A stretch of DNA of 64,000 nucleotides from Ferruginibacter paludis (GTDB lineage Bacteria > Bacteroidota > Bacteroidia > Chitinophagales > Chitinophagaceae). The notes beneath the pieces were generated by a model. It saw only the letters and a program-made list of their open reading frames with translations. It was not told the origin of the DNA and made no database searches. Below are positions 1 through 64,000 of this stretch, piece after piece. The position numbers were made by a program, and so were the translations under genes. The stretch is taken from assembly GCF_030409685.1 (NCBI RefSeq), contig NZ_JAUFQJ010000004.1, positions 434,001 through 498,000 of the forward strand, written 5' to 3'. Every line of letters begins with the position of its first letter. The stretch's first letter is position 1.

Positions 1-54
1 AATTTCATAAAAGCATTTTAGAAACCATAATAGGTTTTATTTATCCTGACTTTT

Positions 55-96
55 AAAAAAACTGCTGAACCCAAACGGACTCAGCAGTTTTTTTAT
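55..96. terminator. bidirectional terminator after cmk
   Basis: A 9-bp stem, AACTGCTGA at 60-68 with TCAGCAGTT at 81-89, is flanked by a run of A on the left and a run of T on the right, so it reads as an intrinsic terminator on both strands. It lies 17 nt past the stop of cmk on the minus strand and probably ends that transcript. Confidence 0.75.
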
Positions 97-112
97 TTTA
101 CTAAAATTTATT

Positions 113-793
113 TTACTGGTGTTTTATCTTTTTCAATAAATCAAGCGCATGTTTTAATTGCTGCTCCATACTAATGTTGGTATTATCTATAATCACGGCA
201 TCATCTGCCTTTCTCAAAGGACTTACTTCCCTGTTGGAATCAATGTAGTCACGCATTTCAAGATTGTTCTTTACTTCTTCAATGGTGATGTTGGGATTTT
301 TTTCATACATCTCTTTGAACCTTCGTTCAACACGTACGGCAATATCCGCCGTCATAAAAATCTTCAATGCGGCGTCCGGAAATACAGTTGTACCGATGTC
401 TCTTCCATCCATTACGATGCCTTTCTTTTTACCCATTTTTTGTTGCTCTGCCACGGCAAATGAACGCACTTCTTTTATCGCTGCCACTTCACTTACCTTT
501 TCTGCAATCACCAAATCCCGAATCAGGTATTCCACATTCTCTCCATTCAAAAATATTTCTGACTGACCTGATTTTTCATTGGGCTGAAACTCCAGTGAAA
601 TATTTTTCAACGCATCTTTTACTTCAGCTGTATCTGTCCAGTCGATGTGATGACGCAAAAAATACAAGGTGATGGCACGGTACATCGCACCACTGTCAAT
701 ATACACATAGCCCAACTCTTTTGCCATTTGTTTTGCCAGCGTACTTTTTCCGCAGGATGACCAGCCGTCTATGGTTATCACAATCTTTTTCAT
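113..793 (-). CDS. cmk: cytidylate kinase
   Basis: Cytidylate kinase phosphorylates CMP and dCMP with ATP in the cytoplasm as part of pyrimidine nucleotide supply. The 226-residue protein has the usual length. A P-loop (GWSSCGKST) starts near residue 10, followed by the CMP-binding stretch IDSGAMYRA and the conserved DGRDIGTTVFPDA segment near residue 128. The ATG start is immediately in front of the first beta strand and needs no adjustment. It lies downstream of clpC on the same strand but a terminator separates them, so it probably has its own promoter in the 139-nt spacer. Confidence 0.95.
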   Translation of the reverse strand: MKKIVITIDGWSSCGKSTLAKQMAKELGYVYIDSGAMYRAITLYFLRHHIDWTDTAEVKDALKNISLEFQPNEKSGQSEIFLNGENVEYLIRDLVIAEKVSEVAAIKEVRSFAVAEQQKMGKKKGIVMDGRDIGTTVFPDAALKIFMTADIAVRVERRFKEMYEKNPNITIEEVKNNLEMRDYIDSNREVSPLRKADDAVIIDNTNISMEQQLKHALDLLKKIKHQ

Positions 794-884
794 TGCTGCA
801 AAAGTCAGTCAAAAAACCGATCCTTCAAAAGAAAAATTGCATTTTGAAAGATAGCGACTGGTGTAATAAAAAAAATCACACTAA

Positions 885-912
885 CAAAAAAGCCATCCTT
901 CCGGATGGCTTT
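885..912 (-). terminator. intrinsic terminator after clpC
   Basis: AAAGCCATCC (889-898) pairs with GGATGGCTTT (903-912) around a 4-nt loop. On the minus strand the stem is followed by a T run, about 20 nt past the clpC stop codon, as expected for a rho-independent terminator. Confidence 0.8.
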
Positions 913-932
913 ACGTTTATGTTTTCAAAAAA

Positions 933-3485
933 TTAAGCTTCTGATTTAGCCTCGATGCTGCTGCTCTCTGCAGGCTTTAAAGTAAAGAGAATTTTTTCTT
1001 TGGCTTCGTCCAGGTCAGCAATCAATGTATCGCCTTCCTTCACTGCCATATTTAAAATTTCTTCTGCTAAAGGATCTTCCAGGTATTTCTGGATGGCCCT
1101 GTGCAGAGGCCTAGCTCCAAACTGAGAGTCGTATCCTTTCTCTGCAATAAAATCTTTTGCTCTCGATGTTAATTCCATAGAAAAACCAAGATTTACCAGC
1201 CTTTTCATTACACCCTTCATCAGGATATCAATGATCTCGAAGATGTTTTCCTTGGTGAGAGAATTGAATATTACCACATCATCAATCCTGTTTAAAAACT
1301 CAGGACTAAATGTACGTTTCAATGCTTTTTCTATAACTGATTTATTATTTTCATCTGCATTTAAAACCCTTGCTGCGGTAGCAAAACCTACACCTTCCCC
1401 AAAATCTTTTAACTGGCGTGCACCAATATTAGACGTCATGATGATCAGCGTATTCTTAAAGTCAATCTTTCTTCCCAAACCATCTGTCAGCTGCCCATCA
1501 TCCAATACCTGCAATAAAATATTGTAAATATCCGGATGCGCTTTTTCAATTTCATCCAGCAAAATAACGCTGTATGGTTTACGTCTAACTCTTTCCGTTA
1601 ACTGACCACCTTCTTCATAACCAACATATCCGGGAGGTGCACCAATCAAACGGCTTACACTGAATTTTTCCATGTATTCACTCATGTCGATCCTTATTAA
1701 AGAATCGTCATTGTCAAACATGTATCTTGCCAGTGACCTTGCCAACTCAGTTTTACCCACCCCTGTAGGGCCAAGGAAAATAAATGTACCGATTGGTTTC
1801 TTCGGATCTTTCAATCCCACCCTGTTGCGCTGGATGGCTTTTACCACTTTTTGAATTCCATCTTCCTGTCCAACAACCGCGCCTTTCAGGTCTTCGGCCA
1901 TGCGACGTAATTTTTCAGTTTCTGCCTGCACCATCCTCTTTACAGGTATGCCGGTCATCATGCTTATCACTTCCGCTATGTCTTCTTCTTCAATCGGGAA
2001 ACGCTTGTGTTTACTTTCTTCTTCCCAATCGTTCTTTGCTTTTTCCAATTCTTCCTGTAATCTTTTTTCTGTATCTCTTAAAGAAGCAGCTTCTTCAAAA
2101 CGCTGGCTTTTTACCACCTTGTTTTTTTCCAGCTTAATGTCTTCAATTTTCTTTTCCAGTTCAATTACTTCCTGCGGAACGTTGATGTTTTTAATGTGCT
2201 TTCTTGCACCTACTTCATCCATAACGTCTATCGCCTTGTCGGGCAATAACCTGTCGGTCATGTACCTTTCACTTAACTTAACACACGCATCGATGGCTTC
2301 CGCACTATACAAAACATTGTGGTAGTCTTCGTATTTGCTTTTGATGTTGGTTAAAATTTCAATTGTTTCTTCTACTGACGGTTGTTCAACAATTACCTTT
2401 TGAAAACGACGATCCAGTGCGCCATCTTTTTCAATATGCATACGATATTCATCCAAAGTAGAAGCACCGATGCACTGTAACTCACCTCTTGCAAGGGCTG
2501 GTTTAAATATGTTGGAAGCATCCAATGAACCGCTGGCACCACCGGCACCAACAATGGTATGAATTTCATCAATAAACAAAATCACATCCCTGTTTTTTTC
2601 CAGCTCATTCATGATAGCCTTCATTCTTTCTTCAAACTGGCCACGGTATTTTGTACCGGCAACCAATGCTGCCAAATCAAGCGATACTACTCTTTTATCA
2701 AACAATACCCGGCTCACTTTTCTTTGTACAATGCGTAAGGCCAAACCTTCCACAATGGCTGTTTTACCCACACCAGGTTCACCGATTAAAATGGGATTAT
2801 TCTTTTTACGGCGGCTAAGAATTTGTGACACTCTTTCAATTTCTGTTTCCCTGCCAACGATCGGATCTAGTGAACCGCTTTCCGCTAAACGGGTAATGTC
2901 ACGGCCGAAATTATCCAGTACAGGTGTCTTTGTTTTGGGCTGGTTAGCAGCACCGCCACGTTGTGCTTTTTGCTGCTGGCTGTATTGTTTCTTTTCCTCA
3001 TCAAAGTCATCCTCATTTTCATCACTGAATTCTGCTGATGGGGGATTGCTGGTTACAAAGCCCAACTCGTTTTTAAAAATATCGTAATCCACATCAAACT
3101 GATTTAAAATCTGCGTAGCAATGTTTTCTTTATTTTTCAAAATAGACAGCATCAGGTGCTCACTCTCCACCATCACACTTTTATGTGCTTTGGCTTCCAG
3201 TACAGTGATACGAATGACTTTCTCCGCCTGCTTTGTAAGCGGAAGTGAATTAATGTTAGCAATGTTTTTTCCTGTCTTATCCTTCACAGCAACCTCTATC
3301 TCTTTACGCAATTCGTACAGATCTACATTCAGTGATTTGAGGATTTTGATGGCGGTATTTTCACCATCCCTTATCAATCCTAACACTAAATGTTCGGTGC
3401 CTATAAAATCATTTCCCAGGCGCAGTGCTTCTTCCCTGCTATAAGAAATAATTTCCTTTACTTGTGCTGAAAAATTGTTGTCCAT
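933..3485 (-). CDS. clpC: AAA+ protease-associated chaperone ClpC
   Basis: ClpC is the hexameric unfoldase that feeds substrates to ClpP in the cytoplasm. The 850-residue protein has an N-terminal double Clp-N repeat, a first AAA+ domain with Walker A GEPGVGKT near residue 235 and Walker [11 protein letters not shown], a UVR-like coiled segment ([12 protein letters not shown]) near 461, and a second AAA+ domain with Walker [10 protein letters not shown] near 570 and [10 protein letters not shown]. The reading frame extends 8 codons further to a TTG at 3509. I prefer the ATG at 3485 because [11 protein letters not shown] is the family's usual N-terminus. It is divergent from the STAS gene. Confidence 0.95.
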
Positions 3486-3741
3486 CCGTATTGAATTTAG
3501 CTTGTACAATAATAACGATTATTTGTTAGATAAAGTTTGCTGAAAAGGTGAAATGTTAATATGTTAAAAAATTAAAAAATGCTTTGTGCAGGACCTGCGG
3601 CGGTACAGATATCATCCGTTTTGCAGAATTTTACAAGCTATCGAAATAGCGTCACAAGAATCAAACTCGTTTCCTGGAATTTTACTTCAAAATTTTCCTT
3701 TACTTTACAAATACCTAACGTCAAAAACTGAATCTTATTTA

Positions 3742-4116
3742 ATGAATGTCAAAATAGATACCAAAGAGAAATTTACTGTTATTACGCCTGAAGAGGTGAG
3801 ATTGACTGCTATATTGACAGGAGAATTAGTGGAAATGTTGCTTCACTATCAACAAAAAGATATCCCACACCTGGTGCTTAACATGCAACGGATAACAGAG
3901 ATAGACGAAGCAAGCGGAGAATTACTTGCAAACTGCCAGCAACAGTTTTACGAGCATAATTGCTCCTTTGTTATCTGCGCTCTTCAGCCAGCCGTTGAAG
4001 CTTTACTTGATAAGGCAGAACTGCTGGAGGTAATGAATGTAACACCAACAGAAAGCGAAGCGTGGGACATTGTGCAAATGGAAGAAATAGAGCGGGAATT
4101 AATGGGAGACGAATAG
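3742..4116 (+). CDS. STAS-domain protein, anti-sigma-antagonist-like
   Basis: A 124-residue single STAS domain of the SpoIIAA/anti-anti-sigma type. The fold pattern is visible as beta strands LTAILTGELV and LVLNMQRI, followed by the phosphorylation-loop motif EIDEASGELL, in which Ser58 corresponds to the serine phosphorylated in SpoIIAA-type proteins. The frame is open upstream to 3586, but that part does not look like protein, and the ATG at 3742 sits directly before the domain. No partner serine kinase or sigma factor lies next to it. It is 79 nt upstream of rnz, on the same strand, and may be co-transcribed. The role is inferred from the domain only. Confidence 0.75.
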   Translation: MNVKIDTKEKFTVITPEEVRLTAILTGELVEMLLHYQQKDIPHLVLNMQRITEIDEASGELLANCQQQFYEHNCSFVICALQPAVEALLDKAELLEVMNVTPTESEAWDIVQMEEIERELMGDE

Positions 4117-4195
4117 GCCTTTCGACGGATAATTTTTTAATGTGCCAGCGATATATTAAATTTATTTTTTTACAATAAATTTTAACCCTTTTTAA

Positions 4196-5098
4196 ATGTT
4201 GGCAATCACAATTTTAGGTAACAATTCCGCTATTCCTGCATGGGACAGAAACCCCACAGCGCAGATTCTGCAGTCGCTGGAAGAGTGCTACCTGATTGAT
4301 TGCGGCGAGGGCACGCAAACCCAAATGTCCAAATATAAAATCCGCAGAAGCAGGATCAACCACATTTTTATTTCTCATTTACATGGCGATCATTATTTTG
4401 GCCTGATCGGATTGTTGACCAGCATGAGTTTACTCAGCCGTACGCAGGATCTTCATTTACATGCACCTGCGGCCCTGGAACAAATCATTCAGCTGCAATT
4501 ATCTGTTGCCTCCGTTCAACTTTCTTACCGCTTGTATTTTCACCCCATTACTGCCAATGAAATCATTGTTGACGACAGTAAGATTACCGTGGAAAGTTTT
4601 GCTGTAAAACATCGTATCGAATGTTGGGGATTTTTGTTTACAGAAAAGAAAAACCCGCGAAAAATCGATCGCGTAAGAATTAAGGCCTATGAAATACCCG
4701 TTTCTTTTTACGACAAATTACAGAAAGGGGAAGACTACGTAACAAAAAAAGGCACCATTATTCCGAATGAGGAAGTTACTATACCCGGCCCTAAACCAAA
4801 AAAGTACGCCTACTGTGCGGATACCATTTATGATGAAACCCTGGTTGACAAAGTGAAGTTGGTTGATATGCTGTATCATGAAGCCACCTACCTGAAAGCT
4901 TTGCACAGCAGGGCTGCCGAGCGCTTTCACAGTACCACCATACAGGCAGCCGGCATTGCGCATAAAGGGCAGGTAAAGAAATTACTCATTGGCCATTTTT
5001 CCTCGAAGTATGAAGTGCTGGATGAATTTTTAACCGAAGCGACTGCCGTATTTGAAAATACTGAACTGGCTTTGCAGGGCGTTAGTTACCGCATTTAA
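4196..5098 (+). CDS. rnz: ribonuclease Z
   Basis: RNase Z cuts the 3' trailer from tRNA precursors. The 300-residue protein is a metallo-beta-lactamase fold with the zinc motif HLHGDH at residues 61-66 and further expected ligands in CADT, HEAT and IGHFSSKY segments. Length matches short-form bacterial RNase Z. The STAS gene lies directly upstream and a convergent esterase gene follows. Confidence 0.93.
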   Translation: MLAITILGNNSAIPAWDRNPTAQILQSLEECYLIDCGEGTQTQMSKYKIRRSRINHIFISHLHGDHYFGLIGLLTSMSLLSRTQDLHLHAPAALEQIIQLQLSVASVQLSYRLYFHPITANEIIVDDSKITVESFAVKHRIECWGFLFTEKKNPRKIDRVRIKAYEIPVSFYDKLQKGEDYVTKKGTIIPNEEVTIPGPKPKKYAYCADTIYDETLVDKVKLVDMLYHEATYLKALHSRAAERFHSTTIQAAGIAHKGQVKKLLIGHFSSKYEVLDEFLTEATAVFENTELALQGVSYRI

Positions 5099-5112
5099 AA
5101 GCAAACAATTGG

Positions 5113-5160
5113 TCCGGACCAGGAATCTTTGTGGGGCATCGTTGCATCGCCCTCTTATAC
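5113..5160 (+). repeat. degenerate copy of the GTACAAGAG/GCGACGCC repeat family
   Basis: Starts TCCGGACCAGGAA, contains TTTGTGG and ends ATCGCCCTCTTATAC. The same order of blocks occurs at 42899-42950, where it reads TCCGGGCCAAGAA, TTTGTGG and GTCGCACTCTTGTAC. It fills the gap between the convergent genes rnz and the esterase. Confidence 0.55.
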
Positions 5161-5224
5161 TTTTGCAGCTTTACTGTACAATCAGTGTAAAAAAAAGCTT
5201 ACATTTTTCAAGGATGAGATCGGA

Positions 5225-6400
5225 TTATTTATCCAGCCTGATTGCATTATTAAATCCATCTGACATAATCCACCTGTAAAAATCGGCAAACCATTTATGC
5301 CAGGCTTGTTCGTTGTGTTGCCCTTCGGGGTCAATTACTTTATAAATCATGGCATCTGATTTTTTAGCCACGGTTTCAACCACTTCTTCCATGTCATTGA
5401 CATAAGTACCACCTTCAAGTTCACCGATGTAAAAAAATAGCTTTCCGGTTAATTTGTTGCCTGCTGAATCAGTCAACTTTTTTATACCATCCGCCGTCCA
5501 GAATGCCGGCGAAAAAATGCCACCCCTGCCAAAAACATCCGGGTACTTTAACAGTGCGTAAAAGGAAATTAATCCCCCCATGGAACTGCCGCCAATAATC
5601 GTTCTATTTTTTGATCGCAAGGTTCTGTAATGTCCGTCAATAAAGGGCTTTAACGTCTGTACCAAAAAATCAACATACACTTCACCTTTCCCCTTCCCAA
5701 ATTTTTCATTGTCAAACGGATTGTATTCCTGCATCCTTTCCACACCATTATCTATACCTACCACAATACAGGGCGGTGCGCCTTTTTTTACCATGCTGTC
5801 CAGTATTTCGTCTACACCCCATTCGCCAAAAGCCGCAGTGTATGCATCAAACAGGTTCTGCCCATCCTGGAGGTACATCACCGGATATTTTTCGTTACCG
5901 GTATGGTACCCCGGAGGCAAATAAATCCATATCCTTCGTTTGCTATTTAGCTGCGGGACTGCAAAAGCAGTATCCAAAATGTGCACATTTGGAGATACCG
6001 TATGTTGTTTAACAACAGGTGTAAAATCATCTTTCCATGCAGCGATGGAAATCTCAATGGTTGTATCGCCGGTTATGCTGATTACATGATTGCCAATGTC
6101 AGCTCCGGCTAAAGCGCTTTCTGTTTTTCCCCAATCGCCACGGGTACATTTAAATTCAACAACCGTGGCCGGAACATTTTTTATTTGAAGGGATAAATAA
6201 CCATGTTGTTTTACAAAATAAAACCTGCCATCAGCAGGTTGCCAGTTATTAAAATTGCCAGCTGCAAAAATGGAATCCCCCGCATGTAACGCAGGCTGCT
6301 GCACTATATGAAGGGTGACTGTATACTGCGCAACCGTAACCGTAACTGCACATAAGCAGGCACACAAAAAAAGATACAACCGCTTGTGGTTATTGGGCAT
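5225..6400 (-). CDS. secreted esterase, Fes/EsterD-like alpha/beta hydrolase
   Basis: A 391-residue secreted protein with a signal peptide ending at AVTVTVAQ near residue 25. Residues about 28-125 form an all-beta module resembling the starch-binding/AMPK glycogen-binding E-set (FAAGNFNNWQPAD is characteristic). The rest is an enterochelin-esterase-type alpha/beta hydrolase with the nucleophile elbow GGSSMGG near residue 272 and a candidate catalytic His in GQHNEQAW near 361. It probably cleaves an ester or sugar-ester substrate in the periplasm or outside the cell; the substrate cannot be read from sequence. It lies 27 nt after dapA on the same strand. Confidence 0.8.
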   Translation of the reverse strand: MPNNHKRLYLFLCACLCAVTVTVAQYTVTLHIVQQPALHAGDSIFAAGNFNNWQPADGRFYFVKQHGYLSLQIKNVPATVVEFKCTRGDWGKTESALAGADIGNHVISITGDTTIEISIAAWKDDFTPVVKQHTVSPNVHILDTAFAVPQLNSKRRIWIYLPPGYHTGNEKYPVMYLQDGQNLFDAYTAAFGEWGVDEILDSMVKKGAPPCIVVGIDNGVERMQEYNPFDNEKFGKGKGEVYVDFLVQTLKPFIDGHYRTLRSKNRTIIGGSSMGGLISFYALLKYPDVFGRGGIFSPAFWTADGIKKLTDSAGNKLTGKLFFYIGELEGGTYVNDMEEVVETVAKKSDAMIYKVIDPEGQHNEQAWHKWFADFYRWIMSDGFNNAIRLDK

Positions 6401-6427
6401 AAATCAAGAATTGATTTGTCAGATAAG

Positions 6428-7312
6428 CTATCCGCGGGCACAATAAGCTTTCACCTTTTGCTGGATGCCTTCACTCAATGATGTTACTGGCAGCCTTACT
6501 ACATTTTTTATATGCCCCATTTCGTAAAGGAACCCTTTTACGCCGGCAGGGTTGTTTTCTGTAAACAATAAATTGTACACTTCCAGCAAAGGGTCATTTA
6601 GTTTTTTGGCAGCGGCAAAATCTGAAGCCAGTCCGGCCCTTACCATGTCAGAAAATTGTTTTGGATAACAATTGGCGGCAACACTGATCACGCCATCTAT
6701 TCCACACGCCAGTTCAGGCAATACAAGGTCATCATCACCACTCACTACCAAAAAATCCGCTGGTCTGTCTTTCAAAATCTGGATGCACTGACTAATATTG
6801 TTACCGGCCTCTTTAATGCCAGCCACATTGGCCACTTCATGCGCCAAACGCAATGTAGTTGACGCTTCCATGTTACGGCCCGTTCTGCCCGGCACATTGT
6901 ACAATATGATGGGTTTAGGTGATGCTTCGGCAATTGCTTTATAATGCTGAAAAATACCTTCCTGCGAAGGTTTGTTATAATAAGGACAGGCGCTCAAAAC
7001 CGCCACTGCTTTATCAAGTGGGTAGCTCTGGACCTGCTCAACCACTTCCCTTGTATTATTGCCACCAATACCCACCACAACCGGTACCCGGCCATTTATC
7101 TTTTCAAATGTAAAATTGATAATATCCAGCTTCTCCTGTTTATCCAGCGTGGGTGTTTCACCGGTGGTGCCTAAAGTAACAATATATTCCACTCCATTTC
7201 CGATGATAAAATTGATCAACTTTTCCAGTGCTGCAAAATCCACTGTTTCATCCTGATTAAACGGCGTTACAATCGCTGCGCCCGTTCCTTTTAACTGCTC
7301 CCTGATGTTCAT
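6428..7312 (-). CDS. dapA: 4-hydroxy-tetrahydrodipicolinate synthase
   Basis: DapA condenses pyruvate with aspartate semialdehyde to start the lysine/diaminopimelate branch. The 294-residue TIM barrel shows the pyruvate-binding GTTGETPTL motif, the tyrosine of ILYNVPGRTG, and the Schiff-base lysine in VAGIKEAGNN. Length is normal. It is preceded by a strong terminator, so it is transcribed independently of the L,D-transpeptidase gene and possibly together with the esterase gene downstream. Confidence 0.95.
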   Translation of the reverse strand: MNIREQLKGTGAAIVTPFNQDETVDFAALEKLINFIIGNGVEYIVTLGTTGETPTLDKQEKLDIINFTFEKINGRVPVVVGIGGNNTREVVEQVQSYPLDKAVAVLSACPYYNKPSQEGIFQHYKAIAEASPKPIILYNVPGRTGRNMEASTTLRLAHEVANVAGIKEAGNNISQCIQILKDRPADFLVVSGDDDLVLPELACGIDGVISVAANCYPKQFSDMVRAGLASDFAAAKKLNDPLLEVYNLLFTENNPAGVKGFLYEMGHIKNVVRLPVTSLSEGIQQKVKAYCARG

Positions 7313-7365
7313 TACTACAATAATTTTTGGTGAAGGTATTATTATGCAGTGAAATTGTAAAAAAC

Positions 7366-7397
7366 AAAAATCCCCCGCTATCAGCAGGGGATTTTTT
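7366..7397. terminator. bidirectional terminator between L,D-transpeptidase and dapA
   Basis: ATCCCCCGCT and AGCAGGGGAT form a 10-bp stem with one mismatch and a 3-nt loop. It is preceded by AAAAA and followed by TTTTTT, so it works on either strand. It sits 27 nt past the stop of the minus-strand L,D-transpeptidase gene. Confidence 0.8.
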
Positions 7398-7423
7398 ATG
7401 GTAAATATAATTTTGAATTCGCT

Positions 7424-8227
7424 TTATTTATACGCCATCATCGGGCCTTGCGGATGGTTTAAAATACGGGAGTGACTCAGGTAATTCTGATCGGGACTAA
7501 AGATGAATAAACAAGTACCGTTTTTTATCACATCTATTATGGCTTTATGCAGCCGTTGTGGCAAAGCCGGGCAACCCCAGCTGCGGCCAAGATACCCCTG
7601 CGAATGGATAAAACTTTCATCTACATATTCGGCGCCGTGAATTACAATGGCTCTTCTGTTGGCATTATCGTTGATGCCTTTTTCCATGCCATTTAATTTT
7701 AATGAATATCCGTTTCCGCCAATATAAGTGCCCTGGGTTTCATAAAATCCAAGACTGCTTTTATTGCTTTCCGGTCTGTTGGAAAACTGTTTTGCGAACT
7801 CTTTGCCTGACTGCATGCCATGCGCTACATACGTATTGAACAGCAATTTATAGTTTGCAAGATCTATTACGAACAATCTCTTTTCCGATGAAGGTTTACT
7901 AAAATCAATAATAGAAATAATATGATCATTACTAACCTCTCCTATTGCCTTCATCACATTAAAACCTTTCATGGCATAATCAAATGCCTGGCGTGCCAGT
8001 CCCAGCGATCCAAGACGTAAGCTATCATACAAATTCATTTCTTCAGCTCGCACATTAATGTTGTTTACCAGGGGAGAATCTTTGGCCACAATAGGATGTA
8101 CTGAGGCATTGTTATCAAAAAAACCAACGGCTGTTTTTGTTTTTGCAAATACAAAAGGCATGTGCAAAATGAAGATAAACAGTGAGGAGAAGAATAAGTA
8201 TACTTTTTTGAAAGCAAATCTTTTCAT
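7424..8227 (-). CDS. L,D-transpeptidase, YkuD_2 type
   Basis: A 267-residue exported enzyme expected to make or remodel peptidoglycan cross-links in the periplasm. The ATG at 8227 starts a clear signal peptide (MKRFAFKKVYLFFSSLFIF...); the frame is open 21 codons further upstream but without a signal. The catalytic region has a His in IVIHGAEYVDE and the nucleophile motif GRSWGCPALP, the SxGC arrangement of the YkuD fold. The family is the Bacteroidota-type L,D-transpeptidase domain (PF13645-like, recognised by motif). A terminator follows it. Confidence 0.85.
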   Translation of the reverse strand: MKRFAFKKVYLFFSSLFIFILHMPFVFAKTKTAVGFFDNNASVHPIVAKDSPLVNNINVRAEEMNLYDSLRLGSLGLARQAFDYAMKGFNVMKAIGEVSNDHIISIIDFSKPSSEKRLFVIDLANYKLLFNTYVAHGMQSGKEFAKQFSNRPESNKSSLGFYETQGTYIGGNGYSLKLNGMEKGINDNANRRAIVIHGAEYVDESFIHSQGYLGRSWGCPALPQRLHKAIIDVIKNGTCLFIFSPDQNYLSHSRILNHPQGPMMAYK

Positions 8228-8526
8228 AATCGTAACTGGATTTAAAAATTCGTAAAGGGGTTTGCAAATATCGTGCTTACAAACTTTCATTTTTGTTAAA
8301 AAATGAAAGTTTTATATATTGAATTTAATATATTCAAAAAAGTAAAACTTAATTGTATCCCTGTATAAAAAATTTGCAATCAACCTATTAGGAGATTTTA
8401 GAAAACCAGGTTTAACTAAAATCTTTTTGCAGGTAGGGGTACTGAAAAATAACGAACGAATAACGGGTTTATTATTTTATGTGGATAAGTGGGTCCGATC
8501 AATAGGGCCAGATTGGCAGGCCGGTC
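8228..8526. other. AT-rich spacer without a gene
   Basis: About 300 nt between the L,D-transpeptidase start and the pgl stop. It is strongly AT-rich and holds a small inverted repeat (ATATATT-6 nt-AATATAT near 8316). It should contain the L,D-transpeptidase promoter, but I could not fix one, and no coding frame is convincing. Confidence 0.5.
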
Positions 8527-9267
8527 TTAAAAACTGACGTTTTCAAGTACGGACGCGGCAGATTCATCAAGAAACCAATCCAGCGTTCCTGTTACCGGGG
8601 CGATCAGTTGGGCTGGGAATTTGTCAATATTTTTAGTTGTCTCAAGAATATTTTTAACAGCGGCAGCTTTGGTTTGTCCATAAACCAAAAACGCAATATG
8701 ATGCGCCAGGTTAATCAATGGTGCGGTAAAACTGATGCGGTAAACTTGTTGTTCCTCCAGGAAAACTGCTTTTACTGAGACGGTTCTGTCCTGCAGTATG
8801 GGTGTATGTGGAAACAAGGATGCAGTGTGCGCATTATCGCCGAGCCCCAATAACACCAAATCAAATTTCATTTCTTTCCCGGCAAAATACCTACTGATCG
8901 CATCGGTATAATGCCCTGCTGCCAGTTCAGGTTCAAGGTCGGTATTCACTGGAAAAATGTTTGCTTCATTTATTTGCAGCGGATCAAACAAAGTTTTCTT
9001 TGCCATTAAATAATTACTATCGGGATCAGTCTGCGGCACATTACGTTCATCGCCAAAAAAGAAAAATACTTTGGGCCACTGTACTTTCTCTTTATAAGCC
9101 GGCGAGCTTAATAATTCATATAATTTTTTAGGAGAATTGCCACCTGATAAAGCGACCGTAAATTTTCCATTTGCAGCAATGGCTTCATTTGCTATGGTAA
9201 CAAAATAATTTGCAAGGCTGTTTAATACTTCGCCTTCTGTTTTATAAATATTTATTTTAACGCCCAT
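8527..9267 (-). CDS. pgl: 6-phosphogluconolactonase
   Basis: Hydrolyses 6-phosphogluconolactone, the product of Zwf, to 6-phosphogluconate. The 246-residue protein is of the DevB/NagB-fold type, with FTVALSGGNSPKKLYELL near residue 35, FFFGDERNVPQTD near 68 and LLGLGDNAHTASLFP near 140. The start codon overlaps the zwf stop by one base (TAATG on the minus strand), which indicates translational coupling. It is the last gene of the pentose-phosphate run. Confidence 0.95.
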   Translation of the reverse strand: MGVKINIYKTEGEVLNSLANYFVTIANEAIAANGKFTVALSGGNSPKKLYELLSSPAYKEKVQWPKVFFFFGDERNVPQTDPDSNYLMAKKTLFDPLQINEANIFPVNTDLEPELAAGHYTDAISRYFAGKEMKFDLVLLGLGDNAHTASLFPHTPILQDRTVSVKAVFLEEQQVYRISFTAPLINLAHHIAFLVYGQTKAAAVKNILETTKNIDKFPAQLIAPVTGTLDWFLDESAASVLENVSF

Positions 9268-10781
9268 TATTTTTTACCATTTAAGGGTAAGGTAAACCAA
9301 TGAAATCCGTCTCTTGCAATTAAAGCTTCGGCCAGTTCAGGCCCCCAGCTGTCTGCTGAATAATTGGGAAAGTTTAAACTTTTTCTGCCTTCCCATGAAG
9401 TTAAAATAGGCATCAGCAAATCCCAGGCAACTTCCACCTGGTCGCCCCGCATAAATAAGGTTTGGTCGCCCGCCATGGTATCCAGCAACAATGTTTCGTA
9501 AGCTTCCGGCGCCTGGCTGGTATAAGTGCCTTTATAGTCAAAAACCATGTCCACAGTATTTAGAGCCATTTCAAGTCCGGGCCGTTTTGCCTGTACCTGT
9601 AAACGAATGCTCATTTCCGGTTGTATGCTGATGACAAGCCTGTTCTGCTGCCAGCTTTCACTTACTTCTGCCGGAAAAATCTGGTGCGGCACATCCCTGA
9701 ATTGTATACTGATAACGGAGGCGGACTGGTGCATGCGTTTACCGGTACGTACATAAAACGGTACCCCTTTCCAGCGCCAGTTGTCTATAAAAAATTTAAT
9801 GGCAGCAAAAGTTTCTGTATTTGATTCCGGATCTACTTTTGGTTCCTTGCGATAACCGGGCACTTCCTTTCCTTCCATCCAGCCATCTGAATATTGCCCT
9901 CTTACTGTAGACAAGCGTACATCTTCAGGCCCGAATTTTCGCATGGCGTTTAATACATCTACTTTTCGGTTTCTTACTTCATCCGCATTAAAATTATTGG
10001 GCGATTCCATGGCCACCAGGCAGAGCAGCTGCAATAAATGATTCTGAATCATGTCCCGTAATGCGCCTGATTTATCATAATAATCACCGCGTTCTTCAAC
10101 ACCCAATTGCTCCGTAACCGATATCTGGACATGTTCAATGTAGTTGCGGTTCCAGATGGGTTCCAGCAAGGCATTGGCAAAACGGAAGGCCATAATATTC
10201 TGCACGGTTTCTTTACCCAGGTAATGATCGATGCGGTAGATCTGGCATTCATTGAAAATTCCGCTGAGCAATTTGTTTAAAGAACGGGAAGTTTCAAGGT
10301 CATGACCAAATGGTTTTTCGATAACGATTCTTGATTTTTTAGTATCATCAGCCAGTTTACTTTTTGATAGATTCCCGGCGATGATGGGAAAGTATTCCGG
10401 CGAAACAGCCAGGTAAAAAATTACATTGGCCTCAGCTTTCCATTCCGTATTAAGCTTGTCTATCCTGGTGCCAAATTCTTTATAAGTCTTACTATCCTTG
10501 GCATCAGCAGACTGGTAAAACAGGTGTTTGTAAAACTCATCCCACTTGTCTTTTTTTACTTTGCCGCTGCGGGAATATTTGTTGATGCCATCCTGTATTT
10601 TTTCGGCAAATTGCTGATCGCTCAGTGGTGTTCTTCCTGTGCCGATGATGGCAAACTGATCAGGCATCCATCCATCAATGAAAAGATTATACAATGCCGG
10701 TGCCAGCTTGCGGGCATTCAAATCGCCCGTGCCACCGAAAATTATAAATATTACAGGTTGAGATTTTAGATTTGCGTACAC
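9267..10781 (-). CDS. zwf: glucose-6-phosphate 1-dehydrogenase
   Basis: Oxidises glucose 6-phosphate with NAD(P)+ in the first step of the oxidative pentose-phosphate pathway. The 504-residue protein has the nucleotide-binding motif [13 protein letters not shown] near residue 15, [10 protein letters not shown], and the active-site signature RIDHYLGKE near 187. Start is a GTG at 10781. An AAGAAG stretch abuts it directly, too close to be a normal ribosome site, and four copies of a 7-bp repeat begin 10 nt upstream. It is coupled to pgl downstream, and gnd lies 132 nt upstream. Confidence 0.95.
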
Positions 10782-10790
10782 CTTCTTTTA

Positions 10791-10818
10791 GTTATAAGTT
10801 ATGAATTACGAGTTATAA
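10791..10818. repeat. heptamer tandem repeat upstream of zwf
   Basis: Four consecutive 7-mers read GTTATAA, GTTATGA, ATTACGA, GTTATAA. The block ends 10 nt from the zwf start codon on the minus strand. The same heptamer array is found upstream of rpiB at 13461-13488. Confidence 0.7.
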
Positions 10819-10913
10819 GCGTTTTCAGGGCGAAGCGCTTTACTATTGAAATAAAAAGTAAAAAATTAAAATAAAAAATAGCTACAACTGGGAACCAGCG
10901 AATTCACAATTAC

Positions 10914-12374
10914 TTACTGTTTTTCTTTAACGCCTGAGCCTTTAATGCTGATGCTTTTTTCGCCCCATTTGGTATGAAAAACACCTTCCTTGCCTATCAG
11001 CTCATACGTATGTGCTCCGAAATAATCACGTTGAGCCTGTATTAAATTACTGGGCATTTGTTTGTTGCGCAGGTTGTCAAAATAACCCAACGACGCAGCA
11101 TACGCTGGCATAGCAATACCTGCAGTAATGGCTTTTGACAACACCGACCGGATGCCTGGCACATTTTCAACTGTTAATTTTTGAACGCCTTCATCCAGCA
11201 GTAAATGCTGCAGGTTGTTGTCTTTTTCGTAGGCGGTAAAAATTTCATTTAAAAAACCGGAACGGATGATACAACCACCGCGCCAGATTTTCGCTATTTC
11301 AGCCAGGTGCAAACCATATTTATATTCGGACGATGCCTTGCTTAACAGATGCATGCCCTGCGCATAAGACATGATCATGGTAAAATAAAATGCCTGTTCC
11401 AGTTCAACCAAAAAACTGTCTCTATCGACTGACAAAGGGGCATCATTAACGCTGTAGATTTGAGACAGCTGAACCCTTAAAGCTTTGTATTTGGAAAGGT
11501 CACGCATTTCTACCGCGGCATCTATGGTGGGTATCGGGCTTTCTAAATCCATTGCCACTTGTGAAGTCCATTTACCCGTTCCTTTTGCTCTTGCCTCATC
11601 CTTTATATTATCCAGCAGTAATTGATCGGAGCCTTGTTCTTTATATTGAAAAATATCGCTGGTGATTTCCATCAGAAAAGATTGCAACCTGCCTTCATTC
11701 CATTGGGTAAATATTTTGCCAATGGCTTCATCATCCATCTGCAATCCTTTTTTCATTACTTCGTAGGTTTCCGAAATCAGCTGCATCAGGCCATACTCAA
11801 TTCCATTGTGCACCATCTTTACAAAATGCCCGGAGGCACCAGGACCGATATAAGTTACGCAAGGCACGCCATCTACCTTTGCGGCAATGGCTTCTAAAAT
11901 TGGCTTCATTACATTGTAGGCTTCTTTGTCGCCCCCTGGCATCATGCTCGGACCACGACGGGCGCCTTCTTCGCCACCCGAAACACCCATTCCAAAAAAG
12001 TGAAATCCCTTTGTCTCCAGGTAAGCCACCCTGCGGTCTGTATCAGTAAAATGAGAGTTGCCCCCATCAATTAAAATATCGCCTTTATCAAGCAATGGCA
12101 ACAGGTCTTCAATTACACTGTCTACAATTTTTCCTGCTGGAACCAGCATCATAATCGCCCTCGGACTTTTTAAACTGCCCACAAATTCGTTTACATCACT
12201 AAAGCCTTTGAGGTTGCCATTCTTATCTTCCTCTTCCAGCAACTGGCCTTTGCTTGCGTCCTTATCATATCCTGCACCTGCCACACCATGATCGCCCATG
12301 TTTAACAGAAGATTGCGCCCCATTGTACCCAATCCGATCATACCAAAATCGTACTTTCCTGCTGTATTACTCAT
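10914..12374 (-). CDS. gnd: 6-phosphogluconate dehydrogenase, decarboxylating
   Basis: Converts 6-phosphogluconate to ribulose 5-phosphate and CO2, reducing NADP+. The 486-residue protein is the long form. It has the dinucleotide motif GLGTMGRNLLLN near residue 15, IDGGNSHFTDT near 103, GVSGGEEGARRGPSMMPGG near 130, and the catalytic Lys/His region GHFVKMVHNGIEYG near 183. The start overlaps the HAD gene stop by 4 nt (ATGA), so translation is coupled. Confidence 0.96.
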   Translation of the reverse strand: MSNTAGKYDFGMIGLGTMGRNLLLNMGDHGVAGAGYDKDASKGQLLEEEDKNGNLKGFSDVNEFVGSLKSPRAIMMLVPAGKIVDSVIEDLLPLLDKGDILIDGGNSHFTDTDRRVAYLETKGFHFFGMGVSGGEEGARRGPSMMPGGDKEAYNVMKPILEAIAAKVDGVPCVTYIGPGASGHFVKMVHNGIEYGLMQLISETYEVMKKGLQMDDEAIGKIFTQWNEGRLQSFLMEITSDIFQYKEQGSDQLLLDNIKDEARAKGTGKWTSQVAMDLESPIPTIDAAVEMRDLSKYKALRVQLSQIYSVNDAPLSVDRDSFLVELEQAFYFTMIMSYAQGMHLLSKASSEYKYGLHLAEIAKIWRGGCIIRSGFLNEIFTAYEKDNNLQHLLLDEGVQKLTVENVPGIRSVLSKAITAGIAMPAYAASLGYFDNLRNKQMPSNLIQAQRDYFGAHTYELIGKEGVFHTKWGEKSISIKGSGVKEKQ

Positions 12375-13000
12375 TGGTTAAAATTTTCTTTTTTTAAGTT
12401 TTCTAATATTGATTTGGTCTCTTCAAAATTGGTGTGATGAAAAGACCGGATGCCTAATTTTTGTGCGGCATTGGCAAACATGGTTCTGTCGTCAAAATAT
12501 ACACACTGACTTGGGGATGCCTGGGCAATACCCAATGCCAGCTTGAATATCCGCGGATCAGGCTTGCGCATATTTACTTCGCAGGAAGATATGAATGCAT
12601 CAAATGCCTGGTGCAGTTTAAATTTCTGTACCCGGTAATCATTTAGTTCTTTGCCCTCGTTGTTAATGGATATAATGCGAAAGCCGCAATCTTTTTTCCA
12701 CTCTTTTAACCAGGCAAGCATATCAGGCAATTCCACCGATTGCGAATACATAAAATCTTTAAAATCCTGGCGCACAAAATCTCTTGGATAATTGAATATT
12801 ACGGTGTCCAGGTATTCGTCCAGCGTGATGCTGCCGATTTCGTACACGTTGAAAATAAAATTGTGCAGGGCATCAATTTCTTCATAATCCAGTTTAAATA
12901 TTTCTGCTGCTTTTTTTCTTGACTCATGGCCCCACCCGTTTGTCAGGAGAATGCCGCCTACATCAAAAAAGAGAATTTTAAGGTCGTTGATTTTTTGCAT
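12371..13000 (-). CDS. HAD-family hydrolase in the pentose-phosphate operon
   Basis: A 209-residue haloacid dehalogenase-fold protein, probably a phosphatase on a small phosphorylated metabolite. Motif I is FFDVGGILL with the nucleophilic Asp near residue 13; the usual second Asp is Gly, as in the YihX-like group (DxG). A helical cap follows. Motif II lies in IISINNEG, motif III is a Lys in MRKPDPRIF, and motif IV is VYFDDRTMFANAA. It overlaps gnd by 4 nt and lies 9 nt after rpiB, so it is firmly inside the operon. The substrate is unknown; a sugar phosphate or a side product of the pathway is plausible by position. Confidence 0.85.
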   Translation of the reverse strand: MQKINDLKILFFDVGGILLTNGWGHESRKKAAEIFKLDYEEIDALHNFIFNVYEIGSITLDEYLDTVIFNYPRDFVRQDFKDFMYSQSVELPDMLAWLKEWKKDCGFRIISINNEGKELNDYRVQKFKLHQAFDAFISSCEVNMRKPDPRIFKLALGIAQASPSQCVYFDDRTMFANAAQKLGIRSFHHTNFEETKSILENLKKENFNQ

Positions 13001-13009
13001 TGCTGGTGT

Positions 13010-13453
13010 TTATTTTTCGAGTAAATGTACTTTGTGCAAACGACGCATGTGGCGCTCGGCCCCGGTAAAACGGGCAGTTAAAAAAGCGGTGATCAGTTCC
13101 TGCGCTGCCATATAACCTGTTACCCTTCCGCCCAAACACAACATGTTGAGATCATCATCTTCCACGCCCTGGTGTGCAGAGAAATGGTCATTGATAAGTG
13201 CTGCACGTACACCTGCGATTTTATTGGCCGCCACTGACGCCCCTACCCCGCTTCCGCAAATGGCAATGGCCCGGTCCAGTTCCTTATCGGCGAGCGCCCT
13301 GCCCATGGGCACAACAAAATCAGGATAATCGTCTGTATTATCCAGTTCGAAAGCGCCGTAATCTGTTACTTCATAACCCAGTGATTCAAGGAAGGGGTGA
13401 ATGATTTCTTTCAGTTCGTATCCGCCGTGGTCGGCTGCGATGCCTATTTTCAT
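13010..13453 (-). CDS. rpiB: ribose-5-phosphate isomerase B
   Basis: Interconverts ribulose 5-phosphate and ribose 5-phosphate. The 147-residue protein shows the N-terminal IGIAADHGGYELK motif, a conserved D-Y-P-D segment, and the ICGSGVGASVAANK phosphate/anion-binding stretch with the active-site Cys near residue 66. Length is typical for the LacAB/RpiB family. The HAD gene follows after 9 nt. A heptamer repeat array lies 8 nt upstream of its start. Confidence 0.95.
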   Translation of the reverse strand: MKIGIAADHGGYELKEIIHPFLESLGYEVTDYGAFELDNTDDYPDFVVPMGRALADKELDRAIAICGSGVGASVAANKIAGVRAALINDHFSAHQGVEDDDLNMLCLGGRVTGYMAAQELITAFLTARFTGAERHMRRLHKVHLLEK

Positions 13454-13460
13454 GCGAGAT

Positions 13461-13488
13461 GTTATAAGTTATAAGTTATAGATTATAA
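13461..13488. repeat. heptamer tandem repeat upstream of rpiB
   Basis: Four consecutive 7-mers read GTTATAA, GTTATAA, GTTATAG, ATTATAA. The array lies just upstream of the rpiB start on the minus strand, at almost the same distance as the similar array at zwf. Confidence 0.75.
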
Positions 13489-13618
13489 GTTGAAAATACA
13501 TGGGGACGTAACCAACCTCTTACCAATGTCTATTCCATCACGATTTACTTTTCAGCGTCTGAATTTAAAAACCTGCTACCTCACTATGCTTCAGTAAAAG
13601 TTGCCCATGACTTTAAAA

Positions 13619-13689
13619 GTACAAGAGCCGATAGCTATCGGCTGCGACGCCATTGAAGCTGCACATGACCGCTGTATTTGCCGGGACAA
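13619..13689 (-). repeat. repeat-family copy carrying a palindromic insert
   Basis: Reads GTACAAGAG, then a 15-nt palindrome CCGATAGCTATCGGC, then TGCGACGCC, and ends GCCGGGACAA. The copy at 42899-42950 has the two core halves joined directly (in reverse orientation, ending TTGTCCGGGCC). With neighbouring bases the insert makes an 18-bp perfect palindrome at 13626-13643. It lies between tkt and rpiB. Confidence 0.65.
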
Positions 13690-13705
13690 AATGATTTACA
13701 CCTAT

Positions 13706-15742
13706 TTAAATAACCGTGTTTGTTGTTGGTTGTTTATCCAGTAATTGCATTGCTTTTTCAACCACGTTGTCAACCGTAAATCCGAAAAGCTTATACAGAT
13801 CTTCTGCCGGCGCTGACTCTCCAAAGCCTGTCATGCCGATCACCGCTCCTTCGTCGGTTACATACTTATGCCATCCCAATGCAGAGCCGGCTTCTACCGC
13901 CAGGCGCTTTTTGATGCTTTCGGGGAAAATCTTTTCCTTGTATTCTTCGTCCTGCTTTTCAAACAACTCCCATGAAGGCATGCTTACCACACGGCTGGAA
14001 AAACCTGCTTCCGCCAGCTTTGCCTGCGCCTGCAAAATCAAATCTACTTCAGAACCGGTCGCTATCAAAATTATCTGTGGATCCATAAAAGAATCTGATA
14101 AAATATAAGCTCCTTTTTCCAGCTCCACTGCTTTACCAAATTTAGTCTGATCAATGACAGGAAGGCCTTGCCTTGTTAAAACCAATACAACTGGTCCGCC
14201 GGAATGTTCGAGCGCTACCCGCCATGCCTGTGCGGTTTCGTTGGCATCAGCAGGTCGTATCAGGGTGATATTCGGGATAGAACGCAAAGAGATCAATTGC
14301 TCGACCGGCTGGTGGGTGGTGCCATCTTCGCCGAGGCCGATACTGTCGTGCGTATAAATAAAAATGGGGCGTATTTTCATGATAGCCGCAAGCCTGATCG
14401 GTGGCCGCATGTATTCTGAAAATATCAGGAAAGTGGCGCCATAAGGAATGATGCCTGGTGTTAAGGCCATTCCGTTTAAAGCCGAGCCCATGGCGTGTTC
14501 GCGGATACCAAAGTGAAAGTTTCGCCCTTCAAAACTGCCGGGTTCAAATGATTTATAGTCTTTAAGATTTGTTTCTGTTGACGGAGACAAATCGGCTGCA
14601 CCACCGATCAACCCTGGAAGACTTGCTGCGATGGCATTCAACACTTTGCCAGATGCCTGGCGGGTGGCCATTTTTTTATCGGATGGTTCAAATAAGGGTA
14701 GTTTTTCCTGCCAGCCTTCGGGTAATTTACCGCTGAGCGCCTGTTCGTATTCTGCAGCCAGTTCAGGAAAAGATGTTTTATAGCGGCTGAATAATTCGTT
14801 CCATTCTTTTTCCAGTGCAGTTCCTTTTTCTCCGATTGCCCGGTAATAATTCAGCACTTCCTGCGGCACATCGAAGAATTTTTCGGGATCAAAACCAAAA
14901 AACTTTTTTACCAGTTTCACTTCCTCTTCTCCCAACGGCGAGCCATGGGCTCCAGCAGTATCTACCTTATTGGGACTTCCGTAAGCAATATGCGTACGCA
15001 CTTTTATCAGTGATGGACGGGAGGTTTCTTCCTTTGCATTTTTTACCGCCGCTGCAATTGCTTCAATATCATTACCATCTTCTATCACTTGTACATGCCA
15101 GTCGTAGGCTTCAAAACGTTTGGCCACATCTTCAGTGAAAGCAATGCCTGTACTGCCTTCTATTGAAATATGATTGTCATCGTACAAATAAATAAGGTTG
15201 CCAAGTTTAAGGTGACCAGCCAGCGAAGCCGCTTCAGAGGTAACACCTTCCATCATATCGCCGTCACTGCAAATGGCGTATATGTTATAATTGAAAAGAT
15301 CGAAGTCTGGCTTATTGAACCTTGCCGCCAAATGCTTTTGCGCAATGGCGAAACCAACGCCGTTTGCAAAACCCTGGCCGAGCGGACCTGTAGTTACATC
15401 AATGCCCGGCATTAATCCGTGCTCCGGATGGCCGGCTGCTTTGCTGTTTAACTGCCTGAATTGTTTAAGATCATCCAGCGTACAATCGTAGCCGGTTAAA
15501 TATAAAAAACTGTATTGCAGCATGCAGCCGTGGCCTGCGGATAAAATAAAACGGTCGCGGTTTGGCCAGTTGGGATTTTTGGGACTGTACCGCATGTAAT
15601 TGGCCCACAACACATGCCCCATTGGTGCGGCTCCCATCGGCATACCGGGGTGGCCTGAGTTGGCTTTTTGTACAGCATCAACTGATAATATCCTTACTGT
15701 GTTGATGCCTAGTTGTTCTAACTGTTTTGAATCGTCTGCCAT
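13706..15742 (-). CDS. tkt: transketolase
   Basis: Thiamine-diphosphate enzyme that moves two-carbon units between sugar phosphates in the non-oxidative pentose-phosphate pathway. The full-length 678-residue protein has the N-terminal KANSGHPGMPMGAAPMG, the TPP motif CSDGDMMEGVTSEAASL near residue 157, the IREHAMGSALNGMALT and THDSIGLGEDGTTHQPVEQ segments of the pyrimidine domain, and the C-terminal domain. It is the first gene of the minus-strand cluster; a 252-nt spacer with repeats separates it from rpiB, so the two may be separate transcripts. Confidence 0.96.
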   Translation of the reverse strand: MADDSKQLEQLGINTVRILSVDAVQKANSGHPGMPMGAAPMGHVLWANYMRYSPKNPNWPNRDRFILSAGHGCMLQYSFLYLTGYDCTLDDLKQFRQLNSKAAGHPEHGLMPGIDVTTGPLGQGFANGVGFAIAQKHLAARFNKPDFDLFNYNIYAICSDGDMMEGVTSEAASLAGHLKLGNLIYLYDDNHISIEGSTGIAFTEDVAKRFEAYDWHVQVIEDGNDIEAIAAAVKNAKEETSRPSLIKVRTHIAYGSPNKVDTAGAHGSPLGEEEVKLVKKFFGFDPEKFFDVPQEVLNYYRAIGEKGTALEKEWNELFSRYKTSFPELAAEYEQALSGKLPEGWQEKLPLFEPSDKKMATRQASGKVLNAIAASLPGLIGGAADLSPSTETNLKDYKSFEPGSFEGRNFHFGIREHAMGSALNGMALTPGIIPYGATFLIFSEYMRPPIRLAAIMKIRPIFIYTHDSIGLGEDGTTHQPVEQLISLRSIPNITLIRPADANETAQAWRVALEHSGGPVVLVLTRQGLPVIDQTKFGKAVELEKGAYILSDSFMDPQIILIATGSEVDLILQAQAKLAEAGFSSRVVSMPSWELFEKQDEEYKEKIFPESIKKRLAVEAGSALGWHKYVTDEGAVIGMTGFGESAPAEDLYKLFGFTVDNVVEKAMQLLDKQPTTNTVI

Positions 15743-16249
15743 TTAAAGCTGTTTATAAGATGACTAATATAAAATAAAAGTTGCTGTAATGCTTTGTCAT
15801 CTCCGGTGCAATTTTCCTGTAACCGAAATTAAGATTATCTGGGTTTGCCATATGTTATACAATTGGTAACGATCACATCTACACAAAGCTACCCATTAAA
15901 CAAAGCATTTTCAAATTGCCGCCAAATGCTGTGCCAGCAGCGACAGCGCGGCTGCTATTGGATAGAAAAAAGAACAAGCAGGATTTTTACAGCAAACTGT
16001 GCAATATATTGCTCAAAGCCGCCAGAGGATTGGTGTTGATAATTATTTATTGCGTCTGTTAAAATTGCTGATTAAAAAACCGGTGAAGGGATAAACCTAT
16101 TACAGCTTGCTTGCCAGCCACTGAATACAACCCCTCTTAAAAAGAAAAAGTAGTACTATTTTTTCTTGACTTTTTTGGCATAATGGCTTGATTTATGTTC
16201 AATTTTTCAATTCATTATATTCATTCAAACACACTTAAATTTATTAATT
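15743..16249. other. divergent spacer between tkt and the SnoaL-like gene
   Basis: About 500 nt without a convincing gene; a 64-codon frame at 15845-16039 has a composition unlike its neighbours and no recognisable features. There is a weak inverted repeat AGCATTT/AAATGCT around 15904-15931. It must hold the promoters of both divergent genes. A possible plus-strand Bacteroidota-type promoter is TTTG at 16174 with TATGTTCA at 16194, but it is weak. Confidence 0.45.
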
Positions 16250-16630
16250 ATGACAACAGCAACAGCAAATATGACGACCAAACAAATTGCCAACCGGCTT
16301 AAATTGCTTTGCAGCAAAAGTAAGTTTGAGCAGGCGCAGCGTGAGTTATATGCTGAGGATGCAATAAGCATAGAACCACAGGCTTCGCCCATGTTTGATA
16401 AAGAAACACATGGTTTGGAAGCCATTATCGAAAAGGGACAAAAATTTGAGTCGATGGTTGAAAAAATGCATTCCAATACCCTCTCTGATCCGCTGATAGC
16501 TGGTAACTCCATTGCCATGACTGCTTTTATGGATGTTACCATGAAGGGCAGGCCAAGGGAAACAATGGGTGAACTTTGTGTATATACAGTAAAAGATGGT
16601 AAGATAGTTTCAGAGCAGTTTTTTATGTAG
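16250..16630 (+). CDS. SnoaL-like / NTF2-fold small protein
   Basis: A 126-residue protein with the cone-shaped NTF2/SnoaL-like pattern: an N-terminal helix (IANRLKLLCSKSKFEQAQRELYAED), a loop with SIEPQASPMFDKETHGLEAI, and C-terminal strands ending VKDGKIVSEQFFM, typical of the fold. There is no signal peptide, so it is cytoplasmic. These proteins may be small isomerases or binding proteins; no catalytic assignment can be made. It is convergent with panD. Confidence 0.75.
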   Translation: MTTATANMTTKQIANRLKLLCSKSKFEQAQRELYAEDAISIEPQASPMFDKETHGLEAIIEKGQKFESMVEKMHSNTLSDPLIAGNSIAMTAFMDVTMKGRPRETMGELCVYTVKDGKIVSEQFFM

Positions 16631-16649
16631 TCTGGAACGGTCTTAAATT

Positions 16650-16994
16650 TTATAGTTTGTTGCCTTCTTTCGGAAAAATGATGGATGGTTTGAAGCTTTT
16701 AGCTGCCTCAAAATCCATTGTGGCGTAAGAGATAATGATAATGATATCGCCTTCGGCACCGCGTCTTGCAGCCGGCCCGTTGAGGCAACAAACTCCTGTT
16801 CCGCGACCACCTTTAATTACATAAGTTTCAATGCGGCTACCATTGTTTACATTCACTACCTGCACTTTTTCATTCTCAATTAAGTTGGCCGCGTCCATCA
16901 GGTCCTGGTCGATGGTAATACTTCCGACATAGTTCAAATTCGCTTCTGTAATTACAGCCCTGTGTATTTTAGATTTTAAGATTTCTATCTGCAT
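16650..16994 (-). CDS. panD: aspartate 1-decarboxylase
   Basis: Makes beta-alanine for pantothenate and coenzyme A using a pyruvoyl cofactor formed by self-cleavage. The 114-residue proenzyme has the cleavage site Gly24-Ser25 in [10 protein letters not shown], followed by Lys/Arg/Tyr positions and the NGPAARRG motif near residue 72 that supports processing. Length and layout are standard. It stands alone: no panB or panC neighbour is seen. Confidence 0.96.
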
Positions 16995-17103
16995 TTTTAT
17001 TTTTTAGAAGGTGCAAATTAGACAAATTTTATTTAGCCGTAATCAACATGTATAACTGATTGACAAATGAAATGTTGCGCTTGGAAGTTGCTTAATACTA
17101 CAA

Positions 17104-17805
17104 CTATTTTTCCATCTCAGTGCTCAATTTCTTAATCGGTGTCAACTCCATTTTCCTGCATTCCACTTCGGCACCTTCAGCCTGGAAGGCAATCTGGCCA
17201 TGATCTGCAGTACATCCGAAGCCATCATTCACCAAATCTCCATTTACCCAAACCCGGATGTTTCGTTTGTAACATTCCACCACCATCCTGTTCCACTGGC
17301 CCAATGGCTTTTCTGAACTGTCGGTTAAATTGATGATGCGGCGCCCCTTCCCTTCAGTAATGCCCCAATCTTTTTTAGGGCCACGACGTTGTTCCATATT
17401 TTTCACTTTGATATCCTGTACAATGCACCAAAAATCACCGGCATTGTCATGCATCATTTGTGCTTCTATGGATTTTGGAAACATTTTATACAAAGCTCTC
17501 GGCGTAGAAGCATGTAACAATATGCCGCAGTTTCCCGACTCGCCGGCGAAACGATACTCCAGCACCAGCCGGTAATTTTTATAGACAGAATCAGTGATCA
17601 GGTGTCCCTGCGGATTACCCATACTCACCAGCATGCCATTACGCACAATGAAAGGATTTTTTGCCAGGGCATTGGTATCCATTTCGGGCACATCCACATG
17701 CCAGCCGGTTAAATCTTTGCCATTAAAAAGTGAATGAGTCTGCGCAATGACAATAGATACAGACGCCTGAAAAAACAGCACGCAGAGGACGAAGTATTGT
17801 TTCAT
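17104..17805 (-). CDS. secreted DUF1080 (3-keto-glycoside hydrolase-like) protein
   Basis: A 233-residue exported concanavalin-like beta-sandwich protein. After a signal peptide ending VSIVIAQ it begins with the hallmark SLFNGKDLTGWHV, followed by GNPQGHLITD, the buried GESGNCGILLHAS and the VECYKRNIRVWVNGDLVND strands. DUF1080 (PF06439) members include enzymes that cleave 3-keto-sugars. I chose the second ATG (17805) because the signal peptide starts there. The upstream genes are a PQQ sugar dehydrogenase and a sugar isomerase on the same strand, consistent with extracytoplasmic sugar processing; that link is inference. Confidence 0.82.
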   Translation of the reverse strand: MKQYFVLCVLFFQASVSIVIAQTHSLFNGKDLTGWHVDVPEMDTNALAKNPFIVRNGMLVSMGNPQGHLITDSVYKNYRLVLEYRFAGESGNCGILLHASTPRALYKMFPKSIEAQMMHDNAGDFWCIVQDIKVKNMEQRRGPKKDWGITEGKGRRIINLTDSSEKPLGQWNRMVVECYKRNIRVWVNGDLVNDGFGCTADHGQIAFQAEGAEVECRKMELTPIKKLSTEMEK

Positions 17806-17850
17806 ATTGATGATCATTAGATGAATTTTTAAATTATCCTTACGGGCAGA

Positions 17851-19986
17851 TCACGGCAAAGCAAAAGCGATGACCTTATTTCCTTTGGGCGTGCCTAATT
17901 TTTCCCCGCCGCATGCCATTACTATAAACTGCTTACCATTCACACTGTACATGGCGGGCGTGGCAAAAGAGGCCGCAGGCAATTTTGTTTGCCATAATAA
18001 TTTACCGGTGTATTTATTAAAAGCCCTGAACATGCCGTCTTTGGTAGCCGCTATAAAAAGCAATCCGTTTTCCGTAACAATGGGACCTCCATAATTTTCG
18101 CAGCCTGTCGGGTTGGTATCCTGGTTCGGAAGGCCCGGGGTTATTCCTAAAACAGATTGCCAAAGCTGCTGCCCCGTGTTTAGGTTGATGGCGGTAAGTG
18201 TGCCCCACGGAGGGGTGATGGCCGGTAATCCTTTGTCATCTAAAAACTTGGGATAGCCTGTGTGCAGATATTTATCCGGCGGTACTTTTGCAAGGTCTTT
18301 CGAGACCGCTTCCTTCTTTTCAACCCCAAATAAAAAATCGACCAGTGTTTGTTTTTCTTCCTTCGAGATGCCGGATACGCCGGGCATTTTGCCCTTTCCA
18401 TTGCTCACAATTTGCAACGCGGTTTGCAGGTTTAATTTTTGTGCAACCGCAGTAAGGTTTGGATAACCGCTGGCAGCCTTGCCTTCCCTGTCTGCCCCAT
18501 GGCATGTAGCGCAATGGGCGGTGTATATTTGTTCACCCGGTGATTTGAGTCCGCCTGCCGCATTTCTCGCCAAGCCATTCCTTTTTTCCTGTTCCTTTTT
18601 TGCAGCTTGTTCCGCCGTTTCCATTTTTAAAAACCAGGCCATTTCATTGGCATTTACATACAAAATGCCTTTGTAAGGATCGGCCGCAGCGCCGCCATAT
18701 TCTGCCCCGCCATCATAGCCCGGCAGTAACAATACATTGCTTGTATCCGGCGGTGCCAATGGTCTTTTATCTGCAGCCAGGAATAATTTTTTAAGTTCTG
18801 CCTTGTTGTTGGCGAACGGACTGATATCGTTTTCTGTAAGACCTGTTATCTGCCTTGCAAAAGGCTTCGGCAGCTCAGGTACCGGTTGTGTGGGCCAGGC
18901 TTCTTCGCCCGTTAATTTGGATGGAAGTGCTGCTACTTCATTGACCGGGAATAATGACGCTCCTGTATTTCTGTCCAACACAAAAGTATAGCCCTGCTTG
19001 GTTACCTGCGCAACTGCGTCTATTTGTTTACCGCTTTTTGTAACGGTAATTAAATTTGGCGGTGCAGGCGGATCCCTGTCCCACAAATCGTGATGCATCA
19101 TTTGGAAATGCCATTTATAAGTGCCGTTATCTGCATTCAATGCCAACAGACAATTTGCATACAGGTTGGCTCCTTTCCGGTTGGCTCCATAAAAATCCGG
19201 GGCGGCAGACCCCAAAGGTATAAAGATGGTGCCTGTCTTTACATCCACTGCTGTACCAGCCCAGTTATTTACTGCGCCAACGTTTAGATTCCTGTATGTT
19301 TCTTTGGGCCATGTATCATAGCCTCTTTCCCCGGGTTGCGGAATAGTATGAAATGTCCAAACCAGTTTGCCGGTGCGAACATCGAATGCCCTTACATAAC
19401 CCGGAGCAGCACCTGCATCTTCTGCTACCCTTACCGGCATGATGATTAAATTTTTATAGATCGTACCGGGTGTAGTGCTGTTGATGTATTTGTCCTTTGC
19501 AGCATCCGGCAAGCCGGTATGCAAATCAACTTTACCAGACTCACCAAAGGTTAAAATGGGTTTTCCGTCTGCCGCATTTAAAGCAATCAGGTTAGATGCA
19601 ACGGAAACAAAAATCCGCTTATCATTGCCATCTTCCCAATAGGCCACGCCCCTGCATGTTCCGTTCGATGCCAGCGAATCTTTGTACAGCCACAGTTCCC
19701 TGCCGGTAGCGGCATCCAGCGCAAATACTTTTAAGGCTGCGCTAACGCCATACACCACACCGTTTACCATCACCGGGTTCATCTGCATTTGCCCGCTGTC
19801 GGGTGCATCGTAAGTCCAGGCAATTTTTAATTGTTGTACGTTGCTGGTATCTACCTGGGCCAGTGTTGAATAATGATTTCTGTCCGGCCCGCCCATGTAC
19901 TCGCTCCAGGAATCGTATTTGCTTTTTACGGATGATTTGCAACCTGCCAATAACAAAATGGCGCCCAGTAATCTAACGTATTTCAT
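17851..19986 (-). CDS. PQQ-dependent dehydrogenase lipoprotein with inserted cytochrome c domain
   Basis: A 711-residue periplasmic lipoprotein (lipobox LLLAGC at about residue 15). It is a PQQ beta-propeller: repeated DAATGRELW, DVRTGKLVWTF and DRNTGASLF blade motifs, with active-site-type segments such as HHDLWDRDPPAPPN. A cytochrome c domain with the haem motif CATCH near residue 490 is inserted before the last blades (LNTGQQLWQS, NKYTGKLLWQTKL). It should oxidise a sugar or alcohol and pass electrons to its own haem. The frame also has an upstream ATG at 20025, but that falls inside the terminator hairpin of the preceding gene, so 19986 is chosen. Confidence 0.87.
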   Translation of the reverse strand: MKYVRLLGAILLLAGCKSSVKSKYDSWSEYMGGPDRNHYSTLAQVDTSNVQQLKIAWTYDAPDSGQMQMNPVMVNGVVYGVSAALKVFALDAATGRELWLYKDSLASNGTCRGVAYWEDGNDKRIFVSVASNLIALNAADGKPILTFGESGKVDLHTGLPDAAKDKYINSTTPGTIYKNLIIMPVRVAEDAGAAPGYVRAFDVRTGKLVWTFHTIPQPGERGYDTWPKETYRNLNVGAVNNWAGTAVDVKTGTIFIPLGSAAPDFYGANRKGANLYANCLLALNADNGTYKWHFQMMHHDLWDRDPPAPPNLITVTKSGKQIDAVAQVTKQGYTFVLDRNTGASLFPVNEVAALPSKLTGEEAWPTQPVPELPKPFARQITGLTENDISPFANNKAELKKLFLAADKRPLAPPDTSNVLLLPGYDGGAEYGGAAADPYKGILYVNANEMAWFLKMETAEQAAKKEQEKRNGLARNAAGGLKSPGEQIYTAHCATCHGADREGKAASGYPNLTAVAQKLNLQTALQIVSNGKGKMPGVSGISKEEKQTLVDFLFGVEKKEAVSKDLAKVPPDKYLHTGYPKFLDDKGLPAITPPWGTLTAINLNTGQQLWQSVLGITPGLPNQDTNPTGCENYGGPIVTENGLLFIAATKDGMFRAFNKYTGKLLWQTKLPAASFATPAMYSVNGKQFIVMACGGEKLGTPKGNKVIAFALP

Positions 19987-20012
19987 ACAGCCGTTTGAGT
20001 TTTTTAAATAAC

Positions 20013-20043
20013 TACGGCTTATCATTCAGCATGATAAGCCGTA
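20013..20043. terminator. hairpin terminator between sugar isomerase and PQQ dehydrogenase
   Basis: TACGGCTTATCA (20013-20024) pairs perfectly with TGATAAGCCGTA (20032-20043) around a 7-nt loop. It lies past the stop of the minus-strand sugar isomerase gene. The T run is better on the plus strand, so on the minus strand it may act as a weak terminator or processing hairpin. Confidence 0.65.
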
Positions 20044-20079
20044 TATTTTTTGTGCTTACAAATCGTAATCCGGTTGCTT

Positions 20080-20967
20080 TTATTTTTTCAATTTGGCTAC
20101 CTGGTCGTTGTAAAATTTGACCGTTTCAATTACATCAGGCACATTATTTTCCCAGTTAGATTCATGTTCGATAGAAAACATGCCTTTAAAATTTTGCCTG
20201 TTTAATTCTGCAAAAGCTGGTGCAAAATCAATTACGCCTTTTCCAACAACGGTATCGGCGGCATCTGTCTTATCAAATTTAACAATGTCTTTCAGGTGAA
20301 CACCATAAATATGTCCTTCCAGCTTTTTCAAACAATCAACCAGGTTTAAACCATTGCGTGCCCAGTGACCCAGATCAGCACATGAACCAATGTTGTTATG
20401 GCCCTTAACCGCCGCCAATACTGAGTCTGGGTGCCAGTAAGCATTTGGTTTAGGATGATCGTGGATAGCGATTTTTATGCCATATACGCCGGCAAGACTA
20501 TCGGCCAGGTCCCATTGGGTTTTGATTGGCTCTGAAGTAATATAACTCAATCCGAATTCTTTTGCCAGTTCAAAAGTTTTAATCCATTCGTCTTTGCCAT
20601 TTGGTGTTGTTACGCCCATAGCCACCATTTGAATGTTATGTTGTTTCAGCACATCTTTCAATTTTTGTCTGCCGGCTGCGGACATACTGATACCAAAAGT
20701 ATCTTTACTTGTTTTGTCAAAAGGCTGACCCAGGAAAGCCTCGATGTACCTTACTCCTGCACTGTCTGCCTTGGCGATGGCTTCGCTTTGTGTAAACAAA
20801 CGGAACGTCCATAACTGCACACCAATTTTCCAGTCGGCGGTATTGTTTACGGCTGCTGTCGCACTATCTTTTGTTGCGGCATCTTCAGTTGAAGTAGAAT
20901 TATTGTTGCAGGAGACAAAAATAAACAGCGCTGCAACGGCGCAAAAAAAGGAAATTTTGTTCGTCAT
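20080..20967 (-). CDS. sugar phosphate isomerase/epimerase-like TIM-barrel lipoprotein
   Basis: A 295-residue xylose-isomerase-like TIM barrel (AP_endonuc_2 fold) carried on a lipoprotein signal (lipobox FVSC near residue 20), so it acts outside the cytoplasm. Typical segments are WKIGVQLWTFRLF at the first strand, IQMVAMGVTT, IAIHDHPKPN, a metal-binding Asp in GSCADLGHWARNG, VHLKDIVKFDK and the terminal FSIEHESNWENN. The frame extends 3 codons to a TTG; the ATG at 20967 is preferred. It is the first gene of a set with a PQQ dehydrogenase and DUF1080 protein. Confidence 0.85.
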   Translation of the reverse strand: MTNKISFFCAVAALFIFVSCNNNSTSTEDAATKDSATAAVNNTADWKIGVQLWTFRLFTQSEAIAKADSAGVRYIEAFLGQPFDKTSKDTFGISMSAAGRQKLKDVLKQHNIQMVAMGVTTPNGKDEWIKTFELAKEFGLSYITSEPIKTQWDLADSLAGVYGIKIAIHDHPKPNAYWHPDSVLAAVKGHNNIGSCADLGHWARNGLNLVDCLKKLEGHIYGVHLKDIVKFDKTDAADTVVGKGVIDFAPAFAELNRQNFKGMFSIEHESNWENNVPDVIETVKFYNDQVAKLKK

Positions 20968-21299
20968 TCTAGGCAAGTTTTAGATTTAATTTTTAACAAT
21001 CAGCCTGTAATGTAACATTAACAGATAATGTTTTAAAATTTTATTCCTTTTTTCTTTCCCCATGTAAATATCCGTCGTGGTTAATTTTATTTTTCATTTT
21101 CCGCTGTTCGTAACAATGAGATTACAAAAAGTGTAAACCGGTGTGGCCCTCAAACTCAACTTAATAATGAAACTCAAATTGGAAAAAATTCCCGGATAAA
21201 AAGAGAATAAACAAAGGCCCCTCAAAAGTTGGGCTTTCTAAAAAAGAAAGCCAACAAGTTTGAAGGGCCCATTGCGCTGCAATGAATAACTGTCGCCGA
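20968..21299. other. non-coding spacer with a long hairpin
   Basis: About 330 nt between two minus-strand genes. The only strong structure is the hairpin at 21216-21270. The promoter of the sugar-isomerase gene must lie near 20970-21100 but is not recognisable. Confidence 0.5.
21216..21270 (-). terminator. long imperfect hairpin after the PepSY-like gene
   Basis: GGCCCCTCAAAAGTTG-GGCTTTCT on the left pairs with AGAAAGCC-AACAAG-TTTGAAGGGCC on the right with small bulges around an A-rich loop. It starts 30 nt past the stop of the minus-strand gene at 21300. On the minus strand it is followed by a T-rich stretch (CTTTGTTTATTC), so terminator function is likely, although the stem is unusually long. 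Confidence 0.55.
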
Positions 21300-21860
21300 T
21301 CAATATTTAATAAAATTCTGCCACTCTTTAATTTCATTATCATACACCAGCAGTGTTTTGTAGCTCTTGTTATCTTCCATATAAATTACATAGGTTGGCA
21401 ACATTTCCTGCGATTGCATTGTCAATATTTCCTGCACCTGGTAAATACTAAAATCAAAATACTCTCTTTTAATCATAGCCCGAAGGTCTTTCGACAACTT
21501 GCTTTCGTTGTATGTTTTTAAGCTCCCGGTCCAGTAACCTTTCTTGTTATAATAGATTGAATTTTTGACACCGTCATTATTAAACTGAACATTGAAGCCT
21601 TCATCAATAAAATACCACCGGGCATCCCCTGCGTTTTTATAGAATTTATTAAAATTCTTTATGGCTTTACTGTTGACGGTTGCAAGCGAAACCGTGTTTG
21701 ATTTTACAGTTTCTGTTGCCAGGTCTGTCTTGTACATTTTTTCCATTTGTGCGTCATTGTGCAAAACAGCAACAGTGTTTGAGTTTTGTGCCACTGCGGT
21801 GTTGGTTGTTGCAAGGGCAGGAATAAAACCAGCCACTAAAGCAAAAAAATACTTTTTCAT
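21300..21860 (-). CDS. secreted PepSY-like protein of unknown function
   Basis: A 186-residue exported protein with a signal peptide ending TNTAVAQ near residue 25. The mature part carries FNKFYKNAGDARWYFIDEGFNVQFNNDGVK and later strand-rich repeats, the pattern of Bacteroidota PepSY-like (DUF2874-type) periplasmic proteins. I cannot assign a function. It is divergent from the sigma-factor operon, 430 nt away. Confidence 0.65.
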   Translation of the reverse strand: MKKYFFALVAGFIPALATTNTAVAQNSNTVAVLHNDAQMEKMYKTDLATETVKSNTVSLATVNSKAIKNFNKFYKNAGDARWYFIDEGFNVQFNNDGVKNSIYYNKKGYWTGSLKTYNESKLSKDLRAMIKREYFDFSIYQVQEILTMQSQEMLPTYVIYMEDNKSYKTLLVYDNEIKEWQNFIKY

Positions 21861-22290
21861 TTTGTTTAAAATTTAAGTTGTTTGGATGATTTGTTTTTGA
21901 TTACCTGGTACCGGTACTTGTTCACCTATTGGTCGCAGAACAAAGAAGGATGGAAACAAAAAAATTTATTTTTTTTGTTTTTATTTTAAAAACGATCGGG
22001 TAAAGTCCACTTTCCAGTATAAGCCCGGCTTGCAGCCGATCAAAAAATCGGTAAAAAGAGAGTAACCTATTTGGTAATCCGACCGTGCCGAGCTGAGAAT
22101 TTTTATTCTCAATTATTACTTGATGGCACTTGCCCTTTACCGGTTAACCTCCGATATACTGCTCAATATTTCAGCAGCAGTTAAAAAATTCCATGCTTTT
22201 ATCAATTAGTTTATGACCTGTTTTTAATAATAATCAAAAGGCTTTTATTCTCATAATTATTTTATTATCTTTCTATAACACTTATCAGAT
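21861..22290. other. divergent spacer upstream of the sigma-factor operon
   Basis: 430 nt of AT-rich DNA with no coding frame I believe. It contains a small perfect hairpin TGAGAAT-TTTT-ATTCTCA at 22094-22111 and the promoter candidate near 22266. The control region of the operon that follows should be here. Confidence 0.5.
22243..22273 (+). promoter_or_regulatory. candidate promoter of the sigma/protease operon
   Basis: TATCTTTC at 22266-22273 matches the Bacteroidota -7 consensus TAnnTTTG in 7 of 8 positions. A TTTT run at 22243-22246, 19 nt upstream, is a weak match to the -33 TTTG. The start codon follows at 22291. The evidence is a single weak motif pair. Confidence 0.3.
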
Positions 22291-22881
22291 ATGCCTTTTG
22301 AGCAACATACGATTTCAACCGACGAAGATTTAATAGAAAATCTTCATCAGAATGCTTTGCTGAAGCGTAAAGCAGAAGACACCATTTTTACCCGCTATGC
22401 TTATTTCATAAAAGAAGGAATGCATAAATACACATTGCTGGAAGAGGATGCATTTGACGCCTATTCTGACGCTGTATTGCAAGCCATCAACAATATTGTC
22501 AGTGGTGTCTTTGAAAGAAAATCATCCCTTAAAACCTATCTCTACAGAATTTTTACAAATAAATGTGTTGACCTTATCCGAAAAAAAACGACTAATAAAA
22601 ACAGCATACATCAAACATCCTCTTTAACTGACATGCTTTTTATGATTGCTGATTCAGCAAAAACGGTGGTGCAGCAACTGGTAGAAAAAACGGATGTGGA
22701 TATGCTAAAAAACAAAATGAATGAACTGGGCGATAACTGCCGGCAACTGCTGACGTTGTTTGCAGACTGTTATACTGATAAGGAAATTGCTACAACAATG
22801 GACTATAAAAGTGCTGATGTGGTAAAAACAAGCCGCCTGCGGTGCCTTGAAAAATTGCGCCAGTTATACCTCAACAAATAA
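22291..22881 (+). CDS. ECF-like sigma factor (sigma-70 family)
   Basis: A 196-residue RNA polymerase sigma factor of the small ECF type. Region 2 is seen in AFDAYSDAVLQAINNIVSG followed by SSLKTYLYRIFTNKCVDLIRKK (residues about 52-100), the core-binding and -10 helices. Region 4 is the C-terminal helix-turn-helix LGDNCRQLLTLFADCYTDKEIATTMDY (about 145-175), followed by RLRCLEKLRQLY. It starts a tight operon: the next gene begins 11 nt downstream. Its likely job is to drive genes for the membrane and protease proteins that follow. Confidence 0.85.
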   Translation: MPFEQHTISTDEDLIENLHQNALLKRKAEDTIFTRYAYFIKEGMHKYTLLEEDAFDAYSDAVLQAINNIVSGVFERKSSLKTYLYRIFTNKCVDLIRKKTTNKNSIHQTSSLTDMLFMIADSAKTVVQQLVEKTDVDMLKNKMNELGDNCRQLLTLFADCYTDKEIATTMDYKSADVVKTSRLRCLEKLRQLYLNK

Positions 22882-22892
22882 AAAACATTCAG

Positions 22893-23633
22893 ATGAGCAA
22901 CCTGGAATATATAGATGATTATTTTAACGGCTCCCCGGACGATCAGCAAAAACAACGGTTTGAGGAACTCATTAACAACGACGTTGCTTTTGCAGAAGAA
23001 GTGGCATTTTATGTAGCCGCCAAGACAACTTTGCAACAACATGCCCAGCAGGAAAAGAAAGAACGCTTCAACAATTTATATAGACAGCAACATGCCGTGC
23101 CTGTTGTACAATTAAAGCCGGCTAAACGGGTATGGCAATATTTTGCGGCGGCCAGCGTGTTGCTTTTTATATTCCTTTTAACCTGGTTTGTAAATAACAG
23201 AAAGACTTCCCCGGATCAACTGGCGGATACGTACATTCAACAAAATTTGCTAACCCTCCCGGTAACTATGGGAACGCAACAGGATAGTTTGCAAACAGGG
23301 CTTAATCTATATAAATCGGATAAACTTCCGGAAGCACTACAGTACTTTGAAACGATGTTAAAAAATAATGCGGCCGATGATGCCGCAAAAAAATACGCTG
23401 GCATTGTTTCCCTTCGCTTAAAAAATTACGACAAAGCCCTGACCTATTTTAAATCACTGGAATTGAATACTGCTTCGTTCAGTAATCCCGCTAAATTTTA
23501 TCATGCGCTTACGTTGTTAAAACGCAACAATACCGGTGATAAAAACGCAGCCGTTTTAATATTGCAAGATGTGGTAGCGAAAGATTTGGAGGGGAAAGAA
23601 ACAGCGGTGGGGTGGCTAAAAAAATTAGAGTAA
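22893..23633 (+). CDS. single-pass membrane TPR protein, probable anti-sigma factor
   Basis: A 246-residue inner-membrane protein. The cytoplasmic N-terminus (YIDDYFNGSPDDQQKQRFEE) resembles the N-terminal helices of Bacteroidota anti-sigma factors, without a zinc motif. One membrane helix follows at about residues 85-103 (FAAASVLLFIFLLTWFV). The outer part, residues 130-245, has tetratricopeptide helices (LNLYKSDKLPEALQYFETML, RLKNYDKALTYFKSL). The order fits a sigma/anti-sigma pair with a sensing periplasmic TPR domain; this is inferred from position and architecture. Confidence 0.72.
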   Translation: MSNLEYIDDYFNGSPDDQQKQRFEELINNDVAFAEEVAFYVAAKTTLQQHAQQEKKERFNNLYRQQHAVPVVQLKPAKRVWQYFAAASVLLFIFLLTWFVNNRKTSPDQLADTYIQQNLLTLPVTMGTQQDSLQTGLNLYKSDKLPEALQYFETMLKNNAADDAAKKYAGIVSLRLKNYDKALTYFKSLELNTASFSNPAKFYHALTLLKRNNTGDKNAAVLILQDVVAKDLEGKETAVGWLKKLE

Positions 23634-23665
23634 TTAACTATTATTAATTCATAAAAAACATTACG

Positions 23666-25069
23666 ATGAAACTCTTTCATCCATTCTGCAACGCTGGAAT
23701 TATTTTTTTTCTATTTGCTTCATCCCTGATTATGTCGCAATTATTTACTTCCTGCAAACCAACGAATTCGCCCAATGTTACTGGTTACCTGACACCGGAT
23801 ACAAGCACTTATGTGGAAAAGATTAGCTGGAATGTTTTATTCAAAGAAAATGTTAGTCAGCCAAAAAAAGAAAAGATTATTAACCAGATTAAGGATTCCG
23901 TTAGACTTTTTTATACTCGTTATAATCACGCATATGGTACACGTTTTATGCCGGTATTCGACAGCACATATTGGTGTCCATGTGATTCAACACTTTATAA
24001 TTTGAATTTCCATAGTATAATCCCCTCACCAAATGGCGCCGGACAGTCGGTGTCTTCACCTCCTCCAGGAAAGGGACTGGGAGGTCAAGGAGATCTTGTT
24101 GATGTATTGTATGTCAGTGACAATGTCGTTATAAGTGAACCTTTCAATAAAGAAAATGCAACCTCACCTTTGCAACACAATGCTATAAAAATCGATGATA
24201 AACCAATTGATGGCAATAAAATTCTCTCAATAATAGATTCAGGATTAGATACTTCTTTATTTACCTCCTCAGTAAAAAAACTTATATGGCGCGACCAGAT
24301 TAGCACAAAAACGTTATTCAATTTTTTGCCGGGCCAACCTGTTAAAGACTTTAACGATGCCGGGGCAGTGAAACATGGAAGCGCCGTAACTGCTATCGCA
24401 CTTGATGCAATGCGCCAGGCCATATCCTATCCGCAAGTAATGATTCTAAAAGCGCTTGATAATAAAGATCAGGGTAGCATCTTTTCTGTTAGCTGTGCTT
24501 TAAGTTATGCAATTCAGAAAAAAGCAACTGTGGTAAATTTAAGCCTGGGATACTTGGGCAAAGCCGATTCTATAATGAGGCATTATATAGCTCTTAGCAA
24601 TAAAAATGCTTTAAATCCTTTACAATTATTCGTCGCTGCCGGTAATACACCTTACCCTCATAAAGACTCTTTACTTTGCAGCAGTGCATTTGCTAATAAT
24701 TTACTGATAAACAATCAGCTATTTTATCCTGCATGCTTTAGTAAATCATTTAACAACCTTACTAGTGTAACACAAATAAGATTGCCTGATAGCTATTGCT
24801 ATTATCAGTATTATTCAAATGACTACATCACCCTGGGTGTTCTAAATAATGAAACCTGTTGTTCATTCAAGGTCAATTTCAGAGCATCTGTTCCCCAATT
24901 TTATGAAGGATCCTCATTTGCTACTCCTTTTGCAAGTGGGCTTAAAATGATGACAATTTTAAACCAAAGTTTGCCGGGACTTGCAAACATTGATTGGAAT
25001 AATTTGCTACAAACCGAAATAACAAAAAGGGTAACCAGAGACGGTAAGTACATTGTTCATCAACGTTAA
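23666..25069 (+). CDS. subtilisin-family (S8) serine protease lipoprotein
   Basis: A 467-residue exported S8 protease. The N-terminus is a lipoprotein signal with a lipid-attachment Cys in LFTSC near residue 30. All the family's key residues are visible: Asp191 (ILSIIDSGLD), His237 (VKHGSAVTAIA), oxyanion Asn327 (VAAGNTPYP) and Ser417 (GSSFATPFASG). The ~150 residues before the catalytic domain have no recognised fold; a 20-residue low-complexity, Gly/Pro-rich stretch near residues 130-142 is coded by a palindromic repeat. It ends 1 nt before the CHAT gene's ATG. Composition is visibly AT-richer than the flanking metabolic genes. Confidence 0.85.
   Translation: MKLFHPFCNAGIIFFLFASSLIMSQLFTSCKPTNSPNVTGYLTPDTSTYVEKISWNVLFKENVSQPKKEKIINQIKDSVRLFYTRYNHAYGTRFMPVFDSTYWCPCDSTLYNLNFHSIIPSPNGAGQSVSSPPPGKGLGGQGDLVDVLYVSDNVVISEPFNKENATSPLQHNAIKIDDKPIDGNKILSIIDSGLDTSLFTSSVKKLIWRDQISTKTLFNFLPGQPVKDFNDAGAVKHGSAVTAIALDAMRQAISYPQVMILKALDNKDQGSIFSVSCALSYAIQKKATVVNLSLGYLGKADSIMRHYIALSNKNALNPLQLFVAAGNTPYPHKDSLLCSSAFANNLLINNQLFYPACFSKSFNNLTSVTQIRLPDSYCYYQYYSNDYITLGVLNNETCCSFKVNFRASVPQFYEGSSFATPFASGLKMMTILNQSLPGLANIDWNNLLQTEITKRVTRDGKYIVHQR
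24054..24096 (+). repeat. palindromic element inside the S8 protease gene
   Basis: ACCTCC at 24058-24063 pairs with GGAGGT at 24080-24085 around a purine-rich loop. The sequence encodes the Pro/Gly-rich stretch SPPPGKGLGGQG in frame. It has the look of a REP-type palindrome that sits in the coding sequence without breaking the frame. Confidence 0.45.
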
Positions 25070-25070
25070 A

Positions 25071-27839
25071 ATGAGAATACTGACATCTATACTAATTATC
25101 ATCGCCGCAACCGGGGTTGTAGCCGGTCAATGCCCTGACAAAAACTTCCTTTGGCGCCGAATTGTAATTTTAAAAGATTCGACAAATATTGACCCTAAAA
25201 AGCAGCTGGATGAATTACTGGGCTATTCAACTAAATTAAATCAATGCGGGAGTATTATTGATTCAGGGTATGTTTTACTATTGCACCGCATTGGCTGGCT
25301 GCATGCTACTCAAAAAGACTATTTTTCCGCAATTCTCTCTACACAAAATGCAATTAAGCTTATATCCGGCAATATTGCGAACGAAGCCATCAATCCCCGG
25401 CAAATAATTAAGAGTTATTGGAACCTGCATATCTTTTATGATTCTTTAAAACTGGAGTCAAAAAAAATGGCCGCTATTGATAGTTGCATTGCAAATGCAA
25501 TTAAACTTAATGGAGAATTCGATATTGCGCTCAATGCGCTTACTATAAAGGTTCGTCAGCTGTTTAACAATGGAGACTATTACAGTTGTATCTATTTTAC
25601 AGATCTTGGTGAAAGTATAATAGCCAAAAATAAAAAGACCGTTATCTATGCAGAATATTTTGAGTCAAGAGCTTTTACGTGGAAAATCAACTCCCTTATT
25701 TTTTTAAACAAATACGATGATGCCGAAGAATTAGTAAACAGAAAAATTGAGGTATATGAAAGACAAAAGAATACAGCAATGTTAGCGACTTTATATGGAT
25801 TAGTGGGGCAGATAAAAAGACATAAAGGAGATTTTGAAAAAGCAATCTATTTTTTTAGAAAGTCATTCGAATTTAATAAAAAAAACAACTATAGTCAAGG
25901 TTGCGCAGAAGCTCTAAATAATATAGGATTCGCTTATTATACTGATTTACATCTTAACACAAAAGCTATCACTTACCATTTCAAAGCTCTCAGCTATGCA
26001 GATGCAAATGAATCTCTGAATATTTTTGACAACATCGCTAATATCTATACCCACACTGGACGATATGATTCCGGTTTTTTTTACTTTCAAAAAGCTTTTG
26101 ATCAATTGCGGCCAGGCTTCAATGAAGCCGACCTGTTAAAAAAAGAAAATGCTGAACTGGCTGGAACCATCACCGAGTATATCACCGGCATGGTGTTGGA
26201 CAAAGCCTCCGCCTGCCTGCTCAAATATAAAACAACCGGTGATAAAAAATTCCTTGCAGAAGCTATCCGCATTTATGATATTACCGATCAATATTTTGAA
26301 CAACTAAAAGCAACACAATCCGAAGTTCAGTCCAGGCTATTTTGGAGAACAAATAACCGAAGATTGTACGAACAAGCGATAGAAGCATGCTATGCCAGCA
26401 GTAATTCTGAAAAAGCATTTCATTTTTTTGAAAAAAGCAGGAGTGTTTTATTAAACGACCAGCTAAGGCAACAATACCAGATGAGCGACCGTGACATATC
26501 CAGGCAGGCACAATTAAAAAAGAACATATTGGATATTGAAAATGACTTGCAAAAACTTCAGGCAATACACCGGCAATCAGCTGAATTACAGCAACAATTA
26601 TATGCCAATAAACAAGAGCTGAATTTATTGAATAAGCAAAGTGAAGCCATACTCCCTTCTTTTGATAAAAAAAATTTTGACACTGCGGCTCCCACTCTTG
26701 GCCAGGTAAGAAACAAAATCCTTACCAGCAATAAAATATTACTCGAAATTTTTGCAGGCGATAGCAACGTTTATATAATGGCAGCAGATTTTCAAAAAAT
26801 ATATTTAGTGCAACTAGATAAACAATTGTACGATAGCCTTACCAGTTTATACATTAAATTAATCTCTGGATCGCATTCATTGAATAACAATTTCACTCTT
26901 TTCACTACTATATCTAATGAACTCTATAAACTCATTTTTAAAAACTTGTTGTTGTCCACAGCAGAAAGTCTTATTATTTCACCAGACGGAAAAAGTTTTC
27001 CATTTGAGGCATTGGTTACCGGTTTTAAAAACGGACAACCAGATTATTTGCTGCATCGCTACGCAACAAGTTATACTTATTCAGCAAAGTATTTGATGAA
27101 CGACTATTTACCGAATACTGAAAACAGTTATACGGTTTTAGGCATGGCACCTATAACATACAAAGCAGACACTGGTTTAAATGAATTGAACGGCAGCGAT
27201 ATTTCGCTTCAAAAAATAAAAGAACTGTTTCCAAATACAACAAACCTCCTCTTTGAAAAAGCAAGCAAGAAAAATTTCTTTGAACAGTTTCCAAGCTATA
27301 CAATTATCCAATTATACACCCACGCATCAGATAGTAGTTCAGGCAATGATCCGATTATTTACTTTGCCGATTCTTCTATGTTGTTGTCGGAACTGATTAC
27401 AGACCGAAAACCTATTACGCAGCTAGTTGTGCTATCCGCCTGCGAAACGGCCAATGGAAAACTGTATGAAGGCGAAGGCATATTTAGTTTTAACCGCGGT
27501 TTTGCGGCGCTTGGTATACCGGCCGCAGTCAGCACTTTATGGTCAGTTGAAAACGAATCGACTTATAAAATCACCGAATTATTTTATAAATATTTAGCAC
27601 AGGAACTGCCAACAGATATCGCGTTACAAAAAGCAAAACTGGAATTTATCAGCACCAGTACATCAAAAGAAAAAACACTGCCATATTACTGGGCCGGACC
27701 AATATTAACAGGCAAAGTGGATACGATTATCATTAAAAAAACCACACCGTGGAAAACAATTTTAATCGCAGGTATTGCGCTGCTGGCGGGCGCATTTACA
27801 ACAAAAAAATACTTGTTAAATAAGAGGAACCGGGGATAG
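25071..27839 (+). CDS. exported TPR-CHAT caspase-like protease, membrane anchored
   Basis: A 922-residue protein with an N-terminal signal peptide (ILTSILIIIAATGVVAGQ), TPR helices from about residue 170 to 330, a long coiled-coil region near 430-540, and a C-terminal CHAT protease domain. The catalytic dyad is His751 in IQLYTHAS and Cys791 in VVLSACETANG. A last hydrophobic helix (about 897-915, ILIAGIALLAGAFTT) with a basic tail anchors it in the membrane, so the TPR and CHAT parts face the periplasm. The frame extends 6 codons upstream into the protease gene, but the ATG at 25071 right after the stop codon fits best. No CRISPR genes are near, so it is not a type III-E Craspase component. 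Confidence 0.85.
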   Translation: MRILTSILIIIAATGVVAGQCPDKNFLWRRIVILKDSTNIDPKKQLDELLGYSTKLNQCGSIIDSGYVLLLHRIGWLHATQKDYFSAILSTQNAIKLISGNIANEAINPRQIIKSYWNLHIFYDSLKLESKKMAAIDSCIANAIKLNGEFDIALNALTIKVRQLFNNGDYYSCIYFTDLGESIIAKNKKTVIYAEYFESRAFTWKINSLIFLNKYDDAEELVNRKIEVYERQKNTAMLATLYGLVGQIKRHKGDFEKAIYFFRKSFEFNKKNNYSQGCAEALNNIGFAYYTDLHLNTKAITYHFKALSYADANESLNIFDNIANIYTHTGRYDSGFFYFQKAFDQLRPGFNEADLLKKENAELAGTITEYITGMVLDKASACLLKYKTTGDKKFLAEAIRIYDITDQYFEQLKATQSEVQSRLFWRTNNRRLYEQAIEACYASSNSEKAFHFFEKSRSVLLNDQLRQQYQMSDRDISRQAQLKKNILDIENDLQKLQAIHRQSAELQQQLYANKQELNLLNKQSEAILPSFDKKNFDTAAPTLGQVRNKILTSNKILLEIFAGDSNVYIMAADFQKIYLVQLDKQLYDSLTSLYIKLISGSHSLNNNFTLFTTISNELYKLIFKNLLLSTAESLIISPDGKSFPFEALVTGFKNGQPDYLLHRYATSYTYSAKYLMNDYLPNTENSYTVLGMAPITYKADTGLNELNGSDISLQKIKELFPNTTNLLFEKASKKNFFEQFPSYTIIQLYTHASDSSSGNDPIIYFADSSMLLSELITDRKPITQLVVLSACETANGKLYEGEGIFSFNRGFAALGIPAAVSTLWSVENESTYKITELFYKYLAQELPTDIALQKAKLEFISTSTSKEKTLPYYWAGPILTGKVDTIIIKKTTPWKTILIAGIALLAGAFTTKKYLLNKRNRG

Positions 27840-27865
27840 CCCAATAAAAGCAGCCAGCATGATCA

Positions 27866-28843
27866 CTAATAGTTAACACCTGCCTGCTGCAATACTTCAT
27901 CCATTATTTTACTGATGAGCAATGTTAACTGGTGTGGCACTTTAGGACTTTGAAGCAGCCCGTTATCCAGGCAATACATCACTTCTTTTATTTCATGTTC
28001 AAAGCCATTGCTTTGATGCGGCATATCAAAATCCTGCTGCGTTCCATCATTTAAATGCACCGTAATAGCAGTGGCCTTAAACCAGGGATTGTGAATTTGA
28101 ATGCGGCCCTTTGTTCCGATGATCGTTGCTTCTATGGGCGTATTAAAGTCAATTGTGGAAAGCAAATGCGCTGACTCACCAGCGGGATATTGCAACAGAA
28201 TACTGGCATAGGTATCCACACCGGTTTCCGCCAGTTTGAAAACCGATTTAATAACAGAAGGCTCACCGAAAATAAGTGCTGCAAGAAAGATGGGATAAAT
28301 ACCAATGTCCATTACTGAACCACCACCCAGGGCCTTGTCGAATAACCTGCTTGCGGGATCAAACGCCGCGAAAAAACCAAAGTCTGCCTGGAGGTATTGC
28401 GGTTCACCGATGACGCCTTCTTTGATCAAGGACAAAGTTTTTTCTATAAAAGGCATACAACGGGTCCACACACCTTCCATTAAAAACAAATTGCTTTTGG
28501 TTGCAGCAGCAATCATTTCGGCAGTTTGTTTTGGTGAAAGCGACATCGGTTTTTCGCAAAGCACCGGTTTATTATGTTGCAAACACAGCATAGTTTGATT
28601 GTAATGAAACGCGTGCGGTGTTGCGATATAAATGATGTCCACATTTGCATCCTTTACCAATGCATTGTAATCAGTAAACACAACTGAAGCATTGAATTTC
28701 GCCGCATATGCATCGGCCTTTCCGGCATCCCGGGACGCCACAGCGTACACTTCCGAACCTCCTGTTTCACTCAAAGCGGTGCAAAATTTTTCAGCAATTC
28801 TGCCTGCACCTAAAATACCCCATCGGTAATTTCTTTTTATCAT
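27866..28843 (-). CDS. Gfo/Idh/MocA-family oxidoreductase
   Basis: A 325-residue NAD(P)-dependent sugar or inositol dehydrogenase. The N-terminal Rossmann fold starts YRWGILGAGRIAEKF, followed by the family motif PVLCEKPMSL near residue 96 with the conserved Lys, and GGSVMDIGIYPIFLAAL near 180. The C-terminal half is the alpha/beta substrate domain. There is no signal peptide, so it is cytoplasmic. The open frame extends to 28903, but the ATG at 28843 is the natural start. The overlapping gene upstream (29361) leaves a 29-nt spacer. Confidence 0.85.
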   Translation of the reverse strand: MIKRNYRWGILGAGRIAEKFCTALSETGGSEVYAVASRDAGKADAYAAKFNASVVFTDYNALVKDANVDIIYIATPHAFHYNQTMLCLQHNKPVLCEKPMSLSPKQTAEMIAAATKSNLFLMEGVWTRCMPFIEKTLSLIKEGVIGEPQYLQADFGFFAAFDPASRLFDKALGGGSVMDIGIYPIFLAALIFGEPSVIKSVFKLAETGVDTYASILLQYPAGESAHLLSTIDFNTPIEATIIGTKGRIQIHNPWFKATAITVHLNDGTQQDFDMPHQSNGFEHEIKEVMYCLDNGLLQSPKVPHQLTLLISKIMDEVLQQAGVNY

Positions 28844-28872
28844 AAATTTTGTATCAAAGTTGCTATTAAAAT

Positions 28873-29361
28873 TTATAAACCTCTCAGCATCCATTTGCTG
28901 CACCCAAAGTGAACGCTGTTTCCCAACGGTCCGTCCAAATAATGGAAGCCGAATTTTTCGTACACTTTAATGGCCTGTTGCAACTCGGGCATTGTTTCAA
29001 GGTACATCTTTCTATACCCAAAGTCCCGGGCTGCATCAATACTCTTATCAATGATCATTTTACCAACACCTTTTCCGCGGGCAAATGGCAGCAGGTACAT
29101 TTTTACCAGTTCGCAGGTGTCCTCCGGCAAACCCTTTGTTGGATACACTCCCCCACCGCCGGCGATTACTCCGTCGATGGATGCAATATAATACACGGAT
29201 AAAGGCTGCTGAAACAACTCAAATAAATGATCGGTTTCCTCATCGTAATAAACAGTTCCCGGATGATTGGCACCAAATTCCTTCAGCGTGCTCCTGATGA
29301 TTGCAGCGATGGCTGCATTGTCATTTTTTTCAATTTTTCTGATCTGTATATCCTGTTGCAT
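28873..29361 (-). CDS. GNAT-family N-acetyltransferase
   Basis: A 162-residue acetyltransferase of the GNAT fold. The acetyl-CoA pyrophosphate-binding motif is LLPFARGKGVGKMIIDKSID (Q/RxxGxG/A type) near residue 93, preceded by IAGGGGVYP and followed by MYLETMPELQQAIKVYEKFGFHYLDGP. The acceptor is unknown. The frame extends two codons to a GTG; the ATG at 29361 is preferred. It is on the same strand as the Gfo/Idh gene with 29 nt between. Confidence 0.85.
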   Translation of the reverse strand: MQQDIQIRKIEKNDNAAIAAIIRSTLKEFGANHPGTVYYDEETDHLFELFQQPLSVYYIASIDGVIAGGGGVYPTKGLPEDTCELVKMYLLPFARGKGVGKMIIDKSIDAARDFGYRKMYLETMPELQQAIKVYEKFGFHYLDGPLGNSVHFGCSKWMLRGL

Positions 29362-29613
29362 AAACACTCCTCGTGTAAAAATTAAAAATGTTGATCTTAT
29401 GTTTCAAATAAAGTTTCCTTTTAAAATATTGGTAAATATAGAACAACTGAAAAAAATCATTGCTGCTAATTTATACAATGATACAATTGGTTTTACGGTT
29501 AAAACCCTGCAGGCAGGGAATTGAAGAAAAGCTGATTAAGATCAATCTTTTACCTGATTAAACTATGCAGAAAATATTTTAAAAGTGAATATTTTGACAG
29601 TTCAAATTAAGTC

Positions 29614-30384
29614 ATGGTATTGCCAGCAGAGATCCGCTCTTTTTTATCCGAGGCAGGTGAGCTTTCCAGGTTCACCGGCCGCTTCTTCAGCCAGGCATTC
29701 AGACCCCGCTACGAGTTGTACGAGTTTACCAGGCAGTGTTATTTAATCGGCTATAGTTCGCTTCCCCTGATTGGCTTAACCTCTTTTATTATGGGGCTGG
29801 TGCTTACCATGCAACTCCGTCCGTCAATGGTAGACTATGGTGTGGAATCAGAACTACCTTCCATCGTAGGCATTGCCATCGTCCGGGAGATAGGCCCGGT
29901 TATCAGCGCCTTAATATTTGCAGGAAAAATCGGCAGCAGTATCGGGGCAGAGCTGGGTTCTATGAAAGTAACAGAACAAATTGATGCCATGGAAGTGAGT
30001 GGTACCAACCCTTTTAAATACCTGGTGGTAACAAGGGTTTTTGCGGCAACCCTAATGCTGCCCGTATTGATTATCCTGGGCGATACCATTTCATTATACG
30101 GCTCCTTTCTCGGCGTAAACATCCGTGGTACTACCAGTTCGCACTTGTTCTGGACACAGGTGATAGACAGCCTTGCCTTTAGTGATGTACTACCCGCATT
30201 TATAAAAACTTACTTTTTTGGTTTTGCTGTTGGCATCATCGGCTGTTATAAAGGCTACAACAGCAGCAAGGGAACAGAAGGGGTAGGAAGATCAGCCAAC
30301 TCTGCAGTGGTGGTAGCATCGGTAATGGTTTTTGTGATTGATTTATTGGCCGTACAAATAACAGACCTGCTGGGTCTTAATTAA
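29614..30384 (+). CDS. mlaE: MlaE-type ABC transporter permease
   Basis: A 256-residue inner-membrane permease of the MlaE/Ttg2B family, with the signature IGLTSFIMGLVLTMQL, REIGPVISALIFAGKIGSSIGAELGSMKV, and the C-terminal SANSAVVVASVMVFVIDLLAVQ. It forms the membrane part of an Mla-like system that moves phospholipids between membranes. The ATPase begins 2 nt downstream and the MCE protein follows, so this is one operon. No MlaC, MlaB or MlaA is next to it. Confidence 0.9.
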   Translation: MVLPAEIRSFLSEAGELSRFTGRFFSQAFRPRYELYEFTRQCYLIGYSSLPLIGLTSFIMGLVLTMQLRPSMVDYGVESELPSIVGIAIVREIGPVISALIFAGKIGSSIGAELGSMKVTEQIDAMEVSGTNPFKYLVVTRVFAATLMLPVLIILGDTISLYGSFLGVNIRGTTSSHLFWTQVIDSLAFSDVLPAFIKTYFFGFAVGIIGCYKGYNSSKGTEGVGRSANSAVVVASVMVFVIDLLAVQITDLLGLN

Positions 30385-30385
30385 A

Positions 30386-31165
30386 ATGCCTGAAGAAGCA
30401 ACGATAGTGCAATCAGATCAATTGATTTCAGCAGATGCTGCAAATGCTGTAAGCATTCTGCACCTGTATAAATCTTTTGGAAACAACCATGTGCTGATTG
30501 ATTTTAACCTGGCAATTAAAAAGGGCGAAAGTGTGGTGGTGCTGGGCAAATCCGGTTCAGGCAAATCAGTACTGATAAAATGTATCATCGGCCTGCTGAA
30601 GCCGGATAAAGGCACCATTGCAGTATTTGGAAAAAATGTGTCGGAAATAAAAGAAGAAGAACTGGACAAACTACGTGCAAAAGTTGGTTTTCTTTTTCAA
30701 AGCAACGCCCTCTACGATTCAATGACTGTGAGGGAAAATTTGGAATTTCCATTGCGCCGCCACTGGATAAAGGTATCGCAGGCGGAAGTAAATAAAATGG
30801 TTTTGGAGGCACTGGATGATGTTGGTCTCGCACATACTGTAGATATGATGCCGGTTGAATTATCCGGCGGTATGCGGAAAAGAATTGCACTGGCAAGAAC
30901 CCTTATATTAAAGCCGGAAATTATTTTGTACGACGAACCAACCACAGGCCTGGACCCGATAACAGGCAAAGAAATTATTGATTTGATGAATGATATCCAG
31001 GAGAAATACAACACTACTTCCCTCATCATTTCGCACGATATGAATTGTGTTCGGATGACCAGTGACCGGGTGGTAATTTTAGTAGAAGGTAAATGTTATG
31101 CGAATGATACCTGGGATCGGCTGCAACAAAACAAGGATCCTAAAGTGAAACAATTTTTTGAATAA
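30386..31165 (+). CDS. mlaF: MlaF-type ABC transporter ATPase
   Basis: A 259-residue ABC ATPase with Walker A LGKSGSGKSVLIK near residue 55, the Q-loop FLFQSNALYDSMTV, signature LSGGMRKRIALAR and Walker B ILYDEPTTGLDP. The SGGM and C-terminal LVEGKCYANDTWDRL pattern is that of MlaF/Ttg2A-type ATPases. It powers the neighbouring permease. Confidence 0.92.
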   Translation: MPEEATIVQSDQLISADAANAVSILHLYKSFGNNHVLIDFNLAIKKGESVVVLGKSGSGKSVLIKCIIGLLKPDKGTIAVFGKNVSEIKEEELDKLRAKVGFLFQSNALYDSMTVRENLEFPLRRHWIKVSQAEVNKMVLEALDDVGLAHTVDMMPVELSGGMRKRIALARTLILKPEIILYDEPTTGLDPITGKEIIDLMNDIQEKYNTTSLIISHDMNCVRMTSDRVVILVEGKCYANDTWDRLQQNKDPKVKQFFE

Positions 31166-31169
31166 CGAT

Positions 31170-32177
31170 ATGCCACGAAAAAAAATAAATACAATCAAAC
31201 TGGGCGCATTTGTGCTGACAGGTTTGCTGGCCCTGGTACTGCTGTTGTACATGATTGGCAAGAATCAGAATTTGTTTGGGTCTACCTATGTTTTAAAAGC
31301 CAGGTTCGAAAATATCCAGGGACTGGTTGCCGGCAATAATGTGCGTTATGCGGGCATACAAACAGGCACGGTAAAAGTTATCAATATTGTTGATGACACC
31401 ACCATTGAAATAGTTATGCTCATTGAAAAGCGGATGCTGAAAATCATCCGGAAAAATGCGGTAGTATCCATCGGCACGGATGGGTTTGTGGGCAACAAAG
31501 TTGTCAACATCAGTCCTGCCCGGCAACGGTCGGATATTGCGCAGGAAGGAGATATTCTATTATCTAAAAAATCAGTCGCGACCGATGATATGCTGCAGCT
31601 GCTTTCAAAAACAAACACGGATATTTCTGTAATTGCTGCCGAATTAAAAACAACCGTGCAACGCATCAACCAAAGCGATGCTTTATGGAGTTTGCTGAAT
31701 GATAAATCCATTCCGCAGAATATCAGGCTTGCTGTTGCCAATATTCGTTCGGCCACCGACAAAGCCAACAACACAGTCGCCAGCTTTCAAGCTGTAGCAT
31801 CGGATATACAGCAAGGAAAAGGATCGGTAGGAACGCTTTTAAAAGATACCGTTTTTGCCGCCAACCTGAACGAGGCGATCTTAAAAATAAAATCTGTTGG
31901 CGGCCAGGCCGACTCATTGCTGTACGAAATAAGTACCATGGTAGCTGGAATAAAAGAGGATAAGGACAATGGCAATGGCACACTGCATGCACTTTTTAAA
32001 GATTCCGGCATTGTGATAAAATTAAATGCCAGCCTGGACAATATACAAAGAGGCACGGATGGTTTTAACCAGAATATGGAAGCGCTGAAACACAATTTTC
32101 TTTTCCGCGGCTTTTTTAAAAAGCAAGCCAAACAGCAGGAAAAAGAAAACAAGTTAAAGAACACCGCAAGTCAATGA
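31170..32177 (+). CDS. mlaD: MCE-domain lipid-binding protein (MlaD-like)
   Basis: A 335-residue inner-membrane anchored protein: one helix at residues about 11-30 (LGAFVLTGLLALVLLLYMIG), then the MCE beta-barrel domain (NIQGLVAGNNVRYAGIQTGTV, ISIGTDGFVGNKVVNI), then a long helical tail typical of MlaD-like hexamers. The ATG at 31170 is 4 nt past the MlaF stop; the frame reaches back to a TTG overlapping it. The tail is longer than in E. coli MlaD. It should bind lipid for transport through the periplasm. Confidence 0.85.
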   Translation: MPRKKINTIKLGAFVLTGLLALVLLLYMIGKNQNLFGSTYVLKARFENIQGLVAGNNVRYAGIQTGTVKVINIVDDTTIEIVMLIEKRMLKIIRKNAVVSIGTDGFVGNKVVNISPARQRSDIAQEGDILLSKKSVATDDMLQLLSKTNTDISVIAAELKTTVQRINQSDALWSLLNDKSIPQNIRLAVANIRSATDKANNTVASFQAVASDIQQGKGSVGTLLKDTVFAANLNEAILKIKSVGGQADSLLYEISTMVAGIKEDKDNGNGTLHALFKDSGIVIKLNASLDNIQRGTDGFNQNMEALKHNFLFRGFFKKQAKQQEKENKLKNTASQ

Positions 32178-32309
32178 TTGCAGCGACCTGATTTTTTATC
32201 ACTTCATTTTTATCAGCCGATTTTTATAACTAAAGTCAATGCCGCCGATGATTTCAGTCAGCATAACTGTATGCATGATGCCTTACATTAGTCTCCATAA
32301 AAGCATGCA

Positions 32310-33050
32310 ATGAAGTTTGTACTAATCGCAATGGCCTTTTTATTTCCGCAGTTGTTACTATCGCAGGATGCCAGAGAAATTGTAAGAAAGGCAGATGAAA
32401 AAATGCGGGGTAATACCATGCAGGCCGAAATGATCATCAGAACCATCCGCCCCACCTGGAGCCGGGAGATGCAATGCAAAACCTGGATGAAGGGAAATAA
32501 CCTGGCAATGATCTTGCTGCTATCGCCGGCAAAAGATAAAGGCATCGCCTTCTTAAAAAGAAAAAAAGAAGTATGGAACTGGATGCCTTCACTGGAAAGA
32601 ACCATTAAGCTGCCACCCTCAATGATGAGCCAAAGCTGGATGGGTACTGACTTTACCAATGATGACCTGGTAAAGGAATCTTCTGTAGTGGAAGACTATA
32701 CACATACCATTATTGGTGATAGCAGTATTGACAGCCGTTCCTGCTATATCATCCAGATGATACCCAAACCACAGGCCGCAGTGGTGTGGAGTAAAGTAAT
32801 TATCTGCATTGATAAAAAAGATTTCCTGGAGTTGCACAGCCGCTTTTACGACGACGAGGGCAAACTGATTAACACCATGAACAGCTACGATATAAAAATG
32901 ATGCACGACCGGCTGATCCCCACCAGGTTTGAAATGATACCGGCTGACAAGAAGGGTCAAAAAACAGAAATGATCTATAAAAATATTCAGTACAATAATC
33001 CCATTGACGATAATTTTTTCAGTACAGATAAAATGAAAACCATCAATTAA
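32310..33050 (+). CDS. LolA-like outer-membrane lipoprotein-sorting protein
   Basis: A 246-residue periplasmic protein with a signal peptide ending FPQLLLSQ. The mature sequence has the LolA/LolB-like antiparallel strand pattern (EIVRKADEKMRGNTMQAEMIIRT..., EVWNWMPSLERTIKLPP) of the outer-membrane lipoprotein-sorting family. It is followed 2 nt later by an FtsX-type permease, and then a second permease, an ATPase and a barrel. It probably acts as a carrier of a hydrophobic ligand for that ABC system; the cargo is unknown. Confidence 0.78.
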   Translation: MKFVLIAMAFLFPQLLLSQDAREIVRKADEKMRGNTMQAEMIIRTIRPTWSREMQCKTWMKGNNLAMILLLSPAKDKGIAFLKRKKEVWNWMPSLERTIKLPPSMMSQSWMGTDFTNDDLVKESSVVEDYTHTIIGDSSIDSRSCYIIQMIPKPQAAVVWSKVIICIDKKDFLELHSRFYDDEGKLINTMNSYDIKMMHDRLIPTRFEMIPADKKGQKTEMIYKNIQYNNPIDDNFFSTDKMKTIN

Positions 33051-33052
33051 TT

Positions 33053-34270
33053 ATGTGGCTGCTGCAATTGGCATGGAAAAACATGTGGCGAAACCGCTAC
33101 CGCACCCTCATCACGATGGCCGCTATTTTTTTTGCTGTTATTTTATCTGTCATTGCCAGCAGTTTAAAAGAAGGCATTTTTAATAACCTGGTAAAAAATG
33201 TGGTGAGTTTTTATACCGGCTATGCGCAGGTACACAAACGGGGCTATTGGAACGAACAAATACTCGACAACAGTTTTGAAACTGCTCCTGCAACAGAACA
33301 AAAAATTTTGCGGCAGAAAAATGTTGCCGGCATCACTCCCCGCCTGGAATCATTCGCACTGGTTTCGTCCGGCGATGTTACCAAAGGAAGCCTTGTAGCA
33401 GGCATTGACGTTGAAAAGGAAACTGCCATCACCGGGTTAAAAGACAAGCTGGTACAAGGTATTTATTTAAAAAGCACTGATACCGCTATACTGCTGGCCC
33501 AGGGACTTGCAGAACGGCTGAAATTAAAAGTTGCAGATACGGCCGTACTGATTGGCCAGGGGTATCACGGAGCCACTGCCGCTGGTAAATATGTTGTAAA
33601 GGGCATTGTAAAATTTGGTTCGCCGGAGCTGAATGATAAAGCGCTGTTTATGCCGCTGGCTGCCGCACAGGACTTTTACAGTGCCTATGGTATGGTAACT
33701 TCCTATGTGCTTTCGTTTAACAATACAGCTGCGGCAGAGGCTTCAGTTATAGCCATGCGATCATCGATGGACAGCAGCTATGAAGTGATGAGCTGGGGCG
33801 ATATGATCCCGGATATTAAACAGCATATTACTGCAGACAGCAATAACATGAAGTATGTACAGGGCATTTTATACATGCTGATTTGCTTTGGCATTTTCGG
33901 CACGCTGCTGATGATGATGGTAGAAAGAAAATTTGAAATAGGCATGCTGGTAGCCATTGGTATGAAGAAAATAAAACTCATGGTGCTGCTGACTGTTGAA
34001 TCTATACTAACCGTATTTGCCGGCTGTATCATCGGCCTGCTGGTCAGCATTCCGGTTATATACTATTTAAACAGGCATCCGTTGCGGATTGGTGGCGAAA
34101 CGGCCAAAGCATATGAACGCTTTGGGTTTGAGGCCATTTTCCCCACTTCAACCGATGCTGCCATTTTCATCAACCAGGGATTGGTAGTGATTGCAATGGG
34201 GTTGCTTATTTCGCTTTACCCGGTGTATAAAGTAATCCGGCTGAACCCAGTTGCCGCAATGAAAAAATAA
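33053..34270 (+). CDS. FtsX/LolC-type ABC permease
   Basis: A 405-residue permease with the MacB/LolCE arrangement: one N-terminal helix (TLITMAAIFFAVILSVIASSL), a large periplasmic domain of about residues 45-265, then three helices (QGILYMLICFGIFGTLLMMMV, VESILTVFAGCIIGLLVSIPV, INQGLVVIAMGLLISLYPVYKV) ending in the typical VIRLNPVAAMKK. It pairs with the second permease at 34459. Two nt separate it from the LolA-like gene. Confidence 0.87.
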   Translation: MWLLQLAWKNMWRNRYRTLITMAAIFFAVILSVIASSLKEGIFNNLVKNVVSFYTGYAQVHKRGYWNEQILDNSFETAPATEQKILRQKNVAGITPRLESFALVSSGDVTKGSLVAGIDVEKETAITGLKDKLVQGIYLKSTDTAILLAQGLAERLKLKVADTAVLIGQGYHGATAAGKYVVKGIVKFGSPELNDKALFMPLAAAQDFYSAYGMVTSYVLSFNNTAAAEASVIAMRSSMDSSYEVMSWGDMIPDIKQHITADSNNMKYVQGILYMLICFGIFGTLLMMMVERKFEIGMLVAIGMKKIKLMVLLTVESILTVFAGCIIGLLVSIPVIYYLNRHPLRIGGETAKAYERFGFEAIFPTSTDAAIFINQGLVVIAMGLLISLYPVYKVIRLNPVAAMKK

Positions 34271-34311
34271 AAAAATGATGTAACCGGTTGTTGTATTGCT
34301 ATTAAACACTT

Positions 34312-34404
34312 GTCGCACTCTTGTACAGCAGGTTCTTATTGAGCTTTCCCCCCGGGGCACAAAGCGCAAAAAGTACAAGTGAGCCGATAGCTATCAGCTG
34401 ACAC
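34312..34404. repeat. inverted pair of the repeat family between two permease genes
   Basis: GTCGCACTCTTGTACA at 34312-34327 is the reverse complement of the family core. At 34373 the core half GTACAAG recurs in the opposite direction, followed by a variant palindrome at 34382-34399 (AGCCGATAGCTATCAGCT). The pair fills most of the 188-nt gap between the two FtsX-type genes, which otherwise would be a tight operon. Confidence 0.6.
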
Positions 34405-34458
34405 AACGATGATCATCAGCATTATAAATACCGGTTAAAAAAAATAAAAAATAACAAA

Positions 34459-35673
34459 ATGATTTTTATAATGGCCTGGCGCAATATCTGGCGCAATAAA
34501 ATGCGGAGCATTGTAATCATCCTTTCAATAGCTATTGGATTATTTGCAGGCATCGCAGTGCTGGCCTTGTACAAAGGCATGATGAAAAGCCGTGTACGTG
34601 CGGTGATTGACGCGGAGGTGGGGCACCTGCAATTGCACAACAGGCATTTTAAAAAAGACTTTGAGCCGGCTTTTGTTATACCCGGTGGTGTTGCTGTTTT
34701 AAAATCCATTACGGCAATGGCCGGCGTTAAATCAGCTGCGCCAAGAAGCATTACCAATGGCATGCTCGCTACCACCACCGGCAGCGCCGGCGTACAAATC
34801 AATGGTATTGTGCCACACCTTGAATACGCCACTTCGCAACTGAAAAATAAAATCATTGAGGGCAAGCCATTTGATACTGCGAAGCAAAATGAAGTGATGA
34901 TTGGTAAAAAACTGGCCACCAAAATGAAAGTCAAAACCAGGTCGAAACTGGTGCTGACCTTTACTGATACTTCGGGCAATATTGTATCCGCCGCTTTTAA
35001 AGTTGCAGCAATTTATCAAAGCGATAACGCCCCGCTGGATGAAAGAAATGTATACGTCACCATGACCGACCTGAATGCATTACTCTCCATTGGCAATGCT
35101 TTTCATGAAATAGCGGTGCTGCTGAACAACGACAACGAAGTAAAAAACATGCTGCAACAATTACAAAATAAATTTCCTGTTTGCCAGGTAGAATCGTGGC
35201 AGGAAATTTCTCCCGAAACGGATCTGCTGGTGAAAACCACCGACCAGTATTCTTATATCATCATGGTCATTATCATGTTTGCGCTGGCGTTTGGCATCAT
35301 CAACACCATGCTGATGGCCATACTGGAACGCACAAGGGAAATCGGCATGATGATGGCGCTGGGCACCAGCAAAATAAAAATATTCAACCTTGTATTGCTG
35401 GAGACTTTCTTTTTAACACTCGCCGGCACACCTGCAGGGTTGCTGGTGGGCTGGCTGCTTACGGGTTACTACACTAAACATGGGCTCGACCTATCGGGCA
35501 TGGGCCGCGACATGATGAGCAGCTTCGGTTTTAACACCATGATTTACCCTGAATTTCCCTGGGATAAATTAACCGGTATCCTGCTGATTGTTTTCTGCAC
35601 CGCCATCCTGTCCTGTTTGTTTCCGGCCATCAAGGCATTGCAATTAAAACCTGTTGACGCATTAAGAAATTAA
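34459..35673 (+). CDS. FtsX/LolE-type ABC permease
   Basis: A 404-residue permease with the same arrangement as its upstream neighbour: N-terminal helix (SIVIILSIAIGLFAGIAVLALY), periplasmic domain, and three C-terminal helices (SYIIMVIIMFALAFGIINTMLMAIL, VLLETFFLTLAGTPAGLLVGW, GILLIVFCTAILSCLFPAIKAL) ending in LKPVDALRN. The TREIGMMMALG motif is the FtsX-family coupling region. The ATPase gene follows after 11 nt. Confidence 0.88.
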   Translation: MIFIMAWRNIWRNKMRSIVIILSIAIGLFAGIAVLALYKGMMKSRVRAVIDAEVGHLQLHNRHFKKDFEPAFVIPGGVAVLKSITAMAGVKSAAPRSITNGMLATTTGSAGVQINGIVPHLEYATSQLKNKIIEGKPFDTAKQNEVMIGKKLATKMKVKTRSKLVLTFTDTSGNIVSAAFKVAAIYQSDNAPLDERNVYVTMTDLNALLSIGNAFHEIAVLLNNDNEVKNMLQQLQNKFPVCQVESWQEISPETDLLVKTTDQYSYIIMVIIMFALAFGIINTMLMAILERTREIGMMMALGTSKIKIFNLVLLETFFLTLAGTPAGLLVGWLLTGYYTKHGLDLSGMGRDMMSSFGFNTMIYPEFPWDKLTGILLIVFCTAILSCLFPAIKALQLKPVDALRN

Positions 35674-35684
35674 AAGCAACCTAT

Positions 35685-36410
35685 ATGAACACGGTAATAG
35701 ACGCACATAATATCAGTAAAGTATATAACCCCACCACCATACCGGTGTACGCGGTAAATAACGTTCACCTGCATTTGCAAAAAGGAGAATTCACCGCACT
35801 TGTAGGCCCTTCGGGTTCAGGTAAAACAACCTTACTGAATATGATTGGCGGGCTGGACCGGCCTGATGAAGGAAACATTTTTATCAATGGTATTGATATT
35901 ACAAAACTATCGGCAAACGAGCTGATCAGTTTCCGCTTGCAAAATATAGGCTTTGTCTTTCAGTCTTTCAACCTGATACCGGTATTAACCGCAAAGGAGA
36001 ATGTGGAGTTTATTATGCAATTGCAAAAAGCCAGTAAACAGCAGCGGGAAGAAAGAGTAAAAACACTGTTTGCCCAGATAGGTTTGCAGGATAAACTCAA
36101 CGAACGGCCTTCCAGGCTGTCTGGCGGACAACAACAGCGGGTGGCTGTGGCAAGGGCGCTGGCCTCCCGGCCGCAGTTTGTTTTAGCAGATGAACCTACC
36201 GCAAACCTGGATACAAAATCTGCTTTTAACCTGCTGGATATTATGGCCAGGTTAAACAGGGAAGAAAATATTACTTTTCTTTTTTCTACGCACGACCAGC
36301 GGGTGATCGACAGGGCCAGGCGGGTGATTACCCTGGTTGATGGAAGGATCGTACAGGACACCGCCGAGGTATCTACCCAACATGAAGAAGCAGCTGCTGT
36401 AAAAACATGA
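35685..36410 (+). CDS. LolD/MacB-type ABC ATPase
   Basis: A 241-residue ATPase with Walker A VGPSGSGKTTLLN near residue 42, Q-loop FVFQSFNLIPVLTAKENVEF, signature LSGGQQQRVAVARAL and Walker B VLADEPTANLDT. These are the hallmarks of the ATPases that drive FtsX-type permeases. It overlaps the next gene by 4 nt (ATGA), which couples their translation. Confidence 0.93.
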   Translation: MNTVIDAHNISKVYNPTTIPVYAVNNVHLHLQKGEFTALVGPSGSGKTTLLNMIGGLDRPDEGNIFINGIDITKLSANELISFRLQNIGFVFQSFNLIPVLTAKENVEFIMQLQKASKQQREERVKTLFAQIGLQDKLNERPSRLSGGQQQRVAVARALASRPQFVLADEPTANLDTKSAFNLLDIMARLNREENITFLFSTHDQRVIDRARRVITLVDGRIVQDTAEVSTQHEEAAAVKT

Positions 36411-37561
36411 TCAAACACTTAACCATATTTTTCTGCTGCTTTGCTGTATTGCAGGCGTCCGGCCAGGACACGGCTACCCTTCCCAAAAAATTAACCATCA
36501 ATGGTTATATCAAAAATTTGCAAACCCTTAGTTTTGACCAAAATTTCGATCACCTTATTTCAGGTAACCTGCTACACAACCGCCTGAATGTAAAGTGGAA
36601 ACCATCCGGCAAATTAACGGCTGTAACAGAAATACGTAGCCGCCTTTTTTGGGGAGAACAAGTAAAGGTTACGCCGGGATTTGCAGCACAACTGCGGAAC
36701 GACAATGAAAAACTAAACCTCCAGCAAGTGTGGATTGATAAACCTTCCCTGGTTTTGCATACAAACGTAGAACGGCTGTATGCAGACTGGAGCAATGAAA
36801 AATGGAATATACGGTTAGGAAGGCAGCGGATCAACTGGGGCATTACCACCAACTGGAATCCAAATGATATTTTTAATACTTATAACTTCCTGGATTTTGA
36901 TTACGAAGAACGCCCCGGCATTGATGGCGCAAAAATAGAACATACTTTCAGCAGCGGACTTAAAACAGCATTGGCATACACCAATACCGGTAAAAAAGAG
37001 GGCACTGTAGCCGCCATAAAATATGCGGTTAATAAATGGAACTATGATATGCAGCTGATTACCGGCTGGTATAAAAATCATCCTACTATTGGGGCAGGCT
37101 GGGCTGGCCCTGTTAAAGATGCCGGTTTTAAAGGTGAGGCTCAATATTTTTTTGCCGGCGGGGATTCTGCCGGTCACTTCAACATTTCGCTGGAGGCCGA
37201 TTACATGTTTAAGAAAGGCTGGTATGCAAATATTGGTGTGCTTTACAACAGCCAGGGTTTGTATCAGCCCGTCTCCAACTGGCAAATTATTAATCTTAAG
37301 CTATCCCCGGAAAACCTGATGCCAACCAAATGGAATATCCTGGCTACCACCAACAAAACATTTACACCTTTGCTTTCTGCCAATATCAGTTTGCTGTTTG
37401 CGCCCGGCACCAACCTGCTCATTTTATTTCCGGCGGTGCAATATAACCTGGCTGCCAACCTCGATGTAAACCTGGTGTGGCAATCTTTTTTTGTGCAGCA
37501 AGCACAACATTTTGAAGCAGAAAATCACCAGTGCTTTTTACGGTTTAAATGGAGTTTTTGA
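36407..37561 (+). CDS. outer-membrane beta-barrel protein of the ABC operon
   Basis: A 384-residue outer-membrane protein with a signal peptide ending VLQASGQ. It has many amphipathic strands, for example NRLNVKWKPSGKLTAVTEIRS and LNLQQVWIDKPSLVL, and an aromatic C-terminus (CFLRFKWSF). It shows the porin-like pattern of strand-turn-strand but no known domain that I can name; DUF1302-like or alginate-export-like barrels are possible. Its start overlaps the ATPase gene by 4 nt, so it belongs to the same system, as the outer-membrane end. Confidence 0.7.
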   Translation: MIKHLTIFFCCFAVLQASGQDTATLPKKLTINGYIKNLQTLSFDQNFDHLISGNLLHNRLNVKWKPSGKLTAVTEIRSRLFWGEQVKVTPGFAAQLRNDNEKLNLQQVWIDKPSLVLHTNVERLYADWSNEKWNIRLGRQRINWGITTNWNPNDIFNTYNFLDFDYEERPGIDGAKIEHTFSSGLKTALAYTNTGKKEGTVAAIKYAVNKWNYDMQLITGWYKNHPTIGAGWAGPVKDAGFKGEAQYFFAGGDSAGHFNISLEADYMFKKGWYANIGVLYNSQGLYQPVSNWQIINLKLSPENLMPTKWNILATTNKTFTPLLSANISLLFAPGTNLLILFPAVQYNLAANLDVNLVWQSFFVQQAQHFEAENHQCFLRFKWSF

Positions 37562-37837
37562 CCGGAAGATAAAAAATAAACGCATGCCCGTTATACCCCC
37601 AAAGAGCAGCGGATATTGTTAAGTTTCGTGCAGGTATTTGCGTTACTGCTGCGCTATGTTACTCGCCACATCCAATTTCCCCGTTGCAGCCGGATAGTAT
37701 TTATTCCGCGGAGGCTCCAGATAATTAGTTGCAGATATTTCATTGAGGAGCATTACACCCACGGGTACAATTACAGAATTTGTCAGTACTATTTTTGAAT
37801 TCGGAACTGTTGATAGCCTACATTTACATCCGCAGCA

Positions 37838-39319
37838 ATGCAAAAAAATATGCACATGGACGGTAATCTTGATAATCTTAAACGACTGCTCGAAAGCATC
37901 AAAACAATTGGCTTTTGGGACCGGCTTTTTGGCTGGAGAAAAATCAACAATCAATTGATGGATGCAGCTGCCGACCTGCAAAAACTGGTTTCAAATAATG
38001 ATAATTTAAAAGCCGGTCTTTACAACCTCGAAGCAGTTAACAACGGGCTTAACAAAGACCTGGCAATTAAAATTGAGTTGCTTATAAAAAACAATGCAGA
38101 GGTGGAAAGACTGCATTCAACAGCCCAAACTTTAAACAGTACCATATCCAGTTTTACCGCCGACCTTTCTGCCGCCAAAGAAAATATAAAAGGCCAGGAA
38201 GCACAGATCAATCAGCTTTATACAGACAATGCACTGTTAACAGAAAAGAACAGTCAGTTACATGCCGAAAACAAAAGACTGACCGAAAATGCCGGAACCA
38301 ACACACAGACAATTTCAGCCCTCGCCCAACGAAAGAATGAGATAGAGATTGAACTGGCTGAAATAAAAAAAGATATACAACATGTACAGCTTGAATTAAG
38401 TGAAGTAAAAAAACAAAACATACAACTCAGCAGTGATGAAGCCTTCCGGCAACAACACCATTCCAGTTCACTGGCATCGCTGACAAAAATTCAGGACCAA
38501 ATACAAACAGAACGCAGCAGGGAAATTGAAGAAAGAAATAGTAAAGCAATTGAACACATCAGGCAATTAAAAGAAACCTGGAACCGGCACCAGGATAGCG
38601 CAAAGAATAGCATCAAATCCATCTGCCAGAAGCATACGGTGCAGTATATAGAAAAAGTGCCGTTTAAAGGTGAGCCAGATAATACCTTACTGATATGTGA
38701 TGAATACATTGTTTTTGACGCCAAGAGCCCGGGCAGCGATGATCTTTCAAACTTCTCCAACTACTTAAAAGACCAGGCTGAAAAAGCAAATAAATATGCC
38801 AAACAGGAATTGGTGAAATCGGATATCTTTTTTGTTGTGCCCTCCAATACGCTCGACTTTCTAAATACGTTCGTTTACCGGCATGGCGATCATAATGTGT
38901 ACATCATTTCTGCTGATGCTTTGGAGCCGGTAGTGCTGGCATTAAAGAAGATTGAAGAATACGAATTTGCAGAGCAATTAAGTCCGGAAGACAGGGAAAA
39001 TATTTGCCGGGTGCTGGGCCGTTTTGCACATCTCTCAAAAAGAAGAATACAGGTGGATAGTTTTTTTGCAAAACAATTTATAGAGCTGGCCTACAAATGC
39101 GAAACTGATTTACCAAAAGATATACTGGACAGTGTAATTGAATTTGAAAAGGCGGAGAAGCTAAATCCACCGCAGGAGAAAAGGATAAAATCAATCCCTA
39201 TTGCTGAGCTGGAGAGTGAACATAAAAAAATTAAACAGGAAGCGGAAAGCAAAGGCATATTGATGGAAGATGAAAATATTTTTACAAGCATTAATGAACT
39301 GCCATTGTACAAAAAATAA
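37838..39319 (+). CDS. coiled-coil protein with RmuC-like C-terminal domain
   Basis: A 493-residue cytoplasmic protein. Residues about 40-230 are one long coiled coil (repeated LEAVNNGLNKDLAIK-type heptads). The C-terminal part, about 255-420, contains LLICDEYIVFDAKSPGSDD, with the D...D-A-K spacing of the PD-(D/E)xK-like core, and FFVVPSNTLDFLNTF; the layout matches RmuC, a protein with a restriction-nuclease-like core linked to recombination control. The similarity is structural only and I could not confirm all active-site residues, so the name is tentative. It stands alone, 276 nt after the barrel gene. Confidence 0.6.
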   Translation: MQKNMHMDGNLDNLKRLLESIKTIGFWDRLFGWRKINNQLMDAAADLQKLVSNNDNLKAGLYNLEAVNNGLNKDLAIKIELLIKNNAEVERLHSTAQTLNSTISSFTADLSAAKENIKGQEAQINQLYTDNALLTEKNSQLHAENKRLTENAGTNTQTISALAQRKNEIEIELAEIKKDIQHVQLELSEVKKQNIQLSSDEAFRQQHHSSSLASLTKIQDQIQTERSREIEERNSKAIEHIRQLKETWNRHQDSAKNSIKSICQKHTVQYIEKVPFKGEPDNTLLICDEYIVFDAKSPGSDDLSNFSNYLKDQAEKANKYAKQELVKSDIFFVVPSNTLDFLNTFVYRHGDHNVYIISADALEPVVLALKKIEEYEFAEQLSPEDRENICRVLGRFAHLSKRRIQVDSFFAKQFIELAYKCETDLPKDILDSVIEFEKAEKLNPPQEKRIKSIPIAELESEHKKIKQEAESKGILMEDENIFTSINELPLYKK

Positions 39320-39356
39320 AAGAACTTCACCACCTAAAAAGTGTAATCAACTGGTA

Positions 39357-39973
39357 TTAAAACCGCCTGCCCAACACAAGCGACAAGTGAGAAATATTAT
39401 CTCCGTTGGTATCTATTTGAAAACCCGCCATTGTTCCCAGTTGCAGCCGGTTTCTAAATGTGTAATTGTATTGCAGCTGAAGGCTTGCGCCGGCAGCATA
39501 TGTTCTTTGTGGTGTGGTATTTACAATATACAGTACCGGCATTGGCAGTCCTGTACCGGCAGGATAAAGTATCCCCAACTGATCAAAATAGGAGGACGAT
39601 TGAAGCCTTACCAACCCGCCAGCCTTCAGTTGAAATTCGTGCCGGCTGGTGCGAATGAAACTATAGCCTGCCAGACATTCTATTTGAAAACCGGCAGTCG
39701 TATACCTGAATGATCCGTCGTTTGTGTGCCCCGTGGATCAGTATAATAAAGCGGCTCTGCCCCGTCATGAATCGTGCCTCCCAATGCAATTGTCCAGGAA
39801 AGTTTCTTACGGAAGTATTTTTCGTATGCGACAGCAAAGCTCACTCCCTTATTATCACCGGTACTATGGGTACTGCGTCCGGCAGCAATTTCAATGGTGT
39901 GTTCAGGAAGTTTTATTTGTGCAACCAAAGTATTTGAAACAAACAGCAGGGCGAGGAATAACAATGTTTTCAT
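39357..39973 (-). pseudogene. frameshifted small outer-membrane beta-barrel gene
   Basis: Two pieces on the minus strand belong together. The first (39973 down to about 39690) starts with a signal peptide (LFLALLFVSNTLVAQ) and barrel strands. The second frame reads YTTAGFQIECLAGYSF from about 39707 on and ends ISHLSLVLGRRF at 39357, a typical barrel C-terminus. The 617-nt span is not a multiple of 3, so there is one frameshift between about 39690 and 39740. Without it the product would be about 205 residues. It is either a real pseudogene or a sequence error; no named family. Confidence 0.7.
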
Positions 39974-40257
39974 ATTTTATTTTTTGCAGGTTTGAATTAT
40001 CACGTAATGATGAAAGCTGCTAATCAACACGTTACTTTTTATATTGTTGATATTACAACATATTGAAGATAAGGCGTTCTTTTAATGAAGATACAAGGTT
40101 ATGTTATTAGTGCCTTTTTTATCCACATTAACACAATAAAAACATTGCTTTTCTGCTTTACCATCTATATTAGTAACTGTTCTTTATTCTACAAAATATA
40201 TCGTGCATCATTTGCGGCAATTGAATTGTGATGAACGATTAAAACCTATAACCAGGC

Positions 40258-42897
40258 ATGGGAAAGTTGTACAGTAATAAGTTAATTGCAGGCGTTATTT
40301 GTTGCGTTCTTTTTACATCCTGCTCATTGGTAAGAAAAAACAGCGGCCGGTCGCAAAGCACGGCTTCTTTCGAAATAAAAACGGACCCCTACTATCAACC
40401 CAAAAAGAAATCTTTTTTTGAAAACCTGCTCAAACAGGGCACTGCCAATAAAGGCCTTTGTAACATCTATAAAAAAGACGACCGCTTCTATTTTGAAATA
40501 CCCGACTCGCTTTTTGAAAAAGACATCCTGGTTGTGAACCGCATTGCCAGGGCAGCTGCACAGGTAAGGCCCGATCATGAATACGCAGGTTATGGGGCCG
40601 ACCAGATTGGTGAAAACGTAATCCAGTTTTATAAAGGCACCAACAATAAAATATTTATCAAAAAGATTGATTATTCCGGCAGCCGTGCTGCGGACTCCAG
40701 TGATAACGGTATGTTCAGGGCCGTATCCAATTCCAACCTGTCTCCTATTATGGCGGCCTTTGATATCAAAGGTTATGGGCCCGACTCTTCCAGTGTACTG
40801 GTTGATATGACAGATTATATCAACAACGACAACGAACTTTTTTTCTTCAGCGGTCAGCAAAAAAGGCTGTATAGTTTAGGCGGCCTGCAAAACGATAAAT
40901 CGTATGTGCAGGGTGTTTCTTCCTTTCCGCTGAACATAGAAATAAAAACCGTAAAAACTTTTTCAAACGGTAATTCGGGTATGGCGCAGTCTATGCCCTA
41001 TTTAACGTATGAGCTCAATACCTCCATGGTGCTGCTGCCAAAAATACCCATGAAGGCCAGGGCGGTGGATGAAAGGGTTGGTTATTTTGGAAGAGGTTAT
41101 GTTGATTTTGACATTCCTCATCCGCAGGGCTTCAATGGCACCTGGCTGGTAACCCGCTGGAGGCTGGAGCCTAAAGAAGAAGACCTGGAAAAATATTACC
41201 GGGGCGAATTGGTAGAACCCAAAAAACCCATAGTTTACTATATAGACCCGGCCACGCCCAAAAAGTGGGTGCCGTATTTAATACAGGGTGTAAATGCCTG
41301 GCAAAAAGCGTTTGAAAAAGCTGGCTTTAAAAACGCCATTTATGCACAGGAAGCACCGTTAAACGATCCTGAGTGGAGCCTCGAAGATTCGAGACACAGT
41401 GCCATTGTTTACAAAGCTTCCTGGGTACAAAACGCCAGCGGACCAAACGTAAATGATCCACGCACGGGCGAGATACTTGAAACGCATATCAACTGGTATC
41501 ATAACATCACCGAAATTCTGCATGACTGGTATTTTATACAGGCTTCACCAAGCGACACGGCCGCCCGCAAAATGATTTTGAGCGACAGCCTGATGGGTAA
41601 ATTAATAACGTTTGTCTGCAGTCACGAAGTAGGCCATACGCTTGGGCTGGCGCATAATTTTGCTTCTTCTGCCACCGTGCCGGTTGATAGTCTGCGTAGC
41701 AAAAACTGGGTGGATTCCAATGGCATTTGCCCTTCCATTATGGATTACGCCCGTTTTAATTACGTGGCCCAACCCGAAGATTGTATGACCGAACAGGAAC
41801 TCATTCCCCGCATCGGCGCCTATGATGAATGGGCCATTGACTGGGGCTACCGATGGTTACCGCCTATGAAAAACGCAGCCGCAGAAAAAGAGTATTTAAA
41901 TCAATGGGTAATAAAAAAGCTGGAAGACTCTTCATTATTATACGCCTACAGCGGCTCCAGTTGCCAGGCAGAAGATTTGGGTGACGATGCCGTGAAGGCA
42001 GGAAAATACGGCATTAAAAATTTAAAACAGATACTACCCCAATTACTAAACTGGGCAAAGTTGCCAGACGAAAATTATGACGCCGCCGGTAAAATGGAAG
42101 ATCAGCTGATGTACCAGTATAAACGCTATTTATCGCATGTGAGCCAAAGTATTGGTGGCCGTTATTTAACGCCCAAAACCGTGGAGCAAAAAGGCAATGT
42201 GGTAGACTACGCAGACCGCAGCAAACAAAAGGCGGCCGTTAATTTTTTGCAGGAAGAATTATTTAAAACACCCAGCTGGCTATTCAATAAACAATTGTAT
42301 GCAGCAACCGGTGGTGCAGGTTATATGGATGTGCTGAACATTCAGAAAGATGTATTGAATGAAATCATGTCGCCCCGTATCATCAACCGCATGATTTATT
42401 TGCAGGCATTACAACCGTCCAAAGCCTACACGCCCAACCAGTTTTTTACCGATCTTGAAACCGGCATATGGTCAGAGTTAACCACCAATAAACCAGTTGA
42501 TCTGTACCGCAGGAATTTACAAAAAGCTTATGTGGCGCAGTTATTAAGCCTGCAGGATGGTATAGAATCAGCCCAGGGCAATAGTTATGCTGCTGATTTG
42601 GGCATGATCGATTTACTATCTGTTTTAAAAGCGCATAAAGCACAATTGGCAAAAAAGATTGACAGTGCCTTATCAATGTGCAAAGACGAAGAAACAAAGT
42701 GGCATCTGGCAGATATAGCAGGCAGAATCAAAAGCAGTTCAGCAATCGGTTCGCAAAACTCCACCCGCCCGGCCAGCAACAACGCATTCAATCAACAATC
42801 TTTACAAGATGCCATGCGGGATGAGATTCCCACACTTGAACAAAAAATGCAGGCAAAGCAAACCAATTGCTGGGGCAGAATGGATCAAGAAAAATAA
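40258..42897 (+). CDS. zinc metalloprotease lipoprotein, DUF5117/DUF5118 type
   Basis: An 879-residue periplasmic or surface lipoprotein (lipobox FTSC near residue 22) with the extended zinc motif HEVGHTLGLAH at residues 456-466, the metzincin-type signature, followed by the SIMDYARFNYVAQPED Met-turn segment. The N-terminal half (residues 40-330) has beta-rich DUF5117/5118-like domains. Such genes are common in Bacteroidota. The substrate is unknown. The repeat-family copy starts 2 nt past its stop. Confidence 0.9.
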   Translation: MGKLYSNKLIAGVICCVLFTSCSLVRKNSGRSQSTASFEIKTDPYYQPKKKSFFENLLKQGTANKGLCNIYKKDDRFYFEIPDSLFEKDILVVNRIARAAAQVRPDHEYAGYGADQIGENVIQFYKGTNNKIFIKKIDYSGSRAADSSDNGMFRAVSNSNLSPIMAAFDIKGYGPDSSSVLVDMTDYINNDNELFFFSGQQKRLYSLGGLQNDKSYVQGVSSFPLNIEIKTVKTFSNGNSGMAQSMPYLTYELNTSMVLLPKIPMKARAVDERVGYFGRGYVDFDIPHPQGFNGTWLVTRWRLEPKEEDLEKYYRGELVEPKKPIVYYIDPATPKKWVPYLIQGVNAWQKAFEKAGFKNAIYAQEAPLNDPEWSLEDSRHSAIVYKASWVQNASGPNVNDPRTGEILETHINWYHNITEILHDWYFIQASPSDTAARKMILSDSLMGKLITFVCSHEVGHTLGLAHNFASSATVPVDSLRSKNWVDSNGICPSIMDYARFNYVAQPEDCMTEQELIPRIGAYDEWAIDWGYRWLPPMKNAAAEKEYLNQWVIKKLEDSSLLYAYSGSSCQAEDLGDDAVKAGKYGIKNLKQILPQLLNWAKLPDENYDAAGKMEDQLMYQYKRYLSHVSQSIGGRYLTPKTVEQKGNVVDYADRSKQKAAVNFLQEELFKTPSWLFNKQLYAATGGAGYMDVLNIQKDVLNEIMSPRIINRMIYLQALQPSKAYTPNQFFTDLETGIWSELTTNKPVDLYRRNLQKAYVAQLLSLQDGIESAQGNSYAADLGMIDLLSVLKAHKAQLAKKIDSALSMCKDEETKWHLADIAGRIKSSSAIGSQNSTRPASNNAFNQQSLQDAMRDEIPTLEQKMQAKQTNCWGRMDQEK

Positions 42898-42898
42898 T

Positions 42899-42950
42899 TG
42901 TCCGGGCCAAGAAGTTTTGTGGTTCTGTGTAGGCGTCGCACTCTTGTACA
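42899..42950 (-). repeat. repeat-family copy after the metalloprotease gene
   Basis: Reads TTGTCCGGGCC at its left end and GGCGTCGCACTCTTGTAC at its right end (42932-42949). Reversed, this is GTACAAGAG-TGCGACGCC followed by GGCCCGGACAA. It is the least altered copy in the window and has no palindrome between the core halves. Confidence 0.65.
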
Positions 42951-43125
42951 GTTGTTTTTTATTGCGGCTTTGGCGTTCGGATTTAACAAGTCCTCCTTTA
43001 TTTGATAAATTCTTTAATCGCAACTTCAGCCGACTTTCTTTTGATGTTGGCTCTTGTTAATTTATTGCTTTCGCCTCCACAGCCAGCGGGCTGCCTAACT
43101 GGAACGCCGCTGCTTTGCTTCTTTC

Positions 43126-43156
43126 AAAAAAATGATCCGCCGCGGCGGATTTTTTT
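43126..43156. terminator. bidirectional palindromic terminator
   Basis: ATCCGCCGCGGCGGAT at 43135-43150 is a perfect 16-bp palindrome with A run before and T run after, so it can terminate on either strand. It lies 230 nt past the plus-strand metalloprotease stop. Confidence 0.65.
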
Positions 43157-43337
43157 AGTTCCGGCAATCCGGAACCGTTGCAAAAGAGGCGGCTTATCCA
43201 TTACTGTTTTCAGCCCGAGCCAGTAACTTGTAAGCTTCTACAGTTAGCCCGGCAGCAATTTGTACTTAAGCCGTAACAAGTCCAACAATAGAATTACTAA
43301 AGCTGAAACCACTTTGCACAAAAGCTACACAAAGCTG

Positions 43338-43380
43338 CAAGCCAGCAACGGGCTGTATTCGTTGCTGGCTTGACTTTTTT
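43338..43380 (+). terminator. 13-bp stem followed by T run
   Basis: CAAGCCAGCAACG (43338-43350) pairs perfectly with CGTTGCTGGCTTG (43360-43372) around a 9-nt loop, followed by ACTTTTTTTTG. Classic intrinsic-terminator shape on the plus strand, though no plus-strand gene ends near it. Confidence 0.6.
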
Positions 43381-43383
43381 TTG

Positions 43384-43415
43384 TTACTTTTTTTGTGTCA
43401 AGACAAAAAAAGTAA
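43384..43415. repeat. perfect 13-bp inverted repeat with a 6-nt loop
   Basis: TTACTTTTTTTGT (43384-43396) is perfectly mirrored by ACAAAAAAAGTAA (43403-43415). It lies immediately next to the preceding hairpin; the two together form one compact structured block. Confidence 0.6.
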
Positions 43416-43558
43416 AGTAAGGATCAACAATTAAATAAATATCTGCAAGTTAAATACAGAATAAATCCAGCTGGCGCAGGGCTCTGACAGTAAGTCCTCA
43501 AAATCGTTGAGCCAATCAAATTCCGACGATTAAAAAGACACTTCCCATCTCAGCAAAA

Positions 43559-43723
43559 GCCGCTGTTGTGTCTCATGACCAACAGCCGGAACGTTGAATC
43601 GCCAATTACGTTGAATTCGCCTTATACTTGATAATTTAGATTCGCAATATTAGAATGCCCGCACATTATTGAACATATCATCTTGCGCAGCTTCGGTTGT
43701 TGGTCAGGAGACACAACAACGGC
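43559..43723. repeat. long imperfect inverted-repeat pair (REPIN-like)
   Basis: The arm at 43559-43590 contains CTGTTGTGTCTCATGACC and the arm at 43692-43723, when reversed, reads TTGTTGTGTCTCCTGACC, so about 30 nt match with roughly four mismatches. About 100 nt separate the arms. The layout is like a doublet of REP sequences or a very short mobile element. Confidence 0.5.
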
Positions 43724-43843
43724 GCCCGAGGGACATGGAAATTATTTGAATTGATGAGCTAATACCAACAACGGCAAAAAAAATTGTGGCATAGCGGTAT
43801 ATTTTCGGTAGTTGATTATGAGTACTAAAGTAGGGCTTTGTTT

Positions 43844-46252
43844 TTAATCCTTCAAAATCGCTGCCACCAACCACATCACACCGGCTGTAGTATGCGTCCA
43901 TATCTCTTTGTACGTAGCGTTTACCTGCATGGGCATGTAAGGCTGGTCTTCATTTTCAAAGGTTTCAATTCCTACCGGTACGGCTCCTGCTACGTCGCCG
44001 GCATAGGCTCCATACAGGGGCGGATAGTCATAGCCATCACCATAAATAGTACTCATGGCAAAAGGATTATAACCGACAATATATTCCAGTTGCCTCGTAG
44101 CTATCTTTTTTAATTCGGGATCACCTAATACACCGGATAAAAGAAAAGCTGCTTTGGCTTTTCCCATCAGCACCGCATGAAAGCCACGGAACTGGTATGC
44201 CACCGGAAAACGGCGCAGGTAAAAATTGCCACCCAATGGAATACCATTTTTTACCTGTGCATTGTACTCTTCCATCGAAGGCATGCCCACCTGGTCACCT
44301 TCATGATAAATACCTGTGAAATCGGCGTTGTTTAATTCATAGACAGCGGCAGGCAAAATACCGTAAGGTGATGCCAGCTTTGCAATAGCATGCAGGTAGT
44401 CTGCATAGGCCTGGCAGGAAGCTTTCCATGCAACCGCATCCGCATGTTGTGGTGCATCGGTCAGCAACATGGTCAGCCCTTGTATCATCAGCTCTTCATT
44501 GCTGCGATGAAAAAATTCCAATATGCGTTTCTTTTGTCTCGATTCATAAAAAAATCCATGCAGCGGTACTGACCAATCAGTACGTCTTCCTTTTTGCTGG
44601 CAATCCATCACAACATGCGCATACTGAACTGCCCAATCCAGGTAACGTTGTTCCTTTGTGAGGCGGTACAAATGCATGGCAGATACCGTTGCCTGCGCAT
44701 ACAATTCTGTTTCATTTTTACTGGTTGCAAACATGCCCAGCATATCATTGGCAAAAGTAAAATCTTCAATGGCACTATTGCGGCACCAGCGTGCAAATAC
44801 CGTGTCGGTCTCTTTGTAAAATGGAACGGCCATGGCACAGTAAGAAGCTGCGATAAAATTATCAAACGGGTTGTTGGTAGCCTTGCCTTCAATATCATCT
44901 TTGGTGCCGGCGATGTTATCCGTCCAGATACCAATGATCAATCCGCCTTCGCGGTAGCCATCGCCAAAACGCGTGCTTATTGTCCAGTTCAACCCCCAGC
45001 GTGCTTCTTCCAGCAGGCGCTCATACAATTGCTTGTTTTTGTTTTTAACCGAAGCTGCCAGTTGCAGCATCGCCATGCCACCACGGGCGGTGTTCCCCAC
45101 GCCCTGTGTTAAATCTGCTGCATCATGCCAGCCGCCATTCACTGCTATTTTTCTTCCATCAGGATGAACACAAAAAACATCCTGGTGACAGGCCTGGTGA
45201 ATGCCGGGTTGGTCGTAACCACATCTTTCTGCATAAAAGAAATTGAGTGTATGCCATGCCGTCGCCAGCCAGGCATCATCGCCGATTGCAAAGGGTTTGG
45301 TTTGGCGGTTGCCTGTCTTCAGTGTGTAATATCCGGGAGTATTAAACGAGCTGAAATCCAGCTGCACAAAACCACTATCCATTTTTTTCCCTTCTCCTTT
45401 AAACATCACTTTATTTTTTTCATTGAGCAGCTGAAAAGTAGTGCCGGTGGTATTTTGCACCAGTGCCTGTTTGGACGCATTGCTTGTATAACCACTATGA
45501 CTATAAGCAATTGCATCTTTCCTCAAAGTAAAACCCCTGCTGTTTTCAGGCTCCACTTTTTCTATGCGCATATCATCCACATATAATTTCAATTTATCAG
45601 CAGCACCTTTTGGTGAACCTGTCAGCATTATGTTGACAGAAAAACCGGTTACCGAATCACGGTATAAATCGGGCATTTCCCAAACAATGCGATGCCATTT
45701 GCCGGGATAGATTGTTTCAAAATGCTGACCTTCAAAACGGCCGGGCGTGGGCATGATATGTTTACCACCGTTGTATAAAGTACAGCCTACAAAAACAGAA
45801 TAGAAGCCCGGCGCATCGGCATATACCCAAACAGAAAAGCGGTTGAAGCCGGTTAAATTTTCTCCATTTAAAGGCCGGATCATTTCTGCAGAAGCATAAC
45901 TTCTGTTGGTTGGATTTTTTATGGCAAGAGAAGCAGGCGTTTCCAGCACGATGCTGCCGCTTGCTGATTTTGTAATATCATGATTGATATGGATTGTACC
46001 AGGTCCATTAATCTTTAACGCATAAAAGTCATCAGCCAATGGTAAAATCCTGGATTGTTCCACCGGCTTTTTTAACCACCTGGTCAGCCCCGCATTGGCA
46101 GGGTCATTTTTCATAACCGTCTTCAGGTATTGACTTTCCTCCAGTTGTTTTTGTAAAGCAGGATCCTGGGCGGTTGCTTTTTTGGCAGTTAAAATAAAAC
46201 AGCATTGAAATAGAAACAGGATCCGAAGAAATTGATGTACAGGTAAATTCAT
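43844..46252 (-). CDS. glycoside hydrolase family 9 enzyme
   Basis: An 802-residue exported enzyme. After a signal peptide ending KKATAQ, an N-terminal beta-rich part (about 40-330) includes a carbohydrate-binding-like stretch and a cellulase N-terminal Ig-like domain ending in YYTLKTG. The GH9 (alpha/alpha)6 barrel then starts at HTLNFFYAERCGYDQ, with the Asp motif GGWHDAADL near residue 380 (GGWYDAGD in cellulases, so its base site is conserved), and ends with YIVGYNPFAMSTIYG and TYKEIWTHTTAGVMWLV, where the catalytic acid Glu is expected. It should cut beta-glucans; the exact substrate is not clear. Confidence 0.85.
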   Translation of the reverse strand: MNLPVHQFLRILFLFQCCFILTAKKATAQDPALQKQLEESQYLKTVMKNDPANAGLTRWLKKPVEQSRILPLADDFYALKINGPGTIHINHDITKSASGSIVLETPASLAIKNPTNRSYASAEMIRPLNGENLTGFNRFSVWVYADAPGFYSVFVGCTLYNGGKHIMPTPGRFEGQHFETIYPGKWHRIVWEMPDLYRDSVTGFSVNIMLTGSPKGAADKLKLYVDDMRIEKVEPENSRGFTLRKDAIAYSHSGYTSNASKQALVQNTTGTTFQLLNEKNKVMFKGEGKKMDSGFVQLDFSSFNTPGYYTLKTGNRQTKPFAIGDDAWLATAWHTLNFFYAERCGYDQPGIHQACHQDVFCVHPDGRKIAVNGGWHDAADLTQGVGNTARGGMAMLQLAASVKNKNKQLYERLLEEARWGLNWTISTRFGDGYREGGLIIGIWTDNIAGTKDDIEGKATNNPFDNFIAASYCAMAVPFYKETDTVFARWCRNSAIEDFTFANDMLGMFATSKNETELYAQATVSAMHLYRLTKEQRYLDWAVQYAHVVMDCQQKGRRTDWSVPLHGFFYESRQKKRILEFFHRSNEELMIQGLTMLLTDAPQHADAVAWKASCQAYADYLHAIAKLASPYGILPAAVYELNNADFTGIYHEGDQVGMPSMEEYNAQVKNGIPLGGNFYLRRFPVAYQFRGFHAVLMGKAKAAFLLSGVLGDPELKKIATRQLEYIVGYNPFAMSTIYGDGYDYPPLYGAYAGDVAGAVPVGIETFENEDQPYMPMQVNATYKEIWTHTTAGVMWLVAAILKD

Positions 46253-46444
46253 AATAAAAAATTGGTTGTAAAGATCATCGTTTTTGATAACTATTTACTG
46301 AATTAAACAACCATGAAAACTGTGCTTGCCACAAGGATTTACCGGCACAAATAATTAGTTTGAAATTTACGGAAGTCAGGACAGAGAGTTTAGCCTCCGC
46401 CAGGCCCGGTCGTTTTGGTTTAAAATTTGTTTTTTGCTATTGCG

Positions 46445-47818
46445 ATGAACGAAAATAAAATAATAGATAAGCAGATATTAATATCCCCAAACCGTAATTC
46501 TGTACGTTTAGTTGTGATGCCAATAGCAGTGTTATTAATGCTGCTATGCAGCAGCAACTATAGTTACAGCCAATCGATGCCTGTTGATATAGTGAAGGTG
46601 GATTCGTTACACCATCCGGAATTAAAACCTGAATTTACAGTTATGAAACCAGTGAGTGAATATGATGTAGCTGACCTGGGTCGGGACATTTTTTACCCAA
46701 AGGGGAAGCTGAAGGTAAATAATAAGAAACCATCGGGCATAACGGTGATACCCAATATTGCAGCCAACCCTACTATTGGTTTTCAGATAGGCATTAAGGC
46801 AGTGGCCGGCAGAAAACTGGGACTTGATCCTGCCACTTTTATGTCGGTGGCCGCTACATCCATTTCCATTACAACCAAAGGCATCATCTATTTTTATATC
46901 AACCACAATATCTACACGCCGGGTAACAAATGGAACCTGCAGGGCAGCCTTGTGACAGCTAAAAGTGTAACACCTGATTTTGGATTGGGCATCGGCGAGG
47001 GCTCCGGTAAAACCGACGCTGATTTAGTGCTGAGTAACCCTACCCGAAAGGGGTATGTGCTGCATTCGCTGTATTTTAACTTCAGGGAAAAAGTGTATAA
47101 AGAAATACAAAAAAATCTCTTTGTTGGGGCAGGCGTTTCGTTCGAAATAAGAAAAAATATTGAAGACAGGTTACATGGTGCTACAGCCTTAACACCCTAC
47201 AATATTTACAGCGACCAACATGGCTTTAACCGCGATCATTACAGTTCCAACGGCCTTTTATTGAATGTACAATATACTACCCGGGACAACCAGAACCGTG
47301 CCTATAAAGGCATGTATGCCGATGCAGGTTTTCGGTTAAATCAAACCTGGCTGGGCAGTTCAAAAAATGCATTGCAATTTTTAACGGACTTTAGAAAATA
47401 CTTCTCCCTTTCATCCAATCACCCGGAGCATGTGTTGGCATTCTGGAACTGGGGGTCCTATTTAGTTAGCGGCGTACTACCTTACCTTGAGATAGCTGGT
47501 ACGGGAAAAGATGCCGGATTCAGAAGTGGCCGTGGTTATACTGTTGCCTATTTCAAAGGCACGCAATACAATTACTCCGAAATGGAATACCGTTTCCCGA
47601 TAACCAATAACAAGTTTTTAAGCGGCGTTGGTTTTTTCAATATGCAAACCGCCAACGATGCATTCGGTACAAAATTATTTGAGCGATGGCAACCCGGCGG
47701 TGGCGCTGGTTTACGGGTACTGTTCAATAAACACACCCGTACCAATCTCTGTTTGGATTATGCGTTTGGCAAATACGGTTCAAAAGGGTTTTTCCTGGGC
47801 TTGAATGAAGCATTTTAA
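46445..47818 (+). CDS. Omp85/BamA-like outer-membrane beta-barrel
   Basis: A 457-residue outer-membrane protein. A hydrophobic segment near residues 20-45 acts as the signal sequence (VMPIAVLLMLLCSSNYSYS). The rest is a 16-strand-type barrel of the surface-antigen (bac_surface_Ag) family, with GYVLHSLYFNFREKVYKEIQ, LLNVQYTTRDNQNRAYKGMYADAGF and a C-terminal strand set. No POTRA repeats are visible, so it is a barrel-only member. Its ATG is at 46445; the frame reaches a TTG at 46427. Role unknown. Confidence 0.75.
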   Translation: MNENKIIDKQILISPNRNSVRLVVMPIAVLLMLLCSSNYSYSQSMPVDIVKVDSLHHPELKPEFTVMKPVSEYDVADLGRDIFYPKGKLKVNNKKPSGITVIPNIAANPTIGFQIGIKAVAGRKLGLDPATFMSVAATSISITTKGIIYFYINHNIYTPGNKWNLQGSLVTAKSVTPDFGLGIGEGSGKTDADLVLSNPTRKGYVLHSLYFNFREKVYKEIQKNLFVGAGVSFEIRKNIEDRLHGATALTPYNIYSDQHGFNRDHYSSNGLLLNVQYTTRDNQNRAYKGMYADAGFRLNQTWLGSSKNALQFLTDFRKYFSLSSNHPEHVLAFWNWGSYLVSGVLPYLEIAGTGKDAGFRSGRGYTVAYFKGTQYNYSEMEYRFPITNNKFLSGVGFFNMQTANDAFGTKLFERWQPGGGAGLRVLFNKHTRTNLCLDYAFGKYGSKGFFLGLNEAF

Positions 47819-47897
47819 ATTATAACAATTAACGTGAAAGTCAATTACCTGATGATCGACCATTTTATACAAACTACTTTTCACAATTTCATCGTTT

Positions 47898-47939
47898 TAA
47901 AAAAATAACCCCGGAAGCAATGCATGCCAGCCGGGGTTA
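47898..47939 (-). terminator. intrinsic terminator after the M12B protease
   Basis: TAACCCCGG (47906-47914) and CCGGGGTTA (47931-47939) form a 9-bp stem with a 16-nt loop. On the minus strand the T run follows at 47898-47905. It lies 36 nt past the stop of the minus-strand protease gene. Confidence 0.8.
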
Positions 47940-47974
47940 AAAAACCGACGATTCAAATCATAGAGATTTGCTGC

Positions 47975-50900
47975 CTACCTTTTCATGGTCTTAATCAATT
48001 TCATTTGCTGATGTTGTTTGCCTTGTATTAACTGTACAAAATAACCGCCCGGTGCATAACCCGATCCAATACTGGTTGTTGAATTGGCATTCACGGTTTT
48101 TATTTCCAGTAGTCTGCCATACACGTCGGTTACTTTCATTACAACTTTTTCTGTTGAATTATTACTCTTTACCACCACATTAAAAATGCCCGTGCCGGGA
48201 TTTGGAAATACCTTGCCTTCAAGACCCGCAACATTTTCCTGCGCCGGTAAAATTCTTACCACCGCGAGGCTGTTATCATGATTGACAATCACATGTGTCG
48301 AGTCCATGCTTTTATTTCCGCAGTCGTCGGTTGCTGTAATGAAGATGGTATAAATCCGGCCATTACCTGTCCCGGCTCTTTCAGCCCGGATAGATACCTG
48401 GTGGTTATCCTGCACAATCCAATCGGGGGCAGTATCGCCATCACCTGTGCCATTCACCGGCTCATTGCTTGCAACCTTTAGTGCAGTCGTTACTTTTGCA
48501 GGCGGTGAACAGTTGTCCACAGCTGTGTACCCAATGAGCACTTTATTCATTTTATGATCGGGAGGCCATAAAGAGGAAGGCGTAGCAGTAATGTTAGCAA
48601 TTACCGGTGCAGTTGTATCCTTAACAGTAATAAGCTGGTTGTGACTGGTTGAATTGCCACAATCATCTGTCAGTGTCCATTTCCTGGTAATGGTTTCGTT
48701 ACCAACACAACTGCCTGGTACAGGTGCTCCATCTGTAAATACGGCATTCAGGGTATGGTCACAATTATCTGCTTCATCCGTAACGTCTCCTGTAACACTT
48801 ACAGTAACATTCTGATTGCAATTCGCATCTTTATAAATAGTAATAGCTGGTGGTGCTGTAAAAGTAGGCGGAGTTTTGTCGGTTACCGTAATGGTTTGGT
48901 TATGAACAGTAGTATTGCCACAGTCATCTGTAAGTGTCCATTTCCGGGTCATGATTAATTCGCCTTCGCAAGTACCGTTAGCGACTGCATCAGTGAAAGT
49001 AGCATTGAGCGTAGCATCGCAGTTATCTGCTTCATTGGTTACATCACCTGTTGTTGCAACCGGCACAGTGTAATTACAGTTGGCATCTTTAAATATTGTT
49101 ACATTGGGCGGAGCAGTAAAAGTGGGCGGTATATTATCTCCCGTGGTAAAATTGACGTTTGAAATATCGAAGAAAACATTGCCAATGGCTTCTACTTTTA
49201 TGCGGGCCTGGTTGCTGATTGTGCATGGTATTGTAACGGGGGCCGAGCCATTATTGGGAGTACTTGCAACCAGCACAGTTGGAAAAGTATTTCCGCCATC
49301 TGAAGACATCAGTATTTTTACATTGGCAACATTTACAGGTGCCACATTGGTATTGGCAACATCCCATGTAACCGTATGTACCCCCGGGCACCAGGCAACG
49401 GCCGTGTTCGGCGATGTTACCACAAATGGGCCTGAGGCACCGTCTACATTCAAAGAAACCGAAGCATATGCGACTCCACCACCACCGGCCCTGTTATCAC
49501 GGGCAGTAAGCCTGAAATTTAAAGTACGGGTATAGCCGGGCAATATCTCCCCCAGGGTTTGTGTGTTATTGAGTATATCTGACAATTTAGGAAACGTTCG
49601 GGTAGGCAAATTACCCGGCGGAAAAAATCTGAATATGGGTGCATTGCCACTGGGTGAGTTGGGAGCTCCTGCCGGCCCCAGGTCGAACTCTTCGTATTCA
49701 AAAGTCAGTGGGTCACCGTCGGGATCAGACCCTGAACCGGTTAAAGTAAAAGGCGTACTTTTTGGAATGGTAAATCCACCGGGGCCGGCATTTACAGCAG
49801 GTGCATTGTTACCTGTAGGCGTTGCAACACCGCAGGCACTCGCCGTGCCTGTAGAAGTGTATGCCACGATATCATCAAAACTTTTAGACGCAAAAAAAGC
49901 ATCACTGTGTGGCTGCAAGTCATCACTGCCGCATATACCGGCATAACTCATTATGGTGGTTCCACTGCCGGGTTCATAGGCTGAGCCCGCCGCATATTGC
50001 CCCGCCGAACAGGAACCCTGGGTACCATTCCAGGTATGCGGGCAGTTAAACTGGTGCCCCATTTCATGTGCTACATAATCAATATCAAAAGGATCTCCCA
50101 CAGGGCTGCTGTTACCTGTAACACCATACGCTTTAAGGGAATTATTACAAACAGAATTATTTACGGCACAACCGCCGGCGCTCATGGCAAACAAATGGCC
50201 AATATCGTAGTTGGCGCTTCCGGTAACGGCGTCAATATTGGTTTGGTTCTGCGGACGAAGATCACATGCACCTGATGCCGTGTATGGGTCGCCCGCTGCG
50301 GTAAGATAAATCAATGCATCATCGCCCGCTATGATATTCATATGTACCGATACTTCTTTTTCATACACACCATTCACGCGGTTCATGGTAGTCACCATTG
50401 CCGCCAGTGCAAGCGCTTTGGTACCCCCTTGAAATGTAGTATAATTATGATCTGCAGCCAATGCAAGCCTGTAAGTATGTAACTGCGTGCCTGATGAAAC
50501 CAGTTCTTTGCCTGCATAATCTGGTACTTTTTTTTGCGGGGCTGATTTCATCTTAAGTATATCCTCTCCGGATGCCTCTTCTGAAAAATTTTTACGGCCG
50601 GCCGGCACAAAATCTTTTTTATAATAACTGATGTAGTTAGCCACGTCTCCTTTGCTGTAAGGATCGATAAAGACAGTACCTTTTGGTGATAGAATCATGG
50701 CATGAAAACCTTTGGGTGTCCAGTCAAAACGAACCGTCGCCGCAGGATCTTCAATGCCCTGGCCCGAGTAGGTTTTTATTTCCGGGTATTTTTTCATCAG
50801 CGCAGGTTCCATAACAGGCGATTCCACTACCCTAAAATTTTGATACGATCCGTCGGGCATTGGCAGGGTGATCGTTTTGCCTGAATTACGAATTGCAACG

Positions 50901-51157
50901 CTGCTTTCCATCGGAAGTGATTTTAACAGACTTTTCAGTGTTGACTGATTCAGTGCGACTGTTCTGTAAACACGGGGTACAATCATGCGGGCACCCTGTG
51001 CAGCCCTTATTTTTGTTTCTGCAACATCCGACCATAAGGATTTTTGCTGTGCGGATGCAGGTGTACTTATAAAGATCATGAGAACGATGGCGGGCAAACA
51101 TGATTTTAGCCCGTGCTGCAGTATTGACTTTTTTGAAAATAAAAATTCTGATTGCAT
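47975..51157 (-). CDS. M12B (reprolysin-like) metalloprotease secreted by the type IX system
   Basis: A 1060-residue exported zinc protease. A signal peptide is followed by a propeptide, and a metzincin domain with HEMGHQFNCPH near residue 363 and the Met-turn TIMSYAGICG near 405. Then come two copies of a HYR-type Ig-like repeat starting TPPTFTAPP near residues 676 and 762, and a third partial one. The last ~75 residues (VFPNPGTGIFNVVV..., YAPGGYFVQLIQGK) are a T9SS type A sorting domain, so the protein is exported through the outer membrane and cleaved there. A terminator follows. Confidence 0.88.
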   Translation of the reverse strand: MQSEFLFSKKSILQHGLKSCLPAIVLMIFISTPASAQQKSLWSDVAETKIRAAQGARMIVPRVYRTVALNQSTLKSLLKSLPMESSVAIRNSGKTITLPMPDGSYQNFRVVESPVMEPALMKKYPEIKTYSGQGIEDPAATVRFDWTPKGFHAMILSPKGTVFIDPYSKGDVANYISYYKKDFVPAGRKNFSEEASGEDILKMKSAPQKKVPDYAGKELVSSGTQLHTYRLALAADHNYTTFQGGTKALALAAMVTTMNRVNGVYEKEVSVHMNIIAGDDALIYLTAAGDPYTASGACDLRPQNQTNIDAVTGSANYDIGHLFAMSAGGCAVNNSVCNNSLKAYGVTGNSSPVGDPFDIDYVAHEMGHQFNCPHTWNGTQGSCSAGQYAAGSAYEPGSGTTIMSYAGICGSDDLQPHSDAFFASKSFDDIVAYTSTGTASACGVATPTGNNAPAVNAGPGGFTIPKSTPFTLTGSGSDPDGDPLTFEYEEFDLGPAGAPNSPSGNAPIFRFFPPGNLPTRTFPKLSDILNNTQTLGEILPGYTRTLNFRLTARDNRAGGGGVAYASVSLNVDGASGPFVVTSPNTAVAWCPGVHTVTWDVANTNVAPVNVANVKILMSSDGGNTFPTVLVASTPNNGSAPVTIPCTISNQARIKVEAIGNVFFDISNVNFTTGDNIPPTFTAPPNVTIFKDANCNYTVPVATTGDVTNEADNCDATLNATFTDAVANGTCEGELIMTRKWTLTDDCGNTTVHNQTITVTDKTPPTFTAPPAITIYKDANCNQNVTVSVTGDVTDEADNCDHTLNAVFTDGAPVPGSCVGNETITRKWTLTDDCGNSTSHNQLITVKDTTAPVIANITATPSSLWPPDHKMNKVLIGYTAVDNCSPPAKVTTALKVASNEPVNGTGDGDTAPDWIVQDNHQVSIRAERAGTGNGRIYTIFITATDDCGNKSMDSTHVIVNHDNSLAVVRILPAQENVAGLEGKVFPNPGTGIFNVVVKSNNSTEKVVMKVTDVYGRLLEIKTVNANSTTSIGSGYAPGGYFVQLIQGKQHQQMKLIKTMKR
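48616..49131 (-). repeat. tandem HYR-module duplication in the M12B gene
   Basis: Two head-to-tail copies of about 258 nt encode nearly the same Ig-like module: TPPTFTAPP...RKWTLTDDCGN. The DNA is also alike (for example both begin with ACTTTTACTGCTCCGCC-type sequence), which fits a recent in-gene duplication. Confidence 0.7.
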
Positions 51158-51895
51158 AATTAGAATAGTTTAGAATGACCAATTTTTGATTAATTAAAAA
51201 CGTACAGAATGATTACCAGGGGAAGCTGTAAGATGTGCGATCTACGAGTGTCAAGATATAGTATTCAAATACCAAATGCAATAGTTCTTAATAAATATCC
51301 TGAATTTATTTTTTAATGCAACTCAATACCCGTAAGGGTTACATCAAATTACCACTCTTAAAAATCTTATAAACTACCTGCAATGGAGTACTTCAGCATA
51401 ATATAAATTTGGACCAATTATTTTTTTTACCAGATACATGTCAAATGCTACCGGTTATAAAAAAAGGCAGGTGATCGTTTTTATACGAACGCCCTGTCAG
51501 GATGAATTTACTTTAGCCGGTAGAAATTGCGGTCAAGGCAGGAAGGGCAAATCAATCAATACAATTTTTCATTTCCTGCCCGGGGGCAAAAATGAAAAAT
51601 TGATTGTGTGAGTGTAAGTTGGATGAAAATTATCGGCAACATAGGGTCCAGGGAGTAACCTGTAATCGTTTAGTATTACATGTGTACATCCCCGGAAATA
51701 TTGTTAGTAGTACAAATCAGGTTGGTAAATCAAATATAGCACTCAGATTAAACTGAAATACTCTCAGTTTTTATTTGTCATTTATTAACAATATCCGTAC
51801 AGGTTTTGTACATAACCGCAATAATTAGTCAGGCAGGTTTCATGCTGATAAAAAATTCTGCAGCAGAAATAATTTTGCATGTTATCTTTAAATGA
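51158..51895. other. large gene-free divergent spacer
   Basis: About 740 nt between the M12B protease (minus) and the sensor kinase (plus). It is AT-rich with no coding frame I can support, contains a large hairpin at 51563-51601, and should hold the promoters of both flanking genes. Confidence 0.55.
51563..51601. repeat. long hairpin in the spacer upstream of the kinase
   Basis: AATTTTTCATTT (51563-51574) pairs with AAATGAAAAATT (51590-51601), with an inner stem TGCCC/GGGCA; outer bases CAATC and GATTG extend it with a 5-nt bulge. No T run on either side, so it is not an ordinary terminator. Confidence 0.5.
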
Positions 51896-54877
51896 ATGAA
51901 GTGCTATTTAATCCTCATTTGCTGCCTTGCATTTAACATTGCTCCACTTAACCTGTCTGCACAAGAAAAGGAATATATCTTTAAAAACTTTACCCAGGAA
52001 GAAGGATTACCAAGCAATGAAGCCTACTATATTTTTGAAGATTCCAGGCATTATATATGGATAGCCACCGATCTCGGCGTAGTAAGGTTTAATGGTAAAA
52101 AAATCGAACAGTTTGACTTGCCTGATAAGGTTGTTTTTAAAATTAAAGAAGACAGTAAAGGCAGGATATGGTTCTTTTCACACACTGCTCAATTGGCTTA
52201 TTTTGAAAATGAAAAAATACATCCGTACAAGTTCAACGCTGAGATCAGGAGCCGGATTAAAAAAATAGAAATTATAGAGGCATATGTAGACAGTGCTGAT
52301 AACATTACGCTTAATTCAAGTATTGATTCCAATTACGTTATATCTGCGTCTGGCCATATTACTTCATATAATTACGCTATTGTTCAACATATCTCAACTG
52401 AATTTAAGCTTAACTATTTAAGTGAAAAAAACTATTCTGTTCAAAAAACAATTTCTGGAGCATGGGGCTCTGACACTTTGCTTCTGCATATAAATAATGG
52501 CTCCAAGGTTACCTCCTATACAATTCCAGTGAAATTCCCTCCCACTCCGCACTATGGAGTTGTTGCCAATAATAAAAAGGAAATATATTTTTTTGGCGGA
52601 AAAACATTGATAAAACTAAAACAGGACGGTTCATATGTGTTTCAACAGATGGCAAATGACATCCTTAGCCTGCGATTGGATTCAGGTAATCTTTGGGTTG
52701 GCATGAGAAAGGGCGGAGCTTTACTATTGGATGCCTCTTCATTGCAGGCAACTGAAACTATGGTATTCACTAATAAAAGCGTCTCTTCCATCCAGTTGGA
52801 TTATGAGGGTGGGCTTTGGTTATCAACTTTGGAAAACGGCGTCTTTTATATTAAAAACACACAAATAATTCACGCCAAAATCGATAGCAAAGAAAATCCT
52901 GAAATACTAAGAATGTTGAATGTTAATGATAGTATGCTGATTTATGCCAATTCATCAGGTATATTTAAATTTAATAAAATGAAAAGCTATCCCTTATGGA
53001 AGCTCAAAAATTATTCGACAACAGATTTGCTTATAGATAAAAAAGTACTATACTATTTGGGCGGGGTGTTTATTAGAAGAAATATATTTAAATCAACTGA
53101 CCCTTACTTTCGATACTTTTATTTGTTAGCCTCAACCGCAGAAGGAATCTTAAAAAAAAATACAATAATTTACTCAGACGGCAACTCGGTAGAGAAATAT
53201 AAAAGCAGTTTCGATCCTGATAAAAAATTAATCTCTGTTATTGATACCAATTACCTGCTTTTTGGTAAACAAATTTTAGATAAACCATCTAAACTATTCT
53301 TTGACATCTATTCAAACATTTGGGCAGGTAACAATGATGGCCTGTATAAATCTAATAGTGGTAATGATACATTAATAAAGTTCAAAGAATCGTCGCCACT
53401 TTTAAGTAACGGCGTAAACTGCATCAGGCAAATGCAAAATGGCATAATGATACTTGGCATACGCCAGGGTGGAATCGCCTTACTAAAAGATACAAACATC
53501 ATCGGTACGATTACTGAATCAACCGGACTGCCAAGCAATAAAATTAAATACATATTACCCATCGGAAATAAATTATGGGTGGCAACAGCAAAAGGAATTT
53601 CAGTTATAGTGATTACTGGCTATAATCCTTTAAAATATACCATTACCCAAATAGGAAAAAACGATGGCTTTTTCAATCTAACGATCAATCAGCTGATAAA
53701 ATATAAAGACAATATAGTTGCTGCTACAAGTAGCGGACTGTATTTTATTAACGAACCCGACAAATTTTTGGATAAAGTTCTGCCCGTAATTCCTTTTTAT
53801 ATTACTTCTGTAAGCACCAGTAGTACCGATACAAGCGCTGTAAATGCCATCAGCCTGCCATATTCAAAAAACAGGTTGCTGATAAAATACAGCGCCGTAA
53901 GTTTTAATGTGGCAGATGAAATCAGCTATCTATACCGGCTCGATAACTCAGATAGTACCTGGTCTGCCACAACTAATAATGAATTGCTGATAGACAATCT
54001 TAAACCGGGCACTTACAACTTTCAGATTAAAGCGGTTGCCTTGCACCAGAAAAGAAGCTCTGAAATTATAACACTAAAAATTACGATTGAAAAACCATGG
54101 TGGCAGAATAACTGGCTCAGGTTAATTTTAGCCATCTTACTGCCTTTGTTAGTCTATATCTACTTTAGAAAAAGAATAGAAAAAATAAGAAGAGAAGAAA
54201 AAAGAAAAACTACTTTATATGGAAGGATACATGAACTGGAACAGGCTGCCTTTCGCTCACAAATGAATCCGCATTTTATTTTTAACTGTCTTACTTCTAT
54301 ACAGCAGTTAATACTTAAGGGAAACAAAATGGAAGCAAGTGAATACCTTGTAAAATTCTCCCGTCTCATCCGGAAAACCATGGATCTGTCGCTTGTTCCT
54401 TTTATTACAATTAACGGTGAAATAGAATACCTTACTGAATATTTGATGCTGGAGCAACTAAGAATGCCGGGCCAGTTTACTTATAAACTGACAGTTGCAA
54501 ACATTGATGAGCCGGATAAAATGCAAATACCGAACATGATGCTGCAACCATTAATAGAAAACAGCATCAGGCATGGAATTAAACCCCTGGAAAACAGGAA
54601 AGGGATGCTAACTGTTCATTTTGAATTGAACCATGAATTTGTAAAATGTACTGTTACGGACAATGGTGTGGGCAGAGACAACATCAACGATTTTAAAAAT
54701 AATCTGTATGCTGAACATAAAAGTCACGGACTGGATATCATCAAAAAAAGACTGTCTGTGATTACCGAAATCAACCAGTTGGAAATGGAATTTGAAATTA
54801 AAGATTTGCACCTGGATAATGGCCTTTCCGCAGGTACACAAGTTATTATACAATTGCCATATAAATATAAAACATGA
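51896..54877 (+). CDS. LytS-type histidine kinase with two-component-propeller sensor
   Basis: A 993-residue sensor kinase. A signal peptide is followed by a periplasmic beta-propeller of two-component-regulator type (reg_prop repeats such as EEGLPSNEAYYIFEDSRHYIWIATDLGV) and a Y_Y_Y domain with IRYSAVSF-like residues; one membrane helix near residue 752 (LRLILAILLPLLVYIYF) and a coiled linker. The catalytic core is of the LytS/YpdA type (His_kinase, PF06580): phosphoacceptor His793 in RSQMNPHFIFN, then an ATPase domain with MLQPLIENSIRHG and GVGRDN. Its stop overlaps the response regulator by 4 nt (ATGA). Confidence 0.88.
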   Translation: MKCYLILICCLAFNIAPLNLSAQEKEYIFKNFTQEEGLPSNEAYYIFEDSRHYIWIATDLGVVRFNGKKIEQFDLPDKVVFKIKEDSKGRIWFFSHTAQLAYFENEKIHPYKFNAEIRSRIKKIEIIEAYVDSADNITLNSSIDSNYVISASGHITSYNYAIVQHISTEFKLNYLSEKNYSVQKTISGAWGSDTLLLHINNGSKVTSYTIPVKFPPTPHYGVVANNKKEIYFFGGKTLIKLKQDGSYVFQQMANDILSLRLDSGNLWVGMRKGGALLLDASSLQATETMVFTNKSVSSIQLDYEGGLWLSTLENGVFYIKNTQIIHAKIDSKENPEILRMLNVNDSMLIYANSSGIFKFNKMKSYPLWKLKNYSTTDLLIDKKVLYYLGGVFIRRNIFKSTDPYFRYFYLLASTAEGILKKNTIIYSDGNSVEKYKSSFDPDKKLISVIDTNYLLFGKQILDKPSKLFFDIYSNIWAGNNDGLYKSNSGNDTLIKFKESSPLLSNGVNCIRQMQNGIMILGIRQGGIALLKDTNIIGTITESTGLPSNKIKYILPIGNKLWVATAKGISVIVITGYNPLKYTITQIGKNDGFFNLTINQLIKYKDNIVAATSSGLYFINEPDKFLDKVLPVIPFYITSVSTSSTDTSAVNAISLPYSKNRLLIKYSAVSFNVADEISYLYRLDNSDSTWSATTNNELLIDNLKPGTYNFQIKAVALHQKRSSEIITLKITIEKPWWQNNWLRLILAILLPLLVYIYFRKRIEKIRREEKRKTTLYGRIHELEQAAFRSQMNPHFIFNCLTSIQQLILKGNKMEASEYLVKFSRLIRKTMDLSLVPFITINGEIEYLTEYLMLEQLRMPGQFTYKLTVANIDEPDKMQIPNMMLQPLIENSIRHGIKPLENRKGMLTVHFELNHEFVKCTVTDNGVGRDNINDFKNNLYAEHKSHGLDIIKKRLSVITEINQLEMEFEIKDLHLDNGLSAGTQVIIQLPYKYKT

Positions 54878-55626
54878 TAAAGGCGGTACACATTGAAGAT
54901 GAACCAAGAAACATCGAACTACTGGAAACGATGATACAACAGCATTGTGCTGATGATGTGACATTGATTGGCAATGCAAAGAATATACCCGATGCAATCA
55001 AACTGATAAACAGGCTTAAACCCGACCTGGTATACCTTGATATTGAACTAAACAAAGGCAATGCGTTTGAGCTGCTGGATCAGTTACCCGATATCGATTT
55101 CCAGGTGATATTTATTACTGCTTATAATGAATATGCTGTAAAAGCATTTCGCCACAACGCGGTAGATTATTTATTAAAACCCATCAGTATTGCCGAGTTG
55201 CAAGAGGCCACTGCAAAGGCTATTGTAAAAATAAATTCCTTATCCGTTAACACCGACATTCTTAAAGTGCTAAAAGACCTTAAATCAAATTTTAGTCATA
55301 ATAAGATAGGCTTACCGGTTACCGATGGCGTTATTTTTATCAATAAAGATGAAATAGTAAGTTGCGAAGCAAAGGGAAGTTATACCCTCGTATCGCTGGA
55401 AAATAAAAAGAAAATAACCTGTAGCAAAACACTGAAGGAACTGGAACAACTTTTACCCGAATCTAATTTTATAAGGGTGCACAATTCATGGGTGATAAAT
55501 ACCCAGTTTTTAAAAAAATACTACAAAGGTAAAAACAGTTACATGGAAATGGAAGACGGCAGCACCGTAGCCATCTCCTTTAGAAAAAAGGGCGAAATTT
55601 TATCGTTTTTAAAACATCTGGAATAA
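54874..55626 (+). CDS. LytTR-family response regulator
   Basis: A 250-residue response regulator. The receiver domain has the phosphoacceptor Asp56 in LVYLDIEL, acidic residues near its start (HIEDEP), Thr in FITAYN and Lys in YLLKPIS. The C-terminal LytTR DNA-binding domain (about 145-250) shows EIVSCEAKGSYTLVSL and IRVHNSWVINTQFLKKYY. It overlaps the kinase gene by 4 nt and is its partner. Confidence 0.92.
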   Translation: MIKAVHIEDEPRNIELLETMIQQHCADDVTLIGNAKNIPDAIKLINRLKPDLVYLDIELNKGNAFELLDQLPDIDFQVIFITAYNEYAVKAFRHNAVDYLLKPISIAELQEATAKAIVKINSLSVNTDILKVLKDLKSNFSHNKIGLPVTDGVIFINKDEIVSCEAKGSYTLVSLENKKKITCSKTLKELEQLLPESNFIRVHNSWVINTQFLKKYYKGKNSYMEMEDGSTVAISFRKKGEILSFLKHLE

Positions 55627-55659
55627 AGCTAATTTTTATCAAACATGCCATGCTATTGC

Positions 55660-56814
55660 CTAATCTCCTGTCTGCTTATACGTAAGTTTTTTACCCGGTG
55701 TTACGCTAAATCTTTCAACCACATGCGCATCTGCTGCTTTGTCTGTTGTATACTCGTGTGCGATGGAAAAATATTCACCTGTTAACTGCGGGCCATGCTC
55801 TTTCCTTTCAATCACCAATTTTAAAAATCCATGTTTATTATCACAATAGTTAGCAAGTACAACATTTTTAAACAAAGGATGATCACCCGAAAACTGTGGA
55901 TTATCCAATGTAGCCACAGGATGCAATTCATCATATCCACCGGCACCGGCCACTATATAGGTAGTAGTAAACCCATCAGGATAGGTTTTCAGAAACCGCT
56001 GGTAACTGTGCACATGTCCGCTAAAAACCGCATCTGGTCTAACGCCTGTTTGAAAAAATGTTTCTTCCAAAAATTCAATCATGGCAATACTTGAACTATG
56101 GTTAATATCCGCTGAATAAGGTGAGTGATGCATACAAACGATCAGCATTTTGTCTGGATGTTGCTTACCGGCAGTAACTAACTCTTCAGCAAACCAGGTA
56201 CATTGTTCTTTGGTAACAATTCCATATTTAGGCACATTAGTATATAACCCGATGATAGTTGCCAGTGGTGTTTCCATCGTCCAGTAAATATTGGGTTGCG
56301 TCATACCTGGCCGGTCTTTTATCAAACTAAAATCAACAGGCTGTTGCACCGGTGAACAAAACACTTTTACAAAAGGCTCCAGGCTTTTATAAGGCTGTAC
56401 AGCGGCCGGATTCACATCACTATCGTGGTTGCCGGGTATCGCAAAAATTGGCGCTGGATATTGTTGGTAGGGAATAAAAAACTGCCGGTCATATTCTGTT
56501 ACCTCCCCGTGATTATATACTACATCTCCCAGGTGATAAAGAAATTGAGGCGGTTGATTTTCAGATTCCGCACATTGAAGCGCCATCGCATTGGCCACCA
56601 GACGGGTAAACTCCGGGTTGCGTAAGCTACCCGTATCCCCCACCATGTGAAATATAATTTTTTCGCTATGGATATCCGGGATAATACTTTTGATATCGAG
56701 GTGAAACGGGTATACCCCAACAGGCCCGGGCAGTGGCTTAAATTTATAACTATCATCTGGTTGATCTTTTTTATACACCGGGGTTTTATACCGGCTACTC
56801 CTGTCTGTACTCAT
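55660..56814 (-). CDS. calcineurin-like metallophosphoesterase
   Basis: A 384-residue phosphoesterase with the metal-site motifs FHMVGDTGSLRN (a G instead of the usual H at GDxH), YHLGDVVYNHGE, IPGNHDSDVN, CMHHSPYSAD and FSGHVHSYQRF in order. The first motif differs from the canonical DxH, so metal binding there may be altered. There is no signal peptide. The product could act on nucleotides, phospholipids or proteins; the substrate is not evident. Confidence 0.83.
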   Translation of the reverse strand: MSTDRSSRYKTPVYKKDQPDDSYKFKPLPGPVGVYPFHLDIKSIIPDIHSEKIIFHMVGDTGSLRNPEFTRLVANAMALQCAESENQPPQFLYHLGDVVYNHGEVTEYDRQFFIPYQQYPAPIFAIPGNHDSDVNPAAVQPYKSLEPFVKVFCSPVQQPVDFSLIKDRPGMTQPNIYWTMETPLATIIGLYTNVPKYGIVTKEQCTWFAEELVTAGKQHPDKMLIVCMHHSPYSADINHSSSIAMIEFLEETFFQTGVRPDAVFSGHVHSYQRFLKTYPDGFTTTYIVAGAGGYDELHPVATLDNPQFSGDHPLFKNVVLANYCDNKHGFLKLVIERKEHGPQLTGEYFSIAHEYTTDKAADAHVVERFSVTPGKKLTYKQTGD

Positions 56815-56939
56815 GCCGTAAAGTAACGAAAAACACCAACGAAAAAAACGGATGAGAAAAATTTCAACATTGCATACAGAAAAACGATCCCCCGCGTTCT
56901 ATAATCCCGCAAAGTTGTAGCGAATACAAATTGCCAGCT

Positions 56940-56975
56940 GCTTTACACCACATGCGGAGGAGCTTTGTGTAAAGC
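56940..56975. repeat. hairpin upstream of the TPR gene
   Basis: GCTTTACAC (56940-56948) pairs with GTGTAAAGC (56967-56975) around an 18-nt loop. It lies 60 nt upstream of the TPR gene start and may affect its leader; a similar CTACACAAAGCT string occurs near 43325. Confidence 0.45.
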
Positions 56976-57035
56976 TGCTGTTTACGCTGCGTTTGCAGCA
57001 AAAATATTTTTATCTTCAATACAAATTGACTCTGT

Positions 57036-58751
57036 ATGAAAAACGTATTATTCACGCCCGTACTTATACTTTGCGTGCTGGCACTTGTAGCAGGCAAAGC
57101 TTTTTACAAACCCGTTGCCGCTGCCGCTGAAAAACATGATGTCATTTCCTGCGGTTTTCCTGCAACCGGTGTAACGGCCGGGGATAATGGCAAATTTATT
57201 TCACTGTTGCCGGGATGGGGACATTACAGTTATGCTATCAGCACCACCAATGACAGTGCCCAAATATATTTTAACCAGGGACTTAACTTTTATTACAGCT
57301 ATCATTTCAGGGAGGCATTGGCTTCTTTTAAAGAAGCCACCCGTTTTGATAACAATTGTGCCATGGCTTATTGGGGCCAGGCCCTTGCCATGGGGCCTTA
57401 CTACAATAATAATTATTATAAGATGGGTAATGAGGTACCGGCTGTATTGAAAGATATGAACAAACATATGCCTGGTGCAAGTGAGAAAGAAAGAGAATTA
57501 ATTAAGGCTATGCAACTAAGATACTCTGCCGATACAAGCAACTCAGACAGGCCTCAGCTGGACAGCAATTATGCGGCAGCTTTGCACGCACTGGTAAAGC
57601 AGTTTAGAAGCGATGATGATATCAAAGCCCTGTATGTAGATGCAGTTATGCTGCAACATAAATGGGATTTCTGGAACAATGATGGCACGCCAAAAAGCTG
57701 GACGCAGGAGCTGGTAAACCTTTGTGAAGGTATTATACAGCGGCAACGTTTGCACCCTGCTGCACTGCACTATTATATTCATCTTACTGAAGCCTCGCAT
57801 GAGCCGCAACTGGCCCTGCGCAGTGCGGAAATATTAAAAGATGCCATGCCCGGTGTGGCACATATGGTACATATGGCTACACATATGTACCAGCGCAACG
57901 GCCTTTTTGCAAAAGGTGTTTCAGTAAACGAAGATGCCAATACGGCAAACAACACAATAGATGATCTGGCACCCAATTTACACATCGGTAAAAACAATAT
58001 GGTGCATGTGTATGCAGTTCAGTCATTTTGTGCAATCAATGCAGGAATGTACAGCAAGGCGGTGCCGTTGTACCAAAGAGCAAAAAACAGGATGCTGGCA
58101 CTGGCAACAGGTATTGATAAAGATCCGCATAGCCAGGAAGTGTTGATGCTGCCGGTACTGGCCATGGTTCGGATGGGAAAATGGGAGCAGATATTAGCCA
58201 CACCCAAACCAAACGAAAACTGGAAATACGCAATGATACTGGATGATTTTGCAAGGGGATTATCAGAGGTGCACAACAAGAATATAGCTGCCGCCCGGCA
58301 ATTGCTGGATCATCTGCAGACAGGCATGCAGGATACGATGCTGGCTATCCGTTCAATACCTTTTAACGCACCCGTACAAATGGCCCGCATAGCAGCCGGA
58401 ATATTAAAAGGTGAAATTGATTATGCGCAAGGAAATACCAACGATGCCATCAACGCCTTGAGAACCGCTGTAGAAGAAGAGGACAAGCTCATTTACCGCG
58501 AACCTCAGGAATGGGTGCTGCCTGCAAGACAATACCTGGGTGCGTATCTTTTAAAAATGAAGCAACCTGCCGCTGCAGACAAAGTATACCGGGAAGATCT
58601 GCTTGCCAACCCCAACAACGGCTGGTCGCTGCTTGGCTTGTACCAAAGCCTGTTGGCAGAAGGTAAAAAAAACGAGGCTGTACTTTATAAAGACAGTTAT
58701 ATTGCGGCTTTTAAGGATGCAGATATTATGCCGTCAGCTTCTGTATATTGA
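57036..58751 (+). CDS. secreted TPR-repeat protein
   Basis: A 571-residue exported protein with a signal peptide (LILCVLALVAGKAF). It is built from helical TPR-type repeats: GLNFYYSYHFREALASFKEA and NNCAMAYWGQALAMGPYYN near residues 85-125, a His-rich block HPAALHYYIHLTEASHEPQ near 240 and HMVHMATHMYQRNG near 270, and more helices to the C-terminus. The pattern of conserved His and Asn residues in the middle is characteristic of a Bacteroidota family, but I do not recognise a function or catalytic site. Confidence 0.72.
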   Translation: MKNVLFTPVLILCVLALVAGKAFYKPVAAAAEKHDVISCGFPATGVTAGDNGKFISLLPGWGHYSYAISTTNDSAQIYFNQGLNFYYSYHFREALASFKEATRFDNNCAMAYWGQALAMGPYYNNNYYKMGNEVPAVLKDMNKHMPGASEKERELIKAMQLRYSADTSNSDRPQLDSNYAAALHALVKQFRSDDDIKALYVDAVMLQHKWDFWNNDGTPKSWTQELVNLCEGIIQRQRLHPAALHYYIHLTEASHEPQLALRSAEILKDAMPGVAHMVHMATHMYQRNGLFAKGVSVNEDANTANNTIDDLAPNLHIGKNNMVHVYAVQSFCAINAGMYSKAVPLYQRAKNRMLALATGIDKDPHSQEVLMLPVLAMVRMGKWEQILATPKPNENWKYAMILDDFARGLSEVHNKNIAAARQLLDHLQTGMQDTMLAIRSIPFNAPVQMARIAAGILKGEIDYAQGNTNDAINALRTAVEEEDKLIYREPQEWVLPARQYLGAYLLKMKQPAAADKVYREDLLANPNNGWSLLGLYQSLLAEGKKNEAVLYKDSYIAAFKDADIMPSASVY

Positions 58752-58780
58752 GGTGGATGGAGGATACTGCTAGTATTATT

Positions 58781-60004
58781 TCATTCCACGGCGTGGTCCG
58801 CAGGTACATCCTGGCCTGACCATATTTTTACTGATGTCCAGGGTACAGCAGGTGTATTCCAAAAATTATCTGTTGCAGGCAATCCTAAAGGTAAAAATAT
58901 TTGCGTGCAGAGATACTCACTGCCGGTGTTGATATAACCTTCTGCCAGCCCAGGTTGCGAACCGCATAGCCCAATATTGAGCCAGCCTTTTTCAGTAAAT
59001 GTTGCAGGCGCATCCAATGTTTTTTTAATAACCGCTGTTAACGCACACCGTATTTGTGCCGGACTTAATTCTGCAGGCAGCTGTTTGTTGTAAGCCATAT
59101 TGGCAAGATGATGAAAGGCACCGCCACGGTAAGTGATGGATCTTCCCGTCACCGGAAAACTCCCGTCTGTATTAATCATTCTTTCCTGCACCACGGCATA
59201 ACGCCGGGCTATTTTTTGCAGTGTTGGTGCAAGGGCCTGATAACTGCTGTCTTTTTTATTTACCACATCAACAATGCATTGCAGGTAAGGCTGAATAACA
59301 TAACTGTTATAATAATCCAAATGAAATTGCATGCCATCCGAAAACATGCCATCACCTGTATACCAATGGCTGGCAAATTCTTTTACTGCATAATCAATCC
59401 GCATTTTATCATAGGGCAACTGATACCTGCAAAAGAAAGTTTCAATCATGGCACTAAACAACAACCAGTTACTGTAATATGGTACGGTGTTGCGGGTTGA
59501 TAGAAAAGCTGCTTGTAGGTTGTGCTTTGTAGCAGCATCTGCCTGTTGCCATAACCAGGGGCAGCGGATTAAAGCCAACGACAAAAAAGAGGCATCTACC
59601 AACGACTGTGTGCCGGTAAACAACAGGAAATCTTTTGCCGTTGGGTTCACTGCATTCGTCAATGCCTGTGACGCCAGCTGCCTGAATTCATTCTGCAACT
59701 TTTTTTCTTCTGCATCGCATTCCTGCAACTGAAGCCAGGGCGCTATTCCGCAAAGTGTTCTGCCAAATGCTTCAAGGTACGCTGCTTCAGTTCTGGCTTT
59801 TTTATTATCCACTTTTTCTGACAATACCACCGGCATATTTTCTTTTAAGGTATTGCCGGCGAGATTGACTAAAACAGGCCGAGCGATTTTATCCAGGTAA
59901 CCAAGCCAGAGCTTTCTGTCTGTAACGGGTAACGGAGAATTAGTTTGGGCTGCCATGCTTTTTACGAAAAAAATCACGATGGATAAAAATACTACCCGTA
60001 TCAT
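58781..60004 (-). CDS. DUF2264 family exported protein
   Basis: A 407-residue secreted protein, signal peptide ending FVKSMAAQ. The mature part is almost entirely helical, an (alpha/alpha)6-type toroid as in DUF2264, with YLEAFGRTLCGIAPWLQL near residue 80 and DGMFSDGMQFHLDYYNSYVIQPYL near 220, then RSITYRGGAFHHLANMAYN. This fold is used by glycoside hydrolases and lyases, so carbohydrate cleavage is plausible but not shown. The frame reaches 60043, but the ATG at 60004 begins the signal peptide. Confidence 0.8.
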   Translation of the reverse strand: MIRVVFLSIVIFFVKSMAAQTNSPLPVTDRKLWLGYLDKIARPVLVNLAGNTLKENMPVVLSEKVDNKKARTEAAYLEAFGRTLCGIAPWLQLQECDAEEKKLQNEFRQLASQALTNAVNPTAKDFLLFTGTQSLVDASFLSLALIRCPWLWQQADAATKHNLQAAFLSTRNTVPYYSNWLLFSAMIETFFCRYQLPYDKMRIDYAVKEFASHWYTGDGMFSDGMQFHLDYYNSYVIQPYLQCIVDVVNKKDSSYQALAPTLQKIARRYAVVQERMINTDGSFPVTGRSITYRGGAFHHLANMAYNKQLPAELSPAQIRCALTAVIKKTLDAPATFTEKGWLNIGLCGSQPGLAEGYINTGSEYLCTQIFLPLGLPATDNFWNTPAVPWTSVKIWSGQDVPADHAVE

Positions 60005-60148
60005 CGTTTTGTAATTTGATAAATTATACCTGCTATATGCCATTGTATGTTTTTTTATTGCTACTATATGTTTTATGTAAAGGCGTTGCTTGTTTTCTAC
60101 AACTGAGAAGAAACTGGGTTTATGTGTATATTGTTATTACATTTATAC

Positions 60149-61876
60149 ATGAACATTGCAAAAAGCAATACAGGCTTCGGCTTCATCTTTCTTCTTTTTT
60201 ATGCAGCCGGGTATGCTCAAAATAGTGAAACCGATTCCTTAAAAAAATTATTACAAACGCAAAAGCAAGATACCAATAAAGTAAACCTGCTGTCAGAAAT
60301 CAGCTTTGTTTCTTTGGCTTCGCTTCCGGACACTGCTGTATTGTATGCGCAACAGGCATTGCGTTTAGCAGAAAACCTGCGGTATCAACCCGGTGTTCTG
60401 AATGCAGCATTATCGCTGACAGACGCTTATACAACTACCGGCAATTACCCAATGGCAATCGATTTTGGCTTTAAGGCGCTTGCCCTTGCAAAAGAAACAA
60501 ACCTGCCACTCAACATGATTTGGGCCAATGCACGACTGGCCCAATGCTACTATTACCTGGATGACTACAGTACCAGCTTGCAATACGACCGCAATATTTT
60601 TACAATTGTTGACAACTCTTTTCCTGATAGTATTGCATTTATCTGTACCGATCTTTCCCGCGTGTTTGATGGAATGAATCAACCAGATTCTGCATTACTT
60701 TATGCTCAAAAAAGCTTTAAACAGATTAAGGCATGGCATTATGAAGGATGGTATACAGTAATATATCCAGTGCTGGGAAATGCATTTGCTGGTATGGGCT
60801 TGTATGATTCAGCACTTATCTATTACAGAACGGGTATACCCGTCGCCGTAAAAAATAATGCCACCACAGATATTATTGATAGCTACAACGGCATTGCCAA
60901 AGTGTATAAGGCAAAAGCCAACCCCGATTCCGCCATTTGGTATGCCAATAAAGTATTTGCAGAAAAAACAGCCATCTCTTATCCCATTGGTTTGCTTAAG
61001 GCTGCCAACCTGCTAGCCGAAATGTATGAATTAAAAAAAAATCCGGACAGTACATTAAAATACCTGCGACAAGCAATAAGCATAAAGGATAGCTTATTCA
61101 ACCATAACAAAACAGTCGCTATTCAAAATCTTGTTTATAAAGAGCAGGAAAAACAGCAGGCCATTACCGCTTCCAGGTTAAAATTGCAAAACCAGTTTTG
61201 GTTATTCCTTTTGCTGGCAGGGGCCGTTGCCGCAGTGACGATTGCGGTGATCATCTTAAAAAATAAACGGCAACAGCAACTGCAGGACATGCGTAATAGT
61301 ATTGCAGATGATTTGCACGATGACATTGGTTCAACGCTTAGCAGCATTAGCATTATGAGCGAACTGGCAAAAAACAAATCACCGGAAGCTGCATCATTGC
61401 TGAATTCTATTGGGGAAAGCGCATTGAGCATTCAGGAGAACATGAGTGATATTGTGTGGGCGGTGAATCCCAAAAATGACCGTTTTGAAAACATAGTGCA
61501 ACGCATGAACCAGTTTGCTTCAGAAATGCTTGATACAAATAATACACAGCTGGATTTTTCAACTTCACCGGATCTTATGGCTTCCAAACTCACGATGGAG
61601 CAACGCAAAAACTTGTATCTTTTTTTTAAAGAAGCAGTTAATAACGCAGCAAAATATGCACATGCCAAAAATGTATGGATCAACATAGGTAAAAAAGAAC
61701 ATCATATAAAAATGATTATCCGTGATAATGGAAAGGGCTTTGATACGTCGCAACAATACGATGGTAACGGAATGAGCAGTTTGAGAAAACGAGCGGCAGA
61801 TTTAAATGCCTCACTGAAAATCCGTTCTATAATAAACGAAGGAACTGAAGTACAAATTAGTTTTAAAATCACCTGA
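60149..61876 (+). CDS. TPR-containing sensor histidine kinase, NarX/HisKA_3 type
   Basis: A 575-residue kinase. A signal peptide ends FYAAGYAQ near residue 24. TPR helices fill the periplasmic part (ETNLPLNMIWANARLAQCYYYLDDY and others), one membrane helix is at about residues 350-372, then a short HisKA_3 dimerisation segment with His390 in LHDDIGSTLSSIS and an HATPase domain with LYLFFKEAVNNAAKYAHAKN and IRDNGKGFD. The frame reaches a start at 60122; I take the ATG at 60149, which begins the signal peptide. The LuxR regulator 60 nt downstream is the likely partner. Confidence 0.85.
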   Translation: MNIAKSNTGFGFIFLLFYAAGYAQNSETDSLKKLLQTQKQDTNKVNLLSEISFVSLASLPDTAVLYAQQALRLAENLRYQPGVLNAALSLTDAYTTTGNYPMAIDFGFKALALAKETNLPLNMIWANARLAQCYYYLDDYSTSLQYDRNIFTIVDNSFPDSIAFICTDLSRVFDGMNQPDSALLYAQKSFKQIKAWHYEGWYTVIYPVLGNAFAGMGLYDSALIYYRTGIPVAVKNNATTDIIDSYNGIAKVYKAKANPDSAIWYANKVFAEKTAISYPIGLLKAANLLAEMYELKKNPDSTLKYLRQAISIKDSLFNHNKTVAIQNLVYKEQEKQQAITASRLKLQNQFWLFLLLAGAVAAVTIAVIILKNKRQQQLQDMRNSIADDLHDDIGSTLSSISIMSELAKNKSPEAASLLNSIGESALSIQENMSDIVWAVNPKNDRFENIVQRMNQFASEMLDTNNTQLDFSTSPDLMASKLTMEQRKNLYLFFKEAVNNAAKYAHAKNVWINIGKKEHHIKMIIRDNGKGFDTSQQYDGNGMSSLRKRAADLNASLKIRSIINEGTEVQISFKIT

Positions 61877-61936
61877 TCAGGTAAGGGTAGTTGATTAAAT
61901 AGAAGCATTTCTTTACGAACGATATATACAAGCGGG

Positions 61937-62572
61937 ATGGAAATTAAGGTAGCAATATTTGAAGACAATAAAAAACTTAGGGAGAGTTTGAAAGAGCTGA
62001 TCAACACTGCAGGTATGGTGTGTACCGGTGCGTTTCCGGATGCCGCCAATCTTATCCGCAACATTACGTTTTCCATGCCGGATGTTGTATTGATGGACAT
62101 ACACATGCCGGGCATCTCCGGAATAGAAGCCGTACAAATAATCAAAGAAAAATTTCCTGCTGTACGGATCCTGATGCAGACGGTGTTTGAAGACGATGAT
62201 AAGATATTTGCTGCTATCTGTGCAGGTGCATCCGGTTATATGCTGAAGAAAACAACACCGCAAAAAATGCTGGAAGCTGTTGAAGAAACTTACCAGGGTG
62301 GCGCTGCCATGAGCCCTTCTGTTGCCGGCAAGGTACTGCAGATGTTCCGGTCGCAATCCAGTATTGCAAAACATGAATTTATTCAGTTGTCTGAAAGGGA
62401 AAAAGAAATTTTAGGCCTGTTGGTAAACGGCAAATCTTACAAAGCAATTGCAGCAGCATGTTTTATTTCTGCCGATACTGTAAGTACCCATGTGAGGCAC
62501 ATCTACGAAAAATTGCACGTACATTCCAAAAGTGAAGCCGTTGCAAAAGCCATCAAACAAAAATTAGTTTAA
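61937..62572 (+). CDS. NarL/FixJ-type response regulator
   Basis: A 211-residue regulator. The receiver domain has Asp54 in VVLMDIHMPGISG as phosphoacceptor, IFEDNKKLR at the front and MLKKTTPQKML with the conserved Lys. The C-terminal LuxR helix-turn-helix is QLSEREKEILGLLVNG followed by KSYKAIAAACFISADTVSTH. It pairs with the upstream TPR kinase. Confidence 0.93.
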   Translation: MEIKVAIFEDNKKLRESLKELINTAGMVCTGAFPDAANLIRNITFSMPDVVLMDIHMPGISGIEAVQIIKEKFPAVRILMQTVFEDDDKIFAAICAGASGYMLKKTTPQKMLEAVEETYQGGAAMSPSVAGKVLQMFRSQSSIAKHEFIQLSEREKEILGLLVNGKSYKAIAAACFISADTVSTHVRHIYEKLHVHSKSEAVAKAIKQKLV

Positions 62573-62803
62573 TTGTTTTCTTTCTTATCATCGCCGGCAA
62601 CGTATTAATAAGTGTTGTTGATAAGCGCTCCGAAATTATCAGGGGCTATTCAATTTCAATCTACAACTATCCGCTCCTTTCAATTATTCCTTTTTTCCTC
62701 ATCAACAATCAGTAAAATCACCAATTCAGGTGATTGTCGGCATACGGCTGATGCCGGTACCTTTGGCCATTACTATTTCAACCACTGTCTAAAATAGTGT
62801 TTC

Positions 62804-63565
62804 ATGAACCAATGCACTACGGGATCGAATGAGGGTAATGTTGTACAATTAAAGCATGATAACAAAGTAGTAACAGCATCCGCACAAAGAGGTAAGTATT
62901 TTTTTGTGATAATGGCATCTATTTTCCCTGTCATTTCACTTATTGGTTTTATCCCCAGCTACGTTGCCATGAATGCAGGAGAATTCAACATTCACTGGTC
63001 TGCGCATGTGCACGGTGCTTTAATGGTTAGCTGGCTGATAGTTTATATCCTCCAAAGCTGGCTGGCTTTAAAGGGCAACTTTAAATTCCACCGTGCACTG
63101 GGCTTATATGCCGCAGGGCTTGGTATCATTATCTGGTGTTCTATGGGCGTTGCATCTGCCCATGCGCTGATAGGCAACGCGGTTCCGGCAGATAGCTTTC
63201 TGTTTGATATTTTGCTGGTACAATTATACATTATGCAGGTATTTGGGTTCTTCTTTACCTGGGGCATTCTGGTAAGAAAAAACGGCCCGGCCCACAAGCG
63301 GTTGCTCTTTTTAGCAACACTGGTGCTAATGCAGGCTGCCATCGATCGCATGCCCTGGTTGCAAGCCGGCGCCTGGCCCTTTATCTGCCTGGATCTGATG
63401 CTTATTCCGCTTTTTATTTACGACTGGATTACACTAAAACGCATTCATCCTGTTACATGGACCGGCCTGCTGGTTTACATCGCTGCGCAGGTGGCCGTTA
63501 CTACCACATTTGGTTCACCGGCATGGCATACGTTCTGGTTTAATTTGGTGAGTAGATTTTATTAA
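62804..63565 (+). CDS. seven-helix membrane protein, possible haem-linked
   Basis: A 253-residue inner-membrane protein with seven hydrophobic helices, at about 30-52, 64-88, 94-121, 132-157, 164-183, 188-211 and 217-236. Helices two and three carry histidines (HWSAHVHGALMVSW, FHRALGLYAAGLG), a pattern seen in b-type cytochrome-like or oxidoreductase membrane proteins, but no named domain fits securely. A role as an electron-transfer or small-molecule membrane protein is only a guess. The gene stands alone after the LuxR regulator. Confidence 0.6.
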   Translation: MNQCTTGSNEGNVVQLKHDNKVVTASAQRGKYFFVIMASIFPVISLIGFIPSYVAMNAGEFNIHWSAHVHGALMVSWLIVYILQSWLALKGNFKFHRALGLYAAGLGIIIWCSMGVASAHALIGNAVPADSFLFDILLVQLYIMQVFGFFFTWGILVRKNGPAHKRLLFLATLVLMQAAIDRMPWLQAGAWPFICLDLMLIPLFIYDWITLKRIHPVTWTGLLVYIAAQVAVTTTFGSPAWHTFWFNLVSRFY

Positions 63566-64000
63566 ACAAGTGAGCAGGCTAGCGTTCCGCACAACCTCGA
63601 CACATTGTTCAAAATAGTTGATTTTTGCTCGTCCTCATAGTTAAAAAATTACCCCGTTTTATACGGCAGCATTATCAACATCGAATTTGCCTAAAAGGAA
63701 TCCATTGCAGGCGACCGAAGCTCTTTTGCATTTGAATTTTACAGCAATTGGTTCAACATTGCAATTGTATTTTGCCCAGCCTTTTCCGCCGGGATAAATG
63801 AATTCTAAACCAGGATCCGCATAGATTTTTATAACCCGCCGGCAGGTTCCTGCATTCAACAATAACTTTTGAAGTATCAGAAAATTAAGTCAATTTTAGC
63901 CGGACGATTTATATCTCTTTATCAGAAACATATATTTCTCTAAAACGAACTTCATAAATTTAAACCACTTGATATACTTGCTCCTCCGGCTAATTATGAA
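63566..64000. other. gene-poor end of the window with a doubtful Cys-rich frame
   Basis: The only open frame, 63659-63862 on the minus strand, starts at TTG and codes 67 residues with cysteines spaced as in NAGTCRRV, KYNCNVE, FKCKRAS and VACNGF. There is no ATG and no signal peptide in frame. It might be the C-terminal end of a small secreted protein broken upstream, or chance. I see nothing else. Confidence 0.3.

Follow-up and report, generated by a model that had tools for sequence, protein, structure and literature searches.

We found that a conserved operon in the window, a stretch of 64,000 nucleotides, places an ECF sigma factor and its predicted anti-sigma factor beside an exchangeable cassette. 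Since the S8 protease gene and the sensor half of the adjoining CHAT protease are replaced as one block, we give an even chance to the reading that the operon acts in the cell envelope as a switch with variable recognition, its specificity changing with the cassette. The cassette would consist of the gene in the third slot, here the S8 protease gene, and the TPR half of the TPR-CHAT protease gene.

All four open reading frames were real and intact on the + strand, at 22291-22881, 22893-23633, 23666-25069 and 25053/25071-27839. An earlier note on this DNA had described four genes in tight order, and this was confirmed by intergenic gaps of 11, 32 and 1 nt when CHAT starts at ATG 25071. This start is likelier than the previously assumed TTG 25053, and the numbering of His751 and Cys791 used in the earlier note matches it. 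The first gene (SIG, 22291..22881, + strand) encodes 196 aa and matched Sigma70_r2 with 30.3 bits (cut-off 24) and the sigma70-ECF model TIGR02937 with 58.5 bits (cut-off 42.9). By the curated cut-off, and in line with its reading frame and relatives, SIG is an ECF sigma factor. The second gene (ANTI, 22893..23633, + strand) adjoined SIG in 80 of 81 loci, counted in the window and the best 80 of 105 relatives. Its TPR matches stayed below the Pfam cut-offs, hydropathy gave one hydrophobic helix at residues 82-100 and the structure model reached a mean pLDDT of 90. When the model was compared with the PDB, nothing was found at E<=0.001 and the best matches were TPR domains. Two named anti-sigma models matched weakly, far below cut-off. 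From the position next to SIG, the N-domain and the single membrane helix we predict that ANTI is a membrane anti-sigma factor with a cytoplasmic helical N-domain and a TPR C-domain; inhibition of SIG is likewise a prediction.

The third slot (23666..25069, + strand) holds a predicted S8 subtilisin-like lipoprotein with a lipobox-like Cys30, which matched Peptidase_S8 (PF00082) with 35.5 bits (cut-off 21.8). Asp191, His237, Asn327 and Ser417 were the same in all 57 aligned S8 proteins, a number that includes three duplicates (L012-L014, of L047, L053 and L075). The structure model aligned over residues 51-466 with unprocessed pro-subtilisin E and has a prodomain-like N-domain (about 39-120) followed by a low-confidence linker (121-146). 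Judged by the Asp/His/Ser triad, the oxyanion Asn and the predicted fold, the protein belongs to the S8 subtilisin family. The fourth gene (25071..27839, + strand) encodes 922 aa, in which CHAT (PF12770) reached 122.8 bits at a cut-off of 24 and TPR_12, TPR_2 and TPR_1 were also above cut-off. The catalytic His751 and Cys791 were kept in 62 of 62 proteins of a first alignment, from which CHATs under 880 aa and the same three duplicates had been dropped, and in all 58 proteins of a second set; both counts include the window. By cut-off and catalytic His and Cys, the gene encodes a CHAT cysteine protease, and the earlier claim that both proteases keep their catalytic residues extends to all aligned relatives. 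Searched by itself against the PDB sequences, the CHAT domain gave no CHAT structure at E<=1; with the A4 profile, the 60 PDB matches listed corresponded to its TPR part. Of the envelope features ascribed to CHAT, the signal-peptide-like N-terminus stood, and an export-like N-terminus was found in 113 of the 119 CHATs of both sets. The C-terminal anchor is plausible: in the window the hydrophobic stretch is below the 1.6 hydropathy cut-off, and in part of the relatives it was flagged.

The conservation of the operon was followed in two sets of loci. The first comprised the best 80 of 105 relatives (L033-L112) and the window, with 75 judgeable loci, and the second comprised 60 of 89 genomes (L221-L280). 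The sets overlap in species, for example in L069 and L241, and are therefore not independent; nor are the pairs or loci. SIG, the ANTI candidate and TPR-CHAT followed in order in 66 of the 75 judgeable loci, and a recognised S8 gene lay between ANTI and CHAT in 50 of these 66. All four genes were present in 55 of the 60 loci of the second set. The earlier note had proposed a self-contained module that would be refuted if the families did not co-occur in other genomes; they did co-occur, in this order. CHAT was missing from nine of the 75 judgeable loci, one of which had S8, indicating that the SIG-ANTI pair has other uses. Of the 222 genomes sampled from one family, 89 carried the sigma factor, and the sigma paralogues of another family were, among the matches listed, mostly without S8-CHAT. 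Two weak S8 matches (L010, L011) were rejected; they sit in loci L017 and L018, both without the module.

Operons of close relatives differ in a mosaic pattern: SIG, ANTI and the catalytic end of CHAT are alike, and S8 is swapped as a block together with about the first 380 residues of CHAT. When the window was aligned with the Ferruginibacter MAG L033, one flank was 98.0% identical over 9.8 kb, the other 97.7% over 6.5 kb, and SIG-ANTI was 87.8% identical. Inside the replaced stretch (23628..27260, + strand), alignable sequence was limited to 134 nt at 71% and 44 nt at 86%, and the last part of CHAT was again 97.7% identical. The same mosaic was observed in Runella, Dyadobacter, Fibrisoma and Spirosoma records, with the left edge no more than about 40 nt away from the stop of ANTI and the right edge near CHAT residue 367-402, corresponding to about 26170-26275 of the window. 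By these alignments a block is replaced between relatives within conserved flanks, a pattern expected of a polymorphic recognition locus. A literature search that covered few subscription papers and preprints gave, among the papers listed, no description of the four-gene set or of the cassette exchange.

To compare the parts of the operon, we took the 118 pairs of the second set with a CHAT C-part at least 62% identical, 115 of which have S8 on both sides. The TPR half and S8 were both under 45% identity in 82 of the 115 pairs, both over it in 30 and split in 3. Clustering at 40% identity divided the 55 loci of the second set into 26 clusters by S8, two by ANTI and one by the CHAT C-part. The partial correlation of the S8 distances was 0.51 with the TPR half of CHAT and 0.08 with ANTI. 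That S8 and the TPR half are replaced together may be plain linkage, because the conserved DNA for recombination sits outside both. In the pair L243/L257, S8 and the TPR half showed 86-98% DNA identity, SIG-ANTI 59-75% and the CHAT end 68-80%. Since the cassette is alike in surroundings that have diverged (59-80%), it marks a recombination tract. We conclude from these identities that the cassette is exchanged between lineages by recombination, with L243/L257 as the one clear pair.

An ordinary envelope-stress operon would be another, if rather unlikely, explanation. The sigma factor and the membrane anti-sigma factor would run proteases for quality control. Variation of S8 and the TPR half would come from the fast change usual in secreted proteases and repeat domains, or from neutral exchange, with no recognition involved. 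Neutral variation does not easily account for sharp edges at matching positions in several genera, for an exchange tract between lineages or for catalytic residues kept in every aligned S8 and CHAT despite the divergence. It does agree with the housekeeping-like neighbours of the operon, the single copy per genome in most genomes and the periplasmic prediction, and the variable location of S8 would be a sign of loose constraint.

The contribution of the S8 protease bears on the linear cascade suggested in the earlier note, where S8 senses an envelope signal and cleaves ANTI or activates CHAT, with the sigma factor as output. S8 was not recognised by profile in 16 of the 66 CHAT-bearing loci, one of which (L044) has a divergent S8 by Pfam; of the ten slot-3 alternatives searched, the other nine had no Pfam family. 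At least four CHAT-bearing loci keep just a short protein matching the S8 N-domain. In L038, L042, L050 and the small membrane or Gly/Pro/Thr-rich slot-3 genes, no link to the S8 N-domain was found in a comparison that omitted the smallest ones. Since the S8 catalytic domain can be absent from loci that retain a prodomain-like part and CHAT, the module does not require S8 proteolysis. An export-like N-terminus was missing from 19 of 54 S8 proteins of the first set and from 51 of 109 in both sets, which overlap in species, so direct contact between S8 and CHAT cannot be general. The S8 distances do not track ANTI, and S8 was swapped in pairs such as L065/L072, L107/L096 and L228/L243, in which ANTI was still 79-97% identical. 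The cascade is therefore improbable, even though the gene order and the intact S8 catalytic residues suit it and S8 could reach ANTI from either side, as ANTI spans both compartments.

A Craspase-type phage-defence module with CHAT as an infection-triggered, cytoplasmic-type executioner is very improbable: TPR-CHAT, sigma factor and inhibitor resemble Csx29/Csx30/CASP-sigma as presented in PMC10028731, and fast exchange fits an arms race, but CHAT is predicted to be exported, the site is chromosomal with conserved flanks, the III-E RpoE-like sigma model NF041236 gave SIG only 35.9 bits at a cut-off of 100, and PADLOC 2.0.0 gave the four operon proteins no specific model (two TPR-type matches only, E 7e-4 and 9e-4) and the ten neighbours generic ABC-ATPase and LolE-like matches only. 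The defence reading of the earlier note found no specific match in these searches; a role of the module in conflict may still apply.

A predicted ECF promoter, TGTTTCC-N17-CGAC, lies within ANTI (23405..23432, + strand) and faces S8-CHAT, with the ATG 233 nt on. An exact site of this type was present in 20 of 81 complete ANTI genes, second copies included, whereas 300 synonymous shuffles averaged 0.09 and never exceeded 2. In the second set, a site with at most one mismatch was found in 34 of 57 ANTI genes versus 0.72 expected, always at 0.68-0.72 of the gene. Synonymous-codon shuffles fail to explain the site, which is kept beyond protein-coding demand. Among complete ANTI genes of the first set, a site with up to one mismatch occurred in 29 of 65 loci with CHAT versus 0 of 9 without CHAT (Fisher p 0.0099) and was missing from 36 of the 65. 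The module holds two of the five exact sites of the genome, where the motif was not enriched (5 matches versus 19 for the reversed control). The second exact promoter-like site (21932..21958, - strand) faces a divergent gene, away from SIG. This gene, with its ATG 71 nt after the site, encodes a small exported protein of 186 aa (21300..21860, - strand) that is predicted to be co-regulated and had no Pfam family above cut-off. Autoregulation of SIG through an upstream GTCG...GGAAACA was rejected, since the other strand reads TGTTTCC-N16/17-CGAC and faces away from SIG. In none of the loci searched did an exact site face SIG, and expression of SIG and ANTI would therefore depend on a different promoter. 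The CGACTAA-extended motif was a weak genome-level mark of the module, with 4 of 7 module genomes versus 2 of 19 in which no module was seen, most of the 19 being judged by S8 search only, and it was absent from the genome of the window.

For the recognition switch that we favour, the TPR half of CHAT, predicted to be periplasmic, would read a variable ligand or partner, and the slot-3 product would be matched to it as partner or substrate. Once activated, CHAT would cleave ANTI in its periplasmic part and possibly, where S8 is exported, also the linker that joins the prodomain of S8 to its catalytic domain. A Gly/Pro-rich linker is a conceivable site of CHAT cleavage. The freed SIG would transcribe slot 3 and CHAT from the promoter within ANTI in a positive feedback, and also the gene of the small exported protein. 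The ligand, the substrates and the phenotype in this reading are inferred. More tentatively, the operon is possibly the bacterial equivalent of immune or allorecognition receptor loci, placed at the cell envelope, with an exchangeable sensor-plus-partner cassette, a caspase-like executioner, a sigma-factor amplifier and an induction promoter within ANTI. As this promoter is hidden in ANTI, any incoming cassette would be wired to the same switch. If the recognition switch holds true, common environmental Bacteroidota would have a CHAT protease in their envelope, serving as the constant end of a sigma-controlled, recombining recognition system. Matched and mismatched cassettes occur naturally in close relatives, which makes the acquisition of variable sensors by caspase-like proteases directly testable.

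Among known CHAT proteases, one is the proteolytic component of a CRISPR complex, and fungal members activate gasdermins; DegS/RseA/RpoE is a protease-regulated anti-sigma system. With the latter, the operon shares a membrane anti-sigma factor (here predicted), an ECF sigma factor and a predicted periplasmic input, but it adds dedicated CHAT and S8 genes and an exchangeable cassette. Systems of the DegS/RseA/RpoE type are named in PMC10028731. In the type III-E CRISPR Craspase, cleavage of an inhibitor relieves the inhibition of the sigma factor (Csx29, Csx30, CASP-sigma), and one locus combines a TPR-CHAT protease, an ECF-like sigma factor and its protein inhibitor, for which we have a candidate here (PMC10028731). 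The operon differs in its export-like CHAT, its membrane TPR inhibitor candidate and a slot 3 with S8 or a short protein. The EACC2/TRADD-N systems also join a caspase-like protease, an ECF sigma factor, a TPR protein and variable domains proposed as sensors; profile searches reported no EACC2 or TRADD-N match for the four operon proteins, CHAT here has a signal peptide, and what varies is one gene and a half, exchanged as a block. In fungi, het-Q1/het-Q2 are a gasdermin and a subtilisin-like protease, encoded as different genes at one locus, and TPR-CHAT/gasdermin pairs occur as well, so that subtilisin or TPR-CHAT proteases are likewise found at polymorphic recognition loci (PMC12881547). 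There is no gasdermin among the four genes here, and we infer recognition in the bacterial case. Polymorphic toxin systems, as described in PMC3482391, exchange cassettes by recombination next to a constant part. In our operon, by contrast, the N-terminal sensor half and a protease gene are variable and the catalytic end is constant.

The four genes that the earlier note had grouped as one set are present and intact in the window, all on the forward strand. An ECF sigma factor gene (SIG, 22291-22881) is followed by the anti-sigma candidate ANTI (22893-23633), S8 (23666-25069) and CHAT (25071-27839), and Pfam and NCBIfam support the sigma factor, TPRs, Peptidase_S8 and CHAT. For CHAT, the ATG at 25071 is likelier as the start than the TTG at 25053 proposed before. 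The catalytic residues are kept as claimed: D191, H237, N327 and S417 were invariant in 57 of 57 S8 proteins compared (three were duplicates), as were H751 and C791 in 62 of 62 CHAT proteins. No tRNA was detected in the window by ARAGORN, and no RNA family at the Rfam gathering threshold.

The gene order was followed in two sets of relatives. For the first, species genomes were scanned with a five-row sigma alignment and the best 80 of 105 relatives were fetched; the genera include Ferruginibacter, Pinibacter, Chitinophaga, Parafilimonas, Pedobacter, Mucilaginibacter, Spirosoma, Runella, Dyadobacter, Larkinella and Fibrisoma. Counting the window, ANTI directly followed SIG in 80 of 81 loci, and CHAT was found in 66 of the 75 judgeable loci, meaning those that showed CHAT or had 3.3 kb or more of DNA beyond ANTI. 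A recognised S8 lay between ANTI and CHAT in 50 of these 66. In a second family, the sigma factor occurred in 89 of 222 genomes (E<=1e-40), with a single match per genome in all except two. When 60 of the 89 were fetched as the second set, 55 loci were complete, two were SIG-ANTI-CHAT, two SIG-ANTI only and one was on a truncated contig. The module is thus conserved in this order. Across the class, 11 of 395 genomes had the sigma factor at E<=1e-25, counting distant paralogues. The window S8 was matched in 8 of 117 sampled whole genomes of its own family: four had the full module (the window's genome, L012, L013 and L014), L016 had the full order with a divergent sigma factor, L015 had S8-CHAT only, and two matches were unrelated S8 genes.

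Several loci showed variant arrangements. Two CHAT genes stand in tandem behind SIG-ANTI in L083 (11589-17460), and about 4 kb downstream in L075 the opposite strand carries an extra C-terminal part of CHAT (19607-20545). In L044 (12091-13551), the position between ANTI and CHAT (slot 3) has a divergent S8 protease, preceded by a small gene; the protease was found by Pfam and missed by the S8 profile. SIG-ANTI of L084, L093, L095, L097 and L104 (Arcicella and other Cytophagales) has no slot 3 or CHAT nearby, and a similar convergent gene adjoins. One large-genome family (G500, G572, G759, G777, G810) carries 4-8 SIG-like genes per genome (E<=1e-25). Among the matches listed, SIG-like genes at L143-L162, L166-L168 and L171 are paired with ANTI-like genes, some near divergent CHAT genes. 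On contig C21 of the window's genome (L019, 3889-9101), the neighbourhood of another exported CHAT gene includes, on the opposite strand, a distant sigma-like gene followed by a 254-aa gene.

Closely related loci differed abruptly within the module. Against L033, the window has 98.0% identity over the 9.8 kb preceding the module, 87.8% in SIG-ANTI and, starting in the last part of CHAT, 97.7% over 6.5 kb. In the interval from the end of ANTI to this last part of CHAT, no more than 134 nt (71%) and 44 nt (86%) could be aligned. Similar breaks were seen in Runella (L107/L096, L085/L089), Dyadobacter (L080/L074, L062/L074, L062/L080), Fibrisoma (L065/L072) and Spirosoma (L064/L078). They begin at most about 40 nt from the ANTI stop and end near CHAT residue 367-402, except that similarity in Fibrisoma stays weak as far as about residue 732. 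Identity in these pairs is 12-31% for S8 and 65-88% for the part of CHAT that starts at residue 612. Profiles in 40-residue blocks, made for seven of these or similar pairs, gave mostly 5-45% identity over CHAT residues 1-360, followed by a stepwise rise. The break was absent in eight other pairs (L045/L053, L045/L047, L069/L070, L071/L091, L055/L060, L054/L058, L061/L071, L063/L066). L258 and L263 share 99% of SIG, 97% of ANTI and 97% of the CHAT C-part, with 22% in the TPR half and a stretch without an ORF of at least 40 aa in place of slot 3. Among 5.8 billion proteins, the window S8 has one 98% relative, the next being at most 58%. The mirror image was observed in L243/L257, where the cassette of slot 3 and TPR half is 86-98% identical in DNA inside surroundings of 59-80%, with a right edge near CHAT residue 550; SIG-ANTI of L243 is 85-98% like L228. 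In this pair the cassette has been exchanged, and fast evolution alone does not explain it.

S8 and the TPR half changed jointly. Over 47 loci with all parts, S8 distances correlated at 0.49 with those of CHAT residues 1-380 and at 0.51 after partialling on CHAT end, SIG and ANTI (reached in 0 of 500 permutations). Correlations with SIG (0.11), ANTI (0.16) and CHAT end (0.15) were weak, and the partial value for CHAT residues 380-612 was 0.17 (2 of 500). Of 118 second-set pairs with CHAT C-parts at least 62% identical, 115 had S8 on both sides; split at 45%, TPR half and S8 were both low in 82, both high in 30 and divided in 3. At 40% identity, 55 loci formed 26 clusters for S8, two for ANTI and one for the CHAT C-part. 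The nearest neighbour was common to S8 and TPR half in 35 of 55 loci, to S8 and CHAT C-part in 22, and to ANTI and CHAT C-part in 38. The co-movement may be simple linkage, since the conserved stretches available to recombination flank the two together.

Comparison of upstream regions yielded TGTTTCC-N16/17-CGAC, a spaced pair of elements of the kind found in ECF promoters. The window's genome (6.92 Mb) has five exact matches. One lies inside ANTI (23405-23432, forward strand) and is directed at S8-CHAT; another (21958-21932, reverse strand) faces a divergent small exported protein gene (21300-21860). A third is followed after 41 nt by a DUF4082 lipoprotein gene on contig C18 (L180, 896-1459), a possible further regulon member, and the remaining two have no start codon of a long ORF close by. 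The reversed pattern, used as a control, has 19 matches, so there is no genome-wide enrichment; what sets the motif apart is its placement. Exact sites were found within 20 of 81 ANTI genes, where 300 synonymous shuffles gave 0.09 on average and never more than 2; with up to one mismatch, sites were found in 34 of 57 second-set genes versus 0.72 expected. The genes in these counts are non-independent by ancestry, and the codon model is built on few genes per locus. All second-set sites are located at 0.68-0.72 of the gene. With up to one mismatch, 29 of 65 CHAT-bearing first-set loci had the site versus none of 9 without CHAT, and it was absent from the two second-set SIG-ANTI-only loci (3 mismatches). 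In relatives, a small exported protein gene, either divergent from SIG or directly after CHAT, often has this element in front of it. A CGACTAA-extended motif occurred in 4 of 7 module genomes and in 2 of 19 genomes where no module was seen, with no match in the window's genome. Larkinella L055, L056, L060 and L079 have a second ANTI-like gene between ANTI and S8, and the site lies in this copy.

Of the signalling or defence module proposed earlier, the self-contained, conserved set is supported. PADLOC gave no specific match for the four proteins and only generic ones for ten neighbours (one Mla-like ABC ATPase, one LolE-like permease). The neighbours show similarity, mostly under NCBIfam cut-offs, to genes of sugar metabolism, PQQ dehydrogenase and Mla transport, and in several relatives glyA-, mnmA- or sucB-like genes, named by eye, adjoin the module. 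The module therefore looks like a chromosomal locus, not a defence island, though it may still have a conflict role.

Topology was called by hydropathy heuristics rather than a dedicated signal-peptide program. The N-terminus of CHAT was hydrophobic in 113 of 119 proteins, and ANTI has a single membrane helix and a TPR C-domain. For S8, the N-terminus was hydrophobic in 32 of 54 first-set proteins (49 of 109 in both sets) and clearly not in 19 of 54 (51 of 109). From these patterns CHAT is predicted to be periplasmic, ANTI membrane-spanning and S8 lineage-dependent in its compartment. This switch between lineages speaks against a single fixed S8 target. The cascade that the earlier note let start with S8 is unsupported.

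The reading that we put forward, at about even confidence, is a sigma-controlled envelope module with the exchangeable cassette as its recognition part. The TPR half of CHAT would be the sensor, slot 3 its partner or substrate, ANTI the transmitter, and SIG an amplifier acting via the predicted promoter in ANTI. What is new is the exchangeable S8-TPR cassette, together with the promoter-like site that lies within the anti-sigma gene. The order of proteolysis would follow Craspase by analogy, where, according to PMC10028731, the TPR-CHAT protease Csx29 cleaves Csx30 and inhibition of CASP-sigma is relieved. An S8 protease is also part of a NucA system (PMC7159879), and the fungal het-Q1 and het-Q2 are, according to PMC12881547, different genes of one recognition locus, one of which encodes a subtilisin-like protease.
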